Program-made: the position numbers and the translations under genes
Shown here: positions 1 through 64,000 of the stretch, piece after piece
How the letters are laid out: each line of letters starts with the position of its first letter
How positions within the stretch are numbered: the stretch's first letter is position 1
The notes under the pieces: model-generated
Told to the model about the DNA's origin: nothing
Database searches by the model: none
Seen by the model: the letters and a program-made list of their open reading frames with translations, nothing else
Assembly: GCA_021797355.1 (NCBI GenBank)
Contig: JAJZZX010000002.1
Location: forward strand, 186,001-250,000
Reading direction: 5' to 3'
DNA length: 64,000 bases
From: Thermoplasmata archaeon
GTDB lineage: Archaea; Thermoplasmatota; Thermoplasmata; Thermoplasmatales; Thermoplasmataceae

Positions 1-1029
1 ATTACTATCTTTGAGAGGACGCCTAAAAGTTACCGAGAACTACCTGTGAAATACTGCGAGCCGGGAACAGTCTACAGGTATGAGAAATCAGGAGAGGTAG
101 GAGGCCTGACAAGGCCAAGGATGTTCACAATAGACGATGGCCATGCATTCCTCAGGTTCGACCAGATAGTTGATGAAGTCAAGTCCATAATGGAAATGGT
201 AAAGATCACATTTAACAGCATTCTTGGGAATGCTGTCCTTTCCTTCGATCTCAGTGTAATAGACAAGGATCATCCCGAGAATTATTTGATCCTGTATCAC
301 TGCAGGAGTTGTGGCAACGACGTTGAGGCCAGGAAGGCCGCAATGGAGGAGGACCTGGTTTGCCCGAGCTGTGGATCGAGGGACCTTGTCCCTGATTTCT
401 CAACTTGGGACACGGCTACGAACCAACTTAGAGAGGCTCTTGACGAGAACGGCATAAGTTACGTAGAAAATCCTGGGGAAGCAGCATTCTACGGACCCAA
501 GATCGACATCCATGTTAAAGACGCCTTGGGAAGAATGTGGCAGCTATCCACGATCCAGGTTGATTTCTTCATGCCAACGAATTTCGGACTCTACTACATT
601 AACAGTGAGAGCAAGCATGACAGAATAGTGATGATACATCGTGCAATCTTTGGCTCTTATGAGAGGTTCATGGCCATACTCATAGAGCACTTTGCAGGGA
701 AGTTCCCAACATGGCTTTCGCCCATGCAGGCATATATTGTCCCGGTCAGCGAAAAGTTCAACGATTATGCACTGGAAGTTGAAAAGAGCCTTAAAGATAG
801 AGGCATCAGGGCAGTTGCGGACCTAGGGACAGAGACCATGAACAAGAAGATCAAGACAATAAGGCCAATGAGGCCTTCCTACATACTCGTTGTCGGTGAA
901 AGAGAACTGCAGGAAGGTTCTGTTTCAGTTAGAAACAGGTCAGACAGGACGAGAACAATGAAGATCAAGGATTTCATCGCTGCAATGGAAAAGGAGATAA
1001 GTGAATACAGCGTAGATCAGTCTATCTGA
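1..1029 (+). CDS. thrS: Threonyl-tRNA synthetase, C-terminal part (5' end outside window)
   Basis: Charges tRNA-Thr with threonine in the cytoplasm. The open frame runs from base 1, so the N-terminal editing/TGS region and the upstream MNCPGH zinc motif lie outside. Visible: class II motif 2 region (YRYEKSGEVGGLTRPR, then MFTIDDGHAF with the zinc-ligand His), the FYGPKIDIHVKDALGR block, WQLSTIQVDF, MIHRAIFGSYERF with the second zinc His, and a C-terminal anticodon-binding domain starting near SPMQAYIVPVSEK. Between motif 2 and FYGPK there is an inserted Cys4 knuckle (CRSCG ... CPSCG, codons about 101-124) that replaces a short loop in the bacterial enzyme. The GTG at base 46 is internal, not a start. 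The stop directly abuts the stop of the convergent small ORF. Confidence 0.96.
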   Translation: MTIFERTPKSYRELPVKYCEPGTVYRYEKSGEVGGLTRPRMFTIDDGHAFLRFDQIVDEVKSIMEMVKITFNSILGNAVLSFDLSVIDKDHPENYLILYHCRSCGNDVEARKAAMEEDLVCPSCGSRDLVPDFSTWDTATNQLREALDENGISYVENPGEAAFYGPKIDIHVKDALGRMWQLSTIQVDFFMPTNFGLYYINSESKHDRIVMIHRAIFGSYERFMAILIEHFAGKFPTWLSPMQAYIVPVSEKFNDYALEVEKSLKDRGIRAVADLGTETMNKKIKTIRPMRPSYILVVGERELQEGSVSVRNRSDRTRTMKIKDFIAAMEKEISEYSVDQSI

Positions 1030-1185
1030 TCATTTCTTAACGTAGCAGATCGCATATTTGTCACCATCAAAGAAAACATCCCTGTTTGGGTGATCAGACC
1101 GGTATTCCTCCATATAGTTCATGACTTGGTGCAGAGTTAGGCTTGAATCCCTGCCAAACCTGTGAACAATAACGGTACGGGCCAC
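1030..1185 (-). CDS. Small protein of 51 residues, unknown function
   Basis: Not a gene I recognise. On the minus strand a GTG at 1185-1183 opens a 51-codon frame ending at 1030, one base from the thrS stop. The product starts MARTVIVHRFGRDSSLT and ends FFDGDKYAICYVKK: a compact, charged, soluble-looking sequence with a normal amino-acid mix. A TATA-like AATATTTATCTATATC lies about 25-30 nt upstream, which fits a leaderless transcript. A TTG three codons upstream is an alternative start. The support is protein-like composition, a placed promoter and exact packing against thrS; there is no family match I can name. Confidence 0.55.
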   Translation of the reverse strand: MARTVIVHRFGRDSSLTLHQVMNYMEEYRSDHPNRDVFFDGDKYAICYVKK

Positions 1186-1613
1186 CTGGATCAAATTATT
1201 GTGATATAGATAAATATTCTTTTCGTTGGACGAATATGTCTGCCCGGTGTAATTGTGCAGGTCCTTTCTTCAAGGGGCATTATCCCACCACTTTCATGCG
1301 GTCCGCAGTTCCCCATCCGGCACTGCCAGAAGGCTGCGGGTGGGGGCAGAGACATGAAGTTTTGGTAATTCTGTTGGGCTCGTAAGACAATGCACAGGAA
1401 AGGCGGCGGCTATTGCAGGACTCATAAGCACCTATGGTTTAATTAGAGGGCGCACACCTGCAATGTACTCTGGGATCATAACTTAATGAAAGCCAGCTGA
1501 GGTGCGGAATATGGCATTCCGGGATGGACAGGCAATGAAAAGCTGACCGGTTCTATTGCCAGAAATGAACTAGCATTCCAGCAATCGACCATGAATGGAG
1601 GAATGGCGAAAAA
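1186..1613. other. Non-coding gap with a strong hairpin, no supported gene
   Basis: No convincing long frame on either strand. Bases 1311-1345 fold into a compact stem-loop: CCCCATCC pairs with GGGTGGGG (8 pairs, one G-T), followed by GCA/TGC and GCC/GGC inner stems around an AGAA loop. Further right, 1506-1520 is a 5-bp-arm palindrome (GGAAT...ATTCC). The minus strand has a short frame reading through PHPQPSGSAGWGTADRMKVV, which I cannot assign. It could be a structured RNA, or the decayed end of an IS200/IS605-type element whose ends carry hairpins. I see no SRP or RNase P signature. Confidence 0.35.
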
Positions 1614-2672
1614 TCAGGAGGGCTCTGTGGGAGCCACCTGTTTTTCACTCTTATATTTCCTGACTTCCTGGATCAGTGCTGGAACTGCTTTGTATAGATC
1701 ATCTACTATGACGTAGTCGGAATACTTGAAGATCTCAGCATTGGGATCTGTATTTATTGAAAGTATGGTCTCGCTGTTCTTCATTCCCATTATATGCTGT
1801 ATTTTTCCAGATATCCCCACTGCAACATACAGTCTTGGCCTGACAGTCTGCCCAGTCTGGCCGACCTGGTGATCCCTGCTTATCCACCCCATGTCAACTG
1901 CAGGCCTGGATGCACCAACTACACCTCCAAGTTCATCCGCCAGTTCCTGGATAAGCTTGAAACCGTCCGGTTTGCCAAGTCCCATCCCGCCGGAGACAAC
2001 CACCTTAGCTGCAGTCAGATCAACCACATTCTTCTTCCTGTATTCCAGTATTTCTTTCTTCAATATTGCTTTATCAGGGCTGATCTCCCTTATTCTAATC
2101 TCTCCCTTTGCCGACTTAACCTTCTCCGGTACTGGAAAAATGCCTGGCCTTGCGGTAGCCATTTGTGGCCTGTGCCTCTTGCAAAGTATCTCTGCAAGCA
2201 TGCTTTCCCCATATGTCGGCCTGTTGGCAAGCAGGATCCTGGTGTCCTGCTCAACATCTATCTCTGTGCAGTCCGCAGTGACGCCCGCCTCGCATCTGAC
2301 TGCAATCCTCGAAGCCAGATCCCTTCCATTCCTCGTGGCTGGTATAAGGAATATGTTTGGCTTCTCTTCCTTGACGAAGTCAGCGATGATATGGGAATAC
2401 GGGAGGGTCCTGTATGTCGCTAGAGCTGGAGATTCGGCGCCAAGAACAACATCACAACCATAGGAAACTGCTTCCTTGGCCTGATCCCTAATATTGCCTC
2501 CGAGAAGTATGCAGTATAGCTTTTCATTAACCTTTTCAGCTATCTTCTTTCCTACTCCAATCATTTCAAGAGCTGGCCTGAGGAGCCTGTCATCCCGGGT
2601 CTCAAGATATACAAAAACGTTCTTGTATTCCTCGGGCTTTGACGCTGGAGTTGCTGGTTTTATCCCTGCCAT
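1614..2672 (-). CDS. fixB: Electron transfer flavoprotein alpha subunit (FixB/EtfA)
   Basis: Alpha subunit of an ETF heterodimer, carrying the FAD that passes electrons to the FixC/FixX dehydrogenase. 352 residues, a normal length. The C-terminal FAD domain is clear: VVSGGMGLGKPDGFKL, VGASRPAVDMGW, QVGQTGQTVRPRLYVA and SGKIQHIMGM, followed by the usual NTDPNAEIFKYSDY adenine-side segment. The start is ATG at 2672 behind GGTGGATTCATA, overlapping the FixA stop (TAATG). It is the last gene of fixC-fixX-fixA-fixB. The N-terminus carries a short Pro/Lys-rich extension before the Rossmann-like domain. Confidence 0.95.
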   Translation of the reverse strand: MAGIKPATPASKPEEYKNVFVYLETRDDRLLRPALEMIGVGKKIAEKVNEKLYCILLGGNIRDQAKEAVSYGCDVVLGAESPALATYRTLPYSHIIADFVKEEKPNIFLIPATRNGRDLASRIAVRCEAGVTADCTEIDVEQDTRILLANRPTYGESMLAEILCKRHRPQMATARPGIFPVPEKVKSAKGEIRIREISPDKAILKKEILEYRKKNVVDLTAAKVVVSGGMGLGKPDGFKLIQELADELGGVVGASRPAVDMGWISRDHQVGQTGQTVRPRLYVAVGISGKIQHIMGMKNSETILSINTDPNAEIFKYSDYVIVDDLYKAVPALIQEVRKYKSEKQVAPTEPS

Positions 2673-3472
2673 TATGAATCCACCTCCAGTTTCAGCACAT
2701 TCTTCTCATAGAGCTCCTTGACGAGATCCCCTACGGCAGAAAGTTCAATCTTCTTCGCAGCCCTCTCCCTCTCCTTTATTGGCCGCATCCGCCTCACTAT
2801 GGTTGGAGATCCCCTCACTCCAACCCATTCCGGCTGGAGTCCTATCCTGTCATGATCCCAGACTTCGAATCCCTTCCTTATGGCATCAATCTTCCTTCTG
2901 AGTGTCTGCCTCCTGGGAACATTGGAGTTTAACAGCACTGTAACAAGGACCGGTGTCGGAACCTTCACAACCTCTGTCCCATCTTCAAGCTCCCGTTCGG
3001 CAATGACATATCCGTCCTTATACTCGACTTTGCTGGTATAAGTCACCTGGTCTATGTCCAGGAACTCTGCCACTCCGGGACCTACATGCCCAGTGCTGGA
3101 ATCTGAAGTCTCCTCTCCTGCAATTATTATGTCGAATTTGCCAATCTTTGAGATTGTAGCTGCAAGGGTCAGTCCCGTGGGGTAAGTATCGGCGCCCCCA
3201 AAGAATCTGTCTGATGCCAGAATTGCCCTGTCCGCTCCTCTGGCCAGGCACTCAATCATTGTGGTTTCTGCCTGGGGCGGCCCCATTGAAACCACCGTGA
3301 CATTGGCCCCCACACTATCCTTAAGCCTTAGGGCAGCCTCGAGTGCGTTCTCATCAGCCCTGTTTGTGACATTCCTCGTGAGGCTCCTGTTAAGATTCAT
3401 GGTAACCGGATCGATTACAACTTCCTGGCTGTCAGGCACCTGTTTTACCATAACGATTATTTCCAGAACCAC
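2672..3472 (-). CDS. fixA: Electron transfer flavoprotein beta subunit (FixA/EtfB)
   Basis: Beta subunit of the ETF pair. 266 residues with the EtfB/FixA N-terminus (VMVKQVPDSQEVVIDP), the NRADENALEAALRLKD region, the GADRAILASDRFFGGADTYP segment and the DIIIAGEETSDSSTGHVGPG nucleotide-binding loop. In FixA-type subunits this site holds FAD rather than AMP and takes electrons from NADH. The start is GTG at 3472, spaced two bases after GGTGATC, the complement of the 16S 3' tail. It lies between fixX and fixB and is translationally coupled to fixB. FixA-type grouping (rather than classical EtfB) is inferred from the linked fixX and fixC. Confidence 0.94.
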   Translation of the reverse strand: MVLEIIVMVKQVPDSQEVVIDPVTMNLNRSLTRNVTNRADENALEAALRLKDSVGANVTVVSMGPPQAETTMIECLARGADRAILASDRFFGGADTYPTGLTLAATISKIGKFDIIIAGEETSDSSTGHVGPGVAEFLDIDQVTYTSKVEYKDGYVIAERELEDGTEVVKVPTPVLVTVLLNSNVPRRQTLRRKIDAIRKGFEVWDHDRIGLQPEWVGVRGSPTIVRRMRPIKERERAAKKIELSAVGDLVKELYEKNVLKLEVDS

Positions 3473-3476
3473 TTGA

Positions 3477-3749
3477 TCACCCGAACTTGTATTTTATCCC
3501 ATGGCCGTCCTTGGGATTGGTCCATTTCACGCTTCCATGCGAGCAGGCTACGTCACACGTTCCACATTCCACACAGTCCTCGTACTTGAAGTTGAGTTTT
3601 CCCTCAATTAAGGTGTAGCATTTTGCAGGGCAGGCAAATGTGCAAAAATGGTCTGGGCAAGTCTCGCATATGCTCGGGTTTACTGTTATGTGTGCATACT
3701 CTGGATCTGTCTTGTAATTCAAAAGTGCCAGCTTTTCTTCTATTTCCAT
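3477..3749 (-). CDS. fixX: FixX-type ferredoxin-like protein
   Basis: Small iron-sulfur partner of FixC, corresponding to the ferredoxin domain fused to eukaryotic ETF:quinone oxidoreductase. 90 residues with two cysteine groups: CETCPDHFCTFACPAKC (about residues 28-44) and CVECGTCDVACSHGS (about 59-73). That is enough ligands for one or two [4Fe-4S] clusters. ATG at 3749 follows the FixC TAA with no gap, and GAGGAGG at the end of fixC serves as ribosome-binding site. It presumably transfers electrons between FixC flavin and quinone or another acceptor at the membrane. Confidence 0.94.
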   Translation of the reverse strand: MEIEEKLALLNYKTDPEYAHITVNPSICETCPDHFCTFACPAKCYTLIEGKLNFKYEDCVECGTCDVACSHGSVKWTNPKDGHGIKYKFG

Positions 3750-5042
3750 TTACATCCTCCTCATAAGTCTGTATCCCTGTATCATCATATCTTTGCTTGA
3801 AACACCCGTGGAAGACATGCTTTTGAGCAGGATCTGGCTCAGGTGCTTCTTTGGCGCTCCCGTTTCGTAAAGCATATTCTGGAGTGACGTCTCCAGAAGT
3901 GCAGGTATAGTCCTGTGGACAAGGCCGCTCCAAACAACGGAATTTATTCCCCGGAAATTCTTCTTGTCAAGAATTGCCGGTGAAACTTCCAGCTTCTTCC
4001 AGTATCGTGAAAGTGAAACTTCACTGAAATCATTGTCCTTCTTAGCCTCTATGGCACTCTCGCCTGCAAGGATTCCGGAACTGATGGCATAGTTCATCCC
4101 CTGAAGGATCATTCCGTTGCTGAACGAGAAGCCTGCCGTGTCTCCAACCATCATGTATCCATTACCATATGGCTTTGGAAGGCTTTCGTATCCGCCCTCA
4201 TAGACAAAATGGGCACTGTACTCCTGAAGTTGCCCGCCTTCCAGGAAAGGAGCAATATAGGGGTGCTGAACGAACTGCTCCATTATGTCAAAAGAATGCG
4301 TCTTGCCATCCTTTCTGAGGGTTTCCAGATTTATGACAACTCCCACCGATATGGTATCCTTGTTGGTATACAGAAAACCTCCTGCGAATACATTATTTGG
4401 GAGGAAGCTGATGACATACTCGCCAGCGAATCCAGCATTTCCTCTTAGGTTAAACCTGTCGTTTATGACATTCTCAGGGAGCTTGTAGACCTGCTTCACG
4501 CCGACTGCAACGGTCTTGTCGTTAGGCTTTTCACGCAGGCCAGCGGATATTGCTACTCGCGGATTTGGTCCCTCGGCAAGGATAACCACATCAGAGGTGA
4601 TCGTCTCGCCCTCGTTGATCACACCTACAACCTTCCCATCTTTCATTGCCAGGCTATCCACTGTAACTCCGGTGACAAGCATTGCTCCGGCCTGCTGTGC
4701 TTTCCTGGCCAGGTAGCCATCAAGCCTTGTGCGCAACACAGAATAACCTGTCTTATCCTGCTGGAATTTCTTTGTCTTGAAATCGATTGCTATCTCGGAA
4801 TCGTGGGTCAGGAATGATGTTACCTTCCTCTCAACGTATCTTTCCAGGGGCGCACTCTTCTCCCAGTCAGGTATGATCGAAGAGAGATCTTTTCCCCAGA
4901 GTATGCCGCCTGAGACGTTCTTGCTTCCAGGCGGGTCTCCTCTTTCAACAAGAAGAACGTTAAGGCCTCCTGAGGCCATTTTAATGGCAGACGATGAACC
5001 GGCAGGCCCTGCCCCTACAACGATGGCATCAAATTCACTCAT
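3750..5042 (-). CDS. fixC: FixC / ETF-quinone oxidoreductase flavoprotein
   Basis: Flavoprotein dehydrogenase that takes electrons from the FixAB flavoprotein, usually towards the quinone pool. FAD-binding Rossmann start (FDAIVVGAGPAGSSSAIKMA), the GSKNVSGGILWGKDL signature, and the second FAD motif GYMMVGDTAGFSFSNGM followed by ILQGMNYAISSG. About 430 residues, normal for FixC without the fused ferredoxin. The ORF can be opened three codons earlier at a TTG (5051). I prefer ATG 5042 because a TATA-like GCATTATTAGG lies about 28 nt upstream, which suits a leaderless first gene. It heads fixCXAB and is divergent from the DNA glycosylase gene. Confidence 0.95.
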   Translation of the reverse strand: MSEFDAIVVGAGPAGSSSAIKMASGGLNVLLVERGDPPGSKNVSGGILWGKDLSSIIPDWEKSAPLERYVERKVTSFLTHDSEIAIDFKTKKFQQDKTGYSVLRTRLDGYLARKAQQAGAMLVTGVTVDSLAMKDGKVVGVINEGETITSDVVILAEGPNPRVAISAGLREKPNDKTVAVGVKQVYKLPENVINDRFNLRGNAGFAGEYVISFLPNNVFAGGFLYTNKDTISVGVVINLETLRKDGKTHSFDIMEQFVQHPYIAPFLEGGQLQEYSAHFVYEGGYESLPKPYGNGYMMVGDTAGFSFSNGMILQGMNYAISSGILAGESAIEAKKDNDFSEVSLSRYWKKLEVSPAILDKKNFRGINSVVWSGLVHRTIPALLETSLQNMLYETGAPKKHLSQILLKSMSSTGVSSKDMMIQGYRLMRRM

Positions 5043-5193
5043 TGCATCCAAATCGGAAATCGCCTAATAATGCTTTTCCAATATGGAATATGTCATATCT
5101 CAATTGAGATACCAGCTGACGAATTTCGACAAAATACCCATTAGGTTTAAGACTACCTTTCTATGGCGTATAATATTGCTAACTGTCAGAGAA

Positions 5194-5841
5194 ATGGACA
5201 AACGTCTTTACGAGAGGTATGGCAACACCAGGTGGTGGCCCGCGGAAACTAGGGATGAAGTTGTAATTGGCACAATCCTGACGCAGAACACGTCATGGTC
5301 CAACGTAGAGAAAGCCATAGATCAATTGAGGCTTGCTGGGTGCCTCTCGCTGAAATGTATTTGCACCCTTGAATCCGGAAAACTGGAAACCCTGATCAGG
5401 AGTGCAGGGTTCTTCAGACAGAAGGCTGAGAGGCTCAGGAATCTGTCTTGTTCCATTGTCAGCAGGTACGGAGGCCTGGAAAAAATGATAACGGAACCGA
5501 GGGAAGAGGTGGAGAAATTCCTCTCATCGCAGAAGGGCGTAGGGAGAGAAACGCTCGACTCGATCCTGCTTTATGCCCTAGATTTCCCGGAGTTTGTCGT
5601 GGATAAATATACACTCCGGATATTCAGCAGAACCGGAATTGAGCAGGAACCGACAATTGAGTCTGTAAAGGAGGCGGTGGCGTCAAGTGGCATACGCGAT
5701 CCAGATGCACTAAAAAATCTCCACGGAATGATTGTCTATCTGGGCAAGGATCATTGCCGTACAAAACCGAAATGCTCAGGATGCCCTCTGCTCGAAAACT
5801 GCCAGTATGGCCATAGCTTAAATGAAAGATCAGCTGAGTGA
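5194..5841 (+). CDS. Endonuclease III-family DNA glycosylase, MagIII-like
   Basis: Base-excision repair glycosylase of the helix-hairpin-helix GPD family. Domain order is normal: ILTQNTSWSNVEKAI near the N-terminus, the HhH SQKGVGRETLDSILLYAL, VVDKYTLRIF with the catalytic Asp, and a C-terminal Cys cluster CRTKPKCSGCPLLENC. The catalytic Lys of bifunctional Endo III (GVGRKT) is Glu here (GVGRET). That is the pattern of monofunctional 3-methyladenine glycosylase MagIII, so lyase activity is unlikely. The cluster spacing is C-x5-C-x2-C-x5-C, one residue shorter than E. coli Nth. I place the start at ATG 5194, about 22 nt after TATAATATTG; the frame is open to 5083. The 3' end overlaps aif2g by 12 bases, convergently. 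Confidence 0.87.
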   Translation: MDKRLYERYGNTRWWPAETRDEVVIGTILTQNTSWSNVEKAIDQLRLAGCLSLKCICTLESGKLETLIRSAGFFRQKAERLRNLSCSIVSRYGGLEKMITEPREEVEKFLSSQKGVGRETLDSILLYALDFPEFVVDKYTLRIFSRTGIEQEPTIESVKEAVASSGIRDPDALKNLHGMIVYLGKDHCRTKPKCSGCPLLENCQYGHSLNERSAE

Positions 5842-7059
5842 TATGATGTTGCCGTAACCTATAAGGCGCCAGCGGTTTGATATCCTTCTTCCAAGGGCCA
5901 CCCTTTCTCCCTCATATGCCGCGACTGGATATTTAAGGGCTATTTCTATCTTGGAATCCTTTGCACCAGTAACAGAACCTACTGTATTTGCCGTTCCCAC
6001 GGTCAGCATTAGGTTCTCCTTGGACCTTATGGGATCAACCTTTTGCTCCTCCTGAAATCCCACAACCCTCTTTAACAGGTATGAATCAAGTACCATTCCG
6101 AACACCACAGGAGGTACGTGCCCTGTTCTGCCAACAACCCTTCCAGTGAAGGAGTCTCCCTTGGTAAGGAATGGATCAAGCTTTGTTCCCACTGCCGCCA
6201 AGCCACCAGGTTTTATGCTTTCATAAGAGTTCTTTCCCGCCATCAGAGTGGTTATCATTGTGGTCACATTTTCCCACACCTGGCGCCCCCCTCTGCTCAT
6301 CTGGATTCCAGGGACAATCTCTATCTCATCTCCTACAGATAGCCTCCCCTGGACGAGCGATCCGCCGAGCACCCCTCCCTTGAGGTCTGCAGGCTTCGTC
6401 CCTGGCTTGTTGACATCAAATGATCTTGCCACATACATCCTGGGATCGTCTGTCTCAGAAAACTTGGGATCAGGTATGTATTCAACTATTGCCTTGAGGA
6501 GGACATCAATATTTGTGTTATGGTAGGCGCTGACAGGAATGACGGGGGCACTTTCGGCAACACTCCCGCGAAGAAAATTCTTAATCTCGCGGTAACTTTC
6601 CACGGCCCTCTCCTTTGTAACAAGGTCTATCTTGTTCTGCACCACAATTATGTTTTTAATCCCCATGATGTCCAGGGCCGTCAGGTGCTCCCGTGTCTGG
6701 GGCTGAGGGCATTTTTCGTTGGCTGCAATGACAAGAAGCGCCCCATTCATTATTGAGGATCCTGAAAGCATGGTGGCCATCAGTGTTTCATGGCCGGGGG
6801 CGTCAACAAATGATATTACCTTGACGAGCTTTGCATCGCTGCATGAAGGCTCCCTAGTGTAGTAGATCTCCCCATTCTCATTGGAACAAGTGTATACAGG
6901 CGTATCCGCATATCCAAGCTTGATTGATATTCCTCTCTTAATCTCCTCTGAGTGGATGTCGGTCTTGATACCGGTGAGTGCCCTTGTCAGAGTGCTTTTT
7001 CCATGGTCAACATGGCCTACCATTCCAATGTTGACTGATGGTTGCGGAAGAGACGCCAT
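5830..7059 (-). CDS. eif2g: Translation initiation factor aIF2, gamma subunit
   Basis: GTPase subunit of aIF2, which brings Met-tRNAi to the small ribosomal subunit. G motifs: GMVGHVDHGKSTLTRALTG (P-loop), FVDAPGHE (G3), VQNKIDLV (G4), then beta-barrel domains II and III. About 409 residues from ATG 7059, which sits behind AAGGAGTGAA at the end of rps6e; the longer frame to 7143 overlaps rps6e and is not needed. The zinc-knuckle region between switch I and G3 has only two cysteines (YTC ... PSC) where most archaeal homologues have four. Partner alpha is at 39445; beta is not in the window. Confidence 0.95.
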   Translation of the reverse strand: MASLPQPSVNIGMVGHVDHGKSTLTRALTGIKTDIHSEEIKRGISIKLGYADTPVYTCSNENGEIYYTREPSCSDAKLVKVISFVDAPGHETLMATMLSGSSIMNGALLVIAANEKCPQPQTREHLTALDIMGIKNIIVVQNKIDLVTKERAVESYREIKNFLRGSVAESAPVIPVSAYHNTNIDVLLKAIVEYIPDPKFSETDDPRMYVARSFDVNKPGTKPADLKGGVLGGSLVQGRLSVGDEIEIVPGIQMSRGGRQVWENVTTMITTLMAGKNSYESIKPGGLAAVGTKLDPFLTKGDSFTGRVVGRTGHVPPVVFGMVLDSYLLKRVVGFQEEQKVDPIRSKENLMLTVGTANTVGSVTGAKDSKIEIALKYPVAAYEGERVALGRRISNRWRLIGYGNIISLS

Positions 7060-7060
7060 T

Positions 7061-7453
7061 TCACTCCTTCTTGCCTGACGATTCAGATCCCCCATCAAGA
7101 GGATTTGGCCCGTATTGTACAATCTTAAGGTTAAGCTGGGCAATGTCGGGTCCTATTATTCCTCCCCTGAAGGTCACCCTTTTCCTGTAGCCATTCTTGG
7201 CCCTCTTGCCAAGGCTGTATGTTCTAAGGATTCTTTTTTTCCCCGAGATGTGCAAGTCGTGCTTCATGGGGAACCCATCATTTGTGCTGCCACCGGTAAT
7301 TTTGAGGCGGTAGCCAGGAAGTTCAAAGAAGACGCCATCAACCTCATCACCAATCTTCCTTCCGGTCAGTGAACTTATGTTCTCAGGGCTGACCTCTTTC
7401 TTGTATGTTTTGCCTGTTTTTGAATCAGCTATTATCGCAACCGAGTTTGCCAT
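7061..7453 (-). CDS. rps6e: Ribosomal protein S6e
   Basis: Small-subunit ribosomal protein, 130 residues, the usual archaeal length. Signature segments: GRKIGDEVDGVFFELPGYRLKITGGSTNDGFPMKHDL and then the basic KRAKNGYRKRVTFRGGIIGPD region. ATG at 7453 follows AGAGGTAGAA. First gene of an rps6e-aif2g operon, a gene order found in many archaea. The last codons supply the ribosome-binding site for aif2g. The upstream 180-base gap to the formate dehydrogenase gene presumably holds its promoter (a TATGCATATC-like element). Confidence 0.95.
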   Translation of the reverse strand: MANSVAIIADSKTGKTYKKEVSPENISSLTGRKIGDEVDGVFFELPGYRLKITGGSTNDGFPMKHDLHISGKKRILRTYSLGKRAKNGYRKRVTFRGGIIGPDIAQLNLKIVQYGPNPLDGGSESSGKKE

Positions 7454-7636
7454 TTTCTACCTCTCTTGATATTCCATCTGATATGCATACCGCAGAACCA
7501 TGGTTCTGGTGCAGGCGCAAAGACTTGCGCAGTTAGCTTGGATGCCAAGACCGTTAATATATTTTCCTGAACCTTCTAATCGTATAGCACATTCTTTGCG
7601 ACACCTAGCTCAGGTGGACGAATCAAGCCAATTAAT

Positions 7637-10378
7637 TCATTCCGGATGGGTTTGCAGGGGTTGTATGGTATTATGGCTGTTGCCTGCTTCCTGACCTATC
7701 TTTTCAATCCTTATGGCGGTAACCTTGTATTCCGGAGTATTCTGTAGATTGTCCCTGTTTGGCCCCGTCACTAGATTTAGCTGCGTCAGTGGACTGTTGA
7801 ATGTAGCAAAGGCGACGCCTTGCTTCACATCATCACCGACACTGCACCTTATGAGTGTGGTTCCATACCGGCTGGCTATCCTTGCAACCTCTCCATCCGA
7901 TATGCCAAGGCGTTCGGCATCCTGATGTGATATCTGCAGCAGATCTGAGGGCCTAAGAGCATTATTCCCTGATCTTCCTGTCATTGTAGAAGCATTGAAC
8001 TGGAAAAGGGATCTGCCGGTGGTCAGCAAAATGGGGTAATCTTCATCAGTTTCTTCTGGAGTTGGATGGAAACCTACTGCGGTCAAGGAAGCTCGAAGGC
8101 CTATGGTGAAAGAGTCCCTGTGCAGTATTTCCGTTCCCGGGTCATTCTCGTCTTTGCAGGGCCACTGCAATCCGGCATGGCTGATCCTTTCGTAAGTTAT
8201 CCCTCTGCCCCCCTCCCAGACTCTTCTTATCTCGTTCCATATGTCTTCTGGCCCTGTGTACTGGAAATATTCAGATTTGCCCATCATTGCTGCCAGTTCT
8301 GAAATTATCTGCCAGTCAGCTTTGGAATTGCCCCTTGGAGTTATCGCTTTCCTGATGCGCTGTATTCTCCTTTCTGAGTTCATGAAGGTACCATCCTTCT
8401 CATATGATGACACCACCGGGAGGAAAACGTTGCCGTACATCTTTGCAGTTTCATTCATAAAAAGGTCCTGTATCACAATAAAGCCAAGTTTTGATAGTGC
8501 CATGTCTGTTACAGATCGGTCAGGGTTTGTCATGTGGATGTCCCATCCTATTACCCAAAGAGCATGGAGTTTGCCCTGAAGGGCTGCATCAATCATCTGC
8601 ATCCCATCAAGGCCTTTCTGGGCCGGAATCCTTGCCCCCCAAACATCTTCAAATAGGGCACGCCCCTTTTCAATAGGTACGTAGCCGGTAAGCTTAGAAG
8701 GTTCGACTCCCATATGGGCTGATCCCTGGACATTGTTCTGACCCCGTAGAGGGTTTACCCCTGATCCCGGCTTGCCGATATTGCCTGTGATCAAAGCAAG
8801 ATTCACCAGGTCCATGACGGTTTGTGTACCCTGGATGTGCTCGGTAACACCAAGGCCATGAAACATCATGGCGGGTTTTGCTGTCGCATAAAGTCTCGCC
8901 GCCTCCTTTATCTCCTCTGCCGTGACGCCGCATATGTCCGCGGCCTTCTCTGCAGACCACGTTTTCAGGAATTCCCTGTACTGATGGAAATCATCAACCC
9001 TGGAATCCAGGAATTCTTGGTCCATTAGGCCCTCCTCAATTATGGTCTCAGCCATTGCATTAATGAGCGGTACATCAGTACCTGGAAGTATCTGAAGATG
9101 GATTGTTGCCAGCTTGGCCAGCTCCGTTTTTCTTGGATCAACAACAATCAGTTTGGATCCGTGCAGAACTCTCTGCTTAATCCTCGCTCCAACGACTGGA
9201 TGATTCTCTGTGGGATTTGCCCCAATTACAAGAAAGGTATCAGCACGTTCTATATCATTGAATGAGTTTGTTGCCGCACCTGTTCCAAGTGTCGACCCCA
9301 TTCCTCCTGCGGTTGGGGCATGGCACACTCGGGCACAGCCGTCAACATTGTTTGTTCCCAGTACGATCCTTGCAAACTTCTGTGTGAGATAGTTCTCTTC
9401 ATTGGTGGCCCTTGAGGATCCAAGGATACCTATACTGTCGCCTCCATGTTTCTCAATCAGGCTCCTAAACTCACAGGCAATTTTACCGTAAGCCTCCTGC
9501 CACGTTGCCTTTCTCCAAACGCCACCATCTTTTATCATGGGATCGGTTATGCGGTCTTCCGCGTCGGCGAACCCATAAGAATAGCGTCCTTTAATACAGA
9601 GGTGGCCCTTGTTCACTGGCGAATCGAGAACGGGCAAAATCTCAACAATCCTGTCATTCCTGGTTCCTATGTTTATTTCACAACCTGTTCCGCAGTATGG
9701 GCAAACACTTCTTGTGAATTCCTCAGGATAGCCAAGGTGCAGGACTGAAGCATCCTCTATTGCACCTGTAGGGCAGGTGTCCGCACATGCTCCGCAGCTG
9801 ACGCAATTGCTTTCCAGCAAATCCTCAGCATTGTAAGGCAGAATTTCAATTTCTGATCCACGGTTCCATTTTCGCCATACAAACTGTCCCTGGACTTCAT
9901 CACATATGCGAACACATCTGTAGCAGTTGATGCACTTTGACATGTCAACTGTAATGAAGGGGTGGTTATCCTCGCGATGATAATGGCGCATAGCGGCATC
10001 TCCGCCAGAAATGTTCACACCAGTTTCAGCAAGTCCGTATCTCTTAAGATAACTGTAAAATTCCTTCCTGCTGTCAATCTTATCAGGTGAAATGCCCTTC
10101 TCATCAAGCAGGAGTTCAAGGATATTCCGCCTCATATCCTTAAGCTCCTCGTCTTCTGTTGTTATCTTCATCCCGTCAGATACTCTGGTGTTGCAGGAAG
10201 TTTCAGGCCTCCCATGGCCGTCTATTTTGACTATGCAGAGCCTGCAGCCGCCATATGGCTCCAGCCTTGGATCATAGCACAGTGTCGGTATATCCCTGCC
10301 GGCTGATCTGGCAGCTTCCAGTACGGATATCCCTCTCGGAAGCTCCATGTCCACACCGTCAATATTCACCTGAACCAT
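7637..10378 (-). CDS. fdhA: Formate dehydrogenase catalytic subunit (molybdopterin, NuoG-like N-terminus)
   Basis: Oxidises formate to CO2 and passes electrons through Fe-S clusters to the flavin subunit encoded upstream. 913 residues. Order: [2Fe-2S] domain (C34, C45, C48, C62), a NuoG-type His/Cys segment, two [4Fe-4S] sites (CINCYRCVRIC about 149-159; CVSCGACADTC about 192-202), the molybdopterin-enzyme cluster CPYCGTGC (about 226-233), then the bis-MGD catalytic domains. The active-site motif is CARVCHAP, with Cys352-His353 matching the Sec-His pair of E. coli FdhF, so this is a Cys-type formate dehydrogenase. The start ATG follows GGAGGTGGTGAA and overlaps the beta-subunit gene by 13 bases. 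A related NADP-type oxidoreductase is a less likely alternative. fdhD is not in the window. Confidence 0.9.
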   Translation of the reverse strand: MVQVNIDGVDMELPRGISVLEAARSAGRDIPTLCYDPRLEPYGGCRLCIVKIDGHGRPETSCNTRVSDGMKITTEDEELKDMRRNILELLLDEKGISPDKIDSRKEFYSYLKRYGLAETGVNISGGDAAMRHYHREDNHPFITVDMSKCINCYRCVRICDEVQGQFVWRKWNRGSEIEILPYNAEDLLESNCVSCGACADTCPTGAIEDASVLHLGYPEEFTRSVCPYCGTGCEINIGTRNDRIVEILPVLDSPVNKGHLCIKGRYSYGFADAEDRITDPMIKDGGVWRKATWQEAYGKIACEFRSLIEKHGGDSIGILGSSRATNEENYLTQKFARIVLGTNNVDGCARVCHAPTAGGMGSTLGTGAATNSFNDIERADTFLVIGANPTENHPVVGARIKQRVLHGSKLIVVDPRKTELAKLATIHLQILPGTDVPLINAMAETIIEEGLMDQEFLDSRVDDFHQYREFLKTWSAEKAADICGVTAEEIKEAARLYATAKPAMMFHGLGVTEHIQGTQTVMDLVNLALITGNIGKPGSGVNPLRGQNNVQGSAHMGVEPSKLTGYVPIEKGRALFEDVWGARIPAQKGLDGMQMIDAALQGKLHALWVIGWDIHMTNPDRSVTDMALSKLGFIVIQDLFMNETAKMYGNVFLPVVSSYEKDGTFMNSERRIQRIRKAITPRGNSKADWQIISELAAMMGKSEYFQYTGPEDIWNEIRRVWEGGRGITYERISHAGLQWPCKDENDPGTEILHRDSFTIGLRASLTAVGFHPTPEETDEDYPILLTTGRSLFQFNASTMTGRSGNNALRPSDLLQISHQDAERLGISDGEVARIASRYGTTLIRCSVGDDVKQGVAFATFNSPLTQLNLVTGPNRDNLQNTPEYKVTAIRIEKIGQEAGNSHNTIQPLQTHPE

Positions 10379-11835
10379 TTCACCACCTCCTCTGGATAGC
10401 CCTTTATGGCACTATCAGCAAACTCGGCCAGCCCTGTACCAAGCCCGCAAAGACTGGCATCCCTGAGGGATTTTACAGTCCGCCTGAAAAAATCAGGAGA
10501 TTCTGGCTTTGGCGATTGTCCTGTATTCATATCATGGAAAAAGTTACGGAGATAGCGGCTTCCTGACCTGCATGGAGTACATTTGCCGCACGACTCATCA
10601 GAAGCAAATGAAGCCACATGCTCCATCAACTCCGGAATGCCAACATCATCGCCGAAAGCTATAATACCTCCGTGGCCAAGTGAGGTTCCGTTTTGTCTAA
10701 GACTTTCGTAATCTAGTGGTATATCCAATTTTTCAGGAGTGAGTATTCCTGACAGGGGACCGCCAAGCATTAGCCCCTTGACGCTGCCCTTCTTGAGGCC
10801 GCCGCCAAGATTCTCAACTATATACCTGATTGGGGTGCCAAACTCAACCTCGTAGAGCCCTGGGGTCCTGAAAACAGAATTCAGGGAAATTAGCTTGGTA
10901 CCCCTGCTTTTGGCATATCCCATTGACGCATATCTCTGGGGGCCATTTTGCATAATCCAAGGAACGCTTGCAAATGTCTCAACATTGTTAATGAGGGTAG
11001 GCTTGCCAAACAATCCCCTCTCAGTTGGATACGGGGGGCGTACGGAAACTTCCGGCCGCTTCCCTTCTATGGAACGCATAAGCGCTGTTTCCTCACCGCA
11101 TACATAGCTGCCCAAGCCCCTTTTCAAAGTGATATTGAAACTAAACTTGCTCTCTTCCACGTTCTCCCCCAGAAGATTTGCTGCCTTCATTTCCTCAATG
11201 GCCCTGGCAAATCTTTCAATGGAATGTGGATATTCTGTCCTGATGTAGGCAAAGCCAGCTCCTGATCCAACGGCATAACCGGCAATTTCCATTGCCTCTA
11301 TTAGGAGGTATGGGTTGTATTCCATGAGCACCCGATCAATGTATGAGCCTGGATCTCCCTCGTCTCCGTTCATCACAACATATTTTTCAGAGGAATTCTG
11401 CTGCTGAACTGAACGCCATTTTCTCCCCGTTGGGAATCCTGCTCCCCCACGCCCCCTAAGGCCAGATTCCTCAAGGTAATCAACGATTTTCTTCCTACCA
11501 AGTTTAACTGCACTCCTGAAGCCATTGAATCCTCCGCTTTCTAGGTAAGCCTCAAGGTTTTTGACAGGACCACCCTGTATCTTTGAAATTACTACTGATT
11601 CAGAAGCGTGGATCCCAATGCGGAATTCACCTTCATGAATAACATCGGCTGGTGCTGCATAGCACTTGCCCAGGCAGTATATCTTTCTGCTTCCACGATT
11701 TGCGGCACCTCGGCTCTGCCCGCCCGATGCAATGAAGCAGGTAGTTCCGGAGCAGAACCCATCCTCAGGAAGTCCTTGAACAAGAGAATAAAAAGAATCA
11801 ATTTCCCCTGATACTAGGGAAGAATTAGCAGTCAT
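10366..11835 (-). CDS. fdhB: Formate dehydrogenase flavin subunit (NuoF-like with NuoE-type [2Fe-2S] domain)
   Basis: NAD(P)-linked diaphorase subunit that pairs with FdhA. 489 residues. The N-terminal thioredoxin-like domain has the full NuoE ligand set, C-x4-C (CSGTTC) and C-x3-C (CLGKC). Next come the NuoF FMN/NAD site (ESGLRGRGGAGFPTGRKW; NGDEGDPGSYIDR), the SLBB segment and the terminal [4Fe-4S] motif CGKCTPC ... LCGLG. So NuoE and NuoF functions are fused in one chain. I choose ATG 11835 behind GGTGTGATCATA; a GTG three codons upstream is less likely. A TATA-like TTTTTAAATACT lies further upstream. Together with fdhA this forms a two-gene soluble NAD-dependent formate dehydrogenase. Confidence 0.9.
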   Translation of the reverse strand: MTANSSLVSGEIDSFYSLVQGLPEDGFCSGTTCFIASGGQSRGAANRGSRKIYCLGKCYAAPADVIHEGEFRIGIHASESVVISKIQGGPVKNLEAYLESGGFNGFRSAVKLGRKKIVDYLEESGLRGRGGAGFPTGRKWRSVQQQNSSEKYVVMNGDEGDPGSYIDRVLMEYNPYLLIEAMEIAGYAVGSGAGFAYIRTEYPHSIERFARAIEEMKAANLLGENVEESKFSFNITLKRGLGSYVCGEETALMRSIEGKRPEVSVRPPYPTERGLFGKPTLINNVETFASVPWIMQNGPQRYASMGYAKSRGTKLISLNSVFRTPGLYEVEFGTPIRYIVENLGGGLKKGSVKGLMLGGPLSGILTPEKLDIPLDYESLRQNGTSLGHGGIIAFGDDVGIPELMEHVASFASDESCGKCTPCRSGSRYLRNFFHDMNTGQSPKPESPDFFRRTVKSLRDASLCGLGTGLAEFADSAIKGYPEEVVKWFR

Positions 11836-12005
11836 TATGATCACACCCTTAATCAGTATTTAAAAACTGAACCTGACATTTCAGGATGGAAGCATAAATA
11901 AGGGAAGAGGGCAGACTTCTTCATAGTAACACTGGGGTTTTGGGATTGTTTATCAGAATGACTTTGCCAAAGCTAATTATTTATCAAAACATCCCGGCAC
12001 ATCAG

Positions 12006-13607
12006 ATGATTGCTCTCGGGATTGAAGGCACAGCACATACAATAAGCTGTGGCATCGTTGACGATAACCGGATTCTCGGAAACGCATCCAGCACCTATGA
12101 GAATCCCAATGGTGGCATTCATCCAAGGGAGGCTGCCATACATCATGCGGACAATGTTTCAAAAGTGATCCGCCTAGCCCTGGAAAAGAGCAAGGTTCGA
12201 ATGGATGAAATCGATCTGGTTGCCTTCTCTCGTGGGCCTGGCCTTGGGCCATGTCTAAGGATAGCTGCCACTGCAGCCAGAACCATAGCTATCCGTTACG
12301 GAAAGCCGCTTGTGGGTGTAAATCACCCACTTGGCCATGTTGAGATCGGCAGAAAAATAACAGGTGCCAGGGACCCGATGATGCTTTACGTCTCCGGTGG
12401 GAACACGCAGATAATAGCACACGTCAACGGCCGCTACAGAGTAATGGGAGAGACCATGGACATCGGGCTAGGTAACATGCTTGACAAGCTGGCTAGGGAT
12501 ATGGGATATCCATTCCCAGGAGGGCCTGCCATCGAGGGGCTGGCAAGGGAAGGGAAGCGTTTGCTTGACCTTCCATACTCAGTCAAGGGAATGGACACTT
12601 CATTTTCAGGGATGTACACTTCCGCCAAGCGCTACCTTCAGGATGGCAAGAGTCCGGAAGACATATCCTTCAGTGTGCAGGAAACTGCATTCTCAATGCT
12701 GGTCGAAGTTCTGGAGAGAGGATTTTACCAGACAGAAAAGGACGAAATCTTGCTTGCAGGCGGGGTGGCAAGAAACGAAAGGCTGCGTGGCATGATCTCC
12801 TCCCTGTCCGAGGAAATCGGCGCCACTCCTTATCTTACAGCAAGCGAATACTGCATGGACAACGGCGCTATGATAGCGCAGGCCGGCCTGCTGATGTACC
12901 GCAGCGGCTTCAAGACGAACATTGAAACATCAACCATAGACCAGAGGTTCAGAATTGACGAGGTAGAAGTTCCATGGATAGCCGGATCTGTAAAGGGATT
13001 CAGGAGGGACATGGGTGCTGAATCCAGGATCGAGAGAGGCATTTACCACGGAAGGCAGGCGATATTCAAGCAGCGAATTCCCAAGGCATACCGCGATCAG
13101 GGCTTTGACGAAAAGATAAGGTTCCAGAGGCTGAAGAACGAAGCATCTCTAATACTGCACATGAAGGATGCTGGAGTTGGAGTCCCGCTTATTTATGACA
13201 TAATTCCTGAGGAGTTCCTCATAATCTATGAATTCATCAAAGGCAACCTTTTCAGGGAGCATCTTTTCAGCAATATCAAGACAGAAGAAGTTATTGATTC
13301 AATCGGATTAATGGCTGGTAAGATGCATGCAGCAGGCATAACTCACGGGGACCTTGCTGCCGGGAATATAATAATAAGCAGTGAGAACAAGATATACTTC
13401 ATAGATCCCAGCCTCGGAAAGATTGACTCCAGGCCGGATGACAAGGCAGCAGACCTCTACCTATTCAAGGAAAGCCTAAGGGTCTATAGGACCGATGCTG
13501 ACGATCTGTTCGGAATTTTTCTCAAGGGATATTCGGATACAGCCGGAAACATTAATGAAGTTCTGGAATCCCTCGGGGATATTGAGAAACGGAGAAGGTA
13601 TGTATGA
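12006..13607 (+). CDS. KEOPS Kae1-Bud32 fusion protein
   Basis: Makes the t6A37 modification of ANN-decoding tRNAs as the catalytic core of KEOPS. Kae1 part about residues 1-325: GIEGTAHTISCGI, SRGPGLGPCLR, the metal-binding HPLGHVEIG, YVSGGNTQI and LAGGVARNERL. Bud32 kinase/ATPase part about 330-533: catalytic loop HGDLAAGNIII and the metal-binding segment FIDPSLGKID. The usual DFG of Bud32 reads DPS here, keeping the Asp. I choose ATG 12006, about 28 nt after TTATTTATC; the frame is open to 11940 but those residues do not look like Kae1. The stop overlaps the next gene (ATGA). Confidence 0.95.
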   Translation: MIALGIEGTAHTISCGIVDDNRILGNASSTYENPNGGIHPREAAIHHADNVSKVIRLALEKSKVRMDEIDLVAFSRGPGLGPCLRIAATAARTIAIRYGKPLVGVNHPLGHVEIGRKITGARDPMMLYVSGGNTQIIAHVNGRYRVMGETMDIGLGNMLDKLARDMGYPFPGGPAIEGLAREGKRLLDLPYSVKGMDTSFSGMYTSAKRYLQDGKSPEDISFSVQETAFSMLVEVLERGFYQTEKDEILLAGGVARNERLRGMISSLSEEIGATPYLTASEYCMDNGAMIAQAGLLMYRSGFKTNIETSTIDQRFRIDEVEVPWIAGSVKGFRRDMGAESRIERGIYHGRQAIFKQRIPKAYRDQGFDEKIRFQRLKNEASLILHMKDAGVGVPLIYDIIPEEFLIIYEFIKGNLFREHLFSNIKTEEVIDSIGLMAGKMHAAGITHGDLAAGNIIISSENKIYFIDPSLGKIDSRPDDKAADLYLFKESLRVYRTDADDLFGIFLKGYSDTAGNINEVLESLGDIEKRRRYV

Positions 13608-14155
13608 TATTTGTGTCTAGCAACAAGCACAAATTCCTGGAAATCAGCCGGATGATGGAAAATAAGGGCATAACAGTGGAATGGAAAAGGATGAAGTACG
13701 AGGAGATTCAGGCTGACACAACAGAGGAGATATCCCTTGACAGCGCCAGGAAGCTCTCAGCGTCAATTGGCGAACCATTTTTCCTTGAGGATACCGGCAT
13801 ATTCTTGGATTCCCTCGGAGGATTTCCCGGCCCCTATTCATCGTATGTGCAGTCCAAAATTGGCAACTCCGGAATACTGCGTCTCATTGAAGGGCGAAAC
13901 AGATCAGCCTATTTTCTTACAGTAATAACCTATTTCGACGGAAGGCTGTTCCACCAGTTCAGTGGAAAACTGAACGGAACTATTGCCCAAAGCGAACGGG
14001 GGAATTTAGGATTTGGATATGATCCAATTTTTATCCCGGACGGCTTTGATATCACCCTTGGTGAAATGGAACTGGAGTCTAAGAACAGAATTTCGCACCG
14101 ATCCAAGGCACTGCAGGCACTCGTCGATTACCTTCTTGCGAACCATGGTATTTGA
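13604..14155 (+). CDS. XTP/dITP diphosphatase (RdgB/HAM1 family)
   Basis: House-cleaning nucleotide pyrophosphatase that hydrolyses non-canonical purine NTPs (ITP, XTP) to monophosphates. 183 residues. Motifs: FVSSNKHKFLEI at the N-terminus, EDTGIFLDSLGGFPGPYSSY in the nucleotide pocket, GNLGFGYDPIFIP, and ISHRSKALQAL near the C-terminus. The ATG overlaps the Kae1-Bud32 stop by four bases, so the two are translationally coupled; this pairing recurs in archaeal genomes. Confidence 0.94.
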   Translation: MIFVSSNKHKFLEISRMMENKGITVEWKRMKYEEIQADTTEEISLDSARKLSASIGEPFFLEDTGIFLDSLGGFPGPYSSYVQSKIGNSGILRLIEGRNRSAYFLTVITYFDGRLFHQFSGKLNGTIAQSERGNLGFGYDPIFIPDGFDITLGEMELESKNRISHRSKALQALVDYLLANHGI

Positions 14156-14218
14156 CAGCCTGCCCTTAATATGGTTGGAGCATGAAATTAAATAAGAATG
14201 TCCTATTTGATAACTCAC

Positions 14219-14593
14219 ATGGACAGCTCATGGAAAAACTATCAATTTTACATTTACGTTGTGCTATTTGCAGTAGGAATTGTATTCCTCATAATAACAG
14301 TCAACGATCTGGTCACCAGGAACAGCGCCATAATCAAGGCGGGGCTCACCCTTTCAACAACAGGCGATTGGGAATACTGGATCTTTGCAGTGAGCCTGGT
14401 GGTTGCCGCCACTTTCCTCTATCTTACCGTAAAGATTGCGGCTGATACACGCAAATTTGAATTGCTTGTAAATGGCGAAAGCAAATACACATTCGTAAAG
14501 AATATCAGGGATTTGCAGAAACTTGCCAATGAGCTTGGGCCCAGGTATGGAGATCAGCTAAACAAGGCAATGGAGAAATGGAAGGTGAAGTGA
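14219..14593 (+). CDS. Small two-TM membrane protein, unknown
   Basis: About 124 residues. Two hydrophobic segments, IYVVLFAVGIVFLIITV (about 12-28) and YWIFAVSLVVAATFLYLTV (about 54-73), are separated by a short polar loop. A soluble, charged C-terminal tail follows (KIAADTRKFELLV ... NKAMEKWKVK). I do not recognise a named family. The frame is open from ATG 14198. A TATA-like AAATTAAATAAG ends only a few bases before that codon, so ATG 14219 is the more plausible leaderless start. It follows the XTP diphosphatase on the same strand and converges with the aminopropyltransferase. Confidence 0.75.
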   Translation: MDSSWKNYQFYIYVVLFAVGIVFLIITVNDLVTRNSAIIKAGLTLSTTGDWEYWIFAVSLVVAATFLYLTVKIAADTRKFELLVNGESKYTFVKNIRDLQKLANELGPRYGDQLNKAMEKWKVK

Positions 14594-14596
14594 GCT

Positions 14597-15427
14597 TTAC
14601 CTAATCAGCTCCCTGACAAATTCTGGAAGCTTGAAGGCACCCCTGAGTATATCAGCATTGAAGTATTTTCCAGTGGATATCTCCTCGAGCCTGCCCTTGG
14701 TCTCGTATGCCGACGCCATGGTGAATGACCAGAAGCCGCTGGGATAGGTCGGAATGAAGGCAGTATATGTGCTGACAAAGGGAAATACTTCTTTCATGCC
14801 GGAAAATGCCATTTGCAATGCTTTAGGCTGATAAAATGGCGAACCGGATTGGGTAACCACAATGCCATTATCAGTCAATACCCTCTTGATTGCAGCATAA
14901 AAATCTTTCATGAAGAGCCCCTCTGCCGGACCAACTGGGTCCGTGGAGTCAATTATTACAAGATCGAATTTCCTGTCGGTCTTCTGTATATATTTCACCC
15001 CATCCTCAATAAGTAGCTTAACCATGCTGTCGGTAAGAGATCTATAAAGATTGGGGAAATATTTCTTGGATACCTCGACAACCTGGGTATCTATTTCCAC
15101 ATTGACTATATCCTGGATACCTATCTTGAGTAGCTGGCCTGCAGTTCCACCATCACCTCCGCCAATGACCAGCGCAGATCTTGGCTTCCTTGATGCCAGA
15201 TAATATGGAACCATGGTGATCATTTCGTGATAAACAAATTCATCTTTTTCTGTCAGCTGTACAGTACCGTCTATTGCTAGAAGTTTTCCAAAATCATAGG
15301 TCTCGAAGACATCAATTCTCTGGTAATCAGTCTTAACAGAGAGCAGCTGATCCATTACCCTGAACGAGAGCTGGAGATTATCGGAATAACGCTCTGAGAA
15401 CCAGTTTTCTATTAATTTCACAGTCAC
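14597..15427 (-). CDS. speE: Polyamine aminopropyltransferase (spermidine synthase family)
   Basis: Transfers an aminopropyl group from decarboxylated SAM to a diamine to make spermidine-type polyamines. 276 residues. Motifs: the N-terminal beta domain with [20 protein letters not shown] and YHEM, the SAM-like binding loop [32 protein letters not shown], and the active-site stretch [15 protein letters not shown]. The start is GTG at 15427, with AAATATTG-like TATA sequence 15-25 nt upstream. The substrate (putrescine or agmatine/cadaverine) cannot be told from sequence alone. Confidence 0.93.
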
Positions 15428-16049
15428 TTCAATCTCACGTCAATATTTAACATTTTCAAGAAAGCTTAGGGACGTTAGGAACTTGGCCTGCATTCTTTTT
15501 CTTGCAGAAGGATTGCAAACGATTATCAGTAAACCAGGAATGCAAGAACTGCAGAATTGCCTTATAATACTCAGGCCTCTTTCCGCAGAAGCAACATCTT
15601 CCCAGGGACAAAAAATGTCTGTCGATTCAATATTGACTTCGTATCATGATTGGTGCCATCAGAAAGAAGAGGAAAATATTTCAGCAACATTTCTCCATTT
15701 TCGCCTATTCTGGGTCAATCCATCCAGCTGTCATTACAAAACGTCTGGCAATAAGTCATGAAAACGGCATCACTGTCATAAGTTATGCATTTTATGAATT
15801 TTTTAAGCATTGATTCTTGATTATTTTTCTCGTATGCCACTGGTCAGACGGAATAAATCGTGACGTGAAAAAGCCCGTGGAAAACTGGTTCAGAGAAAAG
15901 CTTTAATACATTAAATAAGTAATATTAAATTCTATATTTTTTATTTAAATATTAAAATTACCCAAAAGCCCATTATTTCAGATTTCCAGAAAAAACACGA
16001 TACAAATATTTTAATACAACCAAATATATTATCATCTTGGAGGGACTAA
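15428..16049. other. Long intergenic region with promoter and AT-rich DNA ahead of HTa
   Basis: About 620 bases without a supported gene. A 92-codon plus-strand frame at 15483-15761 lacks a ribosome-binding site, a TATA box and family-like sequence, so I leave it out. The last 150 bases are strongly A/T-rich (TATTAAATTC, TATTTTTTATTTAAATATT), unlike the rest of the window. They carry the promoter of the HU/HTa gene. The left end holds the promoter of the divergent aminopropyltransferase. Confidence 0.5.
16007..16049 (+). promoter_or_regulatory. Promoter and ribosome-binding site of the HTa gene
   Basis: ATTTTAATAC and AAATATATTATC form overlapping TATA-like elements, followed by the strong Shine-Dalgarno TTGGAGGGAC and a short spacer to ATG 16050. 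A strong leader ribosome-binding site on a monocistronic gene is unusual in this window, where single genes tend to look leaderless. It fits very high expression of a chromatin protein. Confidence 0.55.
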
Positions 16050-16322
16050 ATGGTAGGAATAAGCGAACTCTCTAAGACGGTAGCCAAGAAGACGAACACA
16101 ACGCAGAAGGTTGCGAGAAACGTGATCAAGACCTTCCTGGACACAGTGGTATCTGAAGCCGACAGGCCAAACACAAAGATAAACCTGGCTGGATTCGGTA
16201 TATTCGAGAGAAAGACTCAGCAGGCAAGAAAGGCTAGGAACCCTCAGACCAGAAAAATAATTGAGGTTCCGTCCAAGAAGAAGTTTGTCTTCAGAGCATC
16301 TAGCAAGATAAAGTATAAGTAA
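16050..16322 (+). CDS. HU/HTa-family DNA-binding protein
   Basis: Chromatin-packaging protein of the bacterial HU fold; in Thermoplasmatales (HTa) it takes the place of archaeal histones. 90 residues, basic. The N-terminal helical dimerisation part (MVGISELSKTVAKKTN) leads into the beta-arm segment AGFGIFERKTQQARKARNPQT. That segment contains the conserved RNPQT DNA-intercalating motif, followed by a Lys-rich end. Monocistronic, with a T-rich stretch (TTTTCTTTTTT about 16367-16377) after the stop that could end transcription. Confidence 0.96.
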   Translation: MVGISELSKTVAKKTNTTQKVARNVIKTFLDTVVSEADRPNTKINLAGFGIFERKTQQARKARNPQTRKIIEVPSKKKFVFRASSKIKYK

Positions 16323-16345
16323 TCTTGCTAAAGAATATTAAAAAT

Positions 16346-16639
16346 TTATAATTTTGACATTTTCTTTTTTCGTTCTTTTGCAGAGAATCCCGTTATTTCC
16401 TCTATAAGTTTGTTGAAGAGCGATACTGCCAACATTGGGTTTTCTGGCTTTTCCTCATTCTCAGTTTCGACAAAAAGGTTCTTTCCATCTGTCCTCATGG
16501 ATATTTTCCTTATACCGGGAATTGAGCAGATCACACTTTCCCCATTGATACTGACATTTCCTGCTAATTCCCTTGCTTTCTCAGCTATGTACTCAGTCGA
16601 AATTTTGATTCCTTTCTTTACTGGATATTCTCTTGCCAT
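16346..16639 (-). CDS. Small conserved-looking protein, unknown function
   Basis: 97 residues, starting MAREYPVKKGIKISTEYIAE and ending with a basic tail (AKERKKKMSKL). It appears to be a small alpha/beta fold without cysteines or membrane segments. It may belong to a Thermoplasmata-specific DUF family, but I cannot name it with certainty. The ATG is preceded by AGGTGA overlapping the stop of the endonuclease IV-like gene, so the two genes form an operon. Confidence 0.75.
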   Translation of the reverse strand: MAREYPVKKGIKISTEYIAEKARELAGNVSINGESVICSIPGIRKISMRTDGKNLFVETENEEKPENPMLAVSLFNKLIEEITGFSAKERKKKMSKL

Positions 16640-16649
16640 GTAATTTCAC

Positions 16650-17672
16650 CTAAGCTGTGGCTTTCTTAACGGTAGTGCGTTTCTGGTATTTCTTGGAGAG
16701 CGCCCGTAGGTATATGAGTTGCATGTACTGGGCATCATGCTCCAGTAGGGGGGAGCAGGATATAATTGTCATGTCACCGTCGTAGTCGATTATAGTTTCA
16801 GCGAGCGTCTCAAACTTAAGGTCTCCGTGCTTTATGGCTGTAAGTTTTGTCTCGTTGTTGCCTTCGTATTCAACGCCAGCGAATTCAGTATAAAGATCGA
16901 TCTTGCTGTATTTGCGAAATTCGCTAATGACAGCATCAAAATCCTTGATCTCAATGAGTGATCCACCGGTGAGAGAATGTACATGTGGAAAATTCAAAAT
17001 CGGTTCAATGTTCTTGATCTTCTTCGCCAGACCCATGAGATCAGGTACAGTACCAAATATCTCAGTCTTACCCGAAGTCTCAACCCCTATGAATGGGTAG
17101 CCGTTTTCTGGGGAGTATCTGGTGCTGATATCCTGGTAGACCTCAACTGCCCTCTTGAGGCTGTCTTTCTTTGAACCTCGATAAAAGCCAGTATGCGTTA
17201 TTACTCTTCTTGCCTTCATGGCTTTGCCAATCATTAGGGTCCACTTCAGGTGGTTATATGAACGGTCCCCCATCTCATCCTGGTTCAGCAAATCCATGTA
17301 ATACGGTGCATGCATTGAGAGGCGCACGTCCAGTTCCCTTGCAAGATTCCCGCCATCATCCAGGTCATCATAATTCCGGGCCATGTTCCAGAAGAGTTCC
17401 TGTACAATGTCATCTTCCTCTATGACAGTATCTATGCCCACCCCCACATAGTTACCGTTCTCATCCTGCCGGAGTACATCTACGATTATGGACGAATCAA
17501 TGTCTCTGGGTTTCATGCCCGCATAATCAAGGGCAGGTCTCTCCTCAACATTGACACGAAGAAGCTGTACTTCCAGTGCATTCAGGCCGAGGTTATGTGC
17601 GTCTTCAACTGATTCTATAAAAGTCCTGCCCTTGCTGGTCAGAGGGATTCCAGCTATTCCAAACCTGATCAT
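16650..17672 (-). CDS. Endonuclease IV / sugar-isomerase-like TIM-barrel protein
   Basis: 340 residues of the AP-endonuclease 2 (Nfo)/xylose isomerase-like TIM-barrel superfamily. Metal-site style motifs appear in order: SMHAPYYMDL, VITHTGFYRG, FIGVETSGK (Glu ligand) and LNFPHVHSLTGG. These fit an Endo IV-type archaeal protein acting on abasic sites with divalent metals. Activity on DNA is inferred from family resemblance. A 38-residue insert with an acidic stretch (EEDDIV, YDDLDDGG) lies before SMHAP. First gene of a two-gene unit. Confidence 0.8.
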   Translation of the reverse strand: MIRFGIAGIPLTSKGRTFIESVEDAHNLGLNALEVQLLRVNVEERPALDYAGMKPRDIDSSIIVDVLRQDENGNYVGVGIDTVIEEDDIVQELFWNMARNYDDLDDGGNLARELDVRLSMHAPYYMDLLNQDEMGDRSYNHLKWTLMIGKAMKARRVITHTGFYRGSKKDSLKRAVEVYQDISTRYSPENGYPFIGVETSGKTEIFGTVPDLMGLAKKIKNIEPILNFPHVHSLTGGSLIEIKDFDAVISEFRKYSKIDLYTEFAGVEYEGNNETKLTAIKHGDLKFETLAETIIDYDGDMTIISCSPLLEHDAQYMQLIYLRALSKKYQKRTTVKKATA

Positions 17673-17868
17673 AATGCGTCAACACAATAAGTAAACCGTA
17701 TTTAAGTTTATCAACATCGTCCCGGTCCCTGTCATTAACTATGAAATTCAGAACCCGTCTCCTATCGAATGTGTTAAATATTATCAAATAATCTGAATGC
17801 GATGGTGATTAATAGGAAAAGGGACGTTTCCAAAATTATCTCCATTAAACGTTATTCAGGTGATCATA

Positions 17869-19281
17869 ATGAATGTAGATCCAAATTTAACAAAATATCT
17901 GATCAAAGCCAAGATTTTTACGGATGGGGTGGTTGAAAAGCCCGACGTTGTCGGTGCCATATTCGGCCAGACCGAAGGTTTGCTTGGCGATGAGCTGGAT
18001 TTAAGAGACTTGCAGAAAAGTGGCAAGATCGGAAGAATTGAAGTAGAGATAGATAGCAAGAAAGGCAGAACCGAAGGCTATGCCCTCATTCCCTCTGGAC
18101 TAGACCAGGTTGAAAGCTCAATACTAGCAGCGTCCCTAGAGACAATAGACCGGATAGGTCCATGCAAGGCCAAGGTTGAGATAGAGAGCATAGAGGATGT
18201 CAGAATCCAGAAGAGGCAGAAGATCGTTGAGCGCGCAGAAGAGCTCTACAAGAAGATGAGCGAGAGTGGGAAGAGCGTCAGCGAAAGCATTGTTGCGTCA
18301 GTCAGGGAGGAAGTGGAAAAAGGTGAGATAATAACCTATGGCGAGGATCACCTTCCTGCTGGCCCTGCGATTAAGGATTCCGATTCCATAATTGTCGTGG
18401 AGGGCAGAAGTGACGTCCTGAATCTGCTCAGATACGGCATAAAGAATACAATCGCTGTACAGGGAACAAATATCCCAAAGACTGTCCAGAAACTTTCAAA
18501 GGAACGCACGGTAACTGTGTTTCTCGATGGCGATCGTGGCGGAGACCTCATCCTTAAAGAGATGCTTCAGGTTGCTGAAGTGGACTTTGTTGCAAGGGCG
18601 CCGCCAGGGACAGAAGTCGAAGAGTTGACCTACAAGCAGATAGTGAAAGCACTTCGCTATAAGACGCCAATTGAGCAGTACCTTTCAATGAGAGGCATGT
18701 CTGAGGAGCTTAAGGAACTCAATGAAAGAAATGCCGCTGAAAACCATGTCAAACCACAGCAGAAGCGTGGCTATGAGGAAGCCAGAACAGTATCTGAAAT
18801 TAAAAACGCAAAGGTTGAGTTGGAAGAGGTAAAGGAGGAGAAGCCTCAGAAGGAGAGGTCGGAGGATCGTATCCAAAGGGAAAGAAAGGCGCCAAGGCAG
18901 GCTCCGGAAACTGTCGTTGAGCCTCCCCAAGAGGCTTCCGAACCAGAACCGGCTCAGGAAGAGCCGGCCAAGGAGGAGGAGTTCAGCCTTTCAAATCCAA
19001 GAACAATTGAAAAACACGGAAATGACCTGACAAGGGATAAGCTGACCGAAATTTATGACAAGTCTGGCAAGCTTGTTGCCACTTACCCAGTCTCAGAAGC
19101 GGTTGACAAGATGGAGGAGATACCTGAGGCTGATACAATAATAACAGGTGGTGTAATATCACAAAGGCTCATTGATGTTGCGTTCCAGAAAGGTGTCAAG
19201 AATATTTATGGTGCCAAGCTGGGGCACATAACCAAAAAACCCATGGAGGTCAGGGTAGTCTCATGGGAACGTCGTATGTAA
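17869..19281 (+). CDS. dnaG: Archaeal DnaG-type primase
   Basis: TOPRIM-domain protein related to bacterial primase; in archaea it associates with the exosome and may also make primers. About 470 residues. N-terminal conserved part (NLTKYLIKAKIFTDGVVEKPDVVGAIFGQTEGLLG), then TOPRIM with VVEGRSDVLNLLRYGI (catalytic Glu) and VFLDGDRGGDL (DxD). A charged, Pro/Glu-rich linker (about residues 290-375) precedes a conserved C-terminal domain ending in the basic MEVRVVSWERR. ATG 17869 sits behind AGGTGATCATA; the GTG three codons earlier is part of that ribosome-binding site. It overlaps the next gene by 19 bases. Confidence 0.95.
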   Translation: MNVDPNLTKYLIKAKIFTDGVVEKPDVVGAIFGQTEGLLGDELDLRDLQKSGKIGRIEVEIDSKKGRTEGYALIPSGLDQVESSILAASLETIDRIGPCKAKVEIESIEDVRIQKRQKIVERAEELYKKMSESGKSVSESIVASVREEVEKGEIITYGEDHLPAGPAIKDSDSIIVVEGRSDVLNLLRYGIKNTIAVQGTNIPKTVQKLSKERTVTVFLDGDRGGDLILKEMLQVAEVDFVARAPPGTEVEELTYKQIVKALRYKTPIEQYLSMRGMSEELKELNERNAAENHVKPQQKRGYEEARTVSEIKNAKVELEEVKEEKPQKERSEDRIQRERKAPRQAPETVVEPPQEASEPEPAQEEPAKEEEFSLSNPRTIEKHGNDLTRDKLTEIYDKSGKLVATYPVSEAVDKMEEIPEADTIITGGVISQRLIDVAFQKGVKNIYGAKLGHITKKPMEVRVVSWERRM

Positions 19282-20762
19282 ACCCGGACTTTTCAGAGTA
19301 CAGTGATACCTCACAGGTGCCAATCCCATCAAATCCACTTGACAGGGTCATAGGTCAGGATGAGGCGGTCAAGATGGCACAGATTGCCGCCAAGCAGCGC
19401 CGCCATCTGCTGCTCGTCGGTCCGCCAGGCGTTGGGAAATCCATGGTCGCACAGGCAATCTCGTTTTATCTTCCGAGGCCCAGAGAGGAGATAAGGGTAG
19501 TCCACAACCCCCAATATCCCGAGAGGCCCTTTATTGAGGTCAAGAGCTGGCAGCAAATAAAGCAGGAAAAAGATGAGATGAACATGGTTGAGGGTGAGAT
19601 CATCGACCCCAGGGATGCCCCCACAAGCGTGGCTGAAAGGCTGGGATATAGGTGCCCAAGATGTGGCTTTTATTCTGCTCCAGCAGATACAGTCTGCCCA
19701 AACTGCAATAATCCCAAGGTTCAAGCCCAGACACAAGGGCCATTTGGCGACGTTTTCAATGTAATCGGAGCAGCTTTTGGTGTCCAGAACAATACTGAAA
19801 AGGTAACTTCAACCAGAAGAGTTGGAGATAGGGAAGAGGTCATCGTCTACGAACGCTTCGGGGATAGGATAAGGGTTCTGGACGAGAAGACGCTTGAGAG
19901 AAGGAGAAAAATTGAGAAGAAGAGCCCAAGCAAGGTAATAGTCCCAATAGACAGGAACCCTTTTGTTCTTGCCACTGGGGCGAGTGAGACTGAACTTCTT
20001 GGGGACGTGAGGCATGATCCTTACGGGGGACATCCGCAGCTTGGAACACTCCCATACGAGAGGGTAATTCCGGGTTCTGTGCACGAATCCCATGAAGGGG
20101 TCCTTTTCATAGACGAAATAACGCATCTTGGCAATCTTCAGAGATTCATACTGACAGCCATGCAGGAGAAAAGCTTCCCAATAACCGGAAGAAATCCTCA
20201 AAGTGCTGGAGCAAGCGTGAGGGTGGATCGTGTGCCTGCAGATTTCATTCTTGTCGCGGCATGCAATATACAGGATTTACAGTATATACTAAGTCCGCTG
20301 AGGTCAAGGATTGTAGGAAACGGGTATGAAATACTGATGGAAATAGCCATGCCAGATAACCCTATCAACAGGATGAAGTATCTGCAGTTCATTGCCCAGG
20401 AAATAATCATGGATGGGAAGATCCCTCATATGACACTAGACGCAGCCGCTGTCATAATCGAGGAAGGTAAGCGACGTGCCATGGAGATAGACAGAAAGGA
20501 TCACTCCCTCACCCTACGGCTGAGGGAACTGGGCGGATTGATAAGGGCTGCAGGAGATATTGCTGTGGCCAAGGAACAGAGGCTGATAGAAAAAGGAGAT
20601 GTCCTGGAGGCACTCAAGCTTTACCTGCCGGTTGAGGAGAAAATCAAGAAATTCTACGGAACCATGGGATCAGCTGTATCTTCTGAATCCACGATCTCCC
20701 AGAGGGGCGAAGAATATCTCATGAACTACCACAACTACCGTGACGACAGGTCATATGACTGA
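19263..20762 (+). CDS. LonB-like AAA+ ATPase with zinc knuckle and no protease domain
   Basis: 499 residues. Walker A GPPGVGKS (53-60), then an insert holding a Cys4 knuckle CPRC ... CPNC (131-148). The Lon-B style block is RHDPYGGHPQLGTLPYERVIPG and VHESHEGVLFIDEI (Walker B about 280-285), followed by sensor and lid regions typical of LonB. The peptidase domain with the Ser-Lys dyad and the membrane segments of archaeal LonB are both absent. It is therefore an ATPase-only relative whose role is unknown; remodelling of a nucleic-acid or protein complex is a guess. It starts inside the end of dnaG (19-base overlap), which implies tight co-expression with the primase. Confidence 0.85.
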   Translation: MGTSYVNPDFSEYSDTSQVPIPSNPLDRVIGQDEAVKMAQIAAKQRRHLLLVGPPGVGKSMVAQAISFYLPRPREEIRVVHNPQYPERPFIEVKSWQQIKQEKDEMNMVEGEIIDPRDAPTSVAERLGYRCPRCGFYSAPADTVCPNCNNPKVQAQTQGPFGDVFNVIGAAFGVQNNTEKVTSTRRVGDREEVIVYERFGDRIRVLDEKTLERRRKIEKKSPSKVIVPIDRNPFVLATGASETELLGDVRHDPYGGHPQLGTLPYERVIPGSVHESHEGVLFIDEITHLGNLQRFILTAMQEKSFPITGRNPQSAGASVRVDRVPADFILVAACNIQDLQYILSPLRSRIVGNGYEILMEIAMPDNPINRMKYLQFIAQEIIMDGKIPHMTLDAAAVIIEEGKRRAMEIDRKDHSLTLRLRELGGLIRAAGDIAVAKEQRLIEKGDVLEALKLYLPVEEKIKKFYGTMGSAVSSESTISQRGEEYLMNYHNYRDDRSYD

Positions 20763-20815
20763 GGTAATTCCTCCTCCCTTACCAAAGATGATATATTTAA
20801 TGGGAATTATTAACA

Positions 20816-21091
20816 GTGAATCCCAAAAGGTCCAGGATAAGGGAGTTGAAGGCCCAAATCAAAAGGTCCAAGCTTGAGAAAAGGCTGCATCCATCTGATT
20901 ATGGTGCCCAGGTTAACAGCGAAATTTCAGAAATCAGAAGCGAGATTAGGAGAATCAGGGCAGATTTAAGAAGGGAAAACTCCGATGGGTACCGCAGAAT
21001 CAACAACAGGCTCTCCGCCATGAGATCGTCATACAGGGCTGGCGGCCTTAATCTGGGTCAGTACGACTTTGAGGATGATGAGCGAAAATAG
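20816..21091 (+). CDS. Small basic coiled-coil protein, unknown
   Basis: 91 residues, very rich in Arg, Lys, Glu and Ser, with heptad-like repeats (ISEIRSEIRRIRADLRREN) predicting a coiled coil. It ends in the acidic DFEDDERK. No family recognised. The start is GTG at 20816, placed about 22-25 nt after the TATA-like GATATATTTAAT, a good leaderless arrangement. It has its own promoter directly after the LonB-like ATPase. Binding to nucleic acid is possible from the charge pattern but unproven. Confidence 0.72.
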   Translation: MNPKRSRIRELKAQIKRSKLEKRLHPSDYGAQVNSEISEIRSEIRRIRADLRRENSDGYRRINNRLSAMRSSYRAGGLNLGQYDFEDDERK

Positions 21092-21158
21092 TCGCCAATG
21101 AACTCGAATCACGCAAAAATTTAACTAATGAGTAATGTTGCAATCCCTGATTGCACAG

Positions 21159-22928
21159 ATGAAGCTTCAGTACATTTTGGAAATGAAGAAGCCTCAAACT
21201 CACTTTTACAATGTCACCATGAATATTGAGGACTTCACAGAAGATAGCATGCTTCTCACCATGCCTGCATGGGCACCTGGTTCGTATGAAATATATGACT
21301 TTGCGAGATTCGTTAGGGGATTGGTGGCAAAGTCAGGAGATACGGAGCTTGAGATTCAGAAAAAAGACAAGTCCACGTGGAAAGTTAACACAAAGGGCTA
21401 CAACTCAATCAATGTTTCATACGAGGTATATGCAAATGAACTCAGCGTTCACACAAGCCATGTTGATTCAACCCATGGTTTTCTGAACGGTACAAGTGTC
21501 TTCCTATATGTTGAGGGATACAAGGACCAATCCCTGGAGCTTATCATAAGGCCTTACGGCAACTGGAGAGTTTCAACCGGGCTTGAAAAACTATCCGATA
21601 ACAGGTACAGGGCAGTAAATTATGACATTCTTGTTGATTCTCCCATAGAAGTAGGGAACCACAGAAGCCTGTACTTTTCAGTTGACGGCAAGGAACATGA
21701 AATAGTTCTTTACGGCCACGGAAATGAGAACGAGGAAATCATCAGGGAAGATGTGAAGAAGATAGTGGAACAGTATGCGAAGATATTCGGGCATCTGCCT
21801 TATAAGAGATATGTGTTCATCTATCATCTGGTATCGGACGATGACCAGTCCGGCGGACTGGAACATCTTAATTCCACTACGATTGACATAGACAGATTCA
21901 CATTTTCTCCATTTGAAAAATATAAGCACTTCCTGTCAGTAACCTCACATGAGTTCTTCCACCTGTGGAATGTCAAGAGGATAAGGCCTGTGGAACTTGG
22001 CCCATTCAACTACAAGGAGGAGAACTACACTACCATGCTCTGGATGGCAGAGGGTTTTACAAACTTCTACGGGTATCATGTTCTGCTGAGGGCCGGGCTC
22101 ATTGACCAGAAGGAATATTTCAGGTACCTTGCAGAAAACATGCGGTATCACGACTTTCTTCCAGGGTCAAGGAACACATCTGCTTCAGAATCCTCATTCG
22201 ATGCCTGGATAAAACTATACAGGCCGACCCCGAACAATATAAACAGCTACATTTCATATTACCTGAAGGGTGAACTTCTGGGCTTTGTGATGGACCTCAT
22301 GATAATCGATGCCACAAAAGGTGCAAAATCACTTGATGATTTTTACCGCCTCCTAATGGATAAGTACAATAGGGACGGAAAAGGTTACACAGAAAAGGAT
22401 GTAATGGCTGCACTGAAGGATGTAAGTGGCAGGGATTTTTCTGACTTTTTTGCAAACTACGTGCGGAAACCCGGAATCCTGGACTTTTCCAGGGAAATGA
22501 AATCCATTGGCTTTACCTTGAAGAAGGGCTACAGGAAAGTTGATGGCATTGAACCAATGGAAAAAGCATACCTGGGAATCATCGTTAGGACAAATGGCGG
22601 CAGGTACGTTGTGGATTCAGTGGTTGAAGGATCCCCTGCATTTGAGGCAGGCATAAATCCCAAGGATGAGATAGTGGCACTTGACAGCTTCAGGTTCGGT
22701 GACGTATTCCTCAAGGACGCAAAGGAGGAAGTCAAGCGCCTTAAGCTTGACAACCTCTCGACATTCAAGCCGGGCCAGGAAGTTAGTGTCACACTTTTCA
22801 GGCGCGGAATAATGCACCAGATTAGCGCCACTCTGGCAGCAGCTCCTTACGAGCTGTACGAGATAGTTGAAGATCCATCACCGGTTCAGGGTTATGAACC
22901 TTTAAGGTCTAAATTCTTCACCGGATAA
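21159..22928 (+). CDS. M61-family metallopeptidase with PDZ domain
   Basis: Glycyl-aminopeptidase-type zinc peptidase, probably cytoplasmic since no signal peptide is seen. About 589 residues. N-terminal beta domain (MKLQYILEMKKPQTHFY), GGLEHLNSTTI, the zinc site SHEFFHLWNVKRI (HExxH about residues 264-268) with the third ligand Glu in MLWMAEGFTNFY, and a C-terminal PDZ domain about 470-560 (YLGIIVRTNGGRYVVDSVVEGSPAFEAGI). I choose ATG 21159 because homologues begin at this point and a TATA-like AAAATTTAAC lies about 40 nt upstream; ATG 21135 is the alternative. It likely trims peptides downstream of proteasome or tricorn-type proteases. Confidence 0.92.
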   Translation: MKLQYILEMKKPQTHFYNVTMNIEDFTEDSMLLTMPAWAPGSYEIYDFARFVRGLVAKSGDTELEIQKKDKSTWKVNTKGYNSINVSYEVYANELSVHTSHVDSTHGFLNGTSVFLYVEGYKDQSLELIIRPYGNWRVSTGLEKLSDNRYRAVNYDILVDSPIEVGNHRSLYFSVDGKEHEIVLYGHGNENEEIIREDVKKIVEQYAKIFGHLPYKRYVFIYHLVSDDDQSGGLEHLNSTTIDIDRFTFSPFEKYKHFLSVTSHEFFHLWNVKRIRPVELGPFNYKEENYTTMLWMAEGFTNFYGYHVLLRAGLIDQKEYFRYLAENMRYHDFLPGSRNTSASESSFDAWIKLYRPTPNNINSYISYYLKGELLGFVMDLMIIDATKGAKSLDDFYRLLMDKYNRDGKGYTEKDVMAALKDVSGRDFSDFFANYVRKPGILDFSREMKSIGFTLKKGYRKVDGIEPMEKAYLGIIVRTNGGRYVVDSVVEGSPAFEAGINPKDEIVALDSFRFGDVFLKDAKEEVKRLKLDNLSTFKPGQEVSVTLFRRGIMHQISATLAAAPYELYEIVEDPSPVQGYEPLRSKFFTG

Positions 22929-22966
22929 ATATATCTACACACTTTTTATACGGGTTGGAAATAACT

Positions 22967-23569
22967 ATGAAAATGCTGCTCATCCTGGAAGAGTATTTCA
23001 AGGACCACCCAATCAAAAGAAAAGTCGTCGAAGGAATTTTTAACCGCGGAATCTCCATAAAAGAGGGCAGGTTTTATGTTAATGGCATAGAGATATCAAT
23101 CAGCGAAGTAGCCAAGACCTTGGGAGTGAACAGGCGGACAGTTTATGAGACAATAAGGATTATAGAATCAAGGCCAGAAATAAAGGGCCTAATGGAACGA
23201 ATATCCCCCATACCTGACATGGGTACAATAGCACCGCTCATGGGACACCAGACAGTTTTAGTGCAACTTGCTCCAGGTTATTTTGCCTCTGCACTTCCGG
23301 CATTTCTTGATGTAGCCAGGAAGTATGGGTGCTATATCAAGGAAATAATGGGAAGAAACTTTGAGAAAGAGGACACTGTGATCAGGGCGATTTTCTACAG
23401 GACTGTGCCGAAGAAGACATTCGTTGCCTTCTCCGAAATAGACGGCGTCAAGAAGGTAACCGTGGAGACCGCGGAGGATCTGGACCTTGAACCCATCTGC
23501 TCCAAGTGTGAAGTCAGAGTGTGCACAACAAAGCTTTCTTCAAGTCTGTATGCTGACGAAGCCGAGTAA
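22967..23569 (+). CDS. HTH regulator with ACT-like C-terminal domain
   Basis: About 200 residues. The N-terminal helix-turn-helix (ISISEVAKTLGVNRRTVYETIRIIES, about residues 43-68) is followed by a regulatory segment. That segment resembles ACT-containing regulators of amino-acid metabolism (COG2150-like), ending with a Cys pair (CSKCEVRVC). ATG 22967 lies about 20 nt after CTTTTTATAC; a TTG four codons upstream is also in frame. Before IS insertion its 3' end lay about 35 bases from the promoter of the HTH gene at 25073. The DNA target is unknown. Confidence 0.8.
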   Translation: MKMLLILEEYFKDHPIKRKVVEGIFNRGISIKEGRFYVNGIEISISEVAKTLGVNRRTVYETIRIIESRPEIKGLMERISPIPDMGTIAPLMGHQTVLVQLAPGYFASALPAFLDVARKYGCYIKEIMGRNFEKEDTVIRAIFYRTVPKKTFVAFSEIDGVKKVTVETAEDLDLEPICSKCEVRVCTTKLSSSLYADEAE

Positions 23570-23571
23570 TG

Positions 23572-23581
23572 ACTCAGATTC
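23572..23581. repeat. Left target-site duplication of the IS
   Basis: ACTCAGATTC directly outside the left inverted repeat. The identical 10-mer is at 25028-25037, directly outside the right inverted repeat. Confidence 0.85.
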
Positions 23582-23600
23582 TGCTGTGTTGAACAAATAT

Positions 23601-23936
23601 TTAACCTGAATGTAGCTTGAGCTTCTTAACCTCATCTTCATCTGGTATGACTTTCCATGTCCTGTAACTTGATCCGTTCTCTTCCAGGAATTTCTTTATG
23701 ACAGGAAAATCCTCCTCTCTTACAATGAAATTGCCATCTTCATACCTGATGGATGGCACGGAATCCAGTATACCCTTCACATCATAATGATATTTGCCAT
23801 AATTGGATGAGGATCTGTAACCGTAAAGCTTCCTGTATATCCTTGCCTGTTCCTTTCTCTCCATTCCATTGTGCCTGAATGGTATCCACACATGCACAAG
23901 TATTGCCGTATCCAACGATCTTGAATGCACAAACAT
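23601..23936 (-). CDS. Intact passenger ORF of the insertion sequence, unknown function
   Basis: About 111 residues from ATG 23936 to a TAA that is 3 bases inside the left inverted repeat. The sequence is rich in Tyr, Lys and Arg (GMERKEQARIYRKLYGYRSS, SNYGKYHYDVKGILDSVP). It has an acidic/hydrophobic C-terminal half (EDGNFIVREEDFPVIKKFLEE). No cysteines or membrane segments. A TATA-like AAATACATAGTA lies about 28 nt upstream, overlapping the transposase start region. An open frame continues upstream to 24029, but that part overlaps the transposase and looks artificial. It is undamaged although the transposase next to it is broken. Function unknown; perhaps an accessory transposition or regulatory protein. 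Confidence 0.65.
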   Translation of the reverse strand: MFVHSRSLDTAILVHVWIPFRHNGMERKEQARIYRKLYGYRSSSNYGKYHYDVKGILDSVPSIRYEDGNFIVREEDFPVIKKFLEENGSSYRTWKVIPDEDEVKKLKLHSG

Positions 23937-23961
23937 GTAAATATCATTTGGCAATAATACT

Positions 23962-24956
23962 ATGTATTTGCACAGTATTGACACCGAAGACCATGGGAAC
24001 CAAAGGCAGAGTGCAAGGAGATAGGGCAAACATCACAGTGATGAGAGGAACTGGATCGAATACAACGATGAACTTGTCATAAGGGAGAAGATGATCTTCG
24101 ATCTGGATTTCAGGGATCAGTGGGAATCAGAACTAAAAACAATGAACATGGGAAAGAGGGGATCCCCATACCTCTTTCCTGAATCGTTCATGAACCTCAC
24201 GATGATCTGGTACCAGTATCTTGATTACAGGGGACTGGAGGGCATTGCAAGATCCCTGGTTAATCTTGGCATAATACCGTATTATGGTGATTACACAACA
24301 GTTTGGAACAGGATACATGACATGACCTGTTCTGAACATATCAGGCACGGGATATGCAGAGATCGGCACCGATGGCACCGGACTGAAGACAAACAATGCC
24401 TGATCCTACAGGATGACGAAATATTGGGATGCTGATGCCATGAGGAGGAAGCATCTTGTTGTCATAATCACTGCTGAGGTGAAAACGAAAAGGATCATGG
24501 GAATTGAATCCCATGTGGAGGGGACAGGTCCATCTGAACCTGAAGCTGCACAGAAGCATATCTGGGATACCAAGATGAGGGGGATAAGAATCAGCAAATT
24601 ATATGGTGATGGCGCATTCGACGCAAATGATCTCTTTGATCTGATGCATCATATGGGCGCCATGCCCGTGATAAAGATAAGGAAGAATGCCTCCACTGAT
24701 CACAGCAGAGGAACGAAATACTGCGGGAAAGCCATAAGGGAATACCGGGAAAAGGGATACAGACAGTGGGCGAAAGAGAATAACTATGGCATGAGATGGC
24801 CCGGTACTGAAGGAATATTCTCCGCAGTCAAGAGGAAATTCTGGGAGAACTGTGTAAGCCGATCAGCCAAGGGTCTGGAAGCTGAGGGATACCAGAGGCG
24901 GGGTATATGACTATGTAAATTACAGAGCAAAGATGGATGTGAAATCCCTGAATTAA
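23962..24956 (+). pseudogene. Broken DDE transposase
   Basis: Remnant of one transposase gene, about 330 codons, readable across frames. Start ATG 23962; in-frame TAG at 24022-24024; a one-base frame change near 24345-24352; TGA at 24401-24403, possibly from a Trp codon; and another frame change near 24896, before an end VYDYVNYRAKMDVKSLN and TAA at 24954. All three catalytic positions can still be recognised: Asp in EIGTDGTGLK, Asp in KLYGDGAFDANDLF, and Glu in WPGTEGIFSAVKRKFWEN. The product cannot be made as a single chain. Confidence 0.85.
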
Positions 24957-25027
24957 GGGAAAAGCGGCAGGAAATCAAGAGAATAGCTGGCAGTAAAGCT
25001 GATTGGAGATTAATTGTTCAACAGAGC

Positions 25028-25037
25028 ACTCAGATTC
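25028..25037. repeat. Right target-site duplication of the IS
   Basis: ACTCAGATTC, the second copy of the 10-mer at 23572-23581. It ends 5 bases before the TATA-like ATGTTTAAATAC that serves the gene at 25073. Confidence 0.85.
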
Positions 25038-25072
25038 GCAATGTTTAAATACAGAATTTAATAGTTGTTGCC

Positions 25073-26023
25073 GTGGAAGATCGAAGGGTTGCAGTACTTA
25101 ACAAGGTTTTTCGGTCTCTTGTAAGAAGCGGTTTCAACGTTTCTGATCCGACGTTAGGCAACCTGCTCAGCTTTGATCTTATCGCAAGGCGCGAAAGACT
25201 TCGCCTCATAATAAAGATACTCCAGAATATTGATACCTTCAGGGGCTCAAATGCACTGGAGATGATCCGCATTTCAAAATTAACCAGGGGAACTCCCCTT
25301 GTGGTGGGCGAGAAGGCAGGCAACGGTCTGCTTGAAAGGGGAGTTGTGTATTACAGACACAGCATACCCATGCTTTCGGCTGAGAGTTTCCAGGATTACA
25401 TAGAAGGGGAGCAGCCATGCATATCTTCTGGGCCAGGTGGCTTTTATGTATCCATAGATAGCGAAACGCTTCATAGAAAACGGGAAGAGCTGGGCTACTC
25501 AATTGGTTACCTGTCAAACAAGATCGGAGTATCAAGAAGATCCATTTCACTGTATGAAAGCGGAAGCTCAATTACAATTGATATATTTCTAAAACTGGAA
25601 AGGATTCTTGGTGAGGACCTCAGAAAAGGGATAGACCTGACAGAGGTTGCCTCAAATCTTGAAATGCCACAGGATGAGGAGAATATTGCCAATGAGTTCC
25701 TGAGGGAGGTCTTTGAGATAATGATCAGCAACGGGTTCGATTTTCATGCCATGAAAAGGGCTCCCTTTGACGCAATTGCAAGGGAATCTGTTGAGGACTT
25801 CCTTCTTGTGGGCCTCATAGAAACCCTGAACGGCAGAAGGGAAAAGATTGATGCCCTCAGAAACATAAGCAGGATCTTCGAGAACGATGCGTTTCTAGTA
25901 AGCAGGATGCAGACAGAGAAGGAGAACATTGTGGGCTGCCCTGTAATTAGCGTTTCTGAACTAAGGCGGATCGGAGACAGGGATACTCTGCTTAACCTGA
26001 TAGAGAAAAGGAAAATGGACTAA
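25073..26023 (+). CDS. Archaeal HTH transcriptional regulator (COG1395-like)
   Basis: 316 residues. The central XRE/Cro-type helix-turn-helix LHRKREELGYSIGYLSNKIGVSRRSISLYESG (about residues 131-162) lies between an N-terminal domain and a C-terminal domain of unknown ligand. This arrangement is that of the archaeal predicted-regulator family COG1395. The leaderless GTG start at 25073 lies about 25 nt after TTTAAATAC. The stop overlaps the next ATG by one base (TAATG), so it is coupled to the following unknown gene. The IS lies immediately upstream of its TATA box and may have removed upstream activating sequence. Confidence 0.85.
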   Translation: MEDRRVAVLNKVFRSLVRSGFNVSDPTLGNLLSFDLIARRERLRLIIKILQNIDTFRGSNALEMIRISKLTRGTPLVVGEKAGNGLLERGVVYYRHSIPMLSAESFQDYIEGEQPCISSGPGGFYVSIDSETLHRKREELGYSIGYLSNKIGVSRRSISLYESGSSITIDIFLKLERILGEDLRKGIDLTEVASNLEMPQDEENIANEFLREVFEIMISNGFDFHAMKRAPFDAIARESVEDFLLVGLIETLNGRREKIDALRNISRIFENDAFLVSRMQTEKENIVGCPVISVSELRRIGDRDTLLNLIEKRKMD

Positions 26024-26688
26024 TGTATGCCGAATTCAGGAGAAATGAGGATGGGCGGAATATCAGGGTATATTCTGGGGTCAAGGGTCTAGTCTCCCAT
26101 GGGGCTGATCTTTCACGGCAGCTTTCCTCAATGAATCCCGAGGTTATTCTTGTAACAATATCTCAAGCCGAGGTTGAAGGCCTTAGGGCATTTCTCAAAG
26201 ACCCGTTCGAGATGAACCTGTCCGATTATGAGATCATATACGGCATAAGGCTGAGAAGGTACGGAGAAGTCATGACGCCGCCGCCCATTTACATAGAAGT
26301 CATGAAATATTCTGAAAGCAGCACCTGCCAGGTGATTGGAATAGATATGGACGATGAATCATTCAACAGGGCATATACCGAGAACATTGGATCGCTGGAT
26401 CTCCTCAGGGACTCTCTTAGAAAGAAGAGGGTTCTGAACGCAGACTACCATGACACAAATGAATATGAGTTTGCTGAGGCCTGGGCTGAAAAACAGAAAT
26501 CAATTCGAGGACGAAGGCGTCTGGAGGAGGCCAGGCAGTCAAACATTAACGCCAGGGTCATAGATTTCGCAGAACATCGGTACGTTGAGAATCACATCAT
26601 AGTCTGCGATCATGAATTCTTCAGCGGGTTAAAGGCTTCATTGTCTGAACACGGTTTTGTTGGCTACGTGGAAGATCGAGACAGGTAA
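26023..26688 (+). CDS. Unknown protein coupled to the HTH regulator
   Basis: 221 residues, soluble, no family named with confidence. The first half (MYAEFRRNEDGRNIRVYSG, VILVTISQAEVEGLRAFL) has an alpha/beta look. The second half is charged and helical (EKQKSIRGRRRLEEARQSN) and ends in HIIVCDHEFFSGLKASLSEHG. A faint resemblance to TraB-like proteins in the first half is not strong enough to call. It starts within the regulator's stop codon, so a shared function is likely. The 3' end overlaps the rrmJ end by 25 bases, convergently. Confidence 0.75.
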   Translation: MYAEFRRNEDGRNIRVYSGVKGLVSHGADLSRQLSSMNPEVILVTISQAEVEGLRAFLKDPFEMNLSDYEIIYGIRLRRYGEVMTPPPIYIEVMKYSESSTCQVIGIDMDDESFNRAYTENIGSLDLLRDSLRKKRVLNADYHDTNEYEFAEAWAEKQKSIRGRRRLEEARQSNINARVIDFAEHRYVENHIIVCDHEFFSGLKASLSEHGFVGYVEDRDR

Positions 26689-27266
26689 CCAGTAAATATG
26701 ATATAGACCTCGCTGCTGGCATCCCTGGAGGCAGCAACCTTAGTCGTGTGAACTGACCTGAAAAGGTTTTTCCACTTGTTGATGAACTGAGCCGTCAGGT
26801 CGCCATAAAACTGCTTCAGGATTACGAAAGCCCCCTCGTCAAGAAGCGGGGTGCCAGTTTTCATGACACTATCGCATATAAGGTACGAAGACGCATGATC
26901 TATGTCATGCTTTCCGCTGGTGTGTGTCATTGCATCAGACGCTATCCCCTGCAGGCTGCTTATTCCCATTTCCTGCATGGTGCTCCTTATTGCTTCGGCT
27001 GTTCTTGGGTCCTCAATGCGCCCCCTTATGAATATTACATTCTCCATGGGCTCCATTTGATTAACGTCTACAGCTATGACTGTGGAGCCAGTGATGCTGG
27101 TTATGATCTGTGTCCATCCTCCCGGTGACGCCCCCACTTCCAGAATGTACTGGCCGGGGTGGAAGAGGCTGTACTTTGTCTGCAGCTCCATGAGCTTGAA
27201 TGCAGCACGGCTCCTGTAGTTGTCCTTCTTGGCAAGATAATAGTATCGATCCCTGCGATCTGGCAT
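26664..27266 (-). CDS. rlmE: FtsJ/RrmJ 2'-O-ribose methyltransferase
   Basis: SAM-dependent methyltransferase for 2'-O-methylation of 23S rRNA (U2552 in E. coli). 200 residues. The SAM site is LEVGASPGGWTQI (about 42-54). The catalytic tetrad is complete: Lys24 (AAFKLMEL), Asp111 (GIASDAM), Lys151 (FVILKQFYGD) and Glu186 (ASSEVYI). Compared with the E. coli enzyme it is close in length with no TRAM domain. Start ATG 27266, eight bases downstream of the gcvH stop, so gcvH and rlmE probably form one transcript. Confidence 0.94.
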   Translation of the reverse strand: MPDRRDRYYYLAKKDNYRSRAAFKLMELQTKYSLFHPGQYILEVGASPGGWTQIITSITGSTVIAVDVNQMEPMENVIFIRGRIEDPRTAEAIRSTMQEMGISSLQGIASDAMTHTSGKHDIDHASSYLICDSVMKTGTPLLDEGAFVILKQFYGDLTAQFINKWKNLFRSVHTTKVAASRDASSEVYIIFTGYLSRSST

Positions 27267-27274
27267 CTGCCTGC

Positions 27275-27649
27275 TTATTCCCCTATGAATTTCCTGTACT
27301 GGGCTGCGTCCATGGAATCAACGAATTTGCCGGTTTTCCTGATCTTCACCATCCAGTTTGCATAGCAGTCCTTGTTTACCTCTTCCGGTGAATCTGAGAG
27401 CTTTGAATTAACCTGTATAACCTCGCCGTCAACAGGGGAAAAGACATCTTCAGCTGACTTTACGGATTCAATTGTAAGTAGTGTCTCCCCAGCCTTCTTC
27501 TTAGAACCCACCGCGGGAAGGTCAATATACACGATGTCTGTAAGCTGGCTCTGGGCATAATCACTGATCCCGACTGTCACGACGCCGCTTTCCTCAGCAA
27601 ACCACTCGTGAGTTTTCGTGTACCTTAGATTCTCCGGAATTTTCGTCAT
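27275..27649 (-). CDS. gcvH: Glycine cleavage system H protein
   Basis: Lipoyl carrier of the glycine cleavage complex; it may also serve as a relay for lipoate attachment. 124 residues: RYTKTHEWF at the N-terminus, the lipoylation site ESVKSAEDVFSPVDGEV with Lys64, and VNKDCYANWMVKIR. ATG 27649 is chosen; the frame is open 23 codons further, but those residues are not H-protein-like. A TATA box AATTATATATTG sits about 25-30 nt before 27649, which fits a near-leaderless start. GcvP and GcvT are not in the window. Confidence 0.95.
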   Translation of the reverse strand: MTKIPENLRYTKTHEWFAEESGVVTVGISDYAQSQLTDIVYIDLPAVGSKKKAGETLLTIESVKSAEDVFSPVDGEVIQVNSKLSDSPEEVNKDCYANWMVKIRKTGKFVDSMDAAQYRKFIGE

Positions 27650-27835
27650 GAAACATGATCGGGCGACAATATATAATTCCTGCTGAGCTACGGCACTGAA
27701 AGTTGCCATCATTCTCAATCATGCAATAGGGATAGGCCATATCCAATGGTATATTTGTATCTGCCAGCATACAGAAATAGGCCAGCCACATTAATGGTAA
27801 AGCGTATATACTTTTTATTGATTATTATTTAAGAG

Positions 27836-28198
27836 GTGGCAGCATTGAGGTTTCTTTGCGACAAGTGCAACGGATCGGGATGGATCAGGCTTGAGGATGG
27901 GAATCTCGATGTCTGCGATAAATGCTGGGGCCTTGGCTACATAGACGCCACATCGGAAAACAATCCAGAGATACAGCAGAAGATAAAGCTGAGCCGTAAC
28001 TCAATAATATCAATGCTGGCTGGAATGGCAATCTATTATGCAGCAGTCTTTTTCATAATGAGGTATTTCAGGCTCAGCCTGGTATACGCGTTTTTCATGA
28101 TATTCTTCGGTTACTATGCTGGGATAATTTCGAACAGCATCTACCTCCATTTCCACGACAGGCGTGGCAAGAATCCTGGCCACACAAAATCTTCTTGA
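27836..28198 (+). CDS. DnaJ-type zinc-knuckle membrane protein, unknown
   Basis: About 120 residues. The N-terminal pair FLCDKCNGSGWI and DVCDKCWGLGYI matches one CxxCxGxG zinc module of DnaJ. It is followed by two hydrophobic segments (IISMLAGMAIYYAAVFFIM; VYAFFMIFFGYYAGIISNSIY) and a basic tail. The domain mix suggests a membrane-anchored zinc-binding protein, with orientation unknown. I report GTG 27836, but TTG 27845 has better spacing to AGAGGTGG and may be the real start. A TATA-like TTTTTATTGATTATTATTTAA lies upstream. Confidence 0.72.
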   Translation: MAALRFLCDKCNGSGWIRLEDGNLDVCDKCWGLGYIDATSENNPEIQQKIKLSRNSIISMLAGMAIYYAAVFFIMRYFRLSLVYAFFMIFFGYYAGIISNSIYLHFHDRRGKNPGHTKSS

Positions 28199-28226
28199 CC
28201 CTGCCAGTACTTTCGGTTCAACTGAA

Positions 28227-28748
28227 ATGAGGGCATTCATAGCTGTAGAAGTTTCTAGATTTTCTGATCTGGAACCCCTTTTTGAGGAAATAGGGAGGAT
28301 ACCCGGATCAAAACCAGTGAGGACTGAAGCTCTTCATATGACATTCGTATTCCTGGGGGAAGTAGATTCCGCAGGCATCAATAGAATAGTTTTATCCCTA
28401 TCCAGCGTGCAGATGAGGAGATTTTCGGTAGAGATCAGGGGCATTGGCTGCTTCCCAGGGGAACAAAGAGCAAGAGTTGTGTTTCTCAACGTGGCCAGCA
28501 ATCCTGAGATTGAAGAGAATTACCACCTCATCCACAAATCTGTCGGACCAGGACTTGGGAGCAGGGAGCCATTCATACCTCATATCACAATTGGCAGGTT
28601 TCGGAGCCCGGTAAAACTAGCAAGCATTAGGGACAAATACTCCTGGATCAAATCAGACCAGGAAATTCGGAAAGTAGGAATATTCAGCAGCAGACTTACA
28701 CCTGATGGGCCCATTTACAGACCCATTGCAGAGTTTCAGCTGAAATAG
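28227..28748 (+). CDS. thpR: RNA 2',3'-cyclic phosphodiesterase (ThpR/LigT family)
   Basis: 2H-family phosphoesterase that opens 2',3'-cyclic phosphates on RNA ends. About 173 residues with both catalytic HxTx motifs: LHMTFVFLGE (His37, Thr39) and PHITIGRFR (His119, Thr121). I choose ATG 28227 because family members begin MRAFIAVE; the frame is open to 28164, overlapping the previous gene. The 3' end overlaps the convergent small gene by 13 bases. Confidence 0.93.
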   Translation: MRAFIAVEVSRFSDLEPLFEEIGRIPGSKPVRTEALHMTFVFLGEVDSAGINRIVLSLSSVQMRRFSVEIRGIGCFPGEQRARVVFLNVASNPEIEENYHLIHKSVGPGLGSREPFIPHITIGRFRSPVKLASIRDKYSWIKSDQEIRKVGIFSSRLTPDGPIYRPIAEFQLK

Positions 28749-29014
28749 GTCGTCTTGTCGGAATCGTCAGGCTTCTTCTTGTCCAGAAGGAGCTCCTCGT
28801 CTCCAAACTCTATTGCAATGAGTCCGGAAACAGGTATTAGCCGGAGAATGTTCTTTCCGTTATCTGCCTCTATTCTGAAGCAAACCGCAGCCTCCTCGCC
28901 AAGCAGTGTATACCCCACAAACTCACCCATTGTTTCCATAGGCTCGTCCTTGCCGCTATTAGAGATGACCCTGTACTTTCCGCCCTTCTTAATCTCGATC
29001 ATGTCCATATTCAT
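28736..29014 (-). CDS. Small conserved archaeal protein, unknown
   Basis: About 92 residues, beta-rich: IEIKKGGKYRVISNSGKDEPMETMGEF resembles a small beta-barrel family present in many archaea that begins MIE(I/L)KKG. No catalytic residues are evident. The acidic/basic tail is DKKKPDDSDKTTYFS. Possible starts are TTG 29020, ATG 29014, ATG 29008 and ATG 29002. The family pattern favours 29002, but no TATA box settles it. Function unknown. Confidence 0.78.
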   Translation of the reverse strand: MNMDMIEIKKGGKYRVISNSGKDEPMETMGEFVGYTLLGEEAAVCFRIEADNGKNILRLIPVSGLIAIEFGDEELLLDKKKPDDSDKTTYFS

Positions 29015-29092
29015 CAACAACTCTGAAATCCGGGAAAGATCAATCTTCGTCAGATTCCCCTCGCCGACTGATTTGCACGCTTATTAAAAATC

Positions 29093-29545
29093 TTATGGTC
29101 TTTCGCGGCCCTGTTCAATTCTTGAAAGTCTCCAGATGTGTTCAACAGTCTTCCTGTAATTCTCAAGGGCCATTTTCACGTTGACTTCAACCCAGTTCCA
29201 TGCCTTCATGATATCGCCGGACCTGAGTCTGTACTTCTTGGTCTTCCCTTCCTGTATCTCCTCAAGTATGTCCATAGATTTTAGCTTGTTAAGGTGTCTG
29301 TAAAGGGTGGTGCGGCTTGTCTTAAGGTAAGTAAGCAGCTCATCACCAGTCCAGTACCTATCTGGATTCATCAGGAAGCATTCCTTGAAAAGCCTGAAGT
29401 ATGCGGACTTTGATATAACCTGAAAATCTGTGCTGGGCTTGAGCCTCGGTATGTAGCCTATGTCTGATAGGAAGTAAGCAATATTCCTGTCAATGTCGCT
29501 ATCCAGAACCCTTGTGGGTGTTGAAACTACGGTCATCTTAAACAT
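29093..29545 (-). CDS. Winged-HTH transcriptional regulator
   Basis: 150 residues. The winged helix spans about 55-105: YWTGDELLTYLKTSRTTLYRHLNKL is the recognition region, and ILEEIQEGKTKKYRLRSGD the wing. An ArsR/TrmB-like fold without visible metal-binding cysteines. A helical C-terminus (about 110-150) may dimerise. ATG 29545 follows GGAGTGG, with TTTATAAATC further upstream. It is divergent from nothing close and stands alone. The target is unknown; the marC gene lies immediately behind on the same strand. Confidence 0.8.
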   Translation of the reverse strand: MFKMTVVSTPTRVLDSDIDRNIAYFLSDIGYIPRLKPSTDFQVISKSAYFRLFKECFLMNPDRYWTGDELLTYLKTSRTTLYRHLNKLKSMDILEEIQEGKTKKYRLRSGDIMKAWNWVEVNVKMALENYRKTVEHIWRLSRIEQGRERP

Positions 29546-29602
29546 TCTAACGCCACTCCAAATGTAGTTGATTTATAAATTTATACCTTGGACTGAAGCA
29601 TA

Positions 29603-30241
29603 TCAGACAATCGAGTGGACAATTGATATGAGTCCAGAGGTAATGAATTCTATTGCTATGGAAGCCAGAAGAAGGCCCATAATTCTTGAAATGAGTAGCG
29701 ATCCTGTTTTTCCGAGCCTGTTGAAGAGTGGAGTTGAGAGCCTTAGCAGAATATAGGATACCACGAGCACAGTAATTATGGCAATGAATATAATGAGCCT
29801 GAACTCAATGCCATATTGGGGTGAATTGAAGTAAATCATTGCTGTTGTTATTGTCCCAGGCCCGGCAAGAAGCGGAGTTCCCAGGGGGACAATGCCCACC
29901 GCCTCCCTCTCAAGGCTCTCGTCAGCCTCCTGCTGTGTCAGTTTGGTGTTAGATGTCCGTCCCTGGAGCATATCAAAGGCAACCTTGAATAACAAAATCC
30001 CTCCTGCAACCTTGAAATCTGAAATGTCTATGCCGAGGACCAGAAAGATGTAGGTTCCCACAAGCATAAATCCAATGATCATCCCTGCTGCAACCCCGAT
30101 GCTCTTTGCTATGACACGGTTCTTCTCCCTTTTTGTGAAATTTTCGGTAAGAATCATAAGGGTGGGAACCGCCCCTATGGGGTTCAGTATTGCGAACATC
30201 GTGGCTACCACAGTAAGATAGAAGAATAATGCTGCGTACAC
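29603..30241 (-). CDS. MarC-family integral membrane protein
   Basis: 212 residues with about six hydrophobic segments. MarC-type sequence: FAILNPIGAVPTLMILTE near the N-terminus, VAGGILLFKVAFDMLQG, and VPLGTPLLAGPGTITTAMI. The function of the family is unsettled despite the old 'multiple antibiotic resistance' name; it is a plasma-membrane protein, possibly a transporter. The leaderless GTG start at 30241 lies about 25-30 nt after GGCTATATTC. Monocistronic, upstream of the HTH regulator at 29545. Confidence 0.92.
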   Translation of the reverse strand: MYAALFFYLTVVATMFAILNPIGAVPTLMILTENFTKREKNRVIAKSIGVAAGMIIGFMLVGTYIFLVLGIDISDFKVAGGILLFKVAFDMLQGRTSNTKLTQQEADESLEREAVGIVPLGTPLLAGPGTITTAMIYFNSPQYGIEFRLIIFIAIITVLVVSYILLRLSTPLFNRLGKTGSLLISRIMGLLLASIAIEFITSGLISIVHSIV

Positions 30242-30350
30242 TTGTCAGTGCAAAGTTCCAGCTGAATATAGCCTTTTTCATAGAGGCCGGATAGAGATTA
30301 CGGGGCTGAATGATAGTATTATATTAATACAAGCAAAATATCCCCGCTGG

Positions 30351-31034
30351 ATGGTGAACGCCAATTTTCTGAGAAAATTCATGGTTCTTGGCGAGAAAAA
30401 TCAGCTCCATAACATGTCAAGGTATATGGAACTTGCCGGGAATGCTTCTTCCATTCTCAAGGAGATGCTTGTTATAGATGACGGCAAGAAGAATGAGCTC
30501 AATGGAAGGATAAGGGAGATCGAGCGCCAGGGAGACGATCTCACACTTAGCCTAAAGGATCAGATCACGAGCGGAGCAATTTCCTCCAATTTGATGGATA
30601 ATCTCATAACGCTTGTGGAAACATGCGACGATCTTCTGGATAAGTCATATTTCGTGAGCAGGGAGATACGCAGGGTACATGATAACGCCCACAGGTTTGA
30701 CGACTGGACAAAGGATTTCATGAGGAGAGGCTATGAAATCTGCACACGAATTCTTGACTATAACATATCCGCCCTCGCGGAAGTGAAGAAACTGCTTTCT
30801 GCAAGTGACTTTGCAGAAATGGCTAATTCCAGAGCAAAAATCCAGGCATTTGAGGAGAAGGTTGATGACCTGAAGGACAACCTTATCGATGAGCTCTACA
30901 ACTCAAGCGAAAGCATACCCTACATTGTATTCATCCATCTGACTGAACTTGTTCACAAGCTTGATGACATGCTTGACGACTGCGAGGATATTGGTGACCT
31001 TGTGCACACCATAAGCGTCTCAATCACGCGGTAA
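30351..31034 (+). CDS. DUF47/PhoU-like phosphate transport regulator
   Basis: 227 residues, almost all helical, matching the DUF47 family related to PhoU. It contains acidic metal-binding repeats such as NGRIREIERQGDDLTLSLKDQI and LTELVHKLDDMLDDCEDIGDL. Such proteins sit beside PiT transporters and are thought to modulate them. Leaderless ATG 30351, about 25 nt after TATTATATTAATAC. It ends one base before the PiT gene start, so they form an operon. Confidence 0.93.
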   Translation: MVNANFLRKFMVLGEKNQLHNMSRYMELAGNASSILKEMLVIDDGKKNELNGRIREIERQGDDLTLSLKDQITSGAISSNLMDNLITLVETCDDLLDKSYFVSREIRRVHDNAHRFDDWTKDFMRRGYEICTRILDYNISALAEVKKLLSASDFAEMANSRAKIQAFEEKVDDLKDNLIDELYNSSESIPYIVFIHLTELVHKLDDMLDDCEDIGDLVHTISVSITR

Positions 31035-31035
31035 C

Positions 31036-31935
31036 ATGATATTTTTTGCTATCATAGTAGTACTGGCAACTATCCTCACCGCTCTTGTTGCGGGAAACAA
31101 CATGTCTGCGGCGGTGGGCACCCTTATAGGCTCAAGGATACTTTCCAGAACCGGAGGAGTCATCATCGGCATGCTTGGTTTTATCGCTGGGCTCCTCATA
31201 CAGGGCCATAACCTCAGCTCCACAGCCGTCCGGCTTATACCAAGGGAGAACACAATAATCGCTTATTCACTTGGCATAGCCTTGGGAATATTCCTGCTTG
31301 CCGCCTATCTAAGGGTACCACTATCATTAACAATGGCTCTAGTTGGAATCTCCATTGGTATTTCTGAAAGGAACGGTTTTGCACTTGATAAAGGGCTCAT
31401 ATCCATCATAATATTCACATGGGTGCTGGCACCTGTACTTTCCATATTGTCAGCATATCTGCTGAACAAAAAACTCTCTGGGCTGAGGCCAGGGAACGTA
31501 TGGAACTTCGCACTCTCCCTGAAGTTAGCTCTCATTGCTGTTTCATTCCTAACTGCCTTTACACTTGGGGCCAACACACTGGGCTTCATAGAGCAGGTGG
31601 CGGATATTCACGGATATTACGTTCTTTTACTGATACTAGGAATAGCATTTGGATCGTTCTTCCTCAGCAGTGGGGTCATAAAGAGGGTGGGCCAGGAGAT
31701 GTACATGATGAGGTATACAAACGCGTTCGTCTCGCTTGTTGTCTCGTCGGTCCTCGTGGAAGCAGCCACCATAATTGGATTGCCCCTCAGCAACACACAG
31801 ACTTTGACTTCAAGCGTCTTCGGTACCGGATTATCTTATAAAAGCAGGGCAATGGCATCAAAGCCATTCCTCATAACAGTTGCGACATGGGTAGTCTCAC
31901 CGCTCCTTGGAATTTTGTTCGGTCTTATACTCTGA
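31036..31935 (+). CDS. PiT-family inorganic phosphate transporter
   Basis: 299 residues with about eight to nine hydrophobic segments. Repeated PiT signatures: ALVAGNNMSAAVGTLIGSRI in the N-terminal repeat and LTAFTLGANTLGFIEQVAD in the C-terminal repeat. Cation-driven phosphate uptake at the cell membrane is the family role. It is on the short side for PiT, lacking a large central cytoplasmic loop. It follows the DUF47 gene with a one-base gap and converges with the unknown pair at 31937. Confidence 0.92.
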   Translation: MIFFAIIVVLATILTALVAGNNMSAAVGTLIGSRILSRTGGVIIGMLGFIAGLLIQGHNLSSTAVRLIPRENTIIAYSLGIALGIFLLAAYLRVPLSLTMALVGISIGISERNGFALDKGLISIIIFTWVLAPVLSILSAYLLNKKLSGLRPGNVWNFALSLKLALIAVSFLTAFTLGANTLGFIEQVADIHGYYVLLLILGIAFGSFFLSSGVIKRVGQEMYMMRYTNAFVSLVVSSVLVEAATIIGLPLSNTQTLTSSVFGTGLSYKSRAMASKPFLITVATWVVSPLLGILFGLIL

Positions 31936-31936
31936 A

Positions 31937-32716
31937 TCACGAGAAGTCGAAAATTGTTCGCTTGCTCTGGAGTTCCTTGTACCTTACGAACCTTTTCAGG
32001 AACCTTCTCCTGTATTCACCTTCCGTATAGGGATAATACAGGTAACTACCTCTCCGCAGGAAAGTGCCAGACCTTATTAGGTCAGAAAGGACATCTGATA
32101 GGTCTCTCCTTATGAAATCCCTGCTTCTCTGGATTGAACGAGCGTACCCAAATTCTGTTCCTGAGATCAGCAAATCTTCTTCAGATACCGGAGGCCTGAG
32201 GCTTAGATTTCTAGTAATCAAAAGGCTCTTCAGGTAGGCACCCATATATTCGTGATAGAAGGGGACAGGATATGCTGGCATCACAGCCAGGATTTCTGCC
32301 AAGTGAGGTTCATGGAATCCAGAATTGCCTTGCAGGTACTCAATGGCGGAAAAATCATCCTTTATGACCATTTCCATTATGCCAGCATCACCGCGCGGAG
32401 AACCCCTTGAAACGAGGGCGGGGACTGGGAGCTTCAGCCCGAGCGATGCCAGATGCTCCGCAGCCTGGGAAACTATCCTCTGAATCTTGTAATCATCAGT
32501 CACTGGGGAGATAGCCATTACATCTGGCACAAAAGTGTCAAGAGATCTTCTTCCCAGAACCCCAATCCAGGCCCCGGCAGCCCTGAAGAACATAACTGGC
32601 ACAAGCTTGGTTGATTTCCAATTAATCCTGAATGCGTCAAGGATAAAAGATATGTTTTCATATGCGCTGTTTTGCTGTTTGAATTCAATTGCACTGGCAA
32701 AAACTTCAGACACCAT
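31937..32716 (-). CDS. Unknown protein, second of an overlapping pair
   Basis: 259 residues; no recognised family. Soluble, mixed alpha/beta composition. Notable segments are VMFFRAAGAWIGVLGRRSL, AEHLASLGLKLPVPALVSRG, and a very basic C-terminus (YRRRFLKRFVRYKELQSKR). No zinc motif, Walker motif or membrane segment. The ATG overlaps the end of the gene at 32706 by 11 bases. It ends one base from the convergent PiT gene. Confidence 0.75.
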   Translation of the reverse strand: MVSEVFASAIEFKQQNSAYENISFILDAFRINWKSTKLVPVMFFRAAGAWIGVLGRRSLDTFVPDVMAISPVTDDYKIQRIVSQAAEHLASLGLKLPVPALVSRGSPRGDAGIMEMVIKDDFSAIEYLQGNSGFHEPHLAEILAVMPAYPVPFYHEYMGAYLKSLLITRNLSLRPPVSEEDLLISGTEFGYARSIQRSRDFIRRDLSDVLSDLIRSGTFLRRGSYLYYPYTEGEYRRRFLKRFVRYKELQSKRTIFDFS

Positions 32717-33524
32717 TCAGCACCTCCCAGGGGCCATCCAGGAATGACATCACTTCAGCAACGCTGAATGCAGGATCAGGGACCAGGGCTGATCCTTCCT
32801 GAATTTTTATCACCTGGAACACCCCCTTCCGGAAGCTTACGGAGCAGGAGCCGCTGGAGTGTGTGGTAACGTGAAATTGTTTTCTCAATTTAACCGCAGA
32901 AATGATTTCGTCGTAGCTGTCTCTTAGTAATATAGGTGTCTGGAGCAAAACATCGCCATCCCTTCTCTTTTCCCCAATGGAGCGGACTGCTGCGTCGCAG
33001 AGTCCCTTCTCACCCTCAGCTAGATCCAGTATTGCCAGCAGGAATTCGGCCGATCCCTGCCTGGGCCTCGAAATCTTCATGACGGCGTCATTTCCTATGC
33101 TGAAAACAGTATCTCCCTTGCTGAAGGCAAACTCCCTAAAACTGATCTCAGAATCTTGATTTAGAAGTTTCCAGAGTTTGCTGGCCGTGTCTGGATCAGG
33201 GACATCCAGTGCATTCCTGCCCTGGCTCTCTCCTTTCATGGACTGCAACCCATATCCGAAGTGGTTCATTATGTCAGGGATAGACCTGAACAGTCTCTGA
33301 ATCAGGATTATGTCCCAGCCTGCTCTTGGTGCCGGCTCCGGGACCCTGTCTGTATTGATCGCAAGGCGCAGATTTGAATCGAATGGGATAATGAATGTGC
33401 CGCTAAGCGGGCTCTCCAATTTAAGACTGTTCAAGTCCGAAGATGCATATAAGATTCTTAAATAAAATGTAGACCCATTTTCCAAGACCTGCCATAATAT
33501 TCCGGCAAATTCTTCTCTTTTCAA
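32706..33524 (-). CDS. Unknown protein, first of an overlapping pair
   Basis: 272 residues; no recognised family. The N-terminal half is LWQVLENGSTFYLRILYASS and FIIPFDSNLRLAINTDRVPE. The middle stretch FSIGNDAVMKISRPRQGSAE recalls the N-lobe of kinase-like or aminoglycoside/malto-kinase folds, but the catalytic loops are not seen, so I do not call it. The only usable start is TTG 33524 (in-frame stop just upstream), about 27 nt after AAAATATTTTAC, a leaderless arrangement. Overlaps the next gene by 11 bases. Confidence 0.72.
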   Translation of the reverse strand: MKREEFAGILWQVLENGSTFYLRILYASSDLNSLKLESPLSGTFIIPFDSNLRLAINTDRVPEPAPRAGWDIILIQRLFRSIPDIMNHFGYGLQSMKGESQGRNALDVPDPDTASKLWKLLNQDSEISFREFAFSKGDTVFSIGNDAVMKISRPRQGSAEFLLAILDLAEGEKGLCDAAVRSIGEKRRDGDVLLQTPILLRDSYDEIISAVKLRKQFHVTTHSSGSCSVSFRKGVFQVIKIQEGSALVPDPAFSVAEVMSFLDGPWEVLNGV

Positions 33525-33562
33525 CCATGGATCAGGTCAGTAGCTGTAAAATATTTTCCGGA

Positions 33563-33991
33563 TCAGAGGTCGCCGTTGGAAAGGAAGTCCTTTATGTCAT
33601 CCTGTGTATACGGGCCTTCCACCGCTACCGGAAGCAGGACGGGCTCATCCTCCATTTCATCATCAGGAAGATCTTCAGATACATTTTCTATGCTGACTTC
33701 AAAAGTATCTTCTTTGTCGCTATCTGCAGGCTTTTCTTCGCTATGGTCATCAGCATAGGCGTATATCTCATCAAACCAGATGATATAACTGAATCCGCCG
33801 AAACTGAAAACCTTATGCGTACCTGAATCAAGTGTCATAATGCTCTCGGCATTCTCCGTGAGAAGGCCGTAGATGTATCCAACCAGTATTGCTTCCTGAA
33901 ATGTCCCTTGCCCTCCATACTCCTCATCACCGAGGGTATGGAATTCAGACATTATTTCATACAGCAGCCTGGCATCCAGTTTCAGCGTCAT
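33563..33991 (-). CDS. Small acidic protein, unknown
   Basis: About 142 residues. The N-terminal folded-looking part (LDARLLYEIMSEFHTLGDEE, HKVFSFGGFSYIIWFDEIYA) is followed by a low-complexity acidic segment (Glu/Asp/Ser, about residues 85-120). It ends with a short helix TQDDIKDFLSN. No family recognised. ATG 33991 is chosen because AAATTACATAAATGC lies about 25 nt upstream; the longer frame to 34048 is less likely. Its own promoter makes it a separate transcript from the pair at 32706-33524. Confidence 0.7.
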   Translation of the reverse strand: MTLKLDARLLYEIMSEFHTLGDEEYGGQGTFQEAILVGYIYGLLTENAESIMTLDSGTHKVFSFGGFSYIIWFDEIYAYADDHSEEKPADSDKEDTFEVSIENVSEDLPDDEMEDEPVLLPVAVEGPYTQDDIKDFLSNGDL

Positions 33992-34117
33992 AATAGGACC
34001 CTTAATGCATTTATGTAATTTAACTTTACAAGATGAACAAAGCAGCAATAAATTTTATGCACTGTTATATTGACTGCGAAGAAAAACAGGTTAAATAGGA
34101 GATGCAGATATGTTCAT

Positions 34118-35368
34118 ATGCAGGTAAGGGCCACAATGAGAATCCCGCCTTCCCTCTGCCTTAGCTGTAGGGGTGCTAAAATGCTATGTGGTCTAACCTT
34201 CTGCCCCATCTCGGTTAACCGGATTGTTGTCCCAAAGATGAAGAATGTGCAGGGCAACTCCCTTTCAGGTTCCTCTCCTCCAAGTGTATTCGTTGGGAGA
34301 TACGGATATCCAAAGATCAGGATATACCCTTCCACTCCCCCTGAGCATGGCGATACTGGAATTTATGAAAGCACAAGAGAATGGATGAATATGCCGATGG
34401 AAGACTTCCTCTCCATGAGGCTCTCCTTGGTGAGGGGCGGAATGGATATCCGTGTTGGAGATGCGGCATCTCCCGACAGGCTTTTGCAGGAAATACAGCT
34501 AATGGCATTATCCCAGAAGCCAGTGGAAGTTGATATGGTGTTTGAGAAGAATCTTTCAGCATCAGACGTGGTTCTGGACGATCACCTGCCTCCCATGGGT
34601 CCATCAGCTCCAATAAGGAGAATTCAGGTGGACACGGCTTCTCCAGGGAAAGACGTTGAGAAAGTTTATGGTGATACCGACCTGAAGGCTGGCGAAGCTA
34701 TGAGATATCTGTACTCAAGCGGAATAGATGTCTCAAGAATTTCCAAGATACTAAGCATTGGGGCAGTTGGTGAGGGGAAGGCCAGGCGCGTTGTGCCTAC
34801 AAGGTGGTCAATAACCGCAGTTGACAAGAACATATCTGATACGCTTGTGGAAAGGGTGAAGGACTATCAGCAGATAGACAAATTCATGGCATTTGTGAGG
34901 CCGACCCCTGGAAACCTCTTCATGGGCATACTCACACCATCCAACTGGATATACGAATGGGGTGAATCATGGTTTCCAGGTAGCACATGGAACCAGTGGG
35001 GAAAAGAGGCGTTTGTCGAGATAGATGATGAGGGATATTACGGGAGAAAGGACTATCCAGGTATTGGTGGATGCTACTATTCGGCCAGGCTTGCGGTTGC
35101 GGAAAAATTCGTTGGAATGAGAAGATCAGGGGGGGCCATAACTTGGAGGGAAATATATCCGTCATTTAACCTCCCGGTTGGTGTCTGGTACGTGAGGGAG
35201 AACATGAGGCTGATGTTCTCCGGAAAGCCAGAGATATTCGACACTCTGGATGAGGCCGTGAATTATCTTTCCGGATTCATGGAGGTGGACCCTTCAAGGT
35301 GGCTCTCTGGGTCGAAGGTGTACCCTGCAATCAGGTATAATAACCTGGACAGGTTCTTCAGGATTTGA
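34118..35368 (+). CDS. nreA: NreA-like DNA repair protein
   Basis: Archaeal Nre-family protein implicated in DNA damage tolerance and PCNA interaction. About 416 residues. N-terminal zinc finger CLSCRGAKMLCGLTFCP, the conserved VVPTRWSITAVDK motif, and WGKEAFVEIDDEGYYG. The last residues YNNLDRFFRI look like a degenerate PIP box (Leu and Phe-Phe spacing kept, Gln missing). I choose ATG 34118, about 25 nt after GGTTAAATAGG; the frame is open to 34070. One base separates it from the radical SAM gene downstream. Confidence 0.92.
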   Translation: MQVRATMRIPPSLCLSCRGAKMLCGLTFCPISVNRIVVPKMKNVQGNSLSGSSPPSVFVGRYGYPKIRIYPSTPPEHGDTGIYESTREWMNMPMEDFLSMRLSLVRGGMDIRVGDAASPDRLLQEIQLMALSQKPVEVDMVFEKNLSASDVVLDDHLPPMGPSAPIRRIQVDTASPGKDVEKVYGDTDLKAGEAMRYLYSSGIDVSRISKILSIGAVGEGKARRVVPTRWSITAVDKNISDTLVERVKDYQQIDKFMAFVRPTPGNLFMGILTPSNWIYEWGESWFPGSTWNQWGKEAFVEIDDEGYYGRKDYPGIGGCYYSARLAVAEKFVGMRRSGGAITWREIYPSFNLPVGVWYVRENMRLMFSGKPEIFDTLDEAVNYLSGFMEVDPSRWLSGSKVYPAIRYNNLDRFFRI

Positions 35369-35369
35369 A

Positions 35370-36209
35370 ATGAGGATAGTGGAATATAATGCAGTGAGCG
35401 CAATTTCAAGATCATCAATGGCAGAGCTTGATTACGCTCTGAATGCATACTCAGGATGCTTTCATGGCTGCATATACTGCTATGCCATGGATTTTACGAG
35501 AATACAGGATGCTGCACAGCACTGGGGACAGGTTGTTTATGTAAAGAAAAATCTTCTTCACCTCCTGCGTTCTGAAATCAAGACAATGAAAAGGGGCATT
35601 GTGGGCGTTTCAACCATAACTGACCCGTATCAGCCTGCAGAAGCAGTTTATCATCTTTCCGGTTCTGCCATTGAAATACTGCTGAGGGCCGGATTCAGGG
35701 TTACTGTCCAGACAAAATCCCCTCTTGTCTTAAGGGATAGAGATATCTTGCAGGATCACAGGAATTTGTGCGATGTCGGTATTACCATTACCACCATGAA
35801 CCAGAAGAAGGCACTTCTTCTGGAACCACAATCTCCTTCGCCGCTGGCCAGAGGCAGGGCGCTGTCATCACTTTCATCCAGCGGGATAAGGACCTGGATA
35901 TTCCTTGGCCCCATAATCAATGGCATCAACGACTCGCCTAGTGACATGGAGCAGATCTTCCAGCTGGCAGCAGATACAGGGTCCAGGGTAATATACGATA
36001 CATTTTCAAATTATAAGGGGGCCACTAGGTTGATGGCTGAAAGAATTGGCAGTTCAGACATGGCTGGGCAGAGCAGATATGACATCAAGTGGAAAGAAAA
36101 GGTCATATCTGACGTGCAGAGGCTATCAGACAGGTATTCTGTAAAATGCAATAATCAAGATCAGGAATGGCTGGAGGAGAGAAGGATGGACTACAGAACC
36201 CTGTACTGA
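35370..36209 (+). CDS. Radical SAM protein (SplB-like, COG1533)
   Basis: 279 residues with the radical SAM cluster motif in GCFHGCIYCYAMDF (CxxxCxxC, about residues 30-37). It follows the SplB-like family layout: VGVSTITDPYQPAEA, ILLRAGFRVTVQTKSPLVLRD and VGITITTMN. SplB is spore photoproduct lyase; archaeal relatives have unknown substrates, often suspected to act on nucleic acids. Coupled to nreA (one-base gap), which supports a repair-related role by context only. Confidence 0.88.
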   Translation: MRIVEYNAVSAISRSSMAELDYALNAYSGCFHGCIYCYAMDFTRIQDAAQHWGQVVYVKKNLLHLLRSEIKTMKRGIVGVSTITDPYQPAEAVYHLSGSAIEILLRAGFRVTVQTKSPLVLRDRDILQDHRNLCDVGITITTMNQKKALLLEPQSPSPLARGRALSSLSSSGIRTWIFLGPIINGINDSPSDMEQIFQLAADTGSRVIYDTFSNYKGATRLMAERIGSSDMAGQSRYDIKWKEKVISDVQRLSDRYSVKCNNQDQEWLEERRMDYRTLY

Positions 36210-36210
36210 T

Positions 36211-36921
36211 CTAAAAATAGAAACGCCTTAACTGCTGAAGATATGGCGAATCTTGTGGTATAAGTTGCTTCAGTTTTTCCCAGGTCTGCTCGTTGTTATA
36301 CCTGAATCTCTTGTAAATGAAATCACCAGATTCGGTATCCCACAATGTGTACATAGGCATCCAGTTTCCGTCACGAGGCTGCCCTGCACTTCCGGGGTTT
36401 ATTATCTTCCCTCTGTAAAGCATTGGAAAATGCGTGTGCCCAACGAGAATGTAATCGTATTTCTTGAAGCGCTGATCCTTCCATACCATCTCAGCTTCAG
36501 TGGCAAAGAGATAGCCGAAGAGGTGATTGTTTGGGGACGCGTGGGCAAGGAGAAGATTTCTACCCTCAATATTTACCTCTTTGGATTCCGGGAAAGATCC
36601 AAGGAGCTTCAGATCATTTCCTGAAAGCTGTTTCAGGGTAATCTCTCTCCTCGAGTATTCGCTCAAATCATGCATCTCAGGTGAACAGCGGCAGTCTTCA
36701 CCGGTGATGGCGGCATAATCATGATTCCCCATCACTCCAATATTGACATTTTCCATCAGCAGGTCAAGTGTTTCAGCGGGCGAAGGCCCATAGTCAACAA
36801 TATCCCCGAGAAATATGGCCTCATCAAATCTTTCAAGTTGGAGAATTGATTTCAGGGCATCCAGATTGGCATGGATATCTGAGAAGATTAGGACCCTCAC
36901 GCCCAATGATGCGGAGTTCAT
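36211..36921 (-). CDS. Calcineurin-like metallophosphoesterase
   Basis: 236 residues with all metal-site motifs of the YfcE/phosphodiesterase type: FSDIHANLDAL (DxH), IFLGDIVDYGPSP (GDxxDxG), VMGNHDYAAI (GNHD), LLAHASP and ILVGHTHFPM (GHTH). Substrate unknown; family members act on cyclic nucleotides or bis(pNPP)-like diesters. Start ATG 36921; a GTG seven codons later (VRVLIFSD) is also possible. Converges with the radical SAM gene one base away. Divergent from the SDR gene. Confidence 0.9.
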   Translation of the reverse strand: MNSASLGVRVLIFSDIHANLDALKSILQLERFDEAIFLGDIVDYGPSPAETLDLLMENVNIGVMGNHDYAAITGEDCRCSPEMHDLSEYSRREITLKQLSGNDLKLLGSFPESKEVNIEGRNLLLAHASPNNHLFGYLFATEAEMVWKDQRFKKYDYILVGHTHFPMLYRGKIINPGSAGQPRDGNWMPMYTLWDTESGDFIYKRFRYNNEQTWEKLKQLIPQDSPYLQQLRRFYF

Positions 36922-37002
36922 TTAAAAAATTCGCTATTCACATTATGTGTCCGCATGGCAGGGAAAGCATAGTAATATGTCCTTCCTAGGACTATTTGTT
37001 TC

Positions 37003-37779
37003 ATGTATGAAGTGGACGGCAAGAGAGCCATAATTACGGCTGCCAGCAGTGGAATAGGATATGCAGTGGCATCTGTGCTTGCGGAATCAGGTGCCAGCGT
37101 CCTCATGTCATCGCACGACTCCCAAAAGATAAAGCAAGCGGCCAACAATCTGAAGAAAAATGGACTGAAGGCTTATCCAGTGGTTTTCGATCTATCGGAA
37201 TCGGATGCCGGCTCATTAATTTCTAAGGCATCAGATAGAATGGGAGGATCGGACATACTCATAATGAACTACGGCGACCCGAAACTGTCGCCATTCATGG
37301 AAATCACTGGCGAAGAATGGGATATGTATTACCGCATGTTCATCAGAGCCACAACTTCACTTGTAAGGGAATTTGTCCCTCAAACCAATGGGTGGGGTAG
37401 AATTGTATTCATTACTTCTATGACCACAAGGGAATCGTATCCTGGATTTTCAATATCTGGCTCATTGCGGGCAGCAGTTGTAAATCTTGGAAAGACACTG
37501 TCTCTTGAACTGGGGAAGCTGGGAATTACAGTGAATTCAATCTCGCAGGGCTATTTTCTTACTGAAAGGCTGCAGGCTGTCATCACGAGAAATTCAGCAC
37601 TCAACGGAACTAGCACTGAAGAAGAAAGAAGAAAGTTGGTGGAAGATATCCCGTCTGGTAGGATAGGCAGGCCGGAAGAGATAGGATATCTGGTCAGGTT
37701 CCTCTGCAGCGAGGAGGCTTCCTACATCAACGGTGCCAACATTCCAATTGATGGTGGACTAACACGTTATCCTTACTGA
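37003..37779 (+). CDS. Short-chain dehydrogenase/reductase, atypical active site
   Basis: 258 residues, SDR Rossmann fold. Cofactor motif ITAASSGIGYAVA, NYGD in place of the usual NNAG, the Ser of the triad in FITSM, and C-terminal GANIPIDGG. The classical catalytic YxxxK is missing: the aligned region is FSISGSLRAAVVNLGKTL, with Ser and Arg in the Tyr and Lys places. A known subgroup of BKR-like SDRs has LRAAV in this position, so the protein is probably functional but of unpredicted chemistry. Leaderless ATG 37003, about 25 nt after TAGTAATATG. Confidence 0.88.
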   Translation: MYEVDGKRAIITAASSGIGYAVASVLAESGASVLMSSHDSQKIKQAANNLKKNGLKAYPVVFDLSESDAGSLISKASDRMGGSDILIMNYGDPKLSPFMEITGEEWDMYYRMFIRATTSLVREFVPQTNGWGRIVFITSMTTRESYPGFSISGSLRAAVVNLGKTLSLELGKLGITVNSISQGYFLTERLQAVITRNSALNGTSTEEERRKLVEDIPSGRIGRPEEIGYLVRFLCSEEASYINGANIPIDGGLTRYPY

Positions 37780-37887
37780 AAAATATTCTGCTGCATCAGT
37801 TCATTCCCACATTGGAAGCAGGATATGGCAGATTTGTAAAGTTAAGCGCTTCCAAGCATTTTTCTATATCAGGTGCAATTTGCAATC

Positions 37888-38802
37888 ATGGCAATAAAAA
37901 TATTGGAAAACCCGGGAAAGCAGTTAAGGCCAGAAGGAGCCATTAGGGCAGACGTCGCATGGAAGCTCTTCGACCCTCTTAATATTGGAGATGTGACCCG
38001 CAACTCTCTGAACAGGATGTCAAGGTTCACCCAGTGGCTGTGGTGGGAGCTTTCAAACCAGGCCGGTTTCCTCAACAGAAGGAAGAACAGTACAGTATAC
38101 ATAATCGCCCCTGAAATGACCGATGCGGGGAAAGCCTTCATTAAGAGAATAATCTCATTCTGGGACACTGATATCTATCTATACAGGAATCCAGAGGTAA
38201 TGGCAGATATTGAGGTTCCTGCTCAAAATGCCTGGATGCCACCAGTCTACAATCTAGCCCCGGATGCGACGAAGGACCCTGTGCAATCAGCCCTTGTTGA
38301 ATCAGACGACGCTGGGACCTGCCATTTTATTTCTCCTCTCACAGGACTTTCTCATGCCTTTTTCAGGGTTTACACCATAAATCCTGGCCACACGTATTCA
38401 CGGTACCACAGCCATACAGCACGGGAAGAGCATTACCTGGTGCTCGAAGGAACAGGGATTGCCAGGATAGCAGGCAGAAGTGAGGAGGTAAAACAGGGTG
38501 ACATTATCTTCAAGCCAACCGGGCCTGATCTGGCCACACAGTTCATTGCGGGGGAGAATGGGATGCGCATACTAGATATGGAAATATGGAACGACCCTAC
38601 AAGGGCAGACAAGGATGTCGTGGCGTATCCTGATCATGGAGAGCTATGCATGTTCGGGTCAGGATGGTACAATACGATACCACTATCCGCCATTCATTCG
38701 GCAGAGGATACGATGAAAAGTTATGAAAAAGGTTATTACAGGAATGAAGACGGGTCTTGGTCTCCGAAGGAGGTACCAGGATTTCCTGAAAGGACTTCCT
38801 GA
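37888..38802 (+). CDS. Cupin-domain protein
   Basis: About 304 residues. The C-terminal cupin (about 155-245) has a metal-site motif: SRYHSHTAREEHYLVLEGTG, then KQGDIIFKPTGPDLATQF. The N-terminal half (about 1-150) is rich in Trp and not recognised. The two His and the Glu of the first cupin motif suggest a metal-bound enzyme (isomerase or dioxygenase) or sugar-binding protein. ATG 37888 is chosen, about 25 nt after TTTCTATATC; a GTG five codons upstream is in frame. Adjacent to the SDR gene but with its own promoter. Confidence 0.83.
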   Translation: MAIKILENPGKQLRPEGAIRADVAWKLFDPLNIGDVTRNSLNRMSRFTQWLWWELSNQAGFLNRRKNSTVYIIAPEMTDAGKAFIKRIISFWDTDIYLYRNPEVMADIEVPAQNAWMPPVYNLAPDATKDPVQSALVESDDAGTCHFISPLTGLSHAFFRVYTINPGHTYSRYHSHTAREEHYLVLEGTGIARIAGRSEEVKQGDIIFKPTGPDLATQFIAGENGMRILDMEIWNDPTRADKDVVAYPDHGELCMFGSGWYNTIPLSAIHSAEDTMKSYEKGYYRNEDGSWSPKEVPGFPERTS

Positions 38803-38862
38803 ATGACTGGTTTCCTGCCTGAAGAATTGCCTGAAATCATTTTCCACAGTTCTCAAGAAAAC

Positions 38863-38967
38863 TTATATCCCCCTATCTAATTCAGCGAGAGCGTATCAAG
38901 ATCGTACAGAACGTAAAAAGAGCAAATGCTTTCCGATCTTGTTCAGTAAAGGGTGAAGATATTGAAG
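38863..38967 (+). promoter_or_regulatory. Promoter and structured 5' leader of the rpl44e operon
   Basis: The TATA-like ACTTATATCC at 38861-38870 predicts transcription starting near 38893. The leader then contains an exact 8-base inverted repeat, CAAGATCG (38897-38904) and CGATCTTG (38934-38941), enclosing a second small stem (AGAGC with GCTTT). The ribosome-binding site AAAGGGTGAAG follows before ATG 38968. Leaders this long are rare among first genes here. Autoregulation by an operon-encoded RNA-binding protein is possible. Confidence 0.5.
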
Positions 38968-39246
38968 ATGCCTAAAGTAATCAGCATGTATTGTCCTTCC
39001 TGCAAGAAACACACTCCTCACGACGTGGAAAGGGTGAGAAAGAAGAAGGCCAGCGAGTTCAAAGCTGGACAGAGGAGATTCAGAAGGGCAACGTCAGGAT
39101 ATGGAGGTTTCCCAAGGCCTAAATATGAAGGGCGCGAAAAGCCAACAAAGAGGCTTGCACTAAGGTTCAGATGCCAGACCTGCAAGAAGGCTGTGACCCC
39201 TCCAAGCTTCAGGGCAAAGAAATTCGAGATCGTGGAGGTCCAGTGA
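38968..39246 (+). CDS. rpl44e: Ribosomal protein L44e
   Basis: Large-subunit protein near the tRNA E site, with a zinc-binding fold. 92 residues with two Cys pairs, [20 protein letters not shown] and [13 protein letters not shown], plus the basic [18 protein letters not shown] loop. ATG 38968 is chosen behind GGGTGAAG; the GTG five codons earlier belongs to that ribosome-binding site. First gene of rpl44e-rps27e-aif2a-nop10-PAC2, a conserved archaeal order. Confidence 0.95.
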
Positions 39247-39247
39247 T

Positions 39248-39445
39248 ATGGAACAGAGCAGATTCTCAAAACCCAAGAGCATTGGAAACAAGTTCATTCG
39301 TATTAAGTGCAAGGACTGTGGGAATGAACAGGTAACATACACTAAGATTTCTTCTGTGGTGGTCTGCAATATATGCAATGCCACACTTGCAAGGCCAACA
39401 GGCGGCACTCTTGAACTTGCAGCAGATATAATCGGAGACCAATAA
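39248..39445 (+). CDS. rps27e: Ribosomal protein S27e
   Basis: Zinc-ribbon small-subunit protein of 65 residues: FIRIKCKDCGNEQVTY ... VVCNICNATLARPTGG, four ligand cysteines and the family C-terminus. It starts two bases after the L44e stop, and its own stop overlaps the aIF2-alpha ATG by one base (TAATG). Confidence 0.96.
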   Translation: MEQSRFSKPKSIGNKFIRIKCKDCGNEQVTYTKISSVVVCNICNATLARPTGGTLELAADIIGDQ

Positions 39446-40200
39446 TGAAGAAAGACCTTCCTGATGTAGGAGAGCTTGTTGTCGTTACGATCAAGGAAGT
39501 CAAGAACTTTGGAGCCACGGCAAAGCTTGAGGAATATCCTGGGAAGGAAGGGTTCATTCATATTGCGGAAGTGGCGACAGGCTGGGTAAAATATATCAGG
39601 GACTATCTGAGGGAGAACCAGAAGACAGTATGCAAGGTACTCAGTGTGGACCCTAATCGTGGAAACGTAGAATTATCGCTAAAAAGGGTCAACGAACACC
39701 AGAAGAGGGAAAAGATATCAGAATGGAAGAACGAGCAGAAGGCACAGAAGCTTCTTGAACTTGTTGCACACCAGCTAAAGAAATCCGTTGATGAATGTGA
39801 AGCAGAGTTCGCCGATTCACTGAGGGAGAGATATGGAAACCTCTACAGTGCTTTCGAAGACGCTTCTGCAAGTGAAGACTGGTTGCCTGATGTGAAGGGG
39901 AAATGGAAATCTATCTTCGTTAAGATTGCGAAGGAAAACGTTGTACTGCCTTACGTTAAGATAGGAGGAACACTGGAAGCTTATTCCCTAGCTCCCAACG
40001 GCATTGAACTTATTAGGGAGACACTGGACACTGGCCAGGAAGCATCAGTCAATATTCAATACGCAGGTGCCCCAAGGTACAGGATATCGGTAACAGACAA
40101 GGATTACAAGTCTGCTGAGGATACGCTTAAGCGCGTAGTGCAGCGAATTACTGACAATGCGAAGAAGAACGGCGTATATGCCGAATTTAACAGGAAATAA
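39445..40200 (+). CDS. eif2a: Translation initiation factor aIF2, alpha subunit
   Basis: Alpha subunit of the aIF2 heterotrimer. 251 residues: N-terminal S1 domain (PDVGELVVVTIKEVKNFGATAKLEEYPGKEGFIHIAEV is the classic strand pattern), helical middle domain (about 90-170), and a C-terminal alpha/beta domain that binds gamma. The eukaryotic Ser51 phosphorylation loop region reads EVATGWVKYIRDYLREN here. Gamma is encoded at 5830-7059, far away, as usual. Confidence 0.95.
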   Translation: MKKDLPDVGELVVVTIKEVKNFGATAKLEEYPGKEGFIHIAEVATGWVKYIRDYLRENQKTVCKVLSVDPNRGNVELSLKRVNEHQKREKISEWKNEQKAQKLLELVAHQLKKSVDECEAEFADSLRERYGNLYSAFEDASASEDWLPDVKGKWKSIFVKIAKENVVLPYVKIGGTLEAYSLAPNGIELIRETLDTGQEASVNIQYAGAPRYRISVTDKDYKSAEDTLKRVVQRITDNAKKNGVYAEFNRK

Positions 40201-40209
40201 CTCATTAAT

Positions 40210-40395
40210 ATGCACTCTCTTATCAGGAAATGCATTGCATGCGGGAATTATACCTTGGCTGAAAACTGCCCTAGATGCGGCGGAAAAACGCAGGTTGCAC
40301 TTCCACCAAAATATTCGCCAGTTGACAGATTCCAGCGTTTCAGATTAAAGTTGGAGGAGGAAAAGAATGGAAAAGATAGTGATAAACCAATATAA
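40210..40395 (+). CDS. nop10: H/ACA ribonucleoprotein component Nop10
   Basis: Small zinc protein of the box H/ACA pseudouridylation complex. 61 residues: RKCIACGNYTLAENCPRCGG with four cysteines, then PPKYSPVDRFQRFRLKLEEE, the helix that packs on Cbf5. It overlaps the next gene by 29 bases in another frame; the ribosome-binding site TTGGAGGAGG of that gene lies inside nop10. Confidence 0.96.
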   Translation: MHSLIRKCIACGNYTLAENCPRCGGKTQVALPPKYSPVDRFQRFRLKLEEEKNGKDSDKPI

Positions 40396-41125
40396 GCGCC
40401 CTAGGCTGACCAGCCCTGTTCTGGTGGGGGGTCTTCCAGGAATCGGGAATATCGGGAAGATAGCGGCTGAATATCTCGTAGAAAAGCTGAAGATGGAAAA
40501 GTTTGCAGATGTGTTTTCCCAGTACCTGCCGCCACAGGTGTTCATAGATGATGCAGGAGTAGTCAGGCTTGTCAGGAACACAATCTATTATAAGAAAATT
40601 GCAGGGAAAAGCGATCTGCTTATACTGGTCGGAGATTTTCAGGGGACAACGCAGGAAGGCCAGTATGAAATGTCGTACCATATTCTAGAGCTTGCCAGGA
40701 AACTTAACGTTTCCATGATTTACACACTTGGCGGCTATAGCACCGGCAAGATAGTTGATACTCCAAGGGTGCTTGGAGCCGTGACAAGTGAAAATCTCCT
40801 GAAATCGCTCCAGGATAGTGGAGTTGTATTTCCAAAGGGGGAGCCTGGGGGTGGGATCGTTGGATCAGCAGGAGTGATGCTGGGGCTTGGCAAGGAGCTC
40901 TTTGACTTGCCTGGGGCCTGCCTGATGGGCGAAACCTCCGGGTATTTTGCAGACCCAAAGGGGGCAAAGGAAGTAGTCAGGATATTGGTGAGCCTGCTTG
41001 GGCTAAAGGTTGATCTTTCAGATCTTGAGGAGAGAAGCAGGCAGATAGAACAGATTACAGAAAAGATGCAGGAGGACGTACAGGGCAAGACCCAGCAGAA
41101 GGAAGACCTGGGATATTTCGGATAA
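40367..41125 (+). CDS. Proteasome assembly chaperone PAC2-family protein
   Basis: 252 residues, COG2047/PAC2 family. Signatures: VLVGGLPGIGNIGKIAAEYLVEKL, LILVGDFQGTTQEGQYEMSYHIL, TLGGYSTGKIVDTPRVLGAVTS, and GGGIVGSAGVMLGLGKELF. Archaeal relatives (PbaA/PbaB) help assemble or bind the 20S proteasome. The C-terminus ends DLGYFG, reminiscent of HbYX-like tails that dock into proteasome alpha pockets, though the Tyr is third from last. Last gene of the translation operon, overlapping nop10. Confidence 0.9.
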   Translation: MEKIVINQYKRPRLTSPVLVGGLPGIGNIGKIAAEYLVEKLKMEKFADVFSQYLPPQVFIDDAGVVRLVRNTIYYKKIAGKSDLLILVGDFQGTTQEGQYEMSYHILELARKLNVSMIYTLGGYSTGKIVDTPRVLGAVTSENLLKSLQDSGVVFPKGEPGGGIVGSAGVMLGLGKELFDLPGACLMGETSGYFADPKGAKEVVRILVSLLGLKVDLSDLEERSRQIEQITEKMQEDVQGKTQQKEDLGYFG

Positions 41126-41233
41126 CCATCTTCCACCCACAATTTTTTTAGTCTGCTCTTTGCCGGCGGTTTATCAGCAACGCCAGCCAAGCAATCAACA
41201 AAGTAATTTAAGCCATGGGATTATCTTCTGGCA

Positions 41234-43120
41234 ATGGTTTCCAAGAAGACGGCAATATCTGATTTCAGGGAAGCATCAATTTCTGAATTTTTTGAGAAGA
41301 ACCGCCACATTCTTGGCTTTGACTCTCCGCAGAAATCTCTTTACATGATTGTGAAGGAGGCAATGGACAACTCCCTTGATGCATGTGAGGAGTACCAGAT
41401 ACTTCCGGATATACAGGTGAGCGTAGAAAGGCACACCGACGACGAGTTCATAATCACAGTGGAGGATAACGGCCCTGGAATCGACAGGAAGCAAGTCCCG
41501 GCTGTATTTGGGAAACTTCTTTATGGCTCAAGATTCCACTCCTTCAAGCAGTCACGCGGCCAGCAGGGCATAGGAATAACTGCCGCCATCCTTTATGGGC
41601 AGATTACAACTGCAAGGCCATCGTATGTCAGGACAAAGCGGCTTGATGACGATGTAGCATATGAGTTCGAGCTGGGAATAAATGTCAAGGAAAACCGTGC
41701 AGACATACATTATGAAAGGCCTGTCATCTGGAATGTCAAGAGCGGTACTCTGGTGAAGATACCGGCCAAAGGCAAGTACCAGACTGGAAAACAGTCAATT
41801 ATGGAGTACATAATGGAAAGCGCTGTTGCCAACCCCAATGCAAACTTCAAATTCACCGATCCAGAGGGAAAAACAATTGAGATAAGGCGTGCCATTGAAG
41901 TACCATCTAAACCTGGAATTGCCATTAAACCACATCCGCTCGGACTTGAACTCGGCGACATAAGCTCAATGAGTAGATTAACCCAAGCGGAAAGCCTGCT
42001 TGATTTTCTCAGGAATGACTTCAACAGGATAAGCGACAGGATAGCCTTGGAAATAGCAGAGAAATCAGGAATCCCGGCAGATTTGGATCCAAGGACGCTT
42101 ACCCTGCAGCAGATAAAGGAGCTTAAGCGCGCATTTGGAGAGGTAAAGCTGATGCCTCCTCCCACAGACTGCCTTTCCCCCCTTGGGCATGATTTCATTA
42201 TAAAGGGGCTGAAGAACGTATATGGCGACAGCAGGCCGTCGCATTACTCAAAGCCGGTTGTAAGGCCCATTGCGGTGCATAATGGCCAGCCGTTTGCGGT
42301 GGAGGCGGGGCTAGTCTACGGCGGGGACCTAAAGTCTGATGATCCGGTAAGGGTCGTGAGGTTTGCCAACAAGGTGCCGCTCCTCTATCAGGCCGGAGCC
42401 TGCGCCATAACCAGGGCCATACAGGAGATGGACTGGCGGCCTTATGGACTGGATCAGAAGAGCGGACAGGGAATGCCGTACGGTCCTGCCATAATTTTCG
42501 TGCATGTTTATGGCATCAGGATACCTTTTACGTCAGAATCCAAGGAGGCCATTGCATCAGTTGATGCAATCTCGGCGGAGATAACAATGGCGCTGAAGTC
42601 TCTTGGAAGAAGCGTCAAGTCCTTTCTGGGCAAAAGGGAAAAGCGGAAAAAGGTATATGAGAAATTCAGGCTTGTGAATCAGCTTATCCCGGAGATAGGA
42701 AAGAAGTCAGCCGCCATACTTGGCAAAGAAATGCCGGACCTTCATCCCGTCATATCAAAGATAGCCAATGTTGTGTTTATAACAGAGGAGATACAGAGAA
42801 ATGAAGGAAGCACAAAATCAGTGGTTCATGCTGTAAATTTCACAAGGGCGCCTGTCTCACTTAAACTTTATGCCGAGCCTCCCCTTGGAAATTATGATGG
42901 GCCGGAGCTTTCGTGGGAAATATCAGATCTGCAGCCTTCAATGGAGGCTACTTTCCAGTTCAGCCTGGTGAACGTTAACGCGGAATATCCGGGAACAACT
43001 TTCTATTTCACAGGTATTGACCCGGTCAGGGTGCAGGGGGCTGAACCGCTGCCAGCTGACTATGGCATCGGCGGCCTAACCGTCATTGAGGAAGACGAAG
43101 GCGCAGGAGAGGATGAATGA
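41234..43120 (+). CDS. top6B: DNA topoisomerase VI subunit B
   Basis: ATPase subunit of the type IIB topoisomerase that relaxes and decatenates DNA. 628 residues. GHKL ATPase motifs: KEAMDNSLDACEEYQ (N box), VEDNGPGIDRKQVP (G1), and SRGQQGIGITAAILYG (G2 lid). Then the H2TH insert, the transducer domain with the switch Lys (YGLDQKSGQGMPYGP region), and a C-terminal beta-sandwich domain (about 530-615). Start ATG 41234. It overlaps top6A by four bases. Confidence 0.97.
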   Translation: MVSKKTAISDFREASISEFFEKNRHILGFDSPQKSLYMIVKEAMDNSLDACEEYQILPDIQVSVERHTDDEFIITVEDNGPGIDRKQVPAVFGKLLYGSRFHSFKQSRGQQGIGITAAILYGQITTARPSYVRTKRLDDDVAYEFELGINVKENRADIHYERPVIWNVKSGTLVKIPAKGKYQTGKQSIMEYIMESAVANPNANFKFTDPEGKTIEIRRAIEVPSKPGIAIKPHPLGLELGDISSMSRLTQAESLLDFLRNDFNRISDRIALEIAEKSGIPADLDPRTLTLQQIKELKRAFGEVKLMPPPTDCLSPLGHDFIIKGLKNVYGDSRPSHYSKPVVRPIAVHNGQPFAVEAGLVYGGDLKSDDPVRVVRFANKVPLLYQAGACAITRAIQEMDWRPYGLDQKSGQGMPYGPAIIFVHVYGIRIPFTSESKEAIASVDAISAEITMALKSLGRSVKSFLGKREKRKKVYEKFRLVNQLIPEIGKKSAAILGKEMPDLHPVISKIANVVFITEEIQRNEGSTKSVVHAVNFTRAPVSLKLYAEPPLGNYDGPELSWEISDLQPSMEATFQFSLVNVNAEYPGTTFYFTGIDPVRVQGAEPLPADYGIGGLTVIEEDEGAGEDE

Positions 43121-44208
43121 TGCAGAGGGATGTTGGCAAATCACTTGAGGGGCTAGTTGGAAGAATATACGATTTTATTTCACACGGCGAGGTTCCGGAG
43201 ATATCAATGCCTTCCAGGAACAAGGATAACATAGTGCTCGATCAGCTCCTCTCAGTCTGGAAGTATGGGGATTCTCTTGTGACAAGGTCTGGAAAGACAG
43301 TGGAAGGTGCTGAGTACCTGGTGAAGCTGCTCTACATCATAGACTTTATACGGGAGATGATCAGGGAGAACAAGTCATCCACCCTTAGGGAGATGTACTA
43401 CATATCAGAAGGATGGAATCTAGCCAAGTTCCACACCCAGGATGAATCCAACCTACTGGCTGAAGACCTTGAGGTCATAAGTGAGCTCCTTAGGGAGGAT
43501 TTCAAGCTGCGCCCTGAGGAGAACGGAGCCAGCATAATGGGCAACATAACTGTGGAGGAGAAGACAAGGAAAGGTGAATTCAAGAGGATAAACTGCAAGG
43601 ATGACGTAGGCGACAGCGGTTACTCAATCCCTTACACTGTTGAGGAAGAAAAGCTCCGGATAGTGGACTTGGATGCTGATTTTGTCCTAGCTATCGAGAC
43701 GGGAGGTATGTTTGACAGGCTGGTTGAGAATGGATTTGACGAGAGCAACAGATGCCTTCTGGTGCACCTGAAGGGCCAACCTGCAAGAAGCACCAGGAGG
43801 CTGTTGAAACGCATAAACGAGGAGAAGGGACTCCCTGTGGTGGTGTTTACGGACGGGGATCCATGGTCTTTCAGGATATATGCATCAATCGCGTACGGAG
43901 CCATAAAGACTGCACACATATCACATTACCTCGCCGTTCCTACGGCTGAGTTTATTGGCATAACTGCCTCAGACATACTGAATTACGATCTTCCCACTGA
44001 CAGGCTTAATGATAAGGACATTGCCGCTCTGAACGCTGAACTAAAGGACCCAAGGTTCAATTCTGAAATATGGCGGGATGAGATCGAGACCATGCTTAGA
44101 ATTGGAAAGAAGGCTGAACAGCAGGCCCTAGCAAAGTATGGCCTTAATTATGTCACGTCCACATATCTGCCGGAAAAGCTTTCCAATCTCACTGGTTACA
44201 GGTGGTAA
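43117..44208 (+). CDS. top6A: DNA topoisomerase VI subunit A (Spo11-like)
   Basis: DNA-cleaving subunit. 363 residues. The catalytic Tyr lies in [13 protein letters not shown] (the second Tyr, about residue 95, by family pattern). TOPRIM residues: [17 protein letters not shown] (Glu) and [20 protein letters not shown] (DxD). Translation is coupled to top6B through the overlapping stop/start. The C-terminus overlaps the ribosome-binding region of the nitrilase gene. Confidence 0.97.
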
Positions 44209-44210
44209 AG

Positions 44211-45014
44211 ATGCGCATAGCACTCATTCAGATGGAATCTTCCCAGGACAAGCAACATAACCTTGAGGCCTCTCTCATGTATATGGAGGAGGCCCTGAAG
44301 TATAGGCCAGAAGTTGTGGTCTTCCCTGAATACCAGATGCATCTTCCCGATTTCGAGAAGCCAGAACTGACCCTGGCAGCGGCTGAACCGGCAAACGGTG
44401 AATTCGTAGCAGCCTTCCTGGAAAAGGCAAGGCGCGAAAAGTTGATGATTCTTCTGAACATTGCCGAACTTGAAAAGCCCGGTTTAAAGCCATTCAATTC
44501 TTCTCTGCTTATCGATGATATTGGCGTGATAGCTGCAAAATACAGGAAATTGCATCTTTTTGATGCATACAGCATGAGGGAGAGCACAGTATATCAGCAG
44601 GGGAGGATGCCCCTTGCACCAGCAGAGACCCCTGCCCTGTCCATGGGCATCCAGATCTGCTACGATCTCCGGTTCCCGGAGCCAGCCCGGCTTCTCCGCA
44701 TTATGGGTGCAAAGGTGATCTCCTATCAGGCAGGCTGGTTTGCCGGCGAGAGGAAGCTGGAAACATGGAGAACCTTGCTCAGGTCAAGGGCCATTGAAAA
44801 CGGAGCCTATGTGATCGCCTCCGCCCAGTGTGGTTCAAAATTCACGGGGCACTCTCTTGCGGTGAACCCCTATGGAGACATAATCGGTGAGCTTGATACC
44901 CAGCCAGGTGTCCTTTCAGTTGATCTGGATATGTCACTTATTGAAAAGTATTCCAGGGATGTTCCGCTAATGAGGCAGCGGAGAAAGGACATCTACGATA
45001 TATCAGGGTACTGA
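44211..45014 (+). CDS. Carbon-nitrogen hydrolase (nitrilase superfamily, omega-amidase-like)
   Basis: Amidase-type enzyme that hydrolyses a C-N bond of small amides. 267 residues with the Glu-Lys-Cys triad: VVFPEYQ (Glu40), KYRKLHLFD (Lys113) and GIQICYDLRFPEP (Cys150). The general layout matches omega-amidase/Nit2-like members; the substrate cannot be set. ATG 44211 sits after GGTGGTAAAG at the end of top6A; the GTG three codons earlier is part of that site. Its 3' end overlaps the convergent otsB by 12 bases. Confidence 0.92.
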   Translation: MRIALIQMESSQDKQHNLEASLMYMEEALKYRPEVVVFPEYQMHLPDFEKPELTLAAAEPANGEFVAAFLEKARREKLMILLNIAELEKPGLKPFNSSLLIDDIGVIAAKYRKLHLFDAYSMRESTVYQQGRMPLAPAETPALSMGIQICYDLRFPEPARLLRIMGAKVISYQAGWFAGERKLETWRTLLRSRAIENGAYVIASAQCGSKFTGHSLAVNPYGDIIGELDTQPGVLSVDLDMSLIEKYSRDVPLMRQRRKDIYDISGY

Positions 45015-45731
45015 GAGCATCCTCAGTATTCCCCTGAACTCCTTCACATCCCCCACCCTGTACCTGGCTGCTGTGGGGCCATCTCCAACTTTGATGGTCA
45101 GCGCATCCTGGTTGAGGATGAATGAATCCTCGTCAGTGATGTCATCACCAGCAATGAGGGCAGGCCTGCTTTCACGCAGCATCCTTATTGCTGTCCCCTT
45201 GTTTATGCCGGGTATGCGCAGTTCTGCTATCCTCTTTCCCAGATAGAGATCCATTCCAGACTCTGCTGCCATGTTCCGGAGCTCAGAAACAAGGCTTCCA
45301 GAATCACGGGGCGATAGGCGCCATAGTATGAAGACAATCCCGCCCTGCTTATTCGTGATCTTCAATCCGGGATACCTAGAAATGAAATCATTCCTTCTTG
45401 AAAATGCTGAATTGCAGTATTCAATGTATTTAGTGGCATCTACAAGATAGCGCGGTTCCTGGCCCCTCTTCATCAGCACAGCACCATGGAGTGCTATGAT
45501 ATTGTATCTATTTCCTAGAAATTCAGTTATTTCCAGAAGTGACCTGCCAGTGGCAATGTAAGTCTCATACCTTGCTGACACTGCATCCAGGAGCGAAACA
45601 AGCTCAGAATCTGGATAGGTTGTTTCTGGGTCTGGAGACAGCTCAACCAGGGTGCCGTCGTAGTCTAGAAATACCATGGAATCTCGAGGAAGCGACCTGA
45701 TTGCAGTTTCAACATCAGTTCCCAGAGACAT
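45003..45731 (-). CDS. otsB: Trehalose-6-phosphate phosphatase
   Basis: HAD-family phosphatase that removes phosphate from trehalose-6-phosphate. 242 residues: nucleophile motif VFLDYDGTLVELSPDP, IATGRSLLEITEFLG, ITNKQGGIVFIL, and the motif IV region LIAGDDITDEDSFILN. The ATG overlaps the end of otsA by 17 bases, so the two are translated together. Product trehalose is a common compatible solute and thermoprotectant. Confidence 0.94.
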   Translation of the reverse strand: MSLGTDVETAIRSLPRDSMVFLDYDGTLVELSPDPETTYPDSELVSLLDAVSARYETYIATGRSLLEITEFLGNRYNIIALHGAVLMKRGQEPRYLVDATKYIEYCNSAFSRRNDFISRYPGLKITNKQGGIVFILWRLSPRDSGSLVSELRNMAAESGMDLYLGKRIAELRIPGINKGTAIRMLRESRPALIAGDDITDEDSFILNQDALTIKVGDGPTAARYRVGDVKEFRGILRMLSVP

Positions 45732-47073
45732 AATCTGGCCTTCCCTTATGCATCAGCTCATCAGCTTTTTTCTCTATTGCATTGATCCACCAGTTGATGT
45801 CCCTTCTTCTTATGCTGGTCTTCATTGCCTTAAGCCTCTGTAATGCCTCTTCAGGCCCCATTGAAAGTGCCCGGGCAAGTGCATGGGCCATGGCATCTAT
45901 ATCGTTTGGGTTTACAAGTATTGCCTGAGGAAGGTTGAAAGCTGATCCTGCAAATTCGGACAGTATAAGGACGCCCTTTTGCGTGGCAGCAACAAATTCC
46001 TTGCTCACAAGATTCAGTCCATCCATGACGGGGGTAATCAGGGCAACATCTGCATTCCTGTAGTAGGACAGGAGTGCTCTTTCAGCTACCTTCCGGTACA
46101 TGTAGATCACCGGCTGCCAGTTTATGTCGCCCAGAATGCCGTTTATCCTTCCAACTTCCATCTCAATGTCCCGCCTCATTTTCTGGTACTCGAATACTGC
46201 TGTCCTGCTTGGCGTCACTATCATTATGTAGAGGAATTTTCCGCGTGACTGTGGATAGAGCTTGGTATACCGCTCCACCGCCAGTAGCCGGTTGATGAGG
46301 CCTTTGGTGTAATCTAGCCTGTCTATGGAGAATATTATCTTCCTTTCTGCTGGAGCGAACCTGGCCTGCTTTATATGCGTATCATCAGAATAATGCTTGT
46401 AGTCTATTCCAAGCGAGTAGGCAAATGTCATGTCGTCGACACTCATCTCAGGATCGGCAACCCTTTCACAGGATTCCCGGAAATTCTTCCTGTAAAGTTC
46501 CGTGTGGAATGTGATCATGTTGCTTTGAAGGAGGCTACCAGCAATTTCCCTTGCCTGCGGCAATATGTTGAAGAATTCAGATGATACCCATGGAATGTGC
46601 CAGGTAAATATTATGAAGTTGCTGAATCCACTCTTTCTCAACATCCCGGGTACAAGTGTCAGCTGGTAGTCATGAACCCATACCAGTGATTCCGGATCAG
46701 ACTTTCGGATGATAGTTTCAGCAAACTTCTGGTTCACTCTGCTGTATTGCTGAAAGGATCCCTCCGCGTACCTTATTCTTTCCCTGAAATAGTGGAAAAG
46801 CGGCCAAAGTGTCCCATTGGAATATTCATCATAGAATCCATGTTTCTCTGCTCTGTCCAAAAATACACGGACAATCCGGTATCCCTCATATTCCTCCTCT
46901 TCATGGTCTCTGTCTGAATTTCCGTCTCCCCAGCATATCCATGATCCTCCATGATTTTTCAGTGCCTGATGGAGAGCAGTTGCCACCCCGCCAACATTCA
47001 CCCTGACAGTTTCCCTTCCGGCAACTTTCTCATGGCTGATAGGGCATCTGCTTGTGACAACTACCAGTTTCAT
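45715..47073 (-). CDS. otsA: Trehalose-6-phosphate synthase (GT20)
   Basis: Glycosyltransferase joining NDP-glucose and glucose-6-phosphate. 452 residues. Family features: VNVGGVATALHQAL at the N-terminal glycine loop, VWVHDYQLTLVPGMLRKSG, TWHIPWVSSEFFNILP, RLDYTKGLINRLLAVERY, TPVMDGLNLVSKEFVA and LSEFAGSAF. Donor (UDP-, ADP- or GDP-glucose) not predictable here. First gene of otsA-otsB; a TAATATCATGACC-type A/T-rich stretch precedes the ATG. Confidence 0.95.
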   Translation of the reverse strand: MKLVVVTSRCPISHEKVAGRETVRVNVGGVATALHQALKNHGGSWICWGDGNSDRDHEEEEYEGYRIVRVFLDRAEKHGFYDEYSNGTLWPLFHYFRERIRYAEGSFQQYSRVNQKFAETIIRKSDPESLVWVHDYQLTLVPGMLRKSGFSNFIIFTWHIPWVSSEFFNILPQAREIAGSLLQSNMITFHTELYRKNFRESCERVADPEMSVDDMTFAYSLGIDYKHYSDDTHIKQARFAPAERKIIFSIDRLDYTKGLINRLLAVERYTKLYPQSRGKFLYIMIVTPSRTAVFEYQKMRRDIEMEVGRINGILGDINWQPVIYMYRKVAERALLSYYRNADVALITPVMDGLNLVSKEFVAATQKGVLILSEFAGSAFNLPQAILVNPNDIDAMAHALARALSMGPEEALQRLKAMKTSIRRRDINWWINAIEKKADELMHKGRPDYVSGN

Positions 47074-47109
47074 GCTTCAAAATTAGGTCATGATATTAAT
47101 AATGTTATA

Positions 47110-48606
47110 TTACGGCTCCTCAACCATCTCCTTGGGGCCATTTCTGCCCAGGACTTCCCGGGCCAAGAACACAAGAATACCTGCTGCTATGAATGACACA
47201 GCTGCTATGAGAAATATATATGAAAACGCCAGTGAGGAAGCCATTCTTGCATATACAGGTGAGGTTCCAATTTCGCCGACTACAAAAACTGCAGTGACTG
47301 ACGACATAATGGAGCCAGCCACAGGAGCCCCAATGCTGCTTCCAACATTCCTGAAGGTACCGTTCATGGCAGTAGCAATACCCATGTTTTTAGGATCCAC
47401 CGTAAGGACTATGAGGTTGATGAGTGACGCATTCATTATTGACAGGCCTCCTCCTGTGATGAATTCAAACACCAGCATCTGGGTATATGAGTGAAAGAAA
47501 GCCTCAAGCATAAATCCAATGGCAGCCATTACAGAACCAACAACGGCAAGCGGCTTGACACCTAACTTTCCGACAAGGTTTCCTGTGATGGGTGCGAATA
47601 CAAGGGTGCCTATGGCAAAGGGAACGAGGGAAAGACCTGTGATAAGAATGGACTTTCCGTAGCCAGCGGGTACCGGCAGCTCAAACCTGTATGTCAAAGC
47701 CTGCATTGCAAGAAACATACCCATTCCTGAAATGGACAACACAACATTGGCAACAAGAACATTCCTTTCTGAGAGCAGCCGCCCATCAATTATGGCATCT
47801 CCGCCGCGGCGGGAGTAGTACCTCTCATATACTGCAAGAGGGACTGCAAGGATTGCACCGGCAAGGAACAGTTCCATTGTTCCTGCGGCTTCCCATCCCC
47901 ACGTAGGAGCTTCAGAAAGGGCAAAGACAAATATGGCAAGCATACTGGCAAGAAGGCCTGCACCAAAATAGTCTATCTTGACGTCAGGCCTCCTGTATCT
48001 GGATTCCCTCACTGTTGCAATTGTGAGAATGGCAAGCAGTATGACTGCAGGGATTGCCGTATGATAGGTCATCCTCCAGCCAAAGTCATTGGAGACAAGA
48101 GATCCGAGCGGAAGACTAACAGCAAACCCGGCTCCAAACATTGCGCTTATGAAAGCCTGGGCCCTTGGGACCATCTCCCTTGGAAACTCCTCCCTGACAA
48201 GACTCATCCCCAGGGGCATAATGGTTAGCCCTATTCCCTGGATTGCCCTTGATATGACCATGAACGAGAAGGTTGGAGAAAACCCTGTGACTGATACTGC
48301 AGCAGCATAAATGAGGAGAACCAAGGCAAGGATCTTCTTCTTCCCATAGATATCACCAAGCTTTCCCATTATTGGTGTGAAGGCCACCCCTCCAACCAGA
48401 TAGGCTGAAAGAAGCAGGCTAACCTGAGCAGACGTGACCCCAAAATCATCGGCTATGGTGTGCAGGGAAGGGGTAAGCATGCCTTCTATATACATAACAA
48501 CAAGGACAAGGCCGGCCAAGATCATCATGACCCTGCTGGCATATTTTGGATCAAATTCCCTGTTCTCGCTAACCTCTCTCTTTGAAAAATCAATTTCAAC
48601 CGTCAT
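47110..48606 (-). CDS. MFS drug/proton antiporter, 14-TM (DHA2/EmrB-like)
   Basis: 498 residues with about 14 hydrophobic segments. The MFS motif A region is GKLGDIYGKKKIL, with LGMSLVREEFP following TM4-5. A DHA2-type export of toxic compounds is likely; substrate unknown. ATG 48606 overlaps the marR stop (ATGA), so expression is coupled to the regulator and presumably controlled by it. Confidence 0.92.
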   Translation of the reverse strand: MTVEIDFSKREVSENREFDPKYASRVMMILAGLVLVVMYIEGMLTPSLHTIADDFGVTSAQVSLLLSAYLVGGVAFTPIMGKLGDIYGKKKILALVLLIYAAAVSVTGFSPTFSFMVISRAIQGIGLTIMPLGMSLVREEFPREMVPRAQAFISAMFGAGFAVSLPLGSLVSNDFGWRMTYHTAIPAVILLAILTIATVRESRYRRPDVKIDYFGAGLLASMLAIFVFALSEAPTWGWEAAGTMELFLAGAILAVPLAVYERYYSRRGGDAIIDGRLLSERNVLVANVVLSISGMGMFLAMQALTYRFELPVPAGYGKSILITGLSLVPFAIGTLVFAPITGNLVGKLGVKPLAVVGSVMAAIGFMLEAFFHSYTQMLVFEFITGGGLSIMNASLINLIVLTVDPKNMGIATAMNGTFRNVGSSIGAPVAGSIMSSVTAVFVVGEIGTSPVYARMASSLAFSYIFLIAAVSFIAAGILVFLAREVLGRNGPKEMVEEP

Positions 48607-49067
48607 TTTTTCACCGTTTTCACAAGATCTCTTTTAAGAAATTCTGTTGCTCTTAACCCAATTGCATCCAGGAGCTGGATAAGTTCAGACCGGCAGGCAG
48701 GTTCAACTTCCTGCAAACCGGCCAGAATTGTATTGCTCATTTCATCTTCCAGGGAGGATAAGAATTTGTGACCCGTATCCGTAACGTCAACAAGCGCAAC
48801 GCGCCTGTCTCCTGAGATATGAGTTCTCGCCACAAGCCCCATTTCCTCCAGGGTGTCTACTATGCCGGTTATAGTTGGCTTCTTGACATTTATGAAAAGA
48901 GCAAGATCTGATATCTTCTGCTTGCCATGCATATCAAGATATCTGAGGATGCCATACTGGTAGGCCATAAGGCCTCGCGCCCTTATCATATGAAGCTTAA
49001 GCATGATCATCTTGTCAGTGGTGCGTTGTATTATGGCACTGAGTTCAGTCATGCTATCTGAAACCAT
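48603..49067 (-). CDS. MarR-family transcriptional regulator
   Basis: 154 residues, winged HTH: QKISDLALFINVKKPTITGIVDTLEEMGLV (about 52-81) then the wing RTHISGDRRVALVDVT. Dimerises by N- and C-terminal helices. It probably represses its own operon with the MFS gene, releasing it on ligand binding. A candidate operator lies at 49096-49113 beside its TATA box. Confidence 0.93.
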   Translation of the reverse strand: MVSDSMTELSAIIQRTTDKMIMLKLHMIRARGLMAYQYGILRYLDMHGKQKISDLALFINVKKPTITGIVDTLEEMGLVARTHISGDRRVALVDVTDTGHKFLSSLEDEMSNTILAGLQEVEPACRSELIQLLDAIGLRATEFLKRDLVKTVKK

Positions 49068-49081
49068 AACCAGTAATTAAT

Positions 49082-49113
49082 TAGTAATACATAAAGGTTA
49101 ATGATAACTAACC
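49082..49113 (-). promoter_or_regulatory. marR promoter with candidate MarR operator
   Basis: Minus-strand TATA-like CTTTATGTATTAC (about 49083-49095) lies about 22 nt before ATG 49067. Abutting its upstream side is an 18-bp imperfect palindrome, GGTTAATGATAACTAACC (49096-49113), 14 of 18 positions symmetric. The length and position are as expected of a MarR dimer site overlapping the transcription-factor B region. A separate perfect TAATTAATTA lies between TATA and start. Confidence 0.5.
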
Positions 49114-49191
49114 AAATTAAACTTGAGGCGAAATTTCGTGTCAATTTAGGGAGCGGTGAGAGGAATTAAGTATTAATTTTGCATAATAAAA

Positions 49192-49662
49192 TTGATAAGA
49201 ACGATCCTGGACAGGATAATATTCGTCTTTCCAACATTACTCTATGCTGCTAGTATATTTTCAAGAGCACTTGCTGGCAACGGTTTATTGTCGTCTGTTG
49301 AGGATGAAAATTCCACGAGGAAAATAGAAGTCCAGTTTCTAATAGATGGGGCACTGCTGGGTGTAATTAATGGCTTTATCATAATATTTGGCATCGGGCA
49401 AACTGGCTACGGAATACTGCTTTCCTTTGCAACTCTGGCAATAGCACTCCTTGGCATTTCATCTCTTTATTCCGGTTCATCTACATATGCAAGTCTTTTC
49501 ATCATAGTCCTAAACGTTCTTCTCTTTGGCCAGTTCCTGGATCTTGCAACATTCTCATTCCCAGTATCTTTAGGTGTAATAATTGCCCTTGCCATTCTTC
49601 TGTTCGTATACCTAGCAAGGTTTGCAGAAAGCGGAGATGAAGCCGCAGAAGCTAATCCATAA
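49192..49662 (+). CDS. Membrane protein of about four TM segments, unknown
   Basis: 156 residues with about four hydrophobic segments (IIFVFPTLLYAASIFS; DGALLGVINGFIIIFGIG; ILLSFATLAIALLGIS; LFIIVLNVLLFGQFLDLA; VIIALAILLFVYLARF) and an acidic tail (ESGDEAAEANP). Family unknown. The start is TTG at 49192, about 22-25 nt after GTATTAATTTT, a leaderless arrangement. It is divergent from the marR operon, so it could share that control region. Function unknown. Confidence 0.65.
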   Translation: MIRTILDRIIFVFPTLLYAASIFSRALAGNGLLSSVEDENSTRKIEVQFLIDGALLGVINGFIIIFGIGQTGYGILLSFATLAIALLGISSLYSGSSTYASLFIIVLNVLLFGQFLDLATFSFPVSLGVIIALAILLFVYLARFAESGDEAAEANP

Positions 49663-49881
49663 GAAACTGTAGAAGCCTTGCGGAAGCTGGGAACAGGAAT
49701 TATTCTCTTATCACCCGGCAGATCTGAAGTTGAAATCGGCTGCGAAAATGGAAAAACGGAAATCATTGCAGCAAATAGACCAAGAACTAACTGCATGAAC
49801 CGCACATCCTTATGATTTATGGCCCTGCATAACTACCAACAATGATAAACACTTACCTGAAAAAGCTTATAAGAACGAAAT

Positions 49882-50000
49882 ATGACAGCGATTCGCATTT
49901 CCCATCCCCTCGCGGAAGATAGTACACGTGCGAAACGTAGCAGGCTTTACCGTCGGGTTCGGAATGAGACCGGGTGTGACCCTGCCACTATGGCCGTCAC
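49882..50000 (-). rRNA. rrf: 5S ribosomal RNA
   Basis: About 119 nt on the minus strand. The core sequence is the archaeal 5S pattern (CCATAGTGGCAGGG, CCCGGTCTCATTCCGAACCC, GACGGTAAAGCCTGC). The ends form helix I: GTGACGG at the 5' end pairs with CTGTCAT at the 3' end. The exact ends are uncertain by one or two bases. No 16S or 23S is near, matching the unlinked rRNA genes known in Thermoplasma. A T-run follows the 3' end (about 49861-49865 on the plus strand as A-run). Confidence 0.95.
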
Positions 50001-50020
50001 GTACACTGCATTATGGAGAA

Positions 50021-50031
50021 TTATATAATAC
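50021..50031 (-). promoter_or_regulatory. TATA box of the 5S rRNA gene
   Basis: Minus-strand GTATTATATAA, centred about 26 nt before the 5' end of 5S, the spacing expected for archaeal TBP/TFB initiation. Confidence 0.65.
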
Positions 50032-50071
50032 TTTTCAGACTGATGGCACTATGGCTGACGCCTTACCATTG

Positions 50072-51238
50072 TCATGTAATGTGTGCATCGCCATCAAGAA
50101 TCCCTCTTTTTCTTGAGAAATATGCCAGGAATAGGGGCAGGCTTGTGAATCCAGACAGCGTTGAGAGTGCCCAGATAACCAAGGGAGAACTTGTCACAGT
50201 AAACGCGGAGCCACCAATAATGGGGCCAATTGATCTTCCAATGGATAAGAACGCATTGTATATGCCCATGTTTCTTCCGATATTCTCAGGTTTGGATGCA
50301 TTCGACACCATTGTTATGCTCGTTGGGAAGGCAAGATCTTCCCCAAAGGTCAGCATGACAGTGGAGATGATGAAACCCAATAGGCTAGTGTCGAGGGCAT
50401 AACTGAGGTATCCTGCTGAATAAAGTAACGTGCCAAGAGAATACGAGACAAAATTCCCCAGTCTTTTAGACACCCTGAACAAGAACGGCTGTGAGGCAAC
50501 CACTGTTAAGCCGTTTGTAAGGTAAATAATTCCAAGCTGATAATAAGGTATGTCCCTGATGATCTTCGCATAATTGGACAGGGTAACTGTTTCCTGAGCC
50601 TGGACCATGAATAGCATCAATGCAACGACAGACAGCATTATCAACATCCTGTTGTCTGTGTGTAATGAGAAGGTTCGCCCAGCTTTTCTTTCACTCTCCC
50701 TTAGGAAATGTGAGATAGAAAGTGCAATAATGCTCATTGAGAGACCAAGGACAAAGAGGGACGAGAAGGGATAGTAGGAAAGAATGAATCCTCCAACGGC
50801 CGGGCCTATCCCCCAGCCTATGTTGTTTCCAATTCTCAGGATTGAAAACCCCTTCAGCTTGACATCACTGGATAGTGATACCAGGGCATTGGATGCTGGA
50901 GACTGGATTGAATTTCCAAGCATGAGCAAGACCAGCATTGGCGGAAAGAACAGTGGGGAACGCAGCAGATCATGATCCAGAACCGGAAGAGCATAAAGTG
51001 TACAGAGCAGGGATAGCGAGAATAGTATGGTGATCCTGTATCCTATTCGATCACTGATAATTCCGCCATAGATCTGCATGACGCCTGAGACTGCACCTCC
51101 TGCCGCAAAAACAACTCCGACCAGAAGAAGTGGAATATGGAGTGAAACGTGCATAAATATTGAACTGTAAACCCAGATTGATGAATAGGCCAGCCCCCTC
51201 AGTGTGGAAGCTGCGGCGATGATCTCAACATTCTTCAA
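50072..51238 (-). CDS. MFS transporter, 12-TM
   Basis: 388 residues, about 12 hydrophobic segments. The MFS motif GGIISDRIGYRITI follows TM2, and its related second-half version is less clear. It resembles small efflux or sugar-type MFS proteins; substrate unknown. The start is TTG at 51238 (no nearby ATG), about 27 nt after AAATAATACC, a leaderless arrangement. It lies directly upstream of the 5S promoter on the same strand. Confidence 0.88.
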   Translation of the reverse strand: MKNVEIIAAASTLRGLAYSSIWVYSSIFMHVSLHIPLLLVGVVFAAGGAVSGVMQIYGGIISDRIGYRITILFSLSLLCTLYALPVLDHDLLRSPLFFPPMLVLLMLGNSIQSPASNALVSLSSDVKLKGFSILRIGNNIGWGIGPAVGGFILSYYPFSSLFVLGLSMSIIALSISHFLRESERKAGRTFSLHTDNRMLIMLSVVALMLFMVQAQETVTLSNYAKIIRDIPYYQLGIIYLTNGLTVVASQPFLFRVSKRLGNFVSYSLGTLLYSAGYLSYALDTSLLGFIISTVMLTFGEDLAFPTSITMVSNASKPENIGRNMGIYNAFLSIGRSIGPIIGGSAFTVTSSPLVIWALSTLSGFTSLPLFLAYFSRKRGILDGDAHIT

Positions 51239-51295
51239 ATTAGTGCTGAATAACTATGTGGTATTATTTGCTTCCATTCCTTTGGGGAAGCGCCT

Positions 51296-52429
51296 TCAGA
51301 ATTTCTCAGGATCGAACATGTACTCGCCAATGTGATTCCTCACATCGTCTCTTCTTGCCATGAGTTCCTCCAGCAGATCGCTTATTCGGTCAGCAGTCAT
51401 TGCTTTCATCTCACCGCTCAGAATCTTCCCTGTCTTGTATTCCTCATACACTTTCCCGACGACCGAAGGGTTTTGCTCAAGAAGGCGGAATACATTGAAG
51501 GCAAAGTCAATATCCGGATTCGCCCCGAATTTTCTCTGCTCCTCTGCGGTATCCCTTCCACCGGAAAATGCATATTTCATAAGCTTCCTCCTGACTGTTC
51601 TCCTGTCATCGTCCAGATATATGCCGCTGTTCTCATCAGATGAAGACATTTTTCCAGTGCCCTTAAGGGATGGAATGAACTTGGATATGATGGACGAAGG
51701 CTTTTGCCAACCGATTTTAGGGATAACGTCCCTTGCGACCTTGAAGTGAGGATCTTGGTCTATGGCATATGGTATGAGGCAGCGGACGCTTTTTCCCTTT
51801 ATTTCTGAAAGAATGAATGATGGCACCGCCTGTATGCTTGTAAAAAAGTATTTGCCCACATTATCGCTATCACTGAAGCCAAAAACCGCCTTGGCCAGGC
51901 TAACGTTGATATGCCGGGCAACCTTTATGGCGTTGTTGTAAAGCAGCCCTGAATTTCTACTGTCTATGAGAATGTGTGTCTTCTCCGGAATAAATCCTAG
52001 GCTAAGTATGTCGAGAACGTTTTCATTGGTGTATTTCTCAAGATCATCCCTGCCAAGATCCCTGAAGAGAAATTTCTCGTCGTCTGTTATCTGAATAATC
52101 AAATCAACATTGAATTTTTCCTGTAGCCACCTTGTGAACATGAAGGGCAGAAGATGCCCCAGGTGCATCTTTCCAGAAGGCCCCCTCCCTGTATAAAGAT
52201 AGAAACTTTCTCCACGGGAGTATGCGTCAAGAAGCAGATCAAGATCCCTATGAGCATAGAATACATCATAAAGGAGAAATGGGTGCAGGTCTCCGGTGAA
52301 TTCAGAAATTCTCTTCTTGAGGCCAGCGTCGATTACTTTGGCCCCAAATTCAGTTGCTATCCTTGAATAGTCAGTATCACCCAGGCTTCCTGAGACTTCC
52401 CAGGGAGTTATGGAAACATCATCAACCAA
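51296..52429 (-). CDS. trpS: Tryptophanyl-tRNA synthetase
   Basis: Class I synthetase, archaeal/eukaryotic type. 377 residues: HIGH motif as GPSGKMHLGHLLPF, the Trp-pocket region LIIQITDDEKFLFRD, PYAIDQDPHFKVARDV, and KMSKS as GTGKMSSSDENSGIYL. The N-terminal ITPWEVSG is typical of this branch. The start is TTG at 52429, 25 bases after the mtnA stop on the same strand, with AAGGAAGTG as a modest ribosome-binding site. Confidence 0.95.
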   Translation of the reverse strand: MVDDVSITPWEVSGSLGDTDYSRIATEFGAKVIDAGLKKRISEFTGDLHPFLLYDVFYAHRDLDLLLDAYSRGESFYLYTGRGPSGKMHLGHLLPFMFTRWLQEKFNVDLIIQITDDEKFLFRDLGRDDLEKYTNENVLDILSLGFIPEKTHILIDSRNSGLLYNNAIKVARHINVSLAKAVFGFSDSDNVGKYFFTSIQAVPSFILSEIKGKSVRCLIPYAIDQDPHFKVARDVIPKIGWQKPSSIISKFIPSLKGTGKMSSSDENSGIYLDDDRRTVRRKLMKYAFSGGRDTAEEQRKFGANPDIDFAFNVFRLLEQNPSVVGKVYEEYKTGKILSGEMKAMTADRISDLLEELMARRDDVRNHIGEYMFDPEKF

Positions 52430-52454
52430 TTCAGCACTTCCTTGCCATTATTGA

Positions 52455-53492
52455 TCAGACCGTGCTAATGGGGACATCTTTCATGAAGAGATCCCTATCC
52501 ATCAAGCTCTTCATCCGGCCGAGGTCTTCAGGCCTGAATACGCCATATTCTGTAATGAACGCTGTAACATACTTGTGTGGCGTTACATCGAAGGCGGGAT
52601 TCTTGGCGTGGCTCCTTTCCGGTCCAAGTCTGCTTCCGTTAACTGTAAGCACCTCATCTTCCGACCTTTCCTCTATAGGTATCCTATCTCCGTCAGGAAT
52701 TGAGAAGTCGAATGTGCTGCCCGGCGCTGCAACGTAGAATGGTATTCCATTTTCGTGGGCAACCACAGCCTTCTCATAAGTGCCAATCTTGTTGGCAAAA
52801 TCACCGTTAGCAGTTATCCTGTCGGCCCCAACAATCACCAGATCAACTTCCTTCCTCCTCATGTAATAGCCAGCTGCATTATCCGCTATTATGGCGTGTT
52901 CAATGCCCTCCTGGCCAAGTTCCCATGCTGTCAGCTTAGCACCCTGGAGCCTGGGCCTCGTTTCATCGACGAAGACAAATATATTCTTTCCCTGATCGTG
53001 AGCTATCCTCATTGGAGCAAGGGCGGTTCCCCAGTCTACAACAGCAAGTGCACCGGCATTGCAATGGGTAAGTATCCTGCTGTTTTTGCCTATGAGTTCA
53101 TTGCCAAATTCACCTATCTTCTTGCTTCTTCCGCTGATCTCGTTAGCATAGCGCCTGGCAGAACCCATATCGAAATTGTTTGCCTTAATGTAGTTTATGG
53201 CCTTGAAGAGATCGAAAGCAGTAGGGCGCGTTCTCCAGATTTTCTGTACAGCTTCATCCATATTTTCGCCGTTCTTCTTTGCCATGGCAAGGCCATAAGC
53301 TGCTGTGACACCGATGGCAGGGGCACCTCTGACAACCATATCCTTTATGGCAAATGCAATCTCATCACTGTTTCTGGCTTCAAAAACTTCTATCCTTTCA
53401 GGGAGCTTTCTCTGGTCAATGAGTTTTACCACATCATTTTCATACCATACAGCAAAGAGATGCCTAAGTTCCCCGTCAATATTTACTTTCAT
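52455..53492 (-). CDS. mtnA: S-methyl-5-thioribose-1-phosphate isomerase (MtnA, aIF2B-like)
   Basis: Methionine-salvage aldose-ketose isomerase of the eIF2B-alpha fold. 345 residues with VRGAPAIGVTAAYGLA, the catalytic Cys in ILTHCNAGALA, VDETRPRLQGAKLTAWEL, and the catalytic Asp in VGADRITANGDFANKIGTY. A close alternative is ribose-1,5-bisphosphate isomerase, but the length and N-terminal domain favour MtnA. The MTA could come from polyamine synthesis (see the aminopropyltransferase gene). Followed by trpS. Confidence 0.92.
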   Translation of the reverse strand: MKVNIDGELRHLFAVWYENDVVKLIDQRKLPERIEVFEARNSDEIAFAIKDMVVRGAPAIGVTAAYGLAMAKKNGENMDEAVQKIWRTRPTAFDLFKAINYIKANNFDMGSARRYANEISGRSKKIGEFGNELIGKNSRILTHCNAGALAVVDWGTALAPMRIAHDQGKNIFVFVDETRPRLQGAKLTAWELGQEGIEHAIIADNAAGYYMRRKEVDLVIVGADRITANGDFANKIGTYEKAVVAHENGIPFYVAAPGSTFDFSIPDGDRIPIEERSEDEVLTVNGSRLGPERSHAKNPAFDVTPHKYVTAFITEYGVFRPEDLGRMKSLMDRDLFMKDVPISTV

Positions 53493-53532
53493 AGTGCAAC
53501 TCCATTGCTTTCTGAAATAAATTGATTTTTCA

Positions 53533-54408
53533 TCACTCCAGGATCATCAGTTCCCGCAACTTTTTTTCAGGTGGCGTTTCCTTCAAATCTGCAAATGGCA
53601 TATTCATGTAGTTCCTTGGCTCCTTTTCTCCAGCTATATATTTCCTGAACAGATAGTTGTGTATAGTTGGTGTCTCATAAGAAGTGACAAGATCCACAAT
53701 CTCCTTAGTCATCTGGCAAATTCTTTCAGATTCTGGTGATCCTTTTGCTATCCGCAGTGTGTTGAGACAGAAATTGGACGACATGCATACTCCACCCGCT
53801 GCCCCCTCCCTGATGGAATCAAGCAACAGGGCATCCTTTCCCTGAAATACCTTTAGCCCCTTTATTTTCAAGAATTCCCTGAACTTTTTCATGTCGGCTC
53901 CACTGTCCTTGAGGCCTGCAAGATTTTCATGGCTATCACGAAGTTTCATGATGGTGTCAGGCTGTATCTCAGTCCCACTGAGTCCCGGATTGTTATAGGC
54001 AAATACGTTAGTGTCAAATGCATCGAGGATAGAATCAAAGAAACGGTAAATGGATTCCTGGCTGTATTTGTGATAGAAAGGGTTAATTGCAACAAGGTTG
54101 CCGTATCCAAGATCGCTGGCAATTTTCCCCATGTGAAGGGTCTCAATCAGGCTGCTTCTAGTTATTCCAGCGTAAAGATCTATTCCTTGTGAATCCTCAA
54201 TGACCCATTCTAGTAATTTCTGGTGCTGCTCAAAAGAAAGAGATGCAAATCCGCCAGTTGAGCCTCCGGCAAAGAGGCCATCGAATCTGTTTCTGCGAGC
54301 GTATTCCAAAAACATGTCAAGTGCGCTGCGATCTAGGTGATTGTCCCGGAATGGCGTTATCATCGGTATGATCAGGGAAGCTTCCATGATGGGGAATTGC
54401 TGTTTCAT
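53533..54408 (-). CDS. DHDPS/NAL-family aldolase, probably KD(P)G aldolase
   Basis: 291 residues, TIM-barrel class I aldolase. Family residues: FAGGSTGGFASLSFEQ (the GTTGE-like loop), the catalytic Tyr in FAYNNPG, and the Schiff-base Lys in LAGLKDSGAD. No DapA-specific context is near. Archaeal heterotrophs of this group use such enzymes to cleave 2-keto-3-deoxygluconate in the Entner-Doudoroff pathway, so KdgA is my first guess, with dihydrodipicolinate synthase second. Leaderless ATG 54408, about 25 nt after CATAAAATATAAC. Confidence 0.85.
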   Translation of the reverse strand: MKQQFPIMEASLIIPMITPFRDNHLDRSALDMFLEYARRNRFDGLFAGGSTGGFASLSFEQHQKLLEWVIEDSQGIDLYAGITRSSLIETLHMGKIASDLGYGNLVAINPFYHKYSQESIYRFFDSILDAFDTNVFAYNNPGLSGTEIQPDTIMKLRDSHENLAGLKDSGADMKKFREFLKIKGLKVFQGKDALLLDSIREGAAGGVCMSSNFCLNTLRIAKGSPESERICQMTKEIVDLVTSYETPTIHNYLFRKYIAGEKEPRNYMNMPFADLKETPPEKKLRELMILE

Positions 54409-54470
54409 GATATTATGTCTGTGTTATATTTTATGTCAATCTATATATACCTTTACCGTATCCTTTGCGA

Positions 54471-55388
54471 ATGATCCAGATTCAGGGCTTGACAAAAATC
54501 TACAGAAAAAGTCAGCCCCCGGCAGTTAAAAACGTGACTCTGGAAATAAATCAGGGTGAGATCATGGGGTTTGCCGGGCTGAACGGTGCTGGAAAGTCGA
54601 CAACAATACGTATTGTTAGCGGCATTATATTCCCAACTTCAGGAAAGGTCCTGGTGAATGGCCACGATATAGTAAGGGAAAAAGTTGAAGCATCCAAGCA
54701 CATAGGCTGGGTACCTGAGTTGCCCAATTTTGAGCCCAACGGCAAAGCCATTCCACTTTTGAAATACTATGCCGGCTTTTACGGCATCGGCCCAAGAGAA
54801 GCAGAAGAGAAGGCGGAAATGCTGCTAAAGAAATTCAACGTTTGGGAGGCGCGAAAAAGACCTCTTAAAGATTATTCACAGGGAATGAAGAAGCGCTTTT
54901 CAATAGCAGCAGCAATGATAGGAGACCCTGATAATTTTCTTTTTGATGAGACTCTTAATGGCCTTGACCCAGAGGGTGTGAAGAACATGCGGGATTTTAT
55001 GCTCTCTCTGAAGAAGGATGGGAAGGCAGTGTTTCTCTCATCACACATACTGTCTGAATTGGAGAACGTGGCTGATAGAATTGCCATTATAAGAAGGGGC
55101 GAACTGATTAAGGTCATAGATCGTTCTGAGCTTGGGAGTCTAGGAAAATCATCAGTTAAGATCACGCTCCATAACTCTGATTCCAAGGTAAGTGGGATAC
55201 TGGAAGAGTTTGGGTCTGTGGAAATAAATGGGAATGTGGTATATATCCGGGATTTAAACATACCCCAGGCAGAGAACTACAGGATTACAGAAGCTCTCTT
55301 CGGGGCGGGATACAGGGTAATCTCCATAACAACTGAGAGCGAAGGCCTTGAGGAGTATTTCCTGCAGCTGGTTGGTGAGGGGAAATGA
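54471..55388 (+). CDS. ABC transporter ATP-binding protein
   Basis: 305 residues. Walker A GLNGAGKSTTIR, Q-loop region WVPELPNF, signature DYSQGMKKRFSIA (LSGGQ equivalent), Walker B NFLFDETLNGLDP, and the switch His in FLSSHILSELE. Walker B lacks one usual aliphatic residue but is complete in acids. DrrA/CcmA-type exporter subunit with a C-terminal extension. Leaderless ATG 54471 about 25 nt after CTATATATAC; a TTG two codons earlier is in frame. Coupled to the permease by a four-base overlap (ATGA). Confidence 0.93.
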   Translation: MIQIQGLTKIYRKSQPPAVKNVTLEINQGEIMGFAGLNGAGKSTTIRIVSGIIFPTSGKVLVNGHDIVREKVEASKHIGWVPELPNFEPNGKAIPLLKYYAGFYGIGPREAEEKAEMLLKKFNVWEARKRPLKDYSQGMKKRFSIAAAMIGDPDNFLFDETLNGLDPEGVKNMRDFMLSLKKDGKAVFLSSHILSELENVADRIAIIRRGELIKVIDRSELGSLGKSSVKITLHNSDSKVSGILEEFGSVEINGNVVYIRDLNIPQAENYRITEALFGAGYRVISITTESEGLEEYFLQLVGEGK

Positions 55389-56905
55389 GAGACTTTCTTT
55401 ACGATCTCAGGCGCACCCTTTCTGGAAAATTCACAATCACAATGATTGCACTAATTGTCCTGTTCACTGTTGCCATAGCGTTCGCGGCAGCGAGTACTAG
55501 CTCATCCTCTGGAGCATCTCCAAGCAGCACTGCTTACCTGCTCCCGGCCGTATTCGATAACAATGGCACTTACAAGGTTGTTGATTATGCCATTGATGGC
55601 TACGGCCACCCGGTCCCGAATCTGAAAATAGTGTCATACATGACATATGCATACAGCGGAACTGGAAGTTCTTCCGGGGAAGTCCAGAGATACGTGAACG
55701 GCACAACGGATGCCAATGGTTATTTTAACTATTCATTTACAAGTTCAGCTTCCTTCCAGGATTATTCCTACAATAACGAATACATAGATGGGATCAATGC
55801 TAGTTCATCCCTTATATCAATCGTAAATGTATCGTCTGCTCAAAATTCATACTTTACTCTTCGATCAGAAGGATTTTCAGAAGGAAGCAACTATGCCATC
55901 TGGCTTTATCCTGTAGATAACCAGTCCAACAGGGCTGAGCAGAACATAGTCTTGCACTACGTCCCCTATTCCAATTCAACGCTCCCTACCATGGGCGTAT
56001 ACTATAATGTGACGAACCCGGGAGGTTTTTCCTTTCCTATTTCAAGCACTACAAATATGACTTACTTCAAAACTATTTCCGGAATGAATAATGCGTTAAT
56101 TACACTGCCTCTAAACAGGTCAGATAACAATAGGTTTGTAGTAGTCGAGCTCTTTAATTCAACAGGGGTTTATGTAGTGGGAACAGTAGGACATTTTTAC
56201 TCAACAGTATCTGCTTCATCATTCATTGAAGGTTTCCTGCAGATTCCTTACGAATTTCTAATTCCAATACTTGGGATCTTTTCTGCCTATTTTTACTATG
56301 GAAAGGATAAGGCTTCTGGAGTTCTGGAATCCATAATAACAAGGCCTGTTACGAAGGGCAGGGTCATGGCATCCAGGTTCACGGGCGGAGCTGTGAGCTT
56401 CCTTGCTGGCATCCTAATAGCTCTTGCGCTTGCAGATCTCATCGTCCTGAAGTACACAGGCTCTGCACTCTCCACTTCATCATTTTTCAGCATACTGGTT
56501 GGTTACACGGTGGAGGCAATCGGGTTTTCAGGGATCATTTACCTTGTATCTCAATTTGTTAAATCTCAGGGAGGTATACTGGGAATCGGGATTGCCCTGT
56601 TTTTCTTGATGTCCCTATTCTGGGCAGACCTTATGGATGTGATCCTATTTGAATTACACGCAAACCTTGCTGCAAGGAGCGGGCTAGTCGAAAGCATAAT
56701 CCTCGATTCAATATCGCCCAGTTATTATCCTACACTCGTGCTCACATACCACACAGGCTACCTTTTCTCTTTGCTTGGATTGGTGGGCTCTAACGTAACG
56801 GCAGCAAGTGTTGGAATCACGCTGGTGTCAGTTGCAATTATAGGCATAGTCTGGGTAGTGGTACCCTCCCTGGCTTCATTTTTCCTGGCAAGAAGCAGGG
56901 ACTAG
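55385..56905 (+). CDS. ABC-2 type permease with large extracytoplasmic domain
   Basis: 506 residues. One N-terminal membrane segment (ITMIALIVLFTVAIAFAAA) is followed by a roughly 260-residue Ser/Thr/Asn/Tyr-rich domain likely outside the cell. Then about five or six membrane segments run from FLIPILGIFSAYFYY onward, with the ABC-2 motif SGVLESIITRPVTKGRVMASRF. Partner of the ATPase upstream; exported substrate unknown. The Ser/Thr/Asn-rich domain has many N-x-S/T sites and may be glycosylated. Confidence 0.88.
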   Translation: MRDFLYDLRRTLSGKFTITMIALIVLFTVAIAFAAASTSSSSGASPSSTAYLLPAVFDNNGTYKVVDYAIDGYGHPVPNLKIVSYMTYAYSGTGSSSGEVQRYVNGTTDANGYFNYSFTSSASFQDYSYNNEYIDGINASSSLISIVNVSSAQNSYFTLRSEGFSEGSNYAIWLYPVDNQSNRAEQNIVLHYVPYSNSTLPTMGVYYNVTNPGGFSFPISSTTNMTYFKTISGMNNALITLPLNRSDNNRFVVVELFNSTGVYVVGTVGHFYSTVSASSFIEGFLQIPYEFLIPILGIFSAYFYYGKDKASGVLESIITRPVTKGRVMASRFTGGAVSFLAGILIALALADLIVLKYTGSALSTSSFFSILVGYTVEAIGFSGIIYLVSQFVKSQGGILGIGIALFFLMSLFWADLMDVILFELHANLAARSGLVESIILDSISPSYYPTLVLTYHTGYLFSLLGLVGSNVTAASVGITLVSVAIIGIVWVVVPSLASFFLARSRD

Positions 56906-57115
56906 TTTTTATATTATAATTTTAAATTGTTCTTTCCTACTCTTAATCACGATACTGCGTTGCCACAATTTTACATTGCCTGCTCTGTTGAAGGATTGCT
57001 TTAAATTGCGCAGAAAATTGCTGTAAAATAATTTCTTGCCAGCAGATTCATTGCGGTCGAAAATCTGCTAATATTTATAAGCCGTGGTCATATTCCAGTA
57101 GGCATCGATGCCAAT
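56906..57115 (+). promoter_or_regulatory. Intergenic region with promoter for tRNA-Lys and the rpo operon
   Basis: A/T-rich gap. ATATTTATAA at 57071-57080 is the best TATA box, predicting a start near 57100-57105, just ahead of the tRNA. No TATA box can fit between the tRNA and rpoH, which are 16 bases apart. The left end shows a T-rich tract (TTTTTATATTATAATTTT at 56906-56923) that may end the ABC transporter transcript. Confidence 0.6.
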
Positions 57116-57189
57116 GGGCCCGTAGCTCAGCTAGGTAGAGCATCTGGCTTTTAACCAGGTGGTCGGGGGTTCGAATCCCCCCGGGCCCG
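57116..57189 (+). tRNA. tRNA-Lys (anticodon TTT)
   Basis: Complete cloverleaf of 74 nt: acceptor GGGCCCG / CGGGCCC, D arm GCTCAGCTAGGTAGAGC, anticodon stem CTGG/CCAG around CTTTTAA with anticodon TTT, T arm GGGGG TTCGAAT CCCCC, discriminator G. CCA is not encoded and no intron is present. It lies 16 bases upstream of rpoH on the same strand. Confidence 0.96.
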
Positions 57190-57205
57190 CTGCTGGGGTG
57201 GAAAA

Positions 57206-57469
57206 ATGGCAAAATTCAATGTGCTGCAGCACGAACTGGTACCGGAACACCATGTTGTTCCAAAGAGCGAAGAGGATAAGGTTTTAAAGGAGTTAGACAT
57301 AGCTAAGGACCTATTACCAAAAATAAGCAGGAGTGATCCCGCAATTAAGGCACTGGAAGAAATTCATGGGCCACTTGAAAACGGCACTATCATTAAGATT
57401 GTGCGAAAGAGTCCTACGATGGGATACTCTGTTTATTATAGGGTCATTACCAGTGAGGTTTTTAAATGA
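57206..57469 (+). CDS. rpoH: RNA polymerase subunit H (Rpo5)
   Basis: Archaeal counterpart of the C-terminal domain of eukaryotic Rpb5. 87 residues: [20 protein letters not shown], then [15 protein letters not shown] and ending [24 protein letters not shown] 57206 follows GGGGTGG. It overlaps rpoB by four bases (ATGA), the usual head of the archaeal rpoH-B-A1-A2 operon. Confidence 0.97.
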
Positions 57470-60400
57470 AGGAGCTTGTTGAATACTTTTTCAAGAATGA
57501 GAGCGTTGTTAGCCATCTCATAGAATCCTACAACAATTTTGTAGCCACCATAGGAAATCCCGATAGCATAATGCAACAGATCGTGGATGAAACTAAGGTA
57601 TCAGATGATGACGAACCTGGCGTAATGGTTCTTGATCAAAGCAAAACAGGCGGAAGAGAGATTAAAGTATATTTTGGAAGGCTGAGGGAAAAGGGCAGAT
57701 ACGTTGGCGAGCCCACGATCTGGGTAGACAAGCCAGAAATTAAGGAGGCATCCGGAGCATCTAACCAGATAACTCCCACTGAGGCTAGGCTCAGGGACTT
57801 AAATTACATGGCACCGATAACCCTTCGCGTTAGGGTAGTTGAAGACGGCGTCGAGAGAGAACCAGAGAACATAAAGATAGGCGACATGCCAGTTATGGTA
57901 AGATCGCGGGTCTGTACACTTACCGGAAGCAACCTGGACCAGTACATAGAAAAGAACAACGGCCCAGTTGATGCGACAAGAAGGGAAAAGCTCCAGTACG
58001 TTGGGGAAGACCCTGATGATTCAGGAGGTTATTTCATAATCGGTGGTTCAGAAAGGGTAATAGTCTCACTGGAGGATTTGGCACCCAACAAAATACTTGT
58101 AGAGTACGAAGAAAAATATGAGACCAAGGTAGAGGTTGCGAAAGTGTTCTCCCAGAAGTCCGGGTTCAGGGCCCTGACATCAATGGAGCGCGGAAACGAT
58201 GGAATAATCAGTGTTACAATCCCAAGTGTTGCTGGATCAATACCCCTGGTAATACTGATGAAGGCACTAGGAATGGAAAAGGATGTTGACGTGCACAATT
58301 CCATAGCTTCGGCCCAAGCCATGGAGCCCATAATATATGCAAATCTGGAGGAAGCGAGGAACCCCAAGATATTCCCGCCAAACGGGGTTAACAACAACGA
58401 GGATGCAATCGCATACCTTGAAAAGAGATTCGCTGCAGGTCAGGCAAAGGAATTCAGGGAAAAGAAGGTATCACAGATGCTGGACAGGTCACTTCTTCCT
58501 CATCTTGGCGACTCACCTGATGACAGGCTGAAGAAGGCAATTTATCTGGGGAGAATGGCAAGGTCTCTTCTGGAGCTTCATCTTGGCATAAGGAAAGAGG
58601 ATGACAAAGATCATCTGGCCAACAAGAGAGTAAAGCTGGCTGGAGATCTGCTGGACGAACTCTTCAGGAACGCCTTCCAGGCTGTAATGAAAGATCTGAA
58701 GTACCAGCTTGAGAGAACCTACAACAGAAAGAAGGGAATCCGCCTCAAACCGGCAGTCAGGCAGGACCTTATGACACAGAAAATACTTCATGCCATGGCA
58801 ACCGGAAACTGGATAGGTGGAAGGACAGGAGTATCACAGCTTCTGGATAGGGTTTCAAATGTCAGCACAATAAGCCACCTTAGGCGAATCATATCACCTC
58901 TCACAAGATCCCAGCCTCATTTCGAAGCAAGGGACCTTCATCCTACCCAGTGGGGCAGGATCTGTCCCAATGAGACACCGGAGGGCCAGAACTGTGGCCT
59001 TGTCAAAAATGCAGCTCTCATTATTAACGTGACAGAAGGTATTGATCCGGAAATTGTTCTGGAGACACTAAGGGGGATGGAGGTGCAGGAAGTTGAGGGT
59101 GAGAATCCTGATACCGGCAGGGTGTACCTTAACGGTGATCTCATAGGATACCATCCCGACCCTGTGTCACTAACACAGAGGATTCGGGACGAAAGAAGAA
59201 GGGGCAAGATATCTAACGAGGTAAACGTTAGGTACGACGGATCAACTAGGGAGGTCATCATCAACTGCGATCGTGGCCGAATTAGAAGGCCTCTTCTGAT
59301 ACTTAAGAATGGAAACACAGTGGTTAACACTGAGATGCTTGCAAAGCTTAACAATGGAGAATATTCCGTTGAAGATCTGGTAAAGCATGGCGCCCTGGAA
59401 TTTGTGGACGCAGAGGAAGAGGAAAATCTGTATATCGCAGTTTACGCCTACAATTTCCCTGAAAGATGCCCCAACTGTAATGCATACCTTTACAGGAGCA
59501 AAATCTCATGGGTTAATCCAGGTGACGGATCAGCTCCAGATGCGCATATTATACTGAGGTGCGATCAGTGCGGAAATACATTTGAATCCCAGAAGATCCT
59601 GACGGAGGAACACACACACCTTGAAATTGATCCATCCCTCATACTCGGGGTTGTTGCATCTGTTACACCATATCCTGAGCATAACTCATCACCAAGGATC
59701 ACAATGGCAGCTGCAATGACAAAGCAGTCCATTGGGCTTTCCTCCACAAACTTTAGGATCAGAACTGATACAAGGGGACACATGTTGCATTACCCGCAGA
59801 TACCTCTAGTCAAGACAAAGATCATGGATTTCATAAAGTATGACAAGAGGCCAGCGGGACAGAACTTCGTCGTTGCCATACTTTCCTACCAGGGATACAA
59901 CATTCAGGATGCACTTGTATTCAATAAGGCGGCTGTTGAAAGAGGACTAGGAAGAAGCACTTTCTTCAGGACATACAGCGCTGAGGAGAGAAGATATCCT
60001 GGCGGACAGGAAGACAGGTTTGAAATTCCAACCCACGATGTGCTTGGTGCAAGGGCAGAGGAATTTTACAGGAATCTGGATGAAAATGGCATAATATATC
60101 CAGAATCCTATGTGGAAGGCTCAGAGGTTCTAGTTGGAAAAACATCTCCGCCGAGGTTTCTCGAGGAGGGAGGGGATAAGCTTGGCCCACAAAGACGGCG
60201 AGAATCCTCAATAACCATGAGGCCAAACGAGAAAGGTTTTGTTGACAATGTTATCCTTACTGTTTCTGAGAGTAACAGCAGGGTCGTCAAGATCAGGGTT
60301 AGGAGCGAGAGGATTCCAGAGCTTGGCGACAAGTTTGCATCCAGGCATGGGCAGAAGGGAGTAATAGGTGCCGTGGTCCCTCAGGAGGATATGCCATTCA

Positions 60401-61068
60401 CTGAGGACGGTATTATTCCAGACCTTATAATCAACCCACACGCGATCCCTTCAAGAATGACTGTGGGCCACATACTTGAGATGATCGGAGGAAAGATAGC
60501 CTCCATGAAAGGTGACATCATTGATGGAACCATATTCAGCGGGGAGCCAGAAAGAAGCCTTAGGGACGGGCTTGTGAAGTATGGTTTCAGGCAGTCGTCC
60601 AATGAGGTAATGTATGATGGAATAACAGGCAGAAAATTCGAGGCTGACATTTTCACAGGAGTCATATATTACCAGAAGTTGCACCACATGGTAGCAGGCA
60701 AATTCCATGCAAGATCGAGAGGGCCTGTGCAGATACTTACCAGGCAGCCTACAGAAGGAAGGTCAAGGCAGGGAGGCCTAAGATTCGGAGAAATGGAGAG
60801 AGACACGCTAATTGCACACGGGGCCGCAATGGTAATCAAGGACAGGCTTCTTGACCAGAGTGACGGGACCATTCTGTATGTCTGCGGCAACCCCAAGTGC
60901 GGTCACATTGCAATCCTGGACCGCAGGAAAGGTACACTTAGATGCCCTGTGTGCGGAAATACCGGAAACATCCATCCTGTTGAGACCAGCTATGCATTTA
61001 AGCTGATGAGGGATGAGTTGAGCTCCATGGGTGTTATGATGAGATTGATACTGGGTGATTTAAAATGA
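57466..61068 (+). CDS. rpoB: RNA polymerase subunit B (Rpo2), undivided
   Basis: Second-largest RNAP subunit, 1200 residues in one chain; methanogens and halophiles split it. Conserved blocks: [39 protein letters not shown], the [14 protein letters not shown]-type fork region (here [19 protein letters not shown]), [30 protein letters not shown] and [12 protein letters not shown]. Two zinc sites: CPNCNAYLY...CDQCGNTF and [11 protein letters not shown]...CPVCGN. No intein. ATGA overlaps at both ends with rpoH and rpoA1. Confidence 0.98.
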
Positions 61069-63725
61069 CCACGGGAATTTCCAAGAGGATTTATAAGATT
61101 CAGTTTGCGCTGCTGTCGCCAGATGAAATTAGAAAGATGTCTCAGGTGAAGGTTATCACTGCCGACACCTATGACGATGACGGATATCCAATAGAGAGAG
61201 GCCTCATGGATCTACATATGGGCGTAATAGAACCAGGGCTTAAATGCGCAACGTGCGGCGGAAAGGTTGACGAGTGCCCTGGGCACTTTGGGCACATTGA
61301 GCTTGCCATGCCGGTAGTTCACATAGGTTTCATAAAGGAGATCAAAACTTTCCTGGACGCAACTTGCAAATCATGCGGCAAGATCAAGCTCACTGAGGAT
61401 GAGATATCTAGCTACAGGGAGAGATTCAGCCAGCTCTCACTCTCAAATTCAGACCCTGAAGTTATCAGCCTTATGTCTAAGAAGGTCACGGATGAGGCAT
61501 CACAGAGGATGGTATGCCCCCATTGTGGGGCCCAGCAGAACAAGGTAATCCTGGACAAGCCAACGACCTTCAGGGAAGAGGGAATCAAGGTAACGCCCAA
61601 GGAAATCAGGGAAAGGCTTGAGAGGGTTCCAGATGAGCATCTGGTCTTCTTCGGACTGAACCCGGAAGTTGCAAGGCCGGAATGGATGGTACTAACAGTG
61701 CTCCCCGTTCCACCAATCAATGTAAGGCCCTCAATCACGCTGGAAACCGGAGAGAGAAGCGAAGATGATCTCACACACAAACTTGTTGATATCATAAGAA
61801 TCAGCCAGAGGCTCAGGGAAAGCAGGGATAATGGATCACCACAGCTGATTATTGAGGACCTCTGGGATCTGCTTCAATTCCATGTTACCACGTATTTTGA
61901 CAACCAGACAGCTGGCATACCGCCAGCCAGGCACAGGTCAGGCAGGGCTTTGAAGACTCTTGTGCAGCGACTCAAGGGAAAGGAGGGCAGATTCAGGTCC
62001 AATCTATCTGGTAAGAGGGTCAATTTCTCTGCCAGGACAGTTATTTCACCTGAACCTTTCCTTTCTGTGAATGAAGTCGGTGTACCTGAAAAGGCAGCCA
62101 GGGAGCTTACTGTCCCAGTTACTGTCAACGTGTTCAACGTTGAAAGCATAAGGGAATTCGTGAAGAGGGGACCGGATCCGAGGGATGAGTTCGGCAAGTA
62201 TCTTGCAGGCGTCAACTACATCATAAGGCCAGATGGGAGAAGAATCAAGATAACTTCACAGAATGCCGATGAAAACAGTAAGAGAATAGAGCCTGGCTGG
62301 ATAGTTGAAAGGCAACTCACTGAAGGTGACATAGTACTCTTCAACAGGCAGCCATCACTGCACAGGATGTCAATGATGGGGCACACTGTCAGGATACTTG
62401 ACGGGCAGACGTTCAGGTTCAACCTTGCGGTATGCACCCCCTATAATGCAGATTTTGATGGAGATGAGATGAATCTCCATATTATACAGAAAGAAGAAGC
62501 CAGGGCTGAAGCACGGATCATAATGAAGGTTCAAGAGCAGATAATGTCCCCAAGATTCGGCGGGCCAATTATCGGTGGAATTCATGACCATATTACAGCC
62601 ATGTTCCTTCTGACCCACAATAATCCTCTTTTCCCGGAGGACGAGACAGTCCACATGCTGAGTTACCTTGATATTGACAGAATGCCAGAACCTGTTGTGA
62701 AAAACGGGAAGAAATTCTACCACGGAAGGGACATATTCTCCCTTATACTGCCAGAGGGCCTTAATCTAAAGTTCACCAGCAAGCTTTGTTCCGGTTCTAA
62801 GGAAAAGTGTGAATACGAAGACGATCCCGCTGACAAATTTGTCTACATAGTTGACGGAAAGATGCTACATGGTACCATAGACGAGGCTGCAATTGGATCA
62901 TTTTCAGGCGAAATTATCGACAAGATATTCAGGAAGTACGGATCAGAAGAAACTTCAAAATTCATAGACAGGATGACAAGGTTGGGCGTTGGGTTCATAA
63001 GCATCAGGGGTTTCTCCACGGGCATTGCCGATTACGATATACCTGAGAGCGCCATAGCAAGGATAGAAGAGATATCGGCCCAGGCAATTGAGAGAACAGA
63101 GAAACTGATAGAAACATACAGGAACGGGCTCCTTCAACCATCTCCCGGAAGGTCTGTGGAAGATACACTTGAAATTGAAATACTTTCAACCACCGGTATG
63201 GTAAGGGATGAATCAGGCAAGATTGCCAGCACATTCCTGGGGCTGAACAACCCATCGGTGATAATGGCAAGATCAGGAGCCCGTGCAAAGATGCTTAACA
63301 TTTCTGAAGTTGCGGGAATGGTTGGCCAGCAGTCAGTGAGAGGAGGTAGGCTTAACAGAGGCTATTACGGAAGAACTCTCCCTCATTTCAAGGTCAACGA
63401 TATTGGAGCAATGGCAAGGGGTTTCGTTAAATCGTCATACAAGGAGGGCCTGAACCCGCTCGAGTACTTTATGCACAGCATTGGAGGCAGGGAAGGCCTC
63501 GTGGATATTGCAGTGAGAACGTCAAGAAGCGGATACATGCAGAGGAGGCTTATCAATGCCTTTGAGGATCTCAAGGTTGATGAGGACCTACGTGTGCAGG
63601 ACACAGTAGGGGCAGTTATACAGTTCAAGTATGGAGAAGACGGTGTCGATCCAACAAGAAGTGACAGGGGAGAGACCATTGATGTGGACTACCATGCCTT
63701 TGACGTAGAACAGGAGGTAAAATGA
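61065..63725 (+). CDS. rpoA1: RNA polymerase subunit A' (Rpo1N)
   Basis: N-terminal part of the largest RNAP subunit, 886 residues. Zinc sites [21 protein letters not shown] and CKSCGK ... CPHCGAQQ; the catalytic Mg motif [48 protein letters not shown]. The chain ends soon after [22 protein letters not shown], where archaea split A' from A''. The stop overlaps the next ATG (ATGA). Confidence 0.98.
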
Positions 63726-64000
63726 TGCCCATTCTGCTTTTCAAGGACACGAAGAAAAATATGGAGGTCCTGAAAAAGAAAGCCCCATGCAAATATGCTG
63801 TGGATGACCAGATAACTGAAAGTGTTAAGGAGGCATATGTCACATCTGATAAGAAGAACTTCATTTACCGCATCCGGCTGTCTGGCGTGGAGGACTTTAA
63901 GGATACCCCTGATGTCATAAGGAAAAACAAGGGTGACATGAAGTCAATCCTAGTGGTTGAGAGCTGCGATTCAATCGATCCGGTGCCTCTTTCACAGTTC
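63722..64000 (+). CDS. Partial ORF in rpoA2 position, identity not proven
   Basis: 93 codons open to the window end; starts at ATG 63722 overlapping the rpoA1 stop (ATGA), with a second in-frame ATG at 63725. By gene order this should be rpoA2 (subunit A''). But the visible residues ([59 protein letters not shown]) show none of the A'' signatures such as the GEAVGIIAAQSIGEPGTQ block. It may be a long N-terminal extension of A'' or a separate small gene inserted in the operon. Confidence 0.6.
   Translation, partial: MMPILLFKDTKKNMEVLKKKAPCKYAVDDQITESVKEAYVTSDKKNFIYRIRLSGVEDFKDTPDVIRKNKGDMKSILVVESCDSIDPVPLSQF

Follow-up and report, generated by a model that had tools for sequence, protein, structure and literature searches.

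What role does the second gene of an insertion sequence play, and why is that gene still readable in a copy whose transposase is dead? The question is posed by a 64,000-nucleotide stretch of DNA from a Thermoplasmata archaeon (the whole of this stretch is referred to below as the window), in which positions 23582-25027 hold a 1,446-bp insertion sequence with inverted ends. On its minus strand, at 23601-23936, the element carries an accessory gene that we call acc. Translation gives 111 codons followed by TAA with zero internal stops, and the stop codon is 1-3 bp from the left inverted repeat; in both respects, and in the contrast between the open frame of acc and the two stops and two frameshifts of the neighboring transposase, the first-pass annotation of this DNA described the locus correctly.

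The element in the window and the fate of its acc gene

The element is flanked by a perfect 10-bp direct repeat, the target-site duplication ACTCAGATTC, at 23572-23581 on the left and at 25028-25037 on the right. Its terminal inverted repeats are at 23582-23600 (TGCTGTGTTGAACAAATAT) and 25008-25027; the two ends (TGCTGTGTTGAACAAATATT / GCTCTGTTGAACAATTAATC) are identical at 16/20 positions with a one-base offset, and among the relatives of the element the inverted-repeat consensus is TGCTSTGTTGAAYRAATA and the target duplications are 8-10 bp long. Divergent to acc, on the plus strand at 24010-24953, lies an IS5-type DDE transposase pseudogene; comparison with intact relatives locates a TAG at codon 3-4 (24022), a +1 frameshift near 24325, a TGA at 24401 and a further +1 frameshift near 24899, and the DDE residues are still present. 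An intact relative (L036) scores 161 bits against the NCBIfam IS5 model NF033579, above its cut-off of 140; the transposase in the window is broken, and for that reason its fragments score under the cut-off of this model, and at its ends the element conforms to the IS5 family, with terminal inverted repeats and a 10-bp target duplication. The divergent region that acc shares with the transposase had been put at about 25 bp; by our measurement it spans ~57-76 bp, from the acc start at 23936 to a transposase start at ~23993-24013.

The acc reading frame is not a chance ORF, since homologues occur in 38 of the 117 genomes of the order, mostly in the same architecture. Its intactness in the window is nevertheless unremarkable by itself: 4-5 transposase lesions per ~945 bp lead one to expect 1.4-1.8 lesions in the 333 bp of acc, and such an expectation leaves none in roughly one case in five (P ~0.17-0.25). 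The first-pass annotation had explained the open frame either by selection in the host or by use of the protein in trans by other copies. The latter is unsupported because the element is single-copy, with no second copy of the acc, transposase or inverted-repeat sequence in this genome. Retention of this copy because the host itself uses acc would suit an open frame beside a transposase with 4-5 lesions, and a dN/dS of 0.21 between the acc genes of the window and of locus L002; against it stand the ease with which chance accounts for the frame, the possibility that the low dN/dS predates the death of the transposase, and the same-genus genomes, in which the site is empty and no orthologue is found. 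The L002 transposase is likewise dead. We consider domestication of this copy very improbable, and chance could have spared the frame without host selection on it; the window acc is probably a relic heading for decay, the one readable gene of a dead, single-copy element.

The genes on either side of the element are adjacent and uninterrupted in four genomes of the same genus (65-68% DNA identity), an adjacency established at the level of genes and not of the exact junction. This flanking pair, which encodes HTH proteins (window 22955-26023), has a second, element-free copy in the same genome (G000:C11:6614-7196, ~67% DNA identity), and a similar pair is also present in same-genus genomes; the pair in the window may have arisen by duplication or by transfer.

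Distribution, transposase partners and selection of the acc family

A profile built from acc finds members in 39 of 390 Thermoplasmatota genomes, a sample that spans the phylum, and in 33 of the 77 genomes of the family; a profile search of genome contigs with a narrower alignment gave 12 loci, all from Thermoplasmatota, and the named records that contain relatives, E-plasma for example, also belong to this phylum. The members share the conserved core FxRKLYGxxxSSxxGKYxYxRxGxLDxIPHxKxxxGVxxxRxxD. Searches of Pfam, NCBIfam, PHROGs and PDB sequences gave no significant match, and plasmid and viral collections gave no relatives, a Rhodococcus piece at E 0.8 in these latter searches being at chance level.

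A persistent association with transposase genes is evident from the neighborhoods of acc. At 53 of the 70 distinct loci (L049 counted) a transposase immediately adjoins acc, and at 47 it is a DDE transposase in divergent orientation, mostly 12-130 bp away; these 47 partners comprise 23 of type IS5a (the type in the window), 16 of a second IS5-like type (IS5b), 7 IS1634 and 1 ISH3-like. At five loci acc lies directly upstream of, and overlaps, an IS66 transposase gene; one locus is a rearranged IS5a remnant, and no transposase is present at 17, among which several lie at the end of a contig. (The neighbor of acc at L088 is a WYL-domain protein and not a transposase, and this locus is counted among the 17.) Partners reach the NCBIfam cut-offs for IS5, IS1634 and IS66, and the IS5b scores fall under the cut-off; the partners fall into two IS5-type groups, IS1634, IS66 and one ISH3-like, a set with no fewer than four unrelated families. 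In the reverse direction, acc is present in 16 of the 17 scored IS5a copies that keep the transposase N-terminus, and the remaining one (L139) has a truncated acc remnant; five related IS5 elements (~35% identity) have no acc.

The gene is also enclosed by the element ends. This is the case in IS5a elements with their target duplications, in IS5b elements (target duplications TAAGATGCC, CCCCCCTGTTG and AGCCACAAGG), in one IS1634 copy with 33-bp arms and the target duplication GGTTTGT, and in the ISH3-like element (target duplication CCTCG). The four IS5b copies examined in E-plasma share a 1,493-bp block that includes acc and is 99.7-99.9% identical, a sign, judged from the sequences, of recent movement together with acc. 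The first-pass annotation had proposed that homologues be sought divergent to DDE transposases within inverted repeats, and this is where most of them lie. With this lasting linkage and no matching family in Pfam, NCBIfam, PHROGs or PDB, its suggestion of an undescribed mobile-element protein is borne out: acc is apparently a conserved, undescribed insertion-sequence protein of Thermoplasmatota, and no description of it was found in a literature search conducted largely outside subscription papers.

Pairwise dN/dS values for acc are 0.04-0.25 in most close pairs and 0.37 in one pair of remnants; values well below 1 had been predicted for an accessory function, and the codon comparisons show the family to be under purifying selection. 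The acc genes of the window and L002 are close (dS 0.56) and their transposases distant (dS 1.46), a gap that suggests exchange of the module between elements. On the acc protein tree, which is limited by few columns and long branches, the members cluster by partner, with 14 label changes when solo copies are included against a shuffled mean of 31, and 7 changes among the transposase-linked rows; there is weak evidence (p-AU 0.036) against the IS1634-linked forms having arisen only once. Among the DDE transposases, several unrelated families have acquired acc.

Some copies stand alone or are fragmentary. At L050 (G052:C29, 1972-2653) two different acc genes lie in tandem on one strand, with no adjoining transposase matched. 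Repeated short fragments that encode only the last ~35 residues of acc occur in several copies per genome in G066 (C3, C19, C23, C32), G073 (C13, C66, C98) and G064 (C10, C40), and may represent short non-autonomous elements that arose from the left end of the acc element. L014 and L020 (G064:C11 and G066:C8) are orthologous solo genes with open frames, whose transposase was lost before the species split. Host domestication was considered for this pair but not adopted: conserved residues are substituted in L020 (V>A, V>A, R>M, E>G), and the closer relative of L014 is another acc copy in its own genome.

Transposase-free copies of this kind bear on whether acc acts on the host. Its target might be one that Thermoplasmatota have in common, such as a chromatin protein or a system for silencing or defence; elements of separate descent within the phylum would then share acc because they face the same target, consistent with its presence in unrelated insertion sequence families and its occurrence, so far, only in Thermoplasmatota and on no plasmid or viral contig, as judged from limited searches outside the phylum. 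However, no solo acc is clearly under selection, open as the L014 and L020 frames are, and the tight overlap of acc with the transposase promoter points to regulation instead. We therefore regard a host-directed function as improbable.

Fold, promoter palindrome and proposed function

AlphaFold models of the window acc and of an IS5b member (pLDDT 85 and 93, respectively) have the order beta-alpha-beta-beta-alpha-beta, and we confidently assign acc a predicted ferredoxin-like fold, an assignment that extends to fold class and not to function. Foldseek returned no convincing structural relative, only generic ferredoxin-like proteins at E >= 0.03, and none of its matches is a structural relative with known DNA binding.

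The divergent promoter region of the window element contains an imperfect palindrome, AATACTATGTATTTGCACAGTATT, at 23956-23979, a candidate operator with p = 0.19 for this copy; its counterpart in the sister copy L139 is AATACTATGCATATGCACAGTATT. Across the family, 22 of 35 representatives have an upstream palindrome at p < 0.05 against dinucleotide shuffles, for a combined value by Fisher's method of 1e-20 that is overstated, the elements being related and not independent. The arms vary among elements and still pair, a self-pairing that is inflated by the choice of the palindromes for pairing. The palindrome is near or at the acc start in IS5b, IS1634 and IS66 elements and near the transposase start in IS5a; a TATA-like box always precedes it, with a spacing compatible with leaderless transcripts (judged by eye, transcript starts unmapped). 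The half-site TTRTG is common to IS5b and IS1634 elements, whose transposases are unrelated, and palindromes are also found upstream of several transposase-free homologues (L050, L088, L089). These two observations suggest, at the level of sequence, that acc recognizes the palindrome as a candidate site. The palindrome may also serve another purpose, as IS5 elements without acc (L147, L148, L150, L152 and L153) have a strong palindrome beside the transposase start, with arms CCCCTGTAT..ATACAGGGG or CCCCTATAT..ATATAGGGG. Among the imperfect pairs of IS5a, G-T on the transposase strand leads by 8 to 1, a bias expected of a hairpin in RNA more than of an operator in DNA.

From these observations we infer that acc is a candidate element-encoded regulator, binding DNA or RNA, of the expression of both genes of the element, and we put the probability of this reading at about one half. 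In the mechanism that we propose, acc, probably as a dimer, would bind the palindrome that, within the promoter region of the two genes, lies between the TATA-like box and a start codon, the bound target being either the palindromic DNA or its RNA hairpin, and binding would limit the expression of both acc and the transposase. A wider and more tentative proposal is that acc is a portable ferredoxin-fold module, captured repeatedly by unrelated DDE insertion sequences of one phylum, that reads element-specific palindromes as DNA or RNA hairpin and controls transposition or is required for it.

Alternatively, acc could have a direct part in transposition itself, for instance in synapse shaping or target choice, functions ascribed to the extra proteins of IS66 and IS21. 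The gene is retained beside all full-length copies of the window's transposase type; in the IS66 elements of the phylum it overlaps the transposase at the position that tnpB holds in bacteria, and none of 60 genomes from the phylum yielded a match to the tnpB family PF05717; and its ferredoxin-like fold carries a conserved basic loop, GKYxYxRxGxLDxIP, all of which is consistent with such a part. Yet a protein whose partners come from at least four unrelated transposase families, and which has switched among them (the 7 label changes on the tree), is not expected to depend on one specific contact; the smaller divergence of acc than of the transposase between the window and L002 argues against tight co-evolution; and related IS5 elements in the same archaeal family manage without acc. 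A direct role is less likely in our judgment, though it is the main rival to regulation of expression, which is the most likely of these functions.

Comparison with known systems

The window element is of the IS5 transposase type (NF033579) and keeps the DDE residues, but differs from the IS5 family in its divergent second gene and its 10-bp target duplication, which is longer than usual in IS5 groups; acc is absent from related IS5 elements of the same family of archaea. Bacterial IS66 elements have tnpB beside the transposase gene, and acc resembles TnpB (PF05717) in being a small protein of similar length whose gene, in this phylum, directly precedes the IS66 transposase gene and overlaps it. 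Unlike TnpB, acc is also carried by IS5, IS1634 and ISH3-like elements, and the PF05717 profile gave zero matches at E < 0.5 among 21 acc members, which places acc outside that family. Tn3-type elements have a divergent transposase/regulator pair, tnpA/tnpR, in which TnpR is a serine recombinase. The arrangement is similar here, with acc a candidate regulator divergent to the transposase and a candidate site in the shared promoter region; however, acc matches no Pfam recombinase family, and no resolution site was seen.

Cas2, VapD, CutA and other ferredoxin-like proteins have the same general fold as that predicted for acc, and Cas2 chains are among its structural matches (TM ~0.43-0.6 by target length), but the Foldseek matches are at E >= 0.03 and PDB holds no significant sequence match. 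A Cas2/VapD-type nuclease was considered for acc and rejected on these grounds and for its lack of the catalytic aspartate that Cas2 and VapD conserve at the end of the first strand.

The ISA1214 family comprises archaeal insertion sequences with two genes and 8-12 bp duplications. It has been reported in Thermoplasmatales (PMC5473848). The window element, archaeal, with two genes and a duplication of similar length, resembles it by description only. Most insertion sequences encode a transposase only, and extra genes are usually restricted to one insertion sequence family. The movement of one small family among two IS5-type groups, IS1634, IS66 and ISH3-like elements suggests a need shared by the mobile DNA of these archaea; acc is a candidate regulator open to test, with putative sites for binding, and its family would account for many of the small hypothetical proteins in the genomes of acid-loving archaea.
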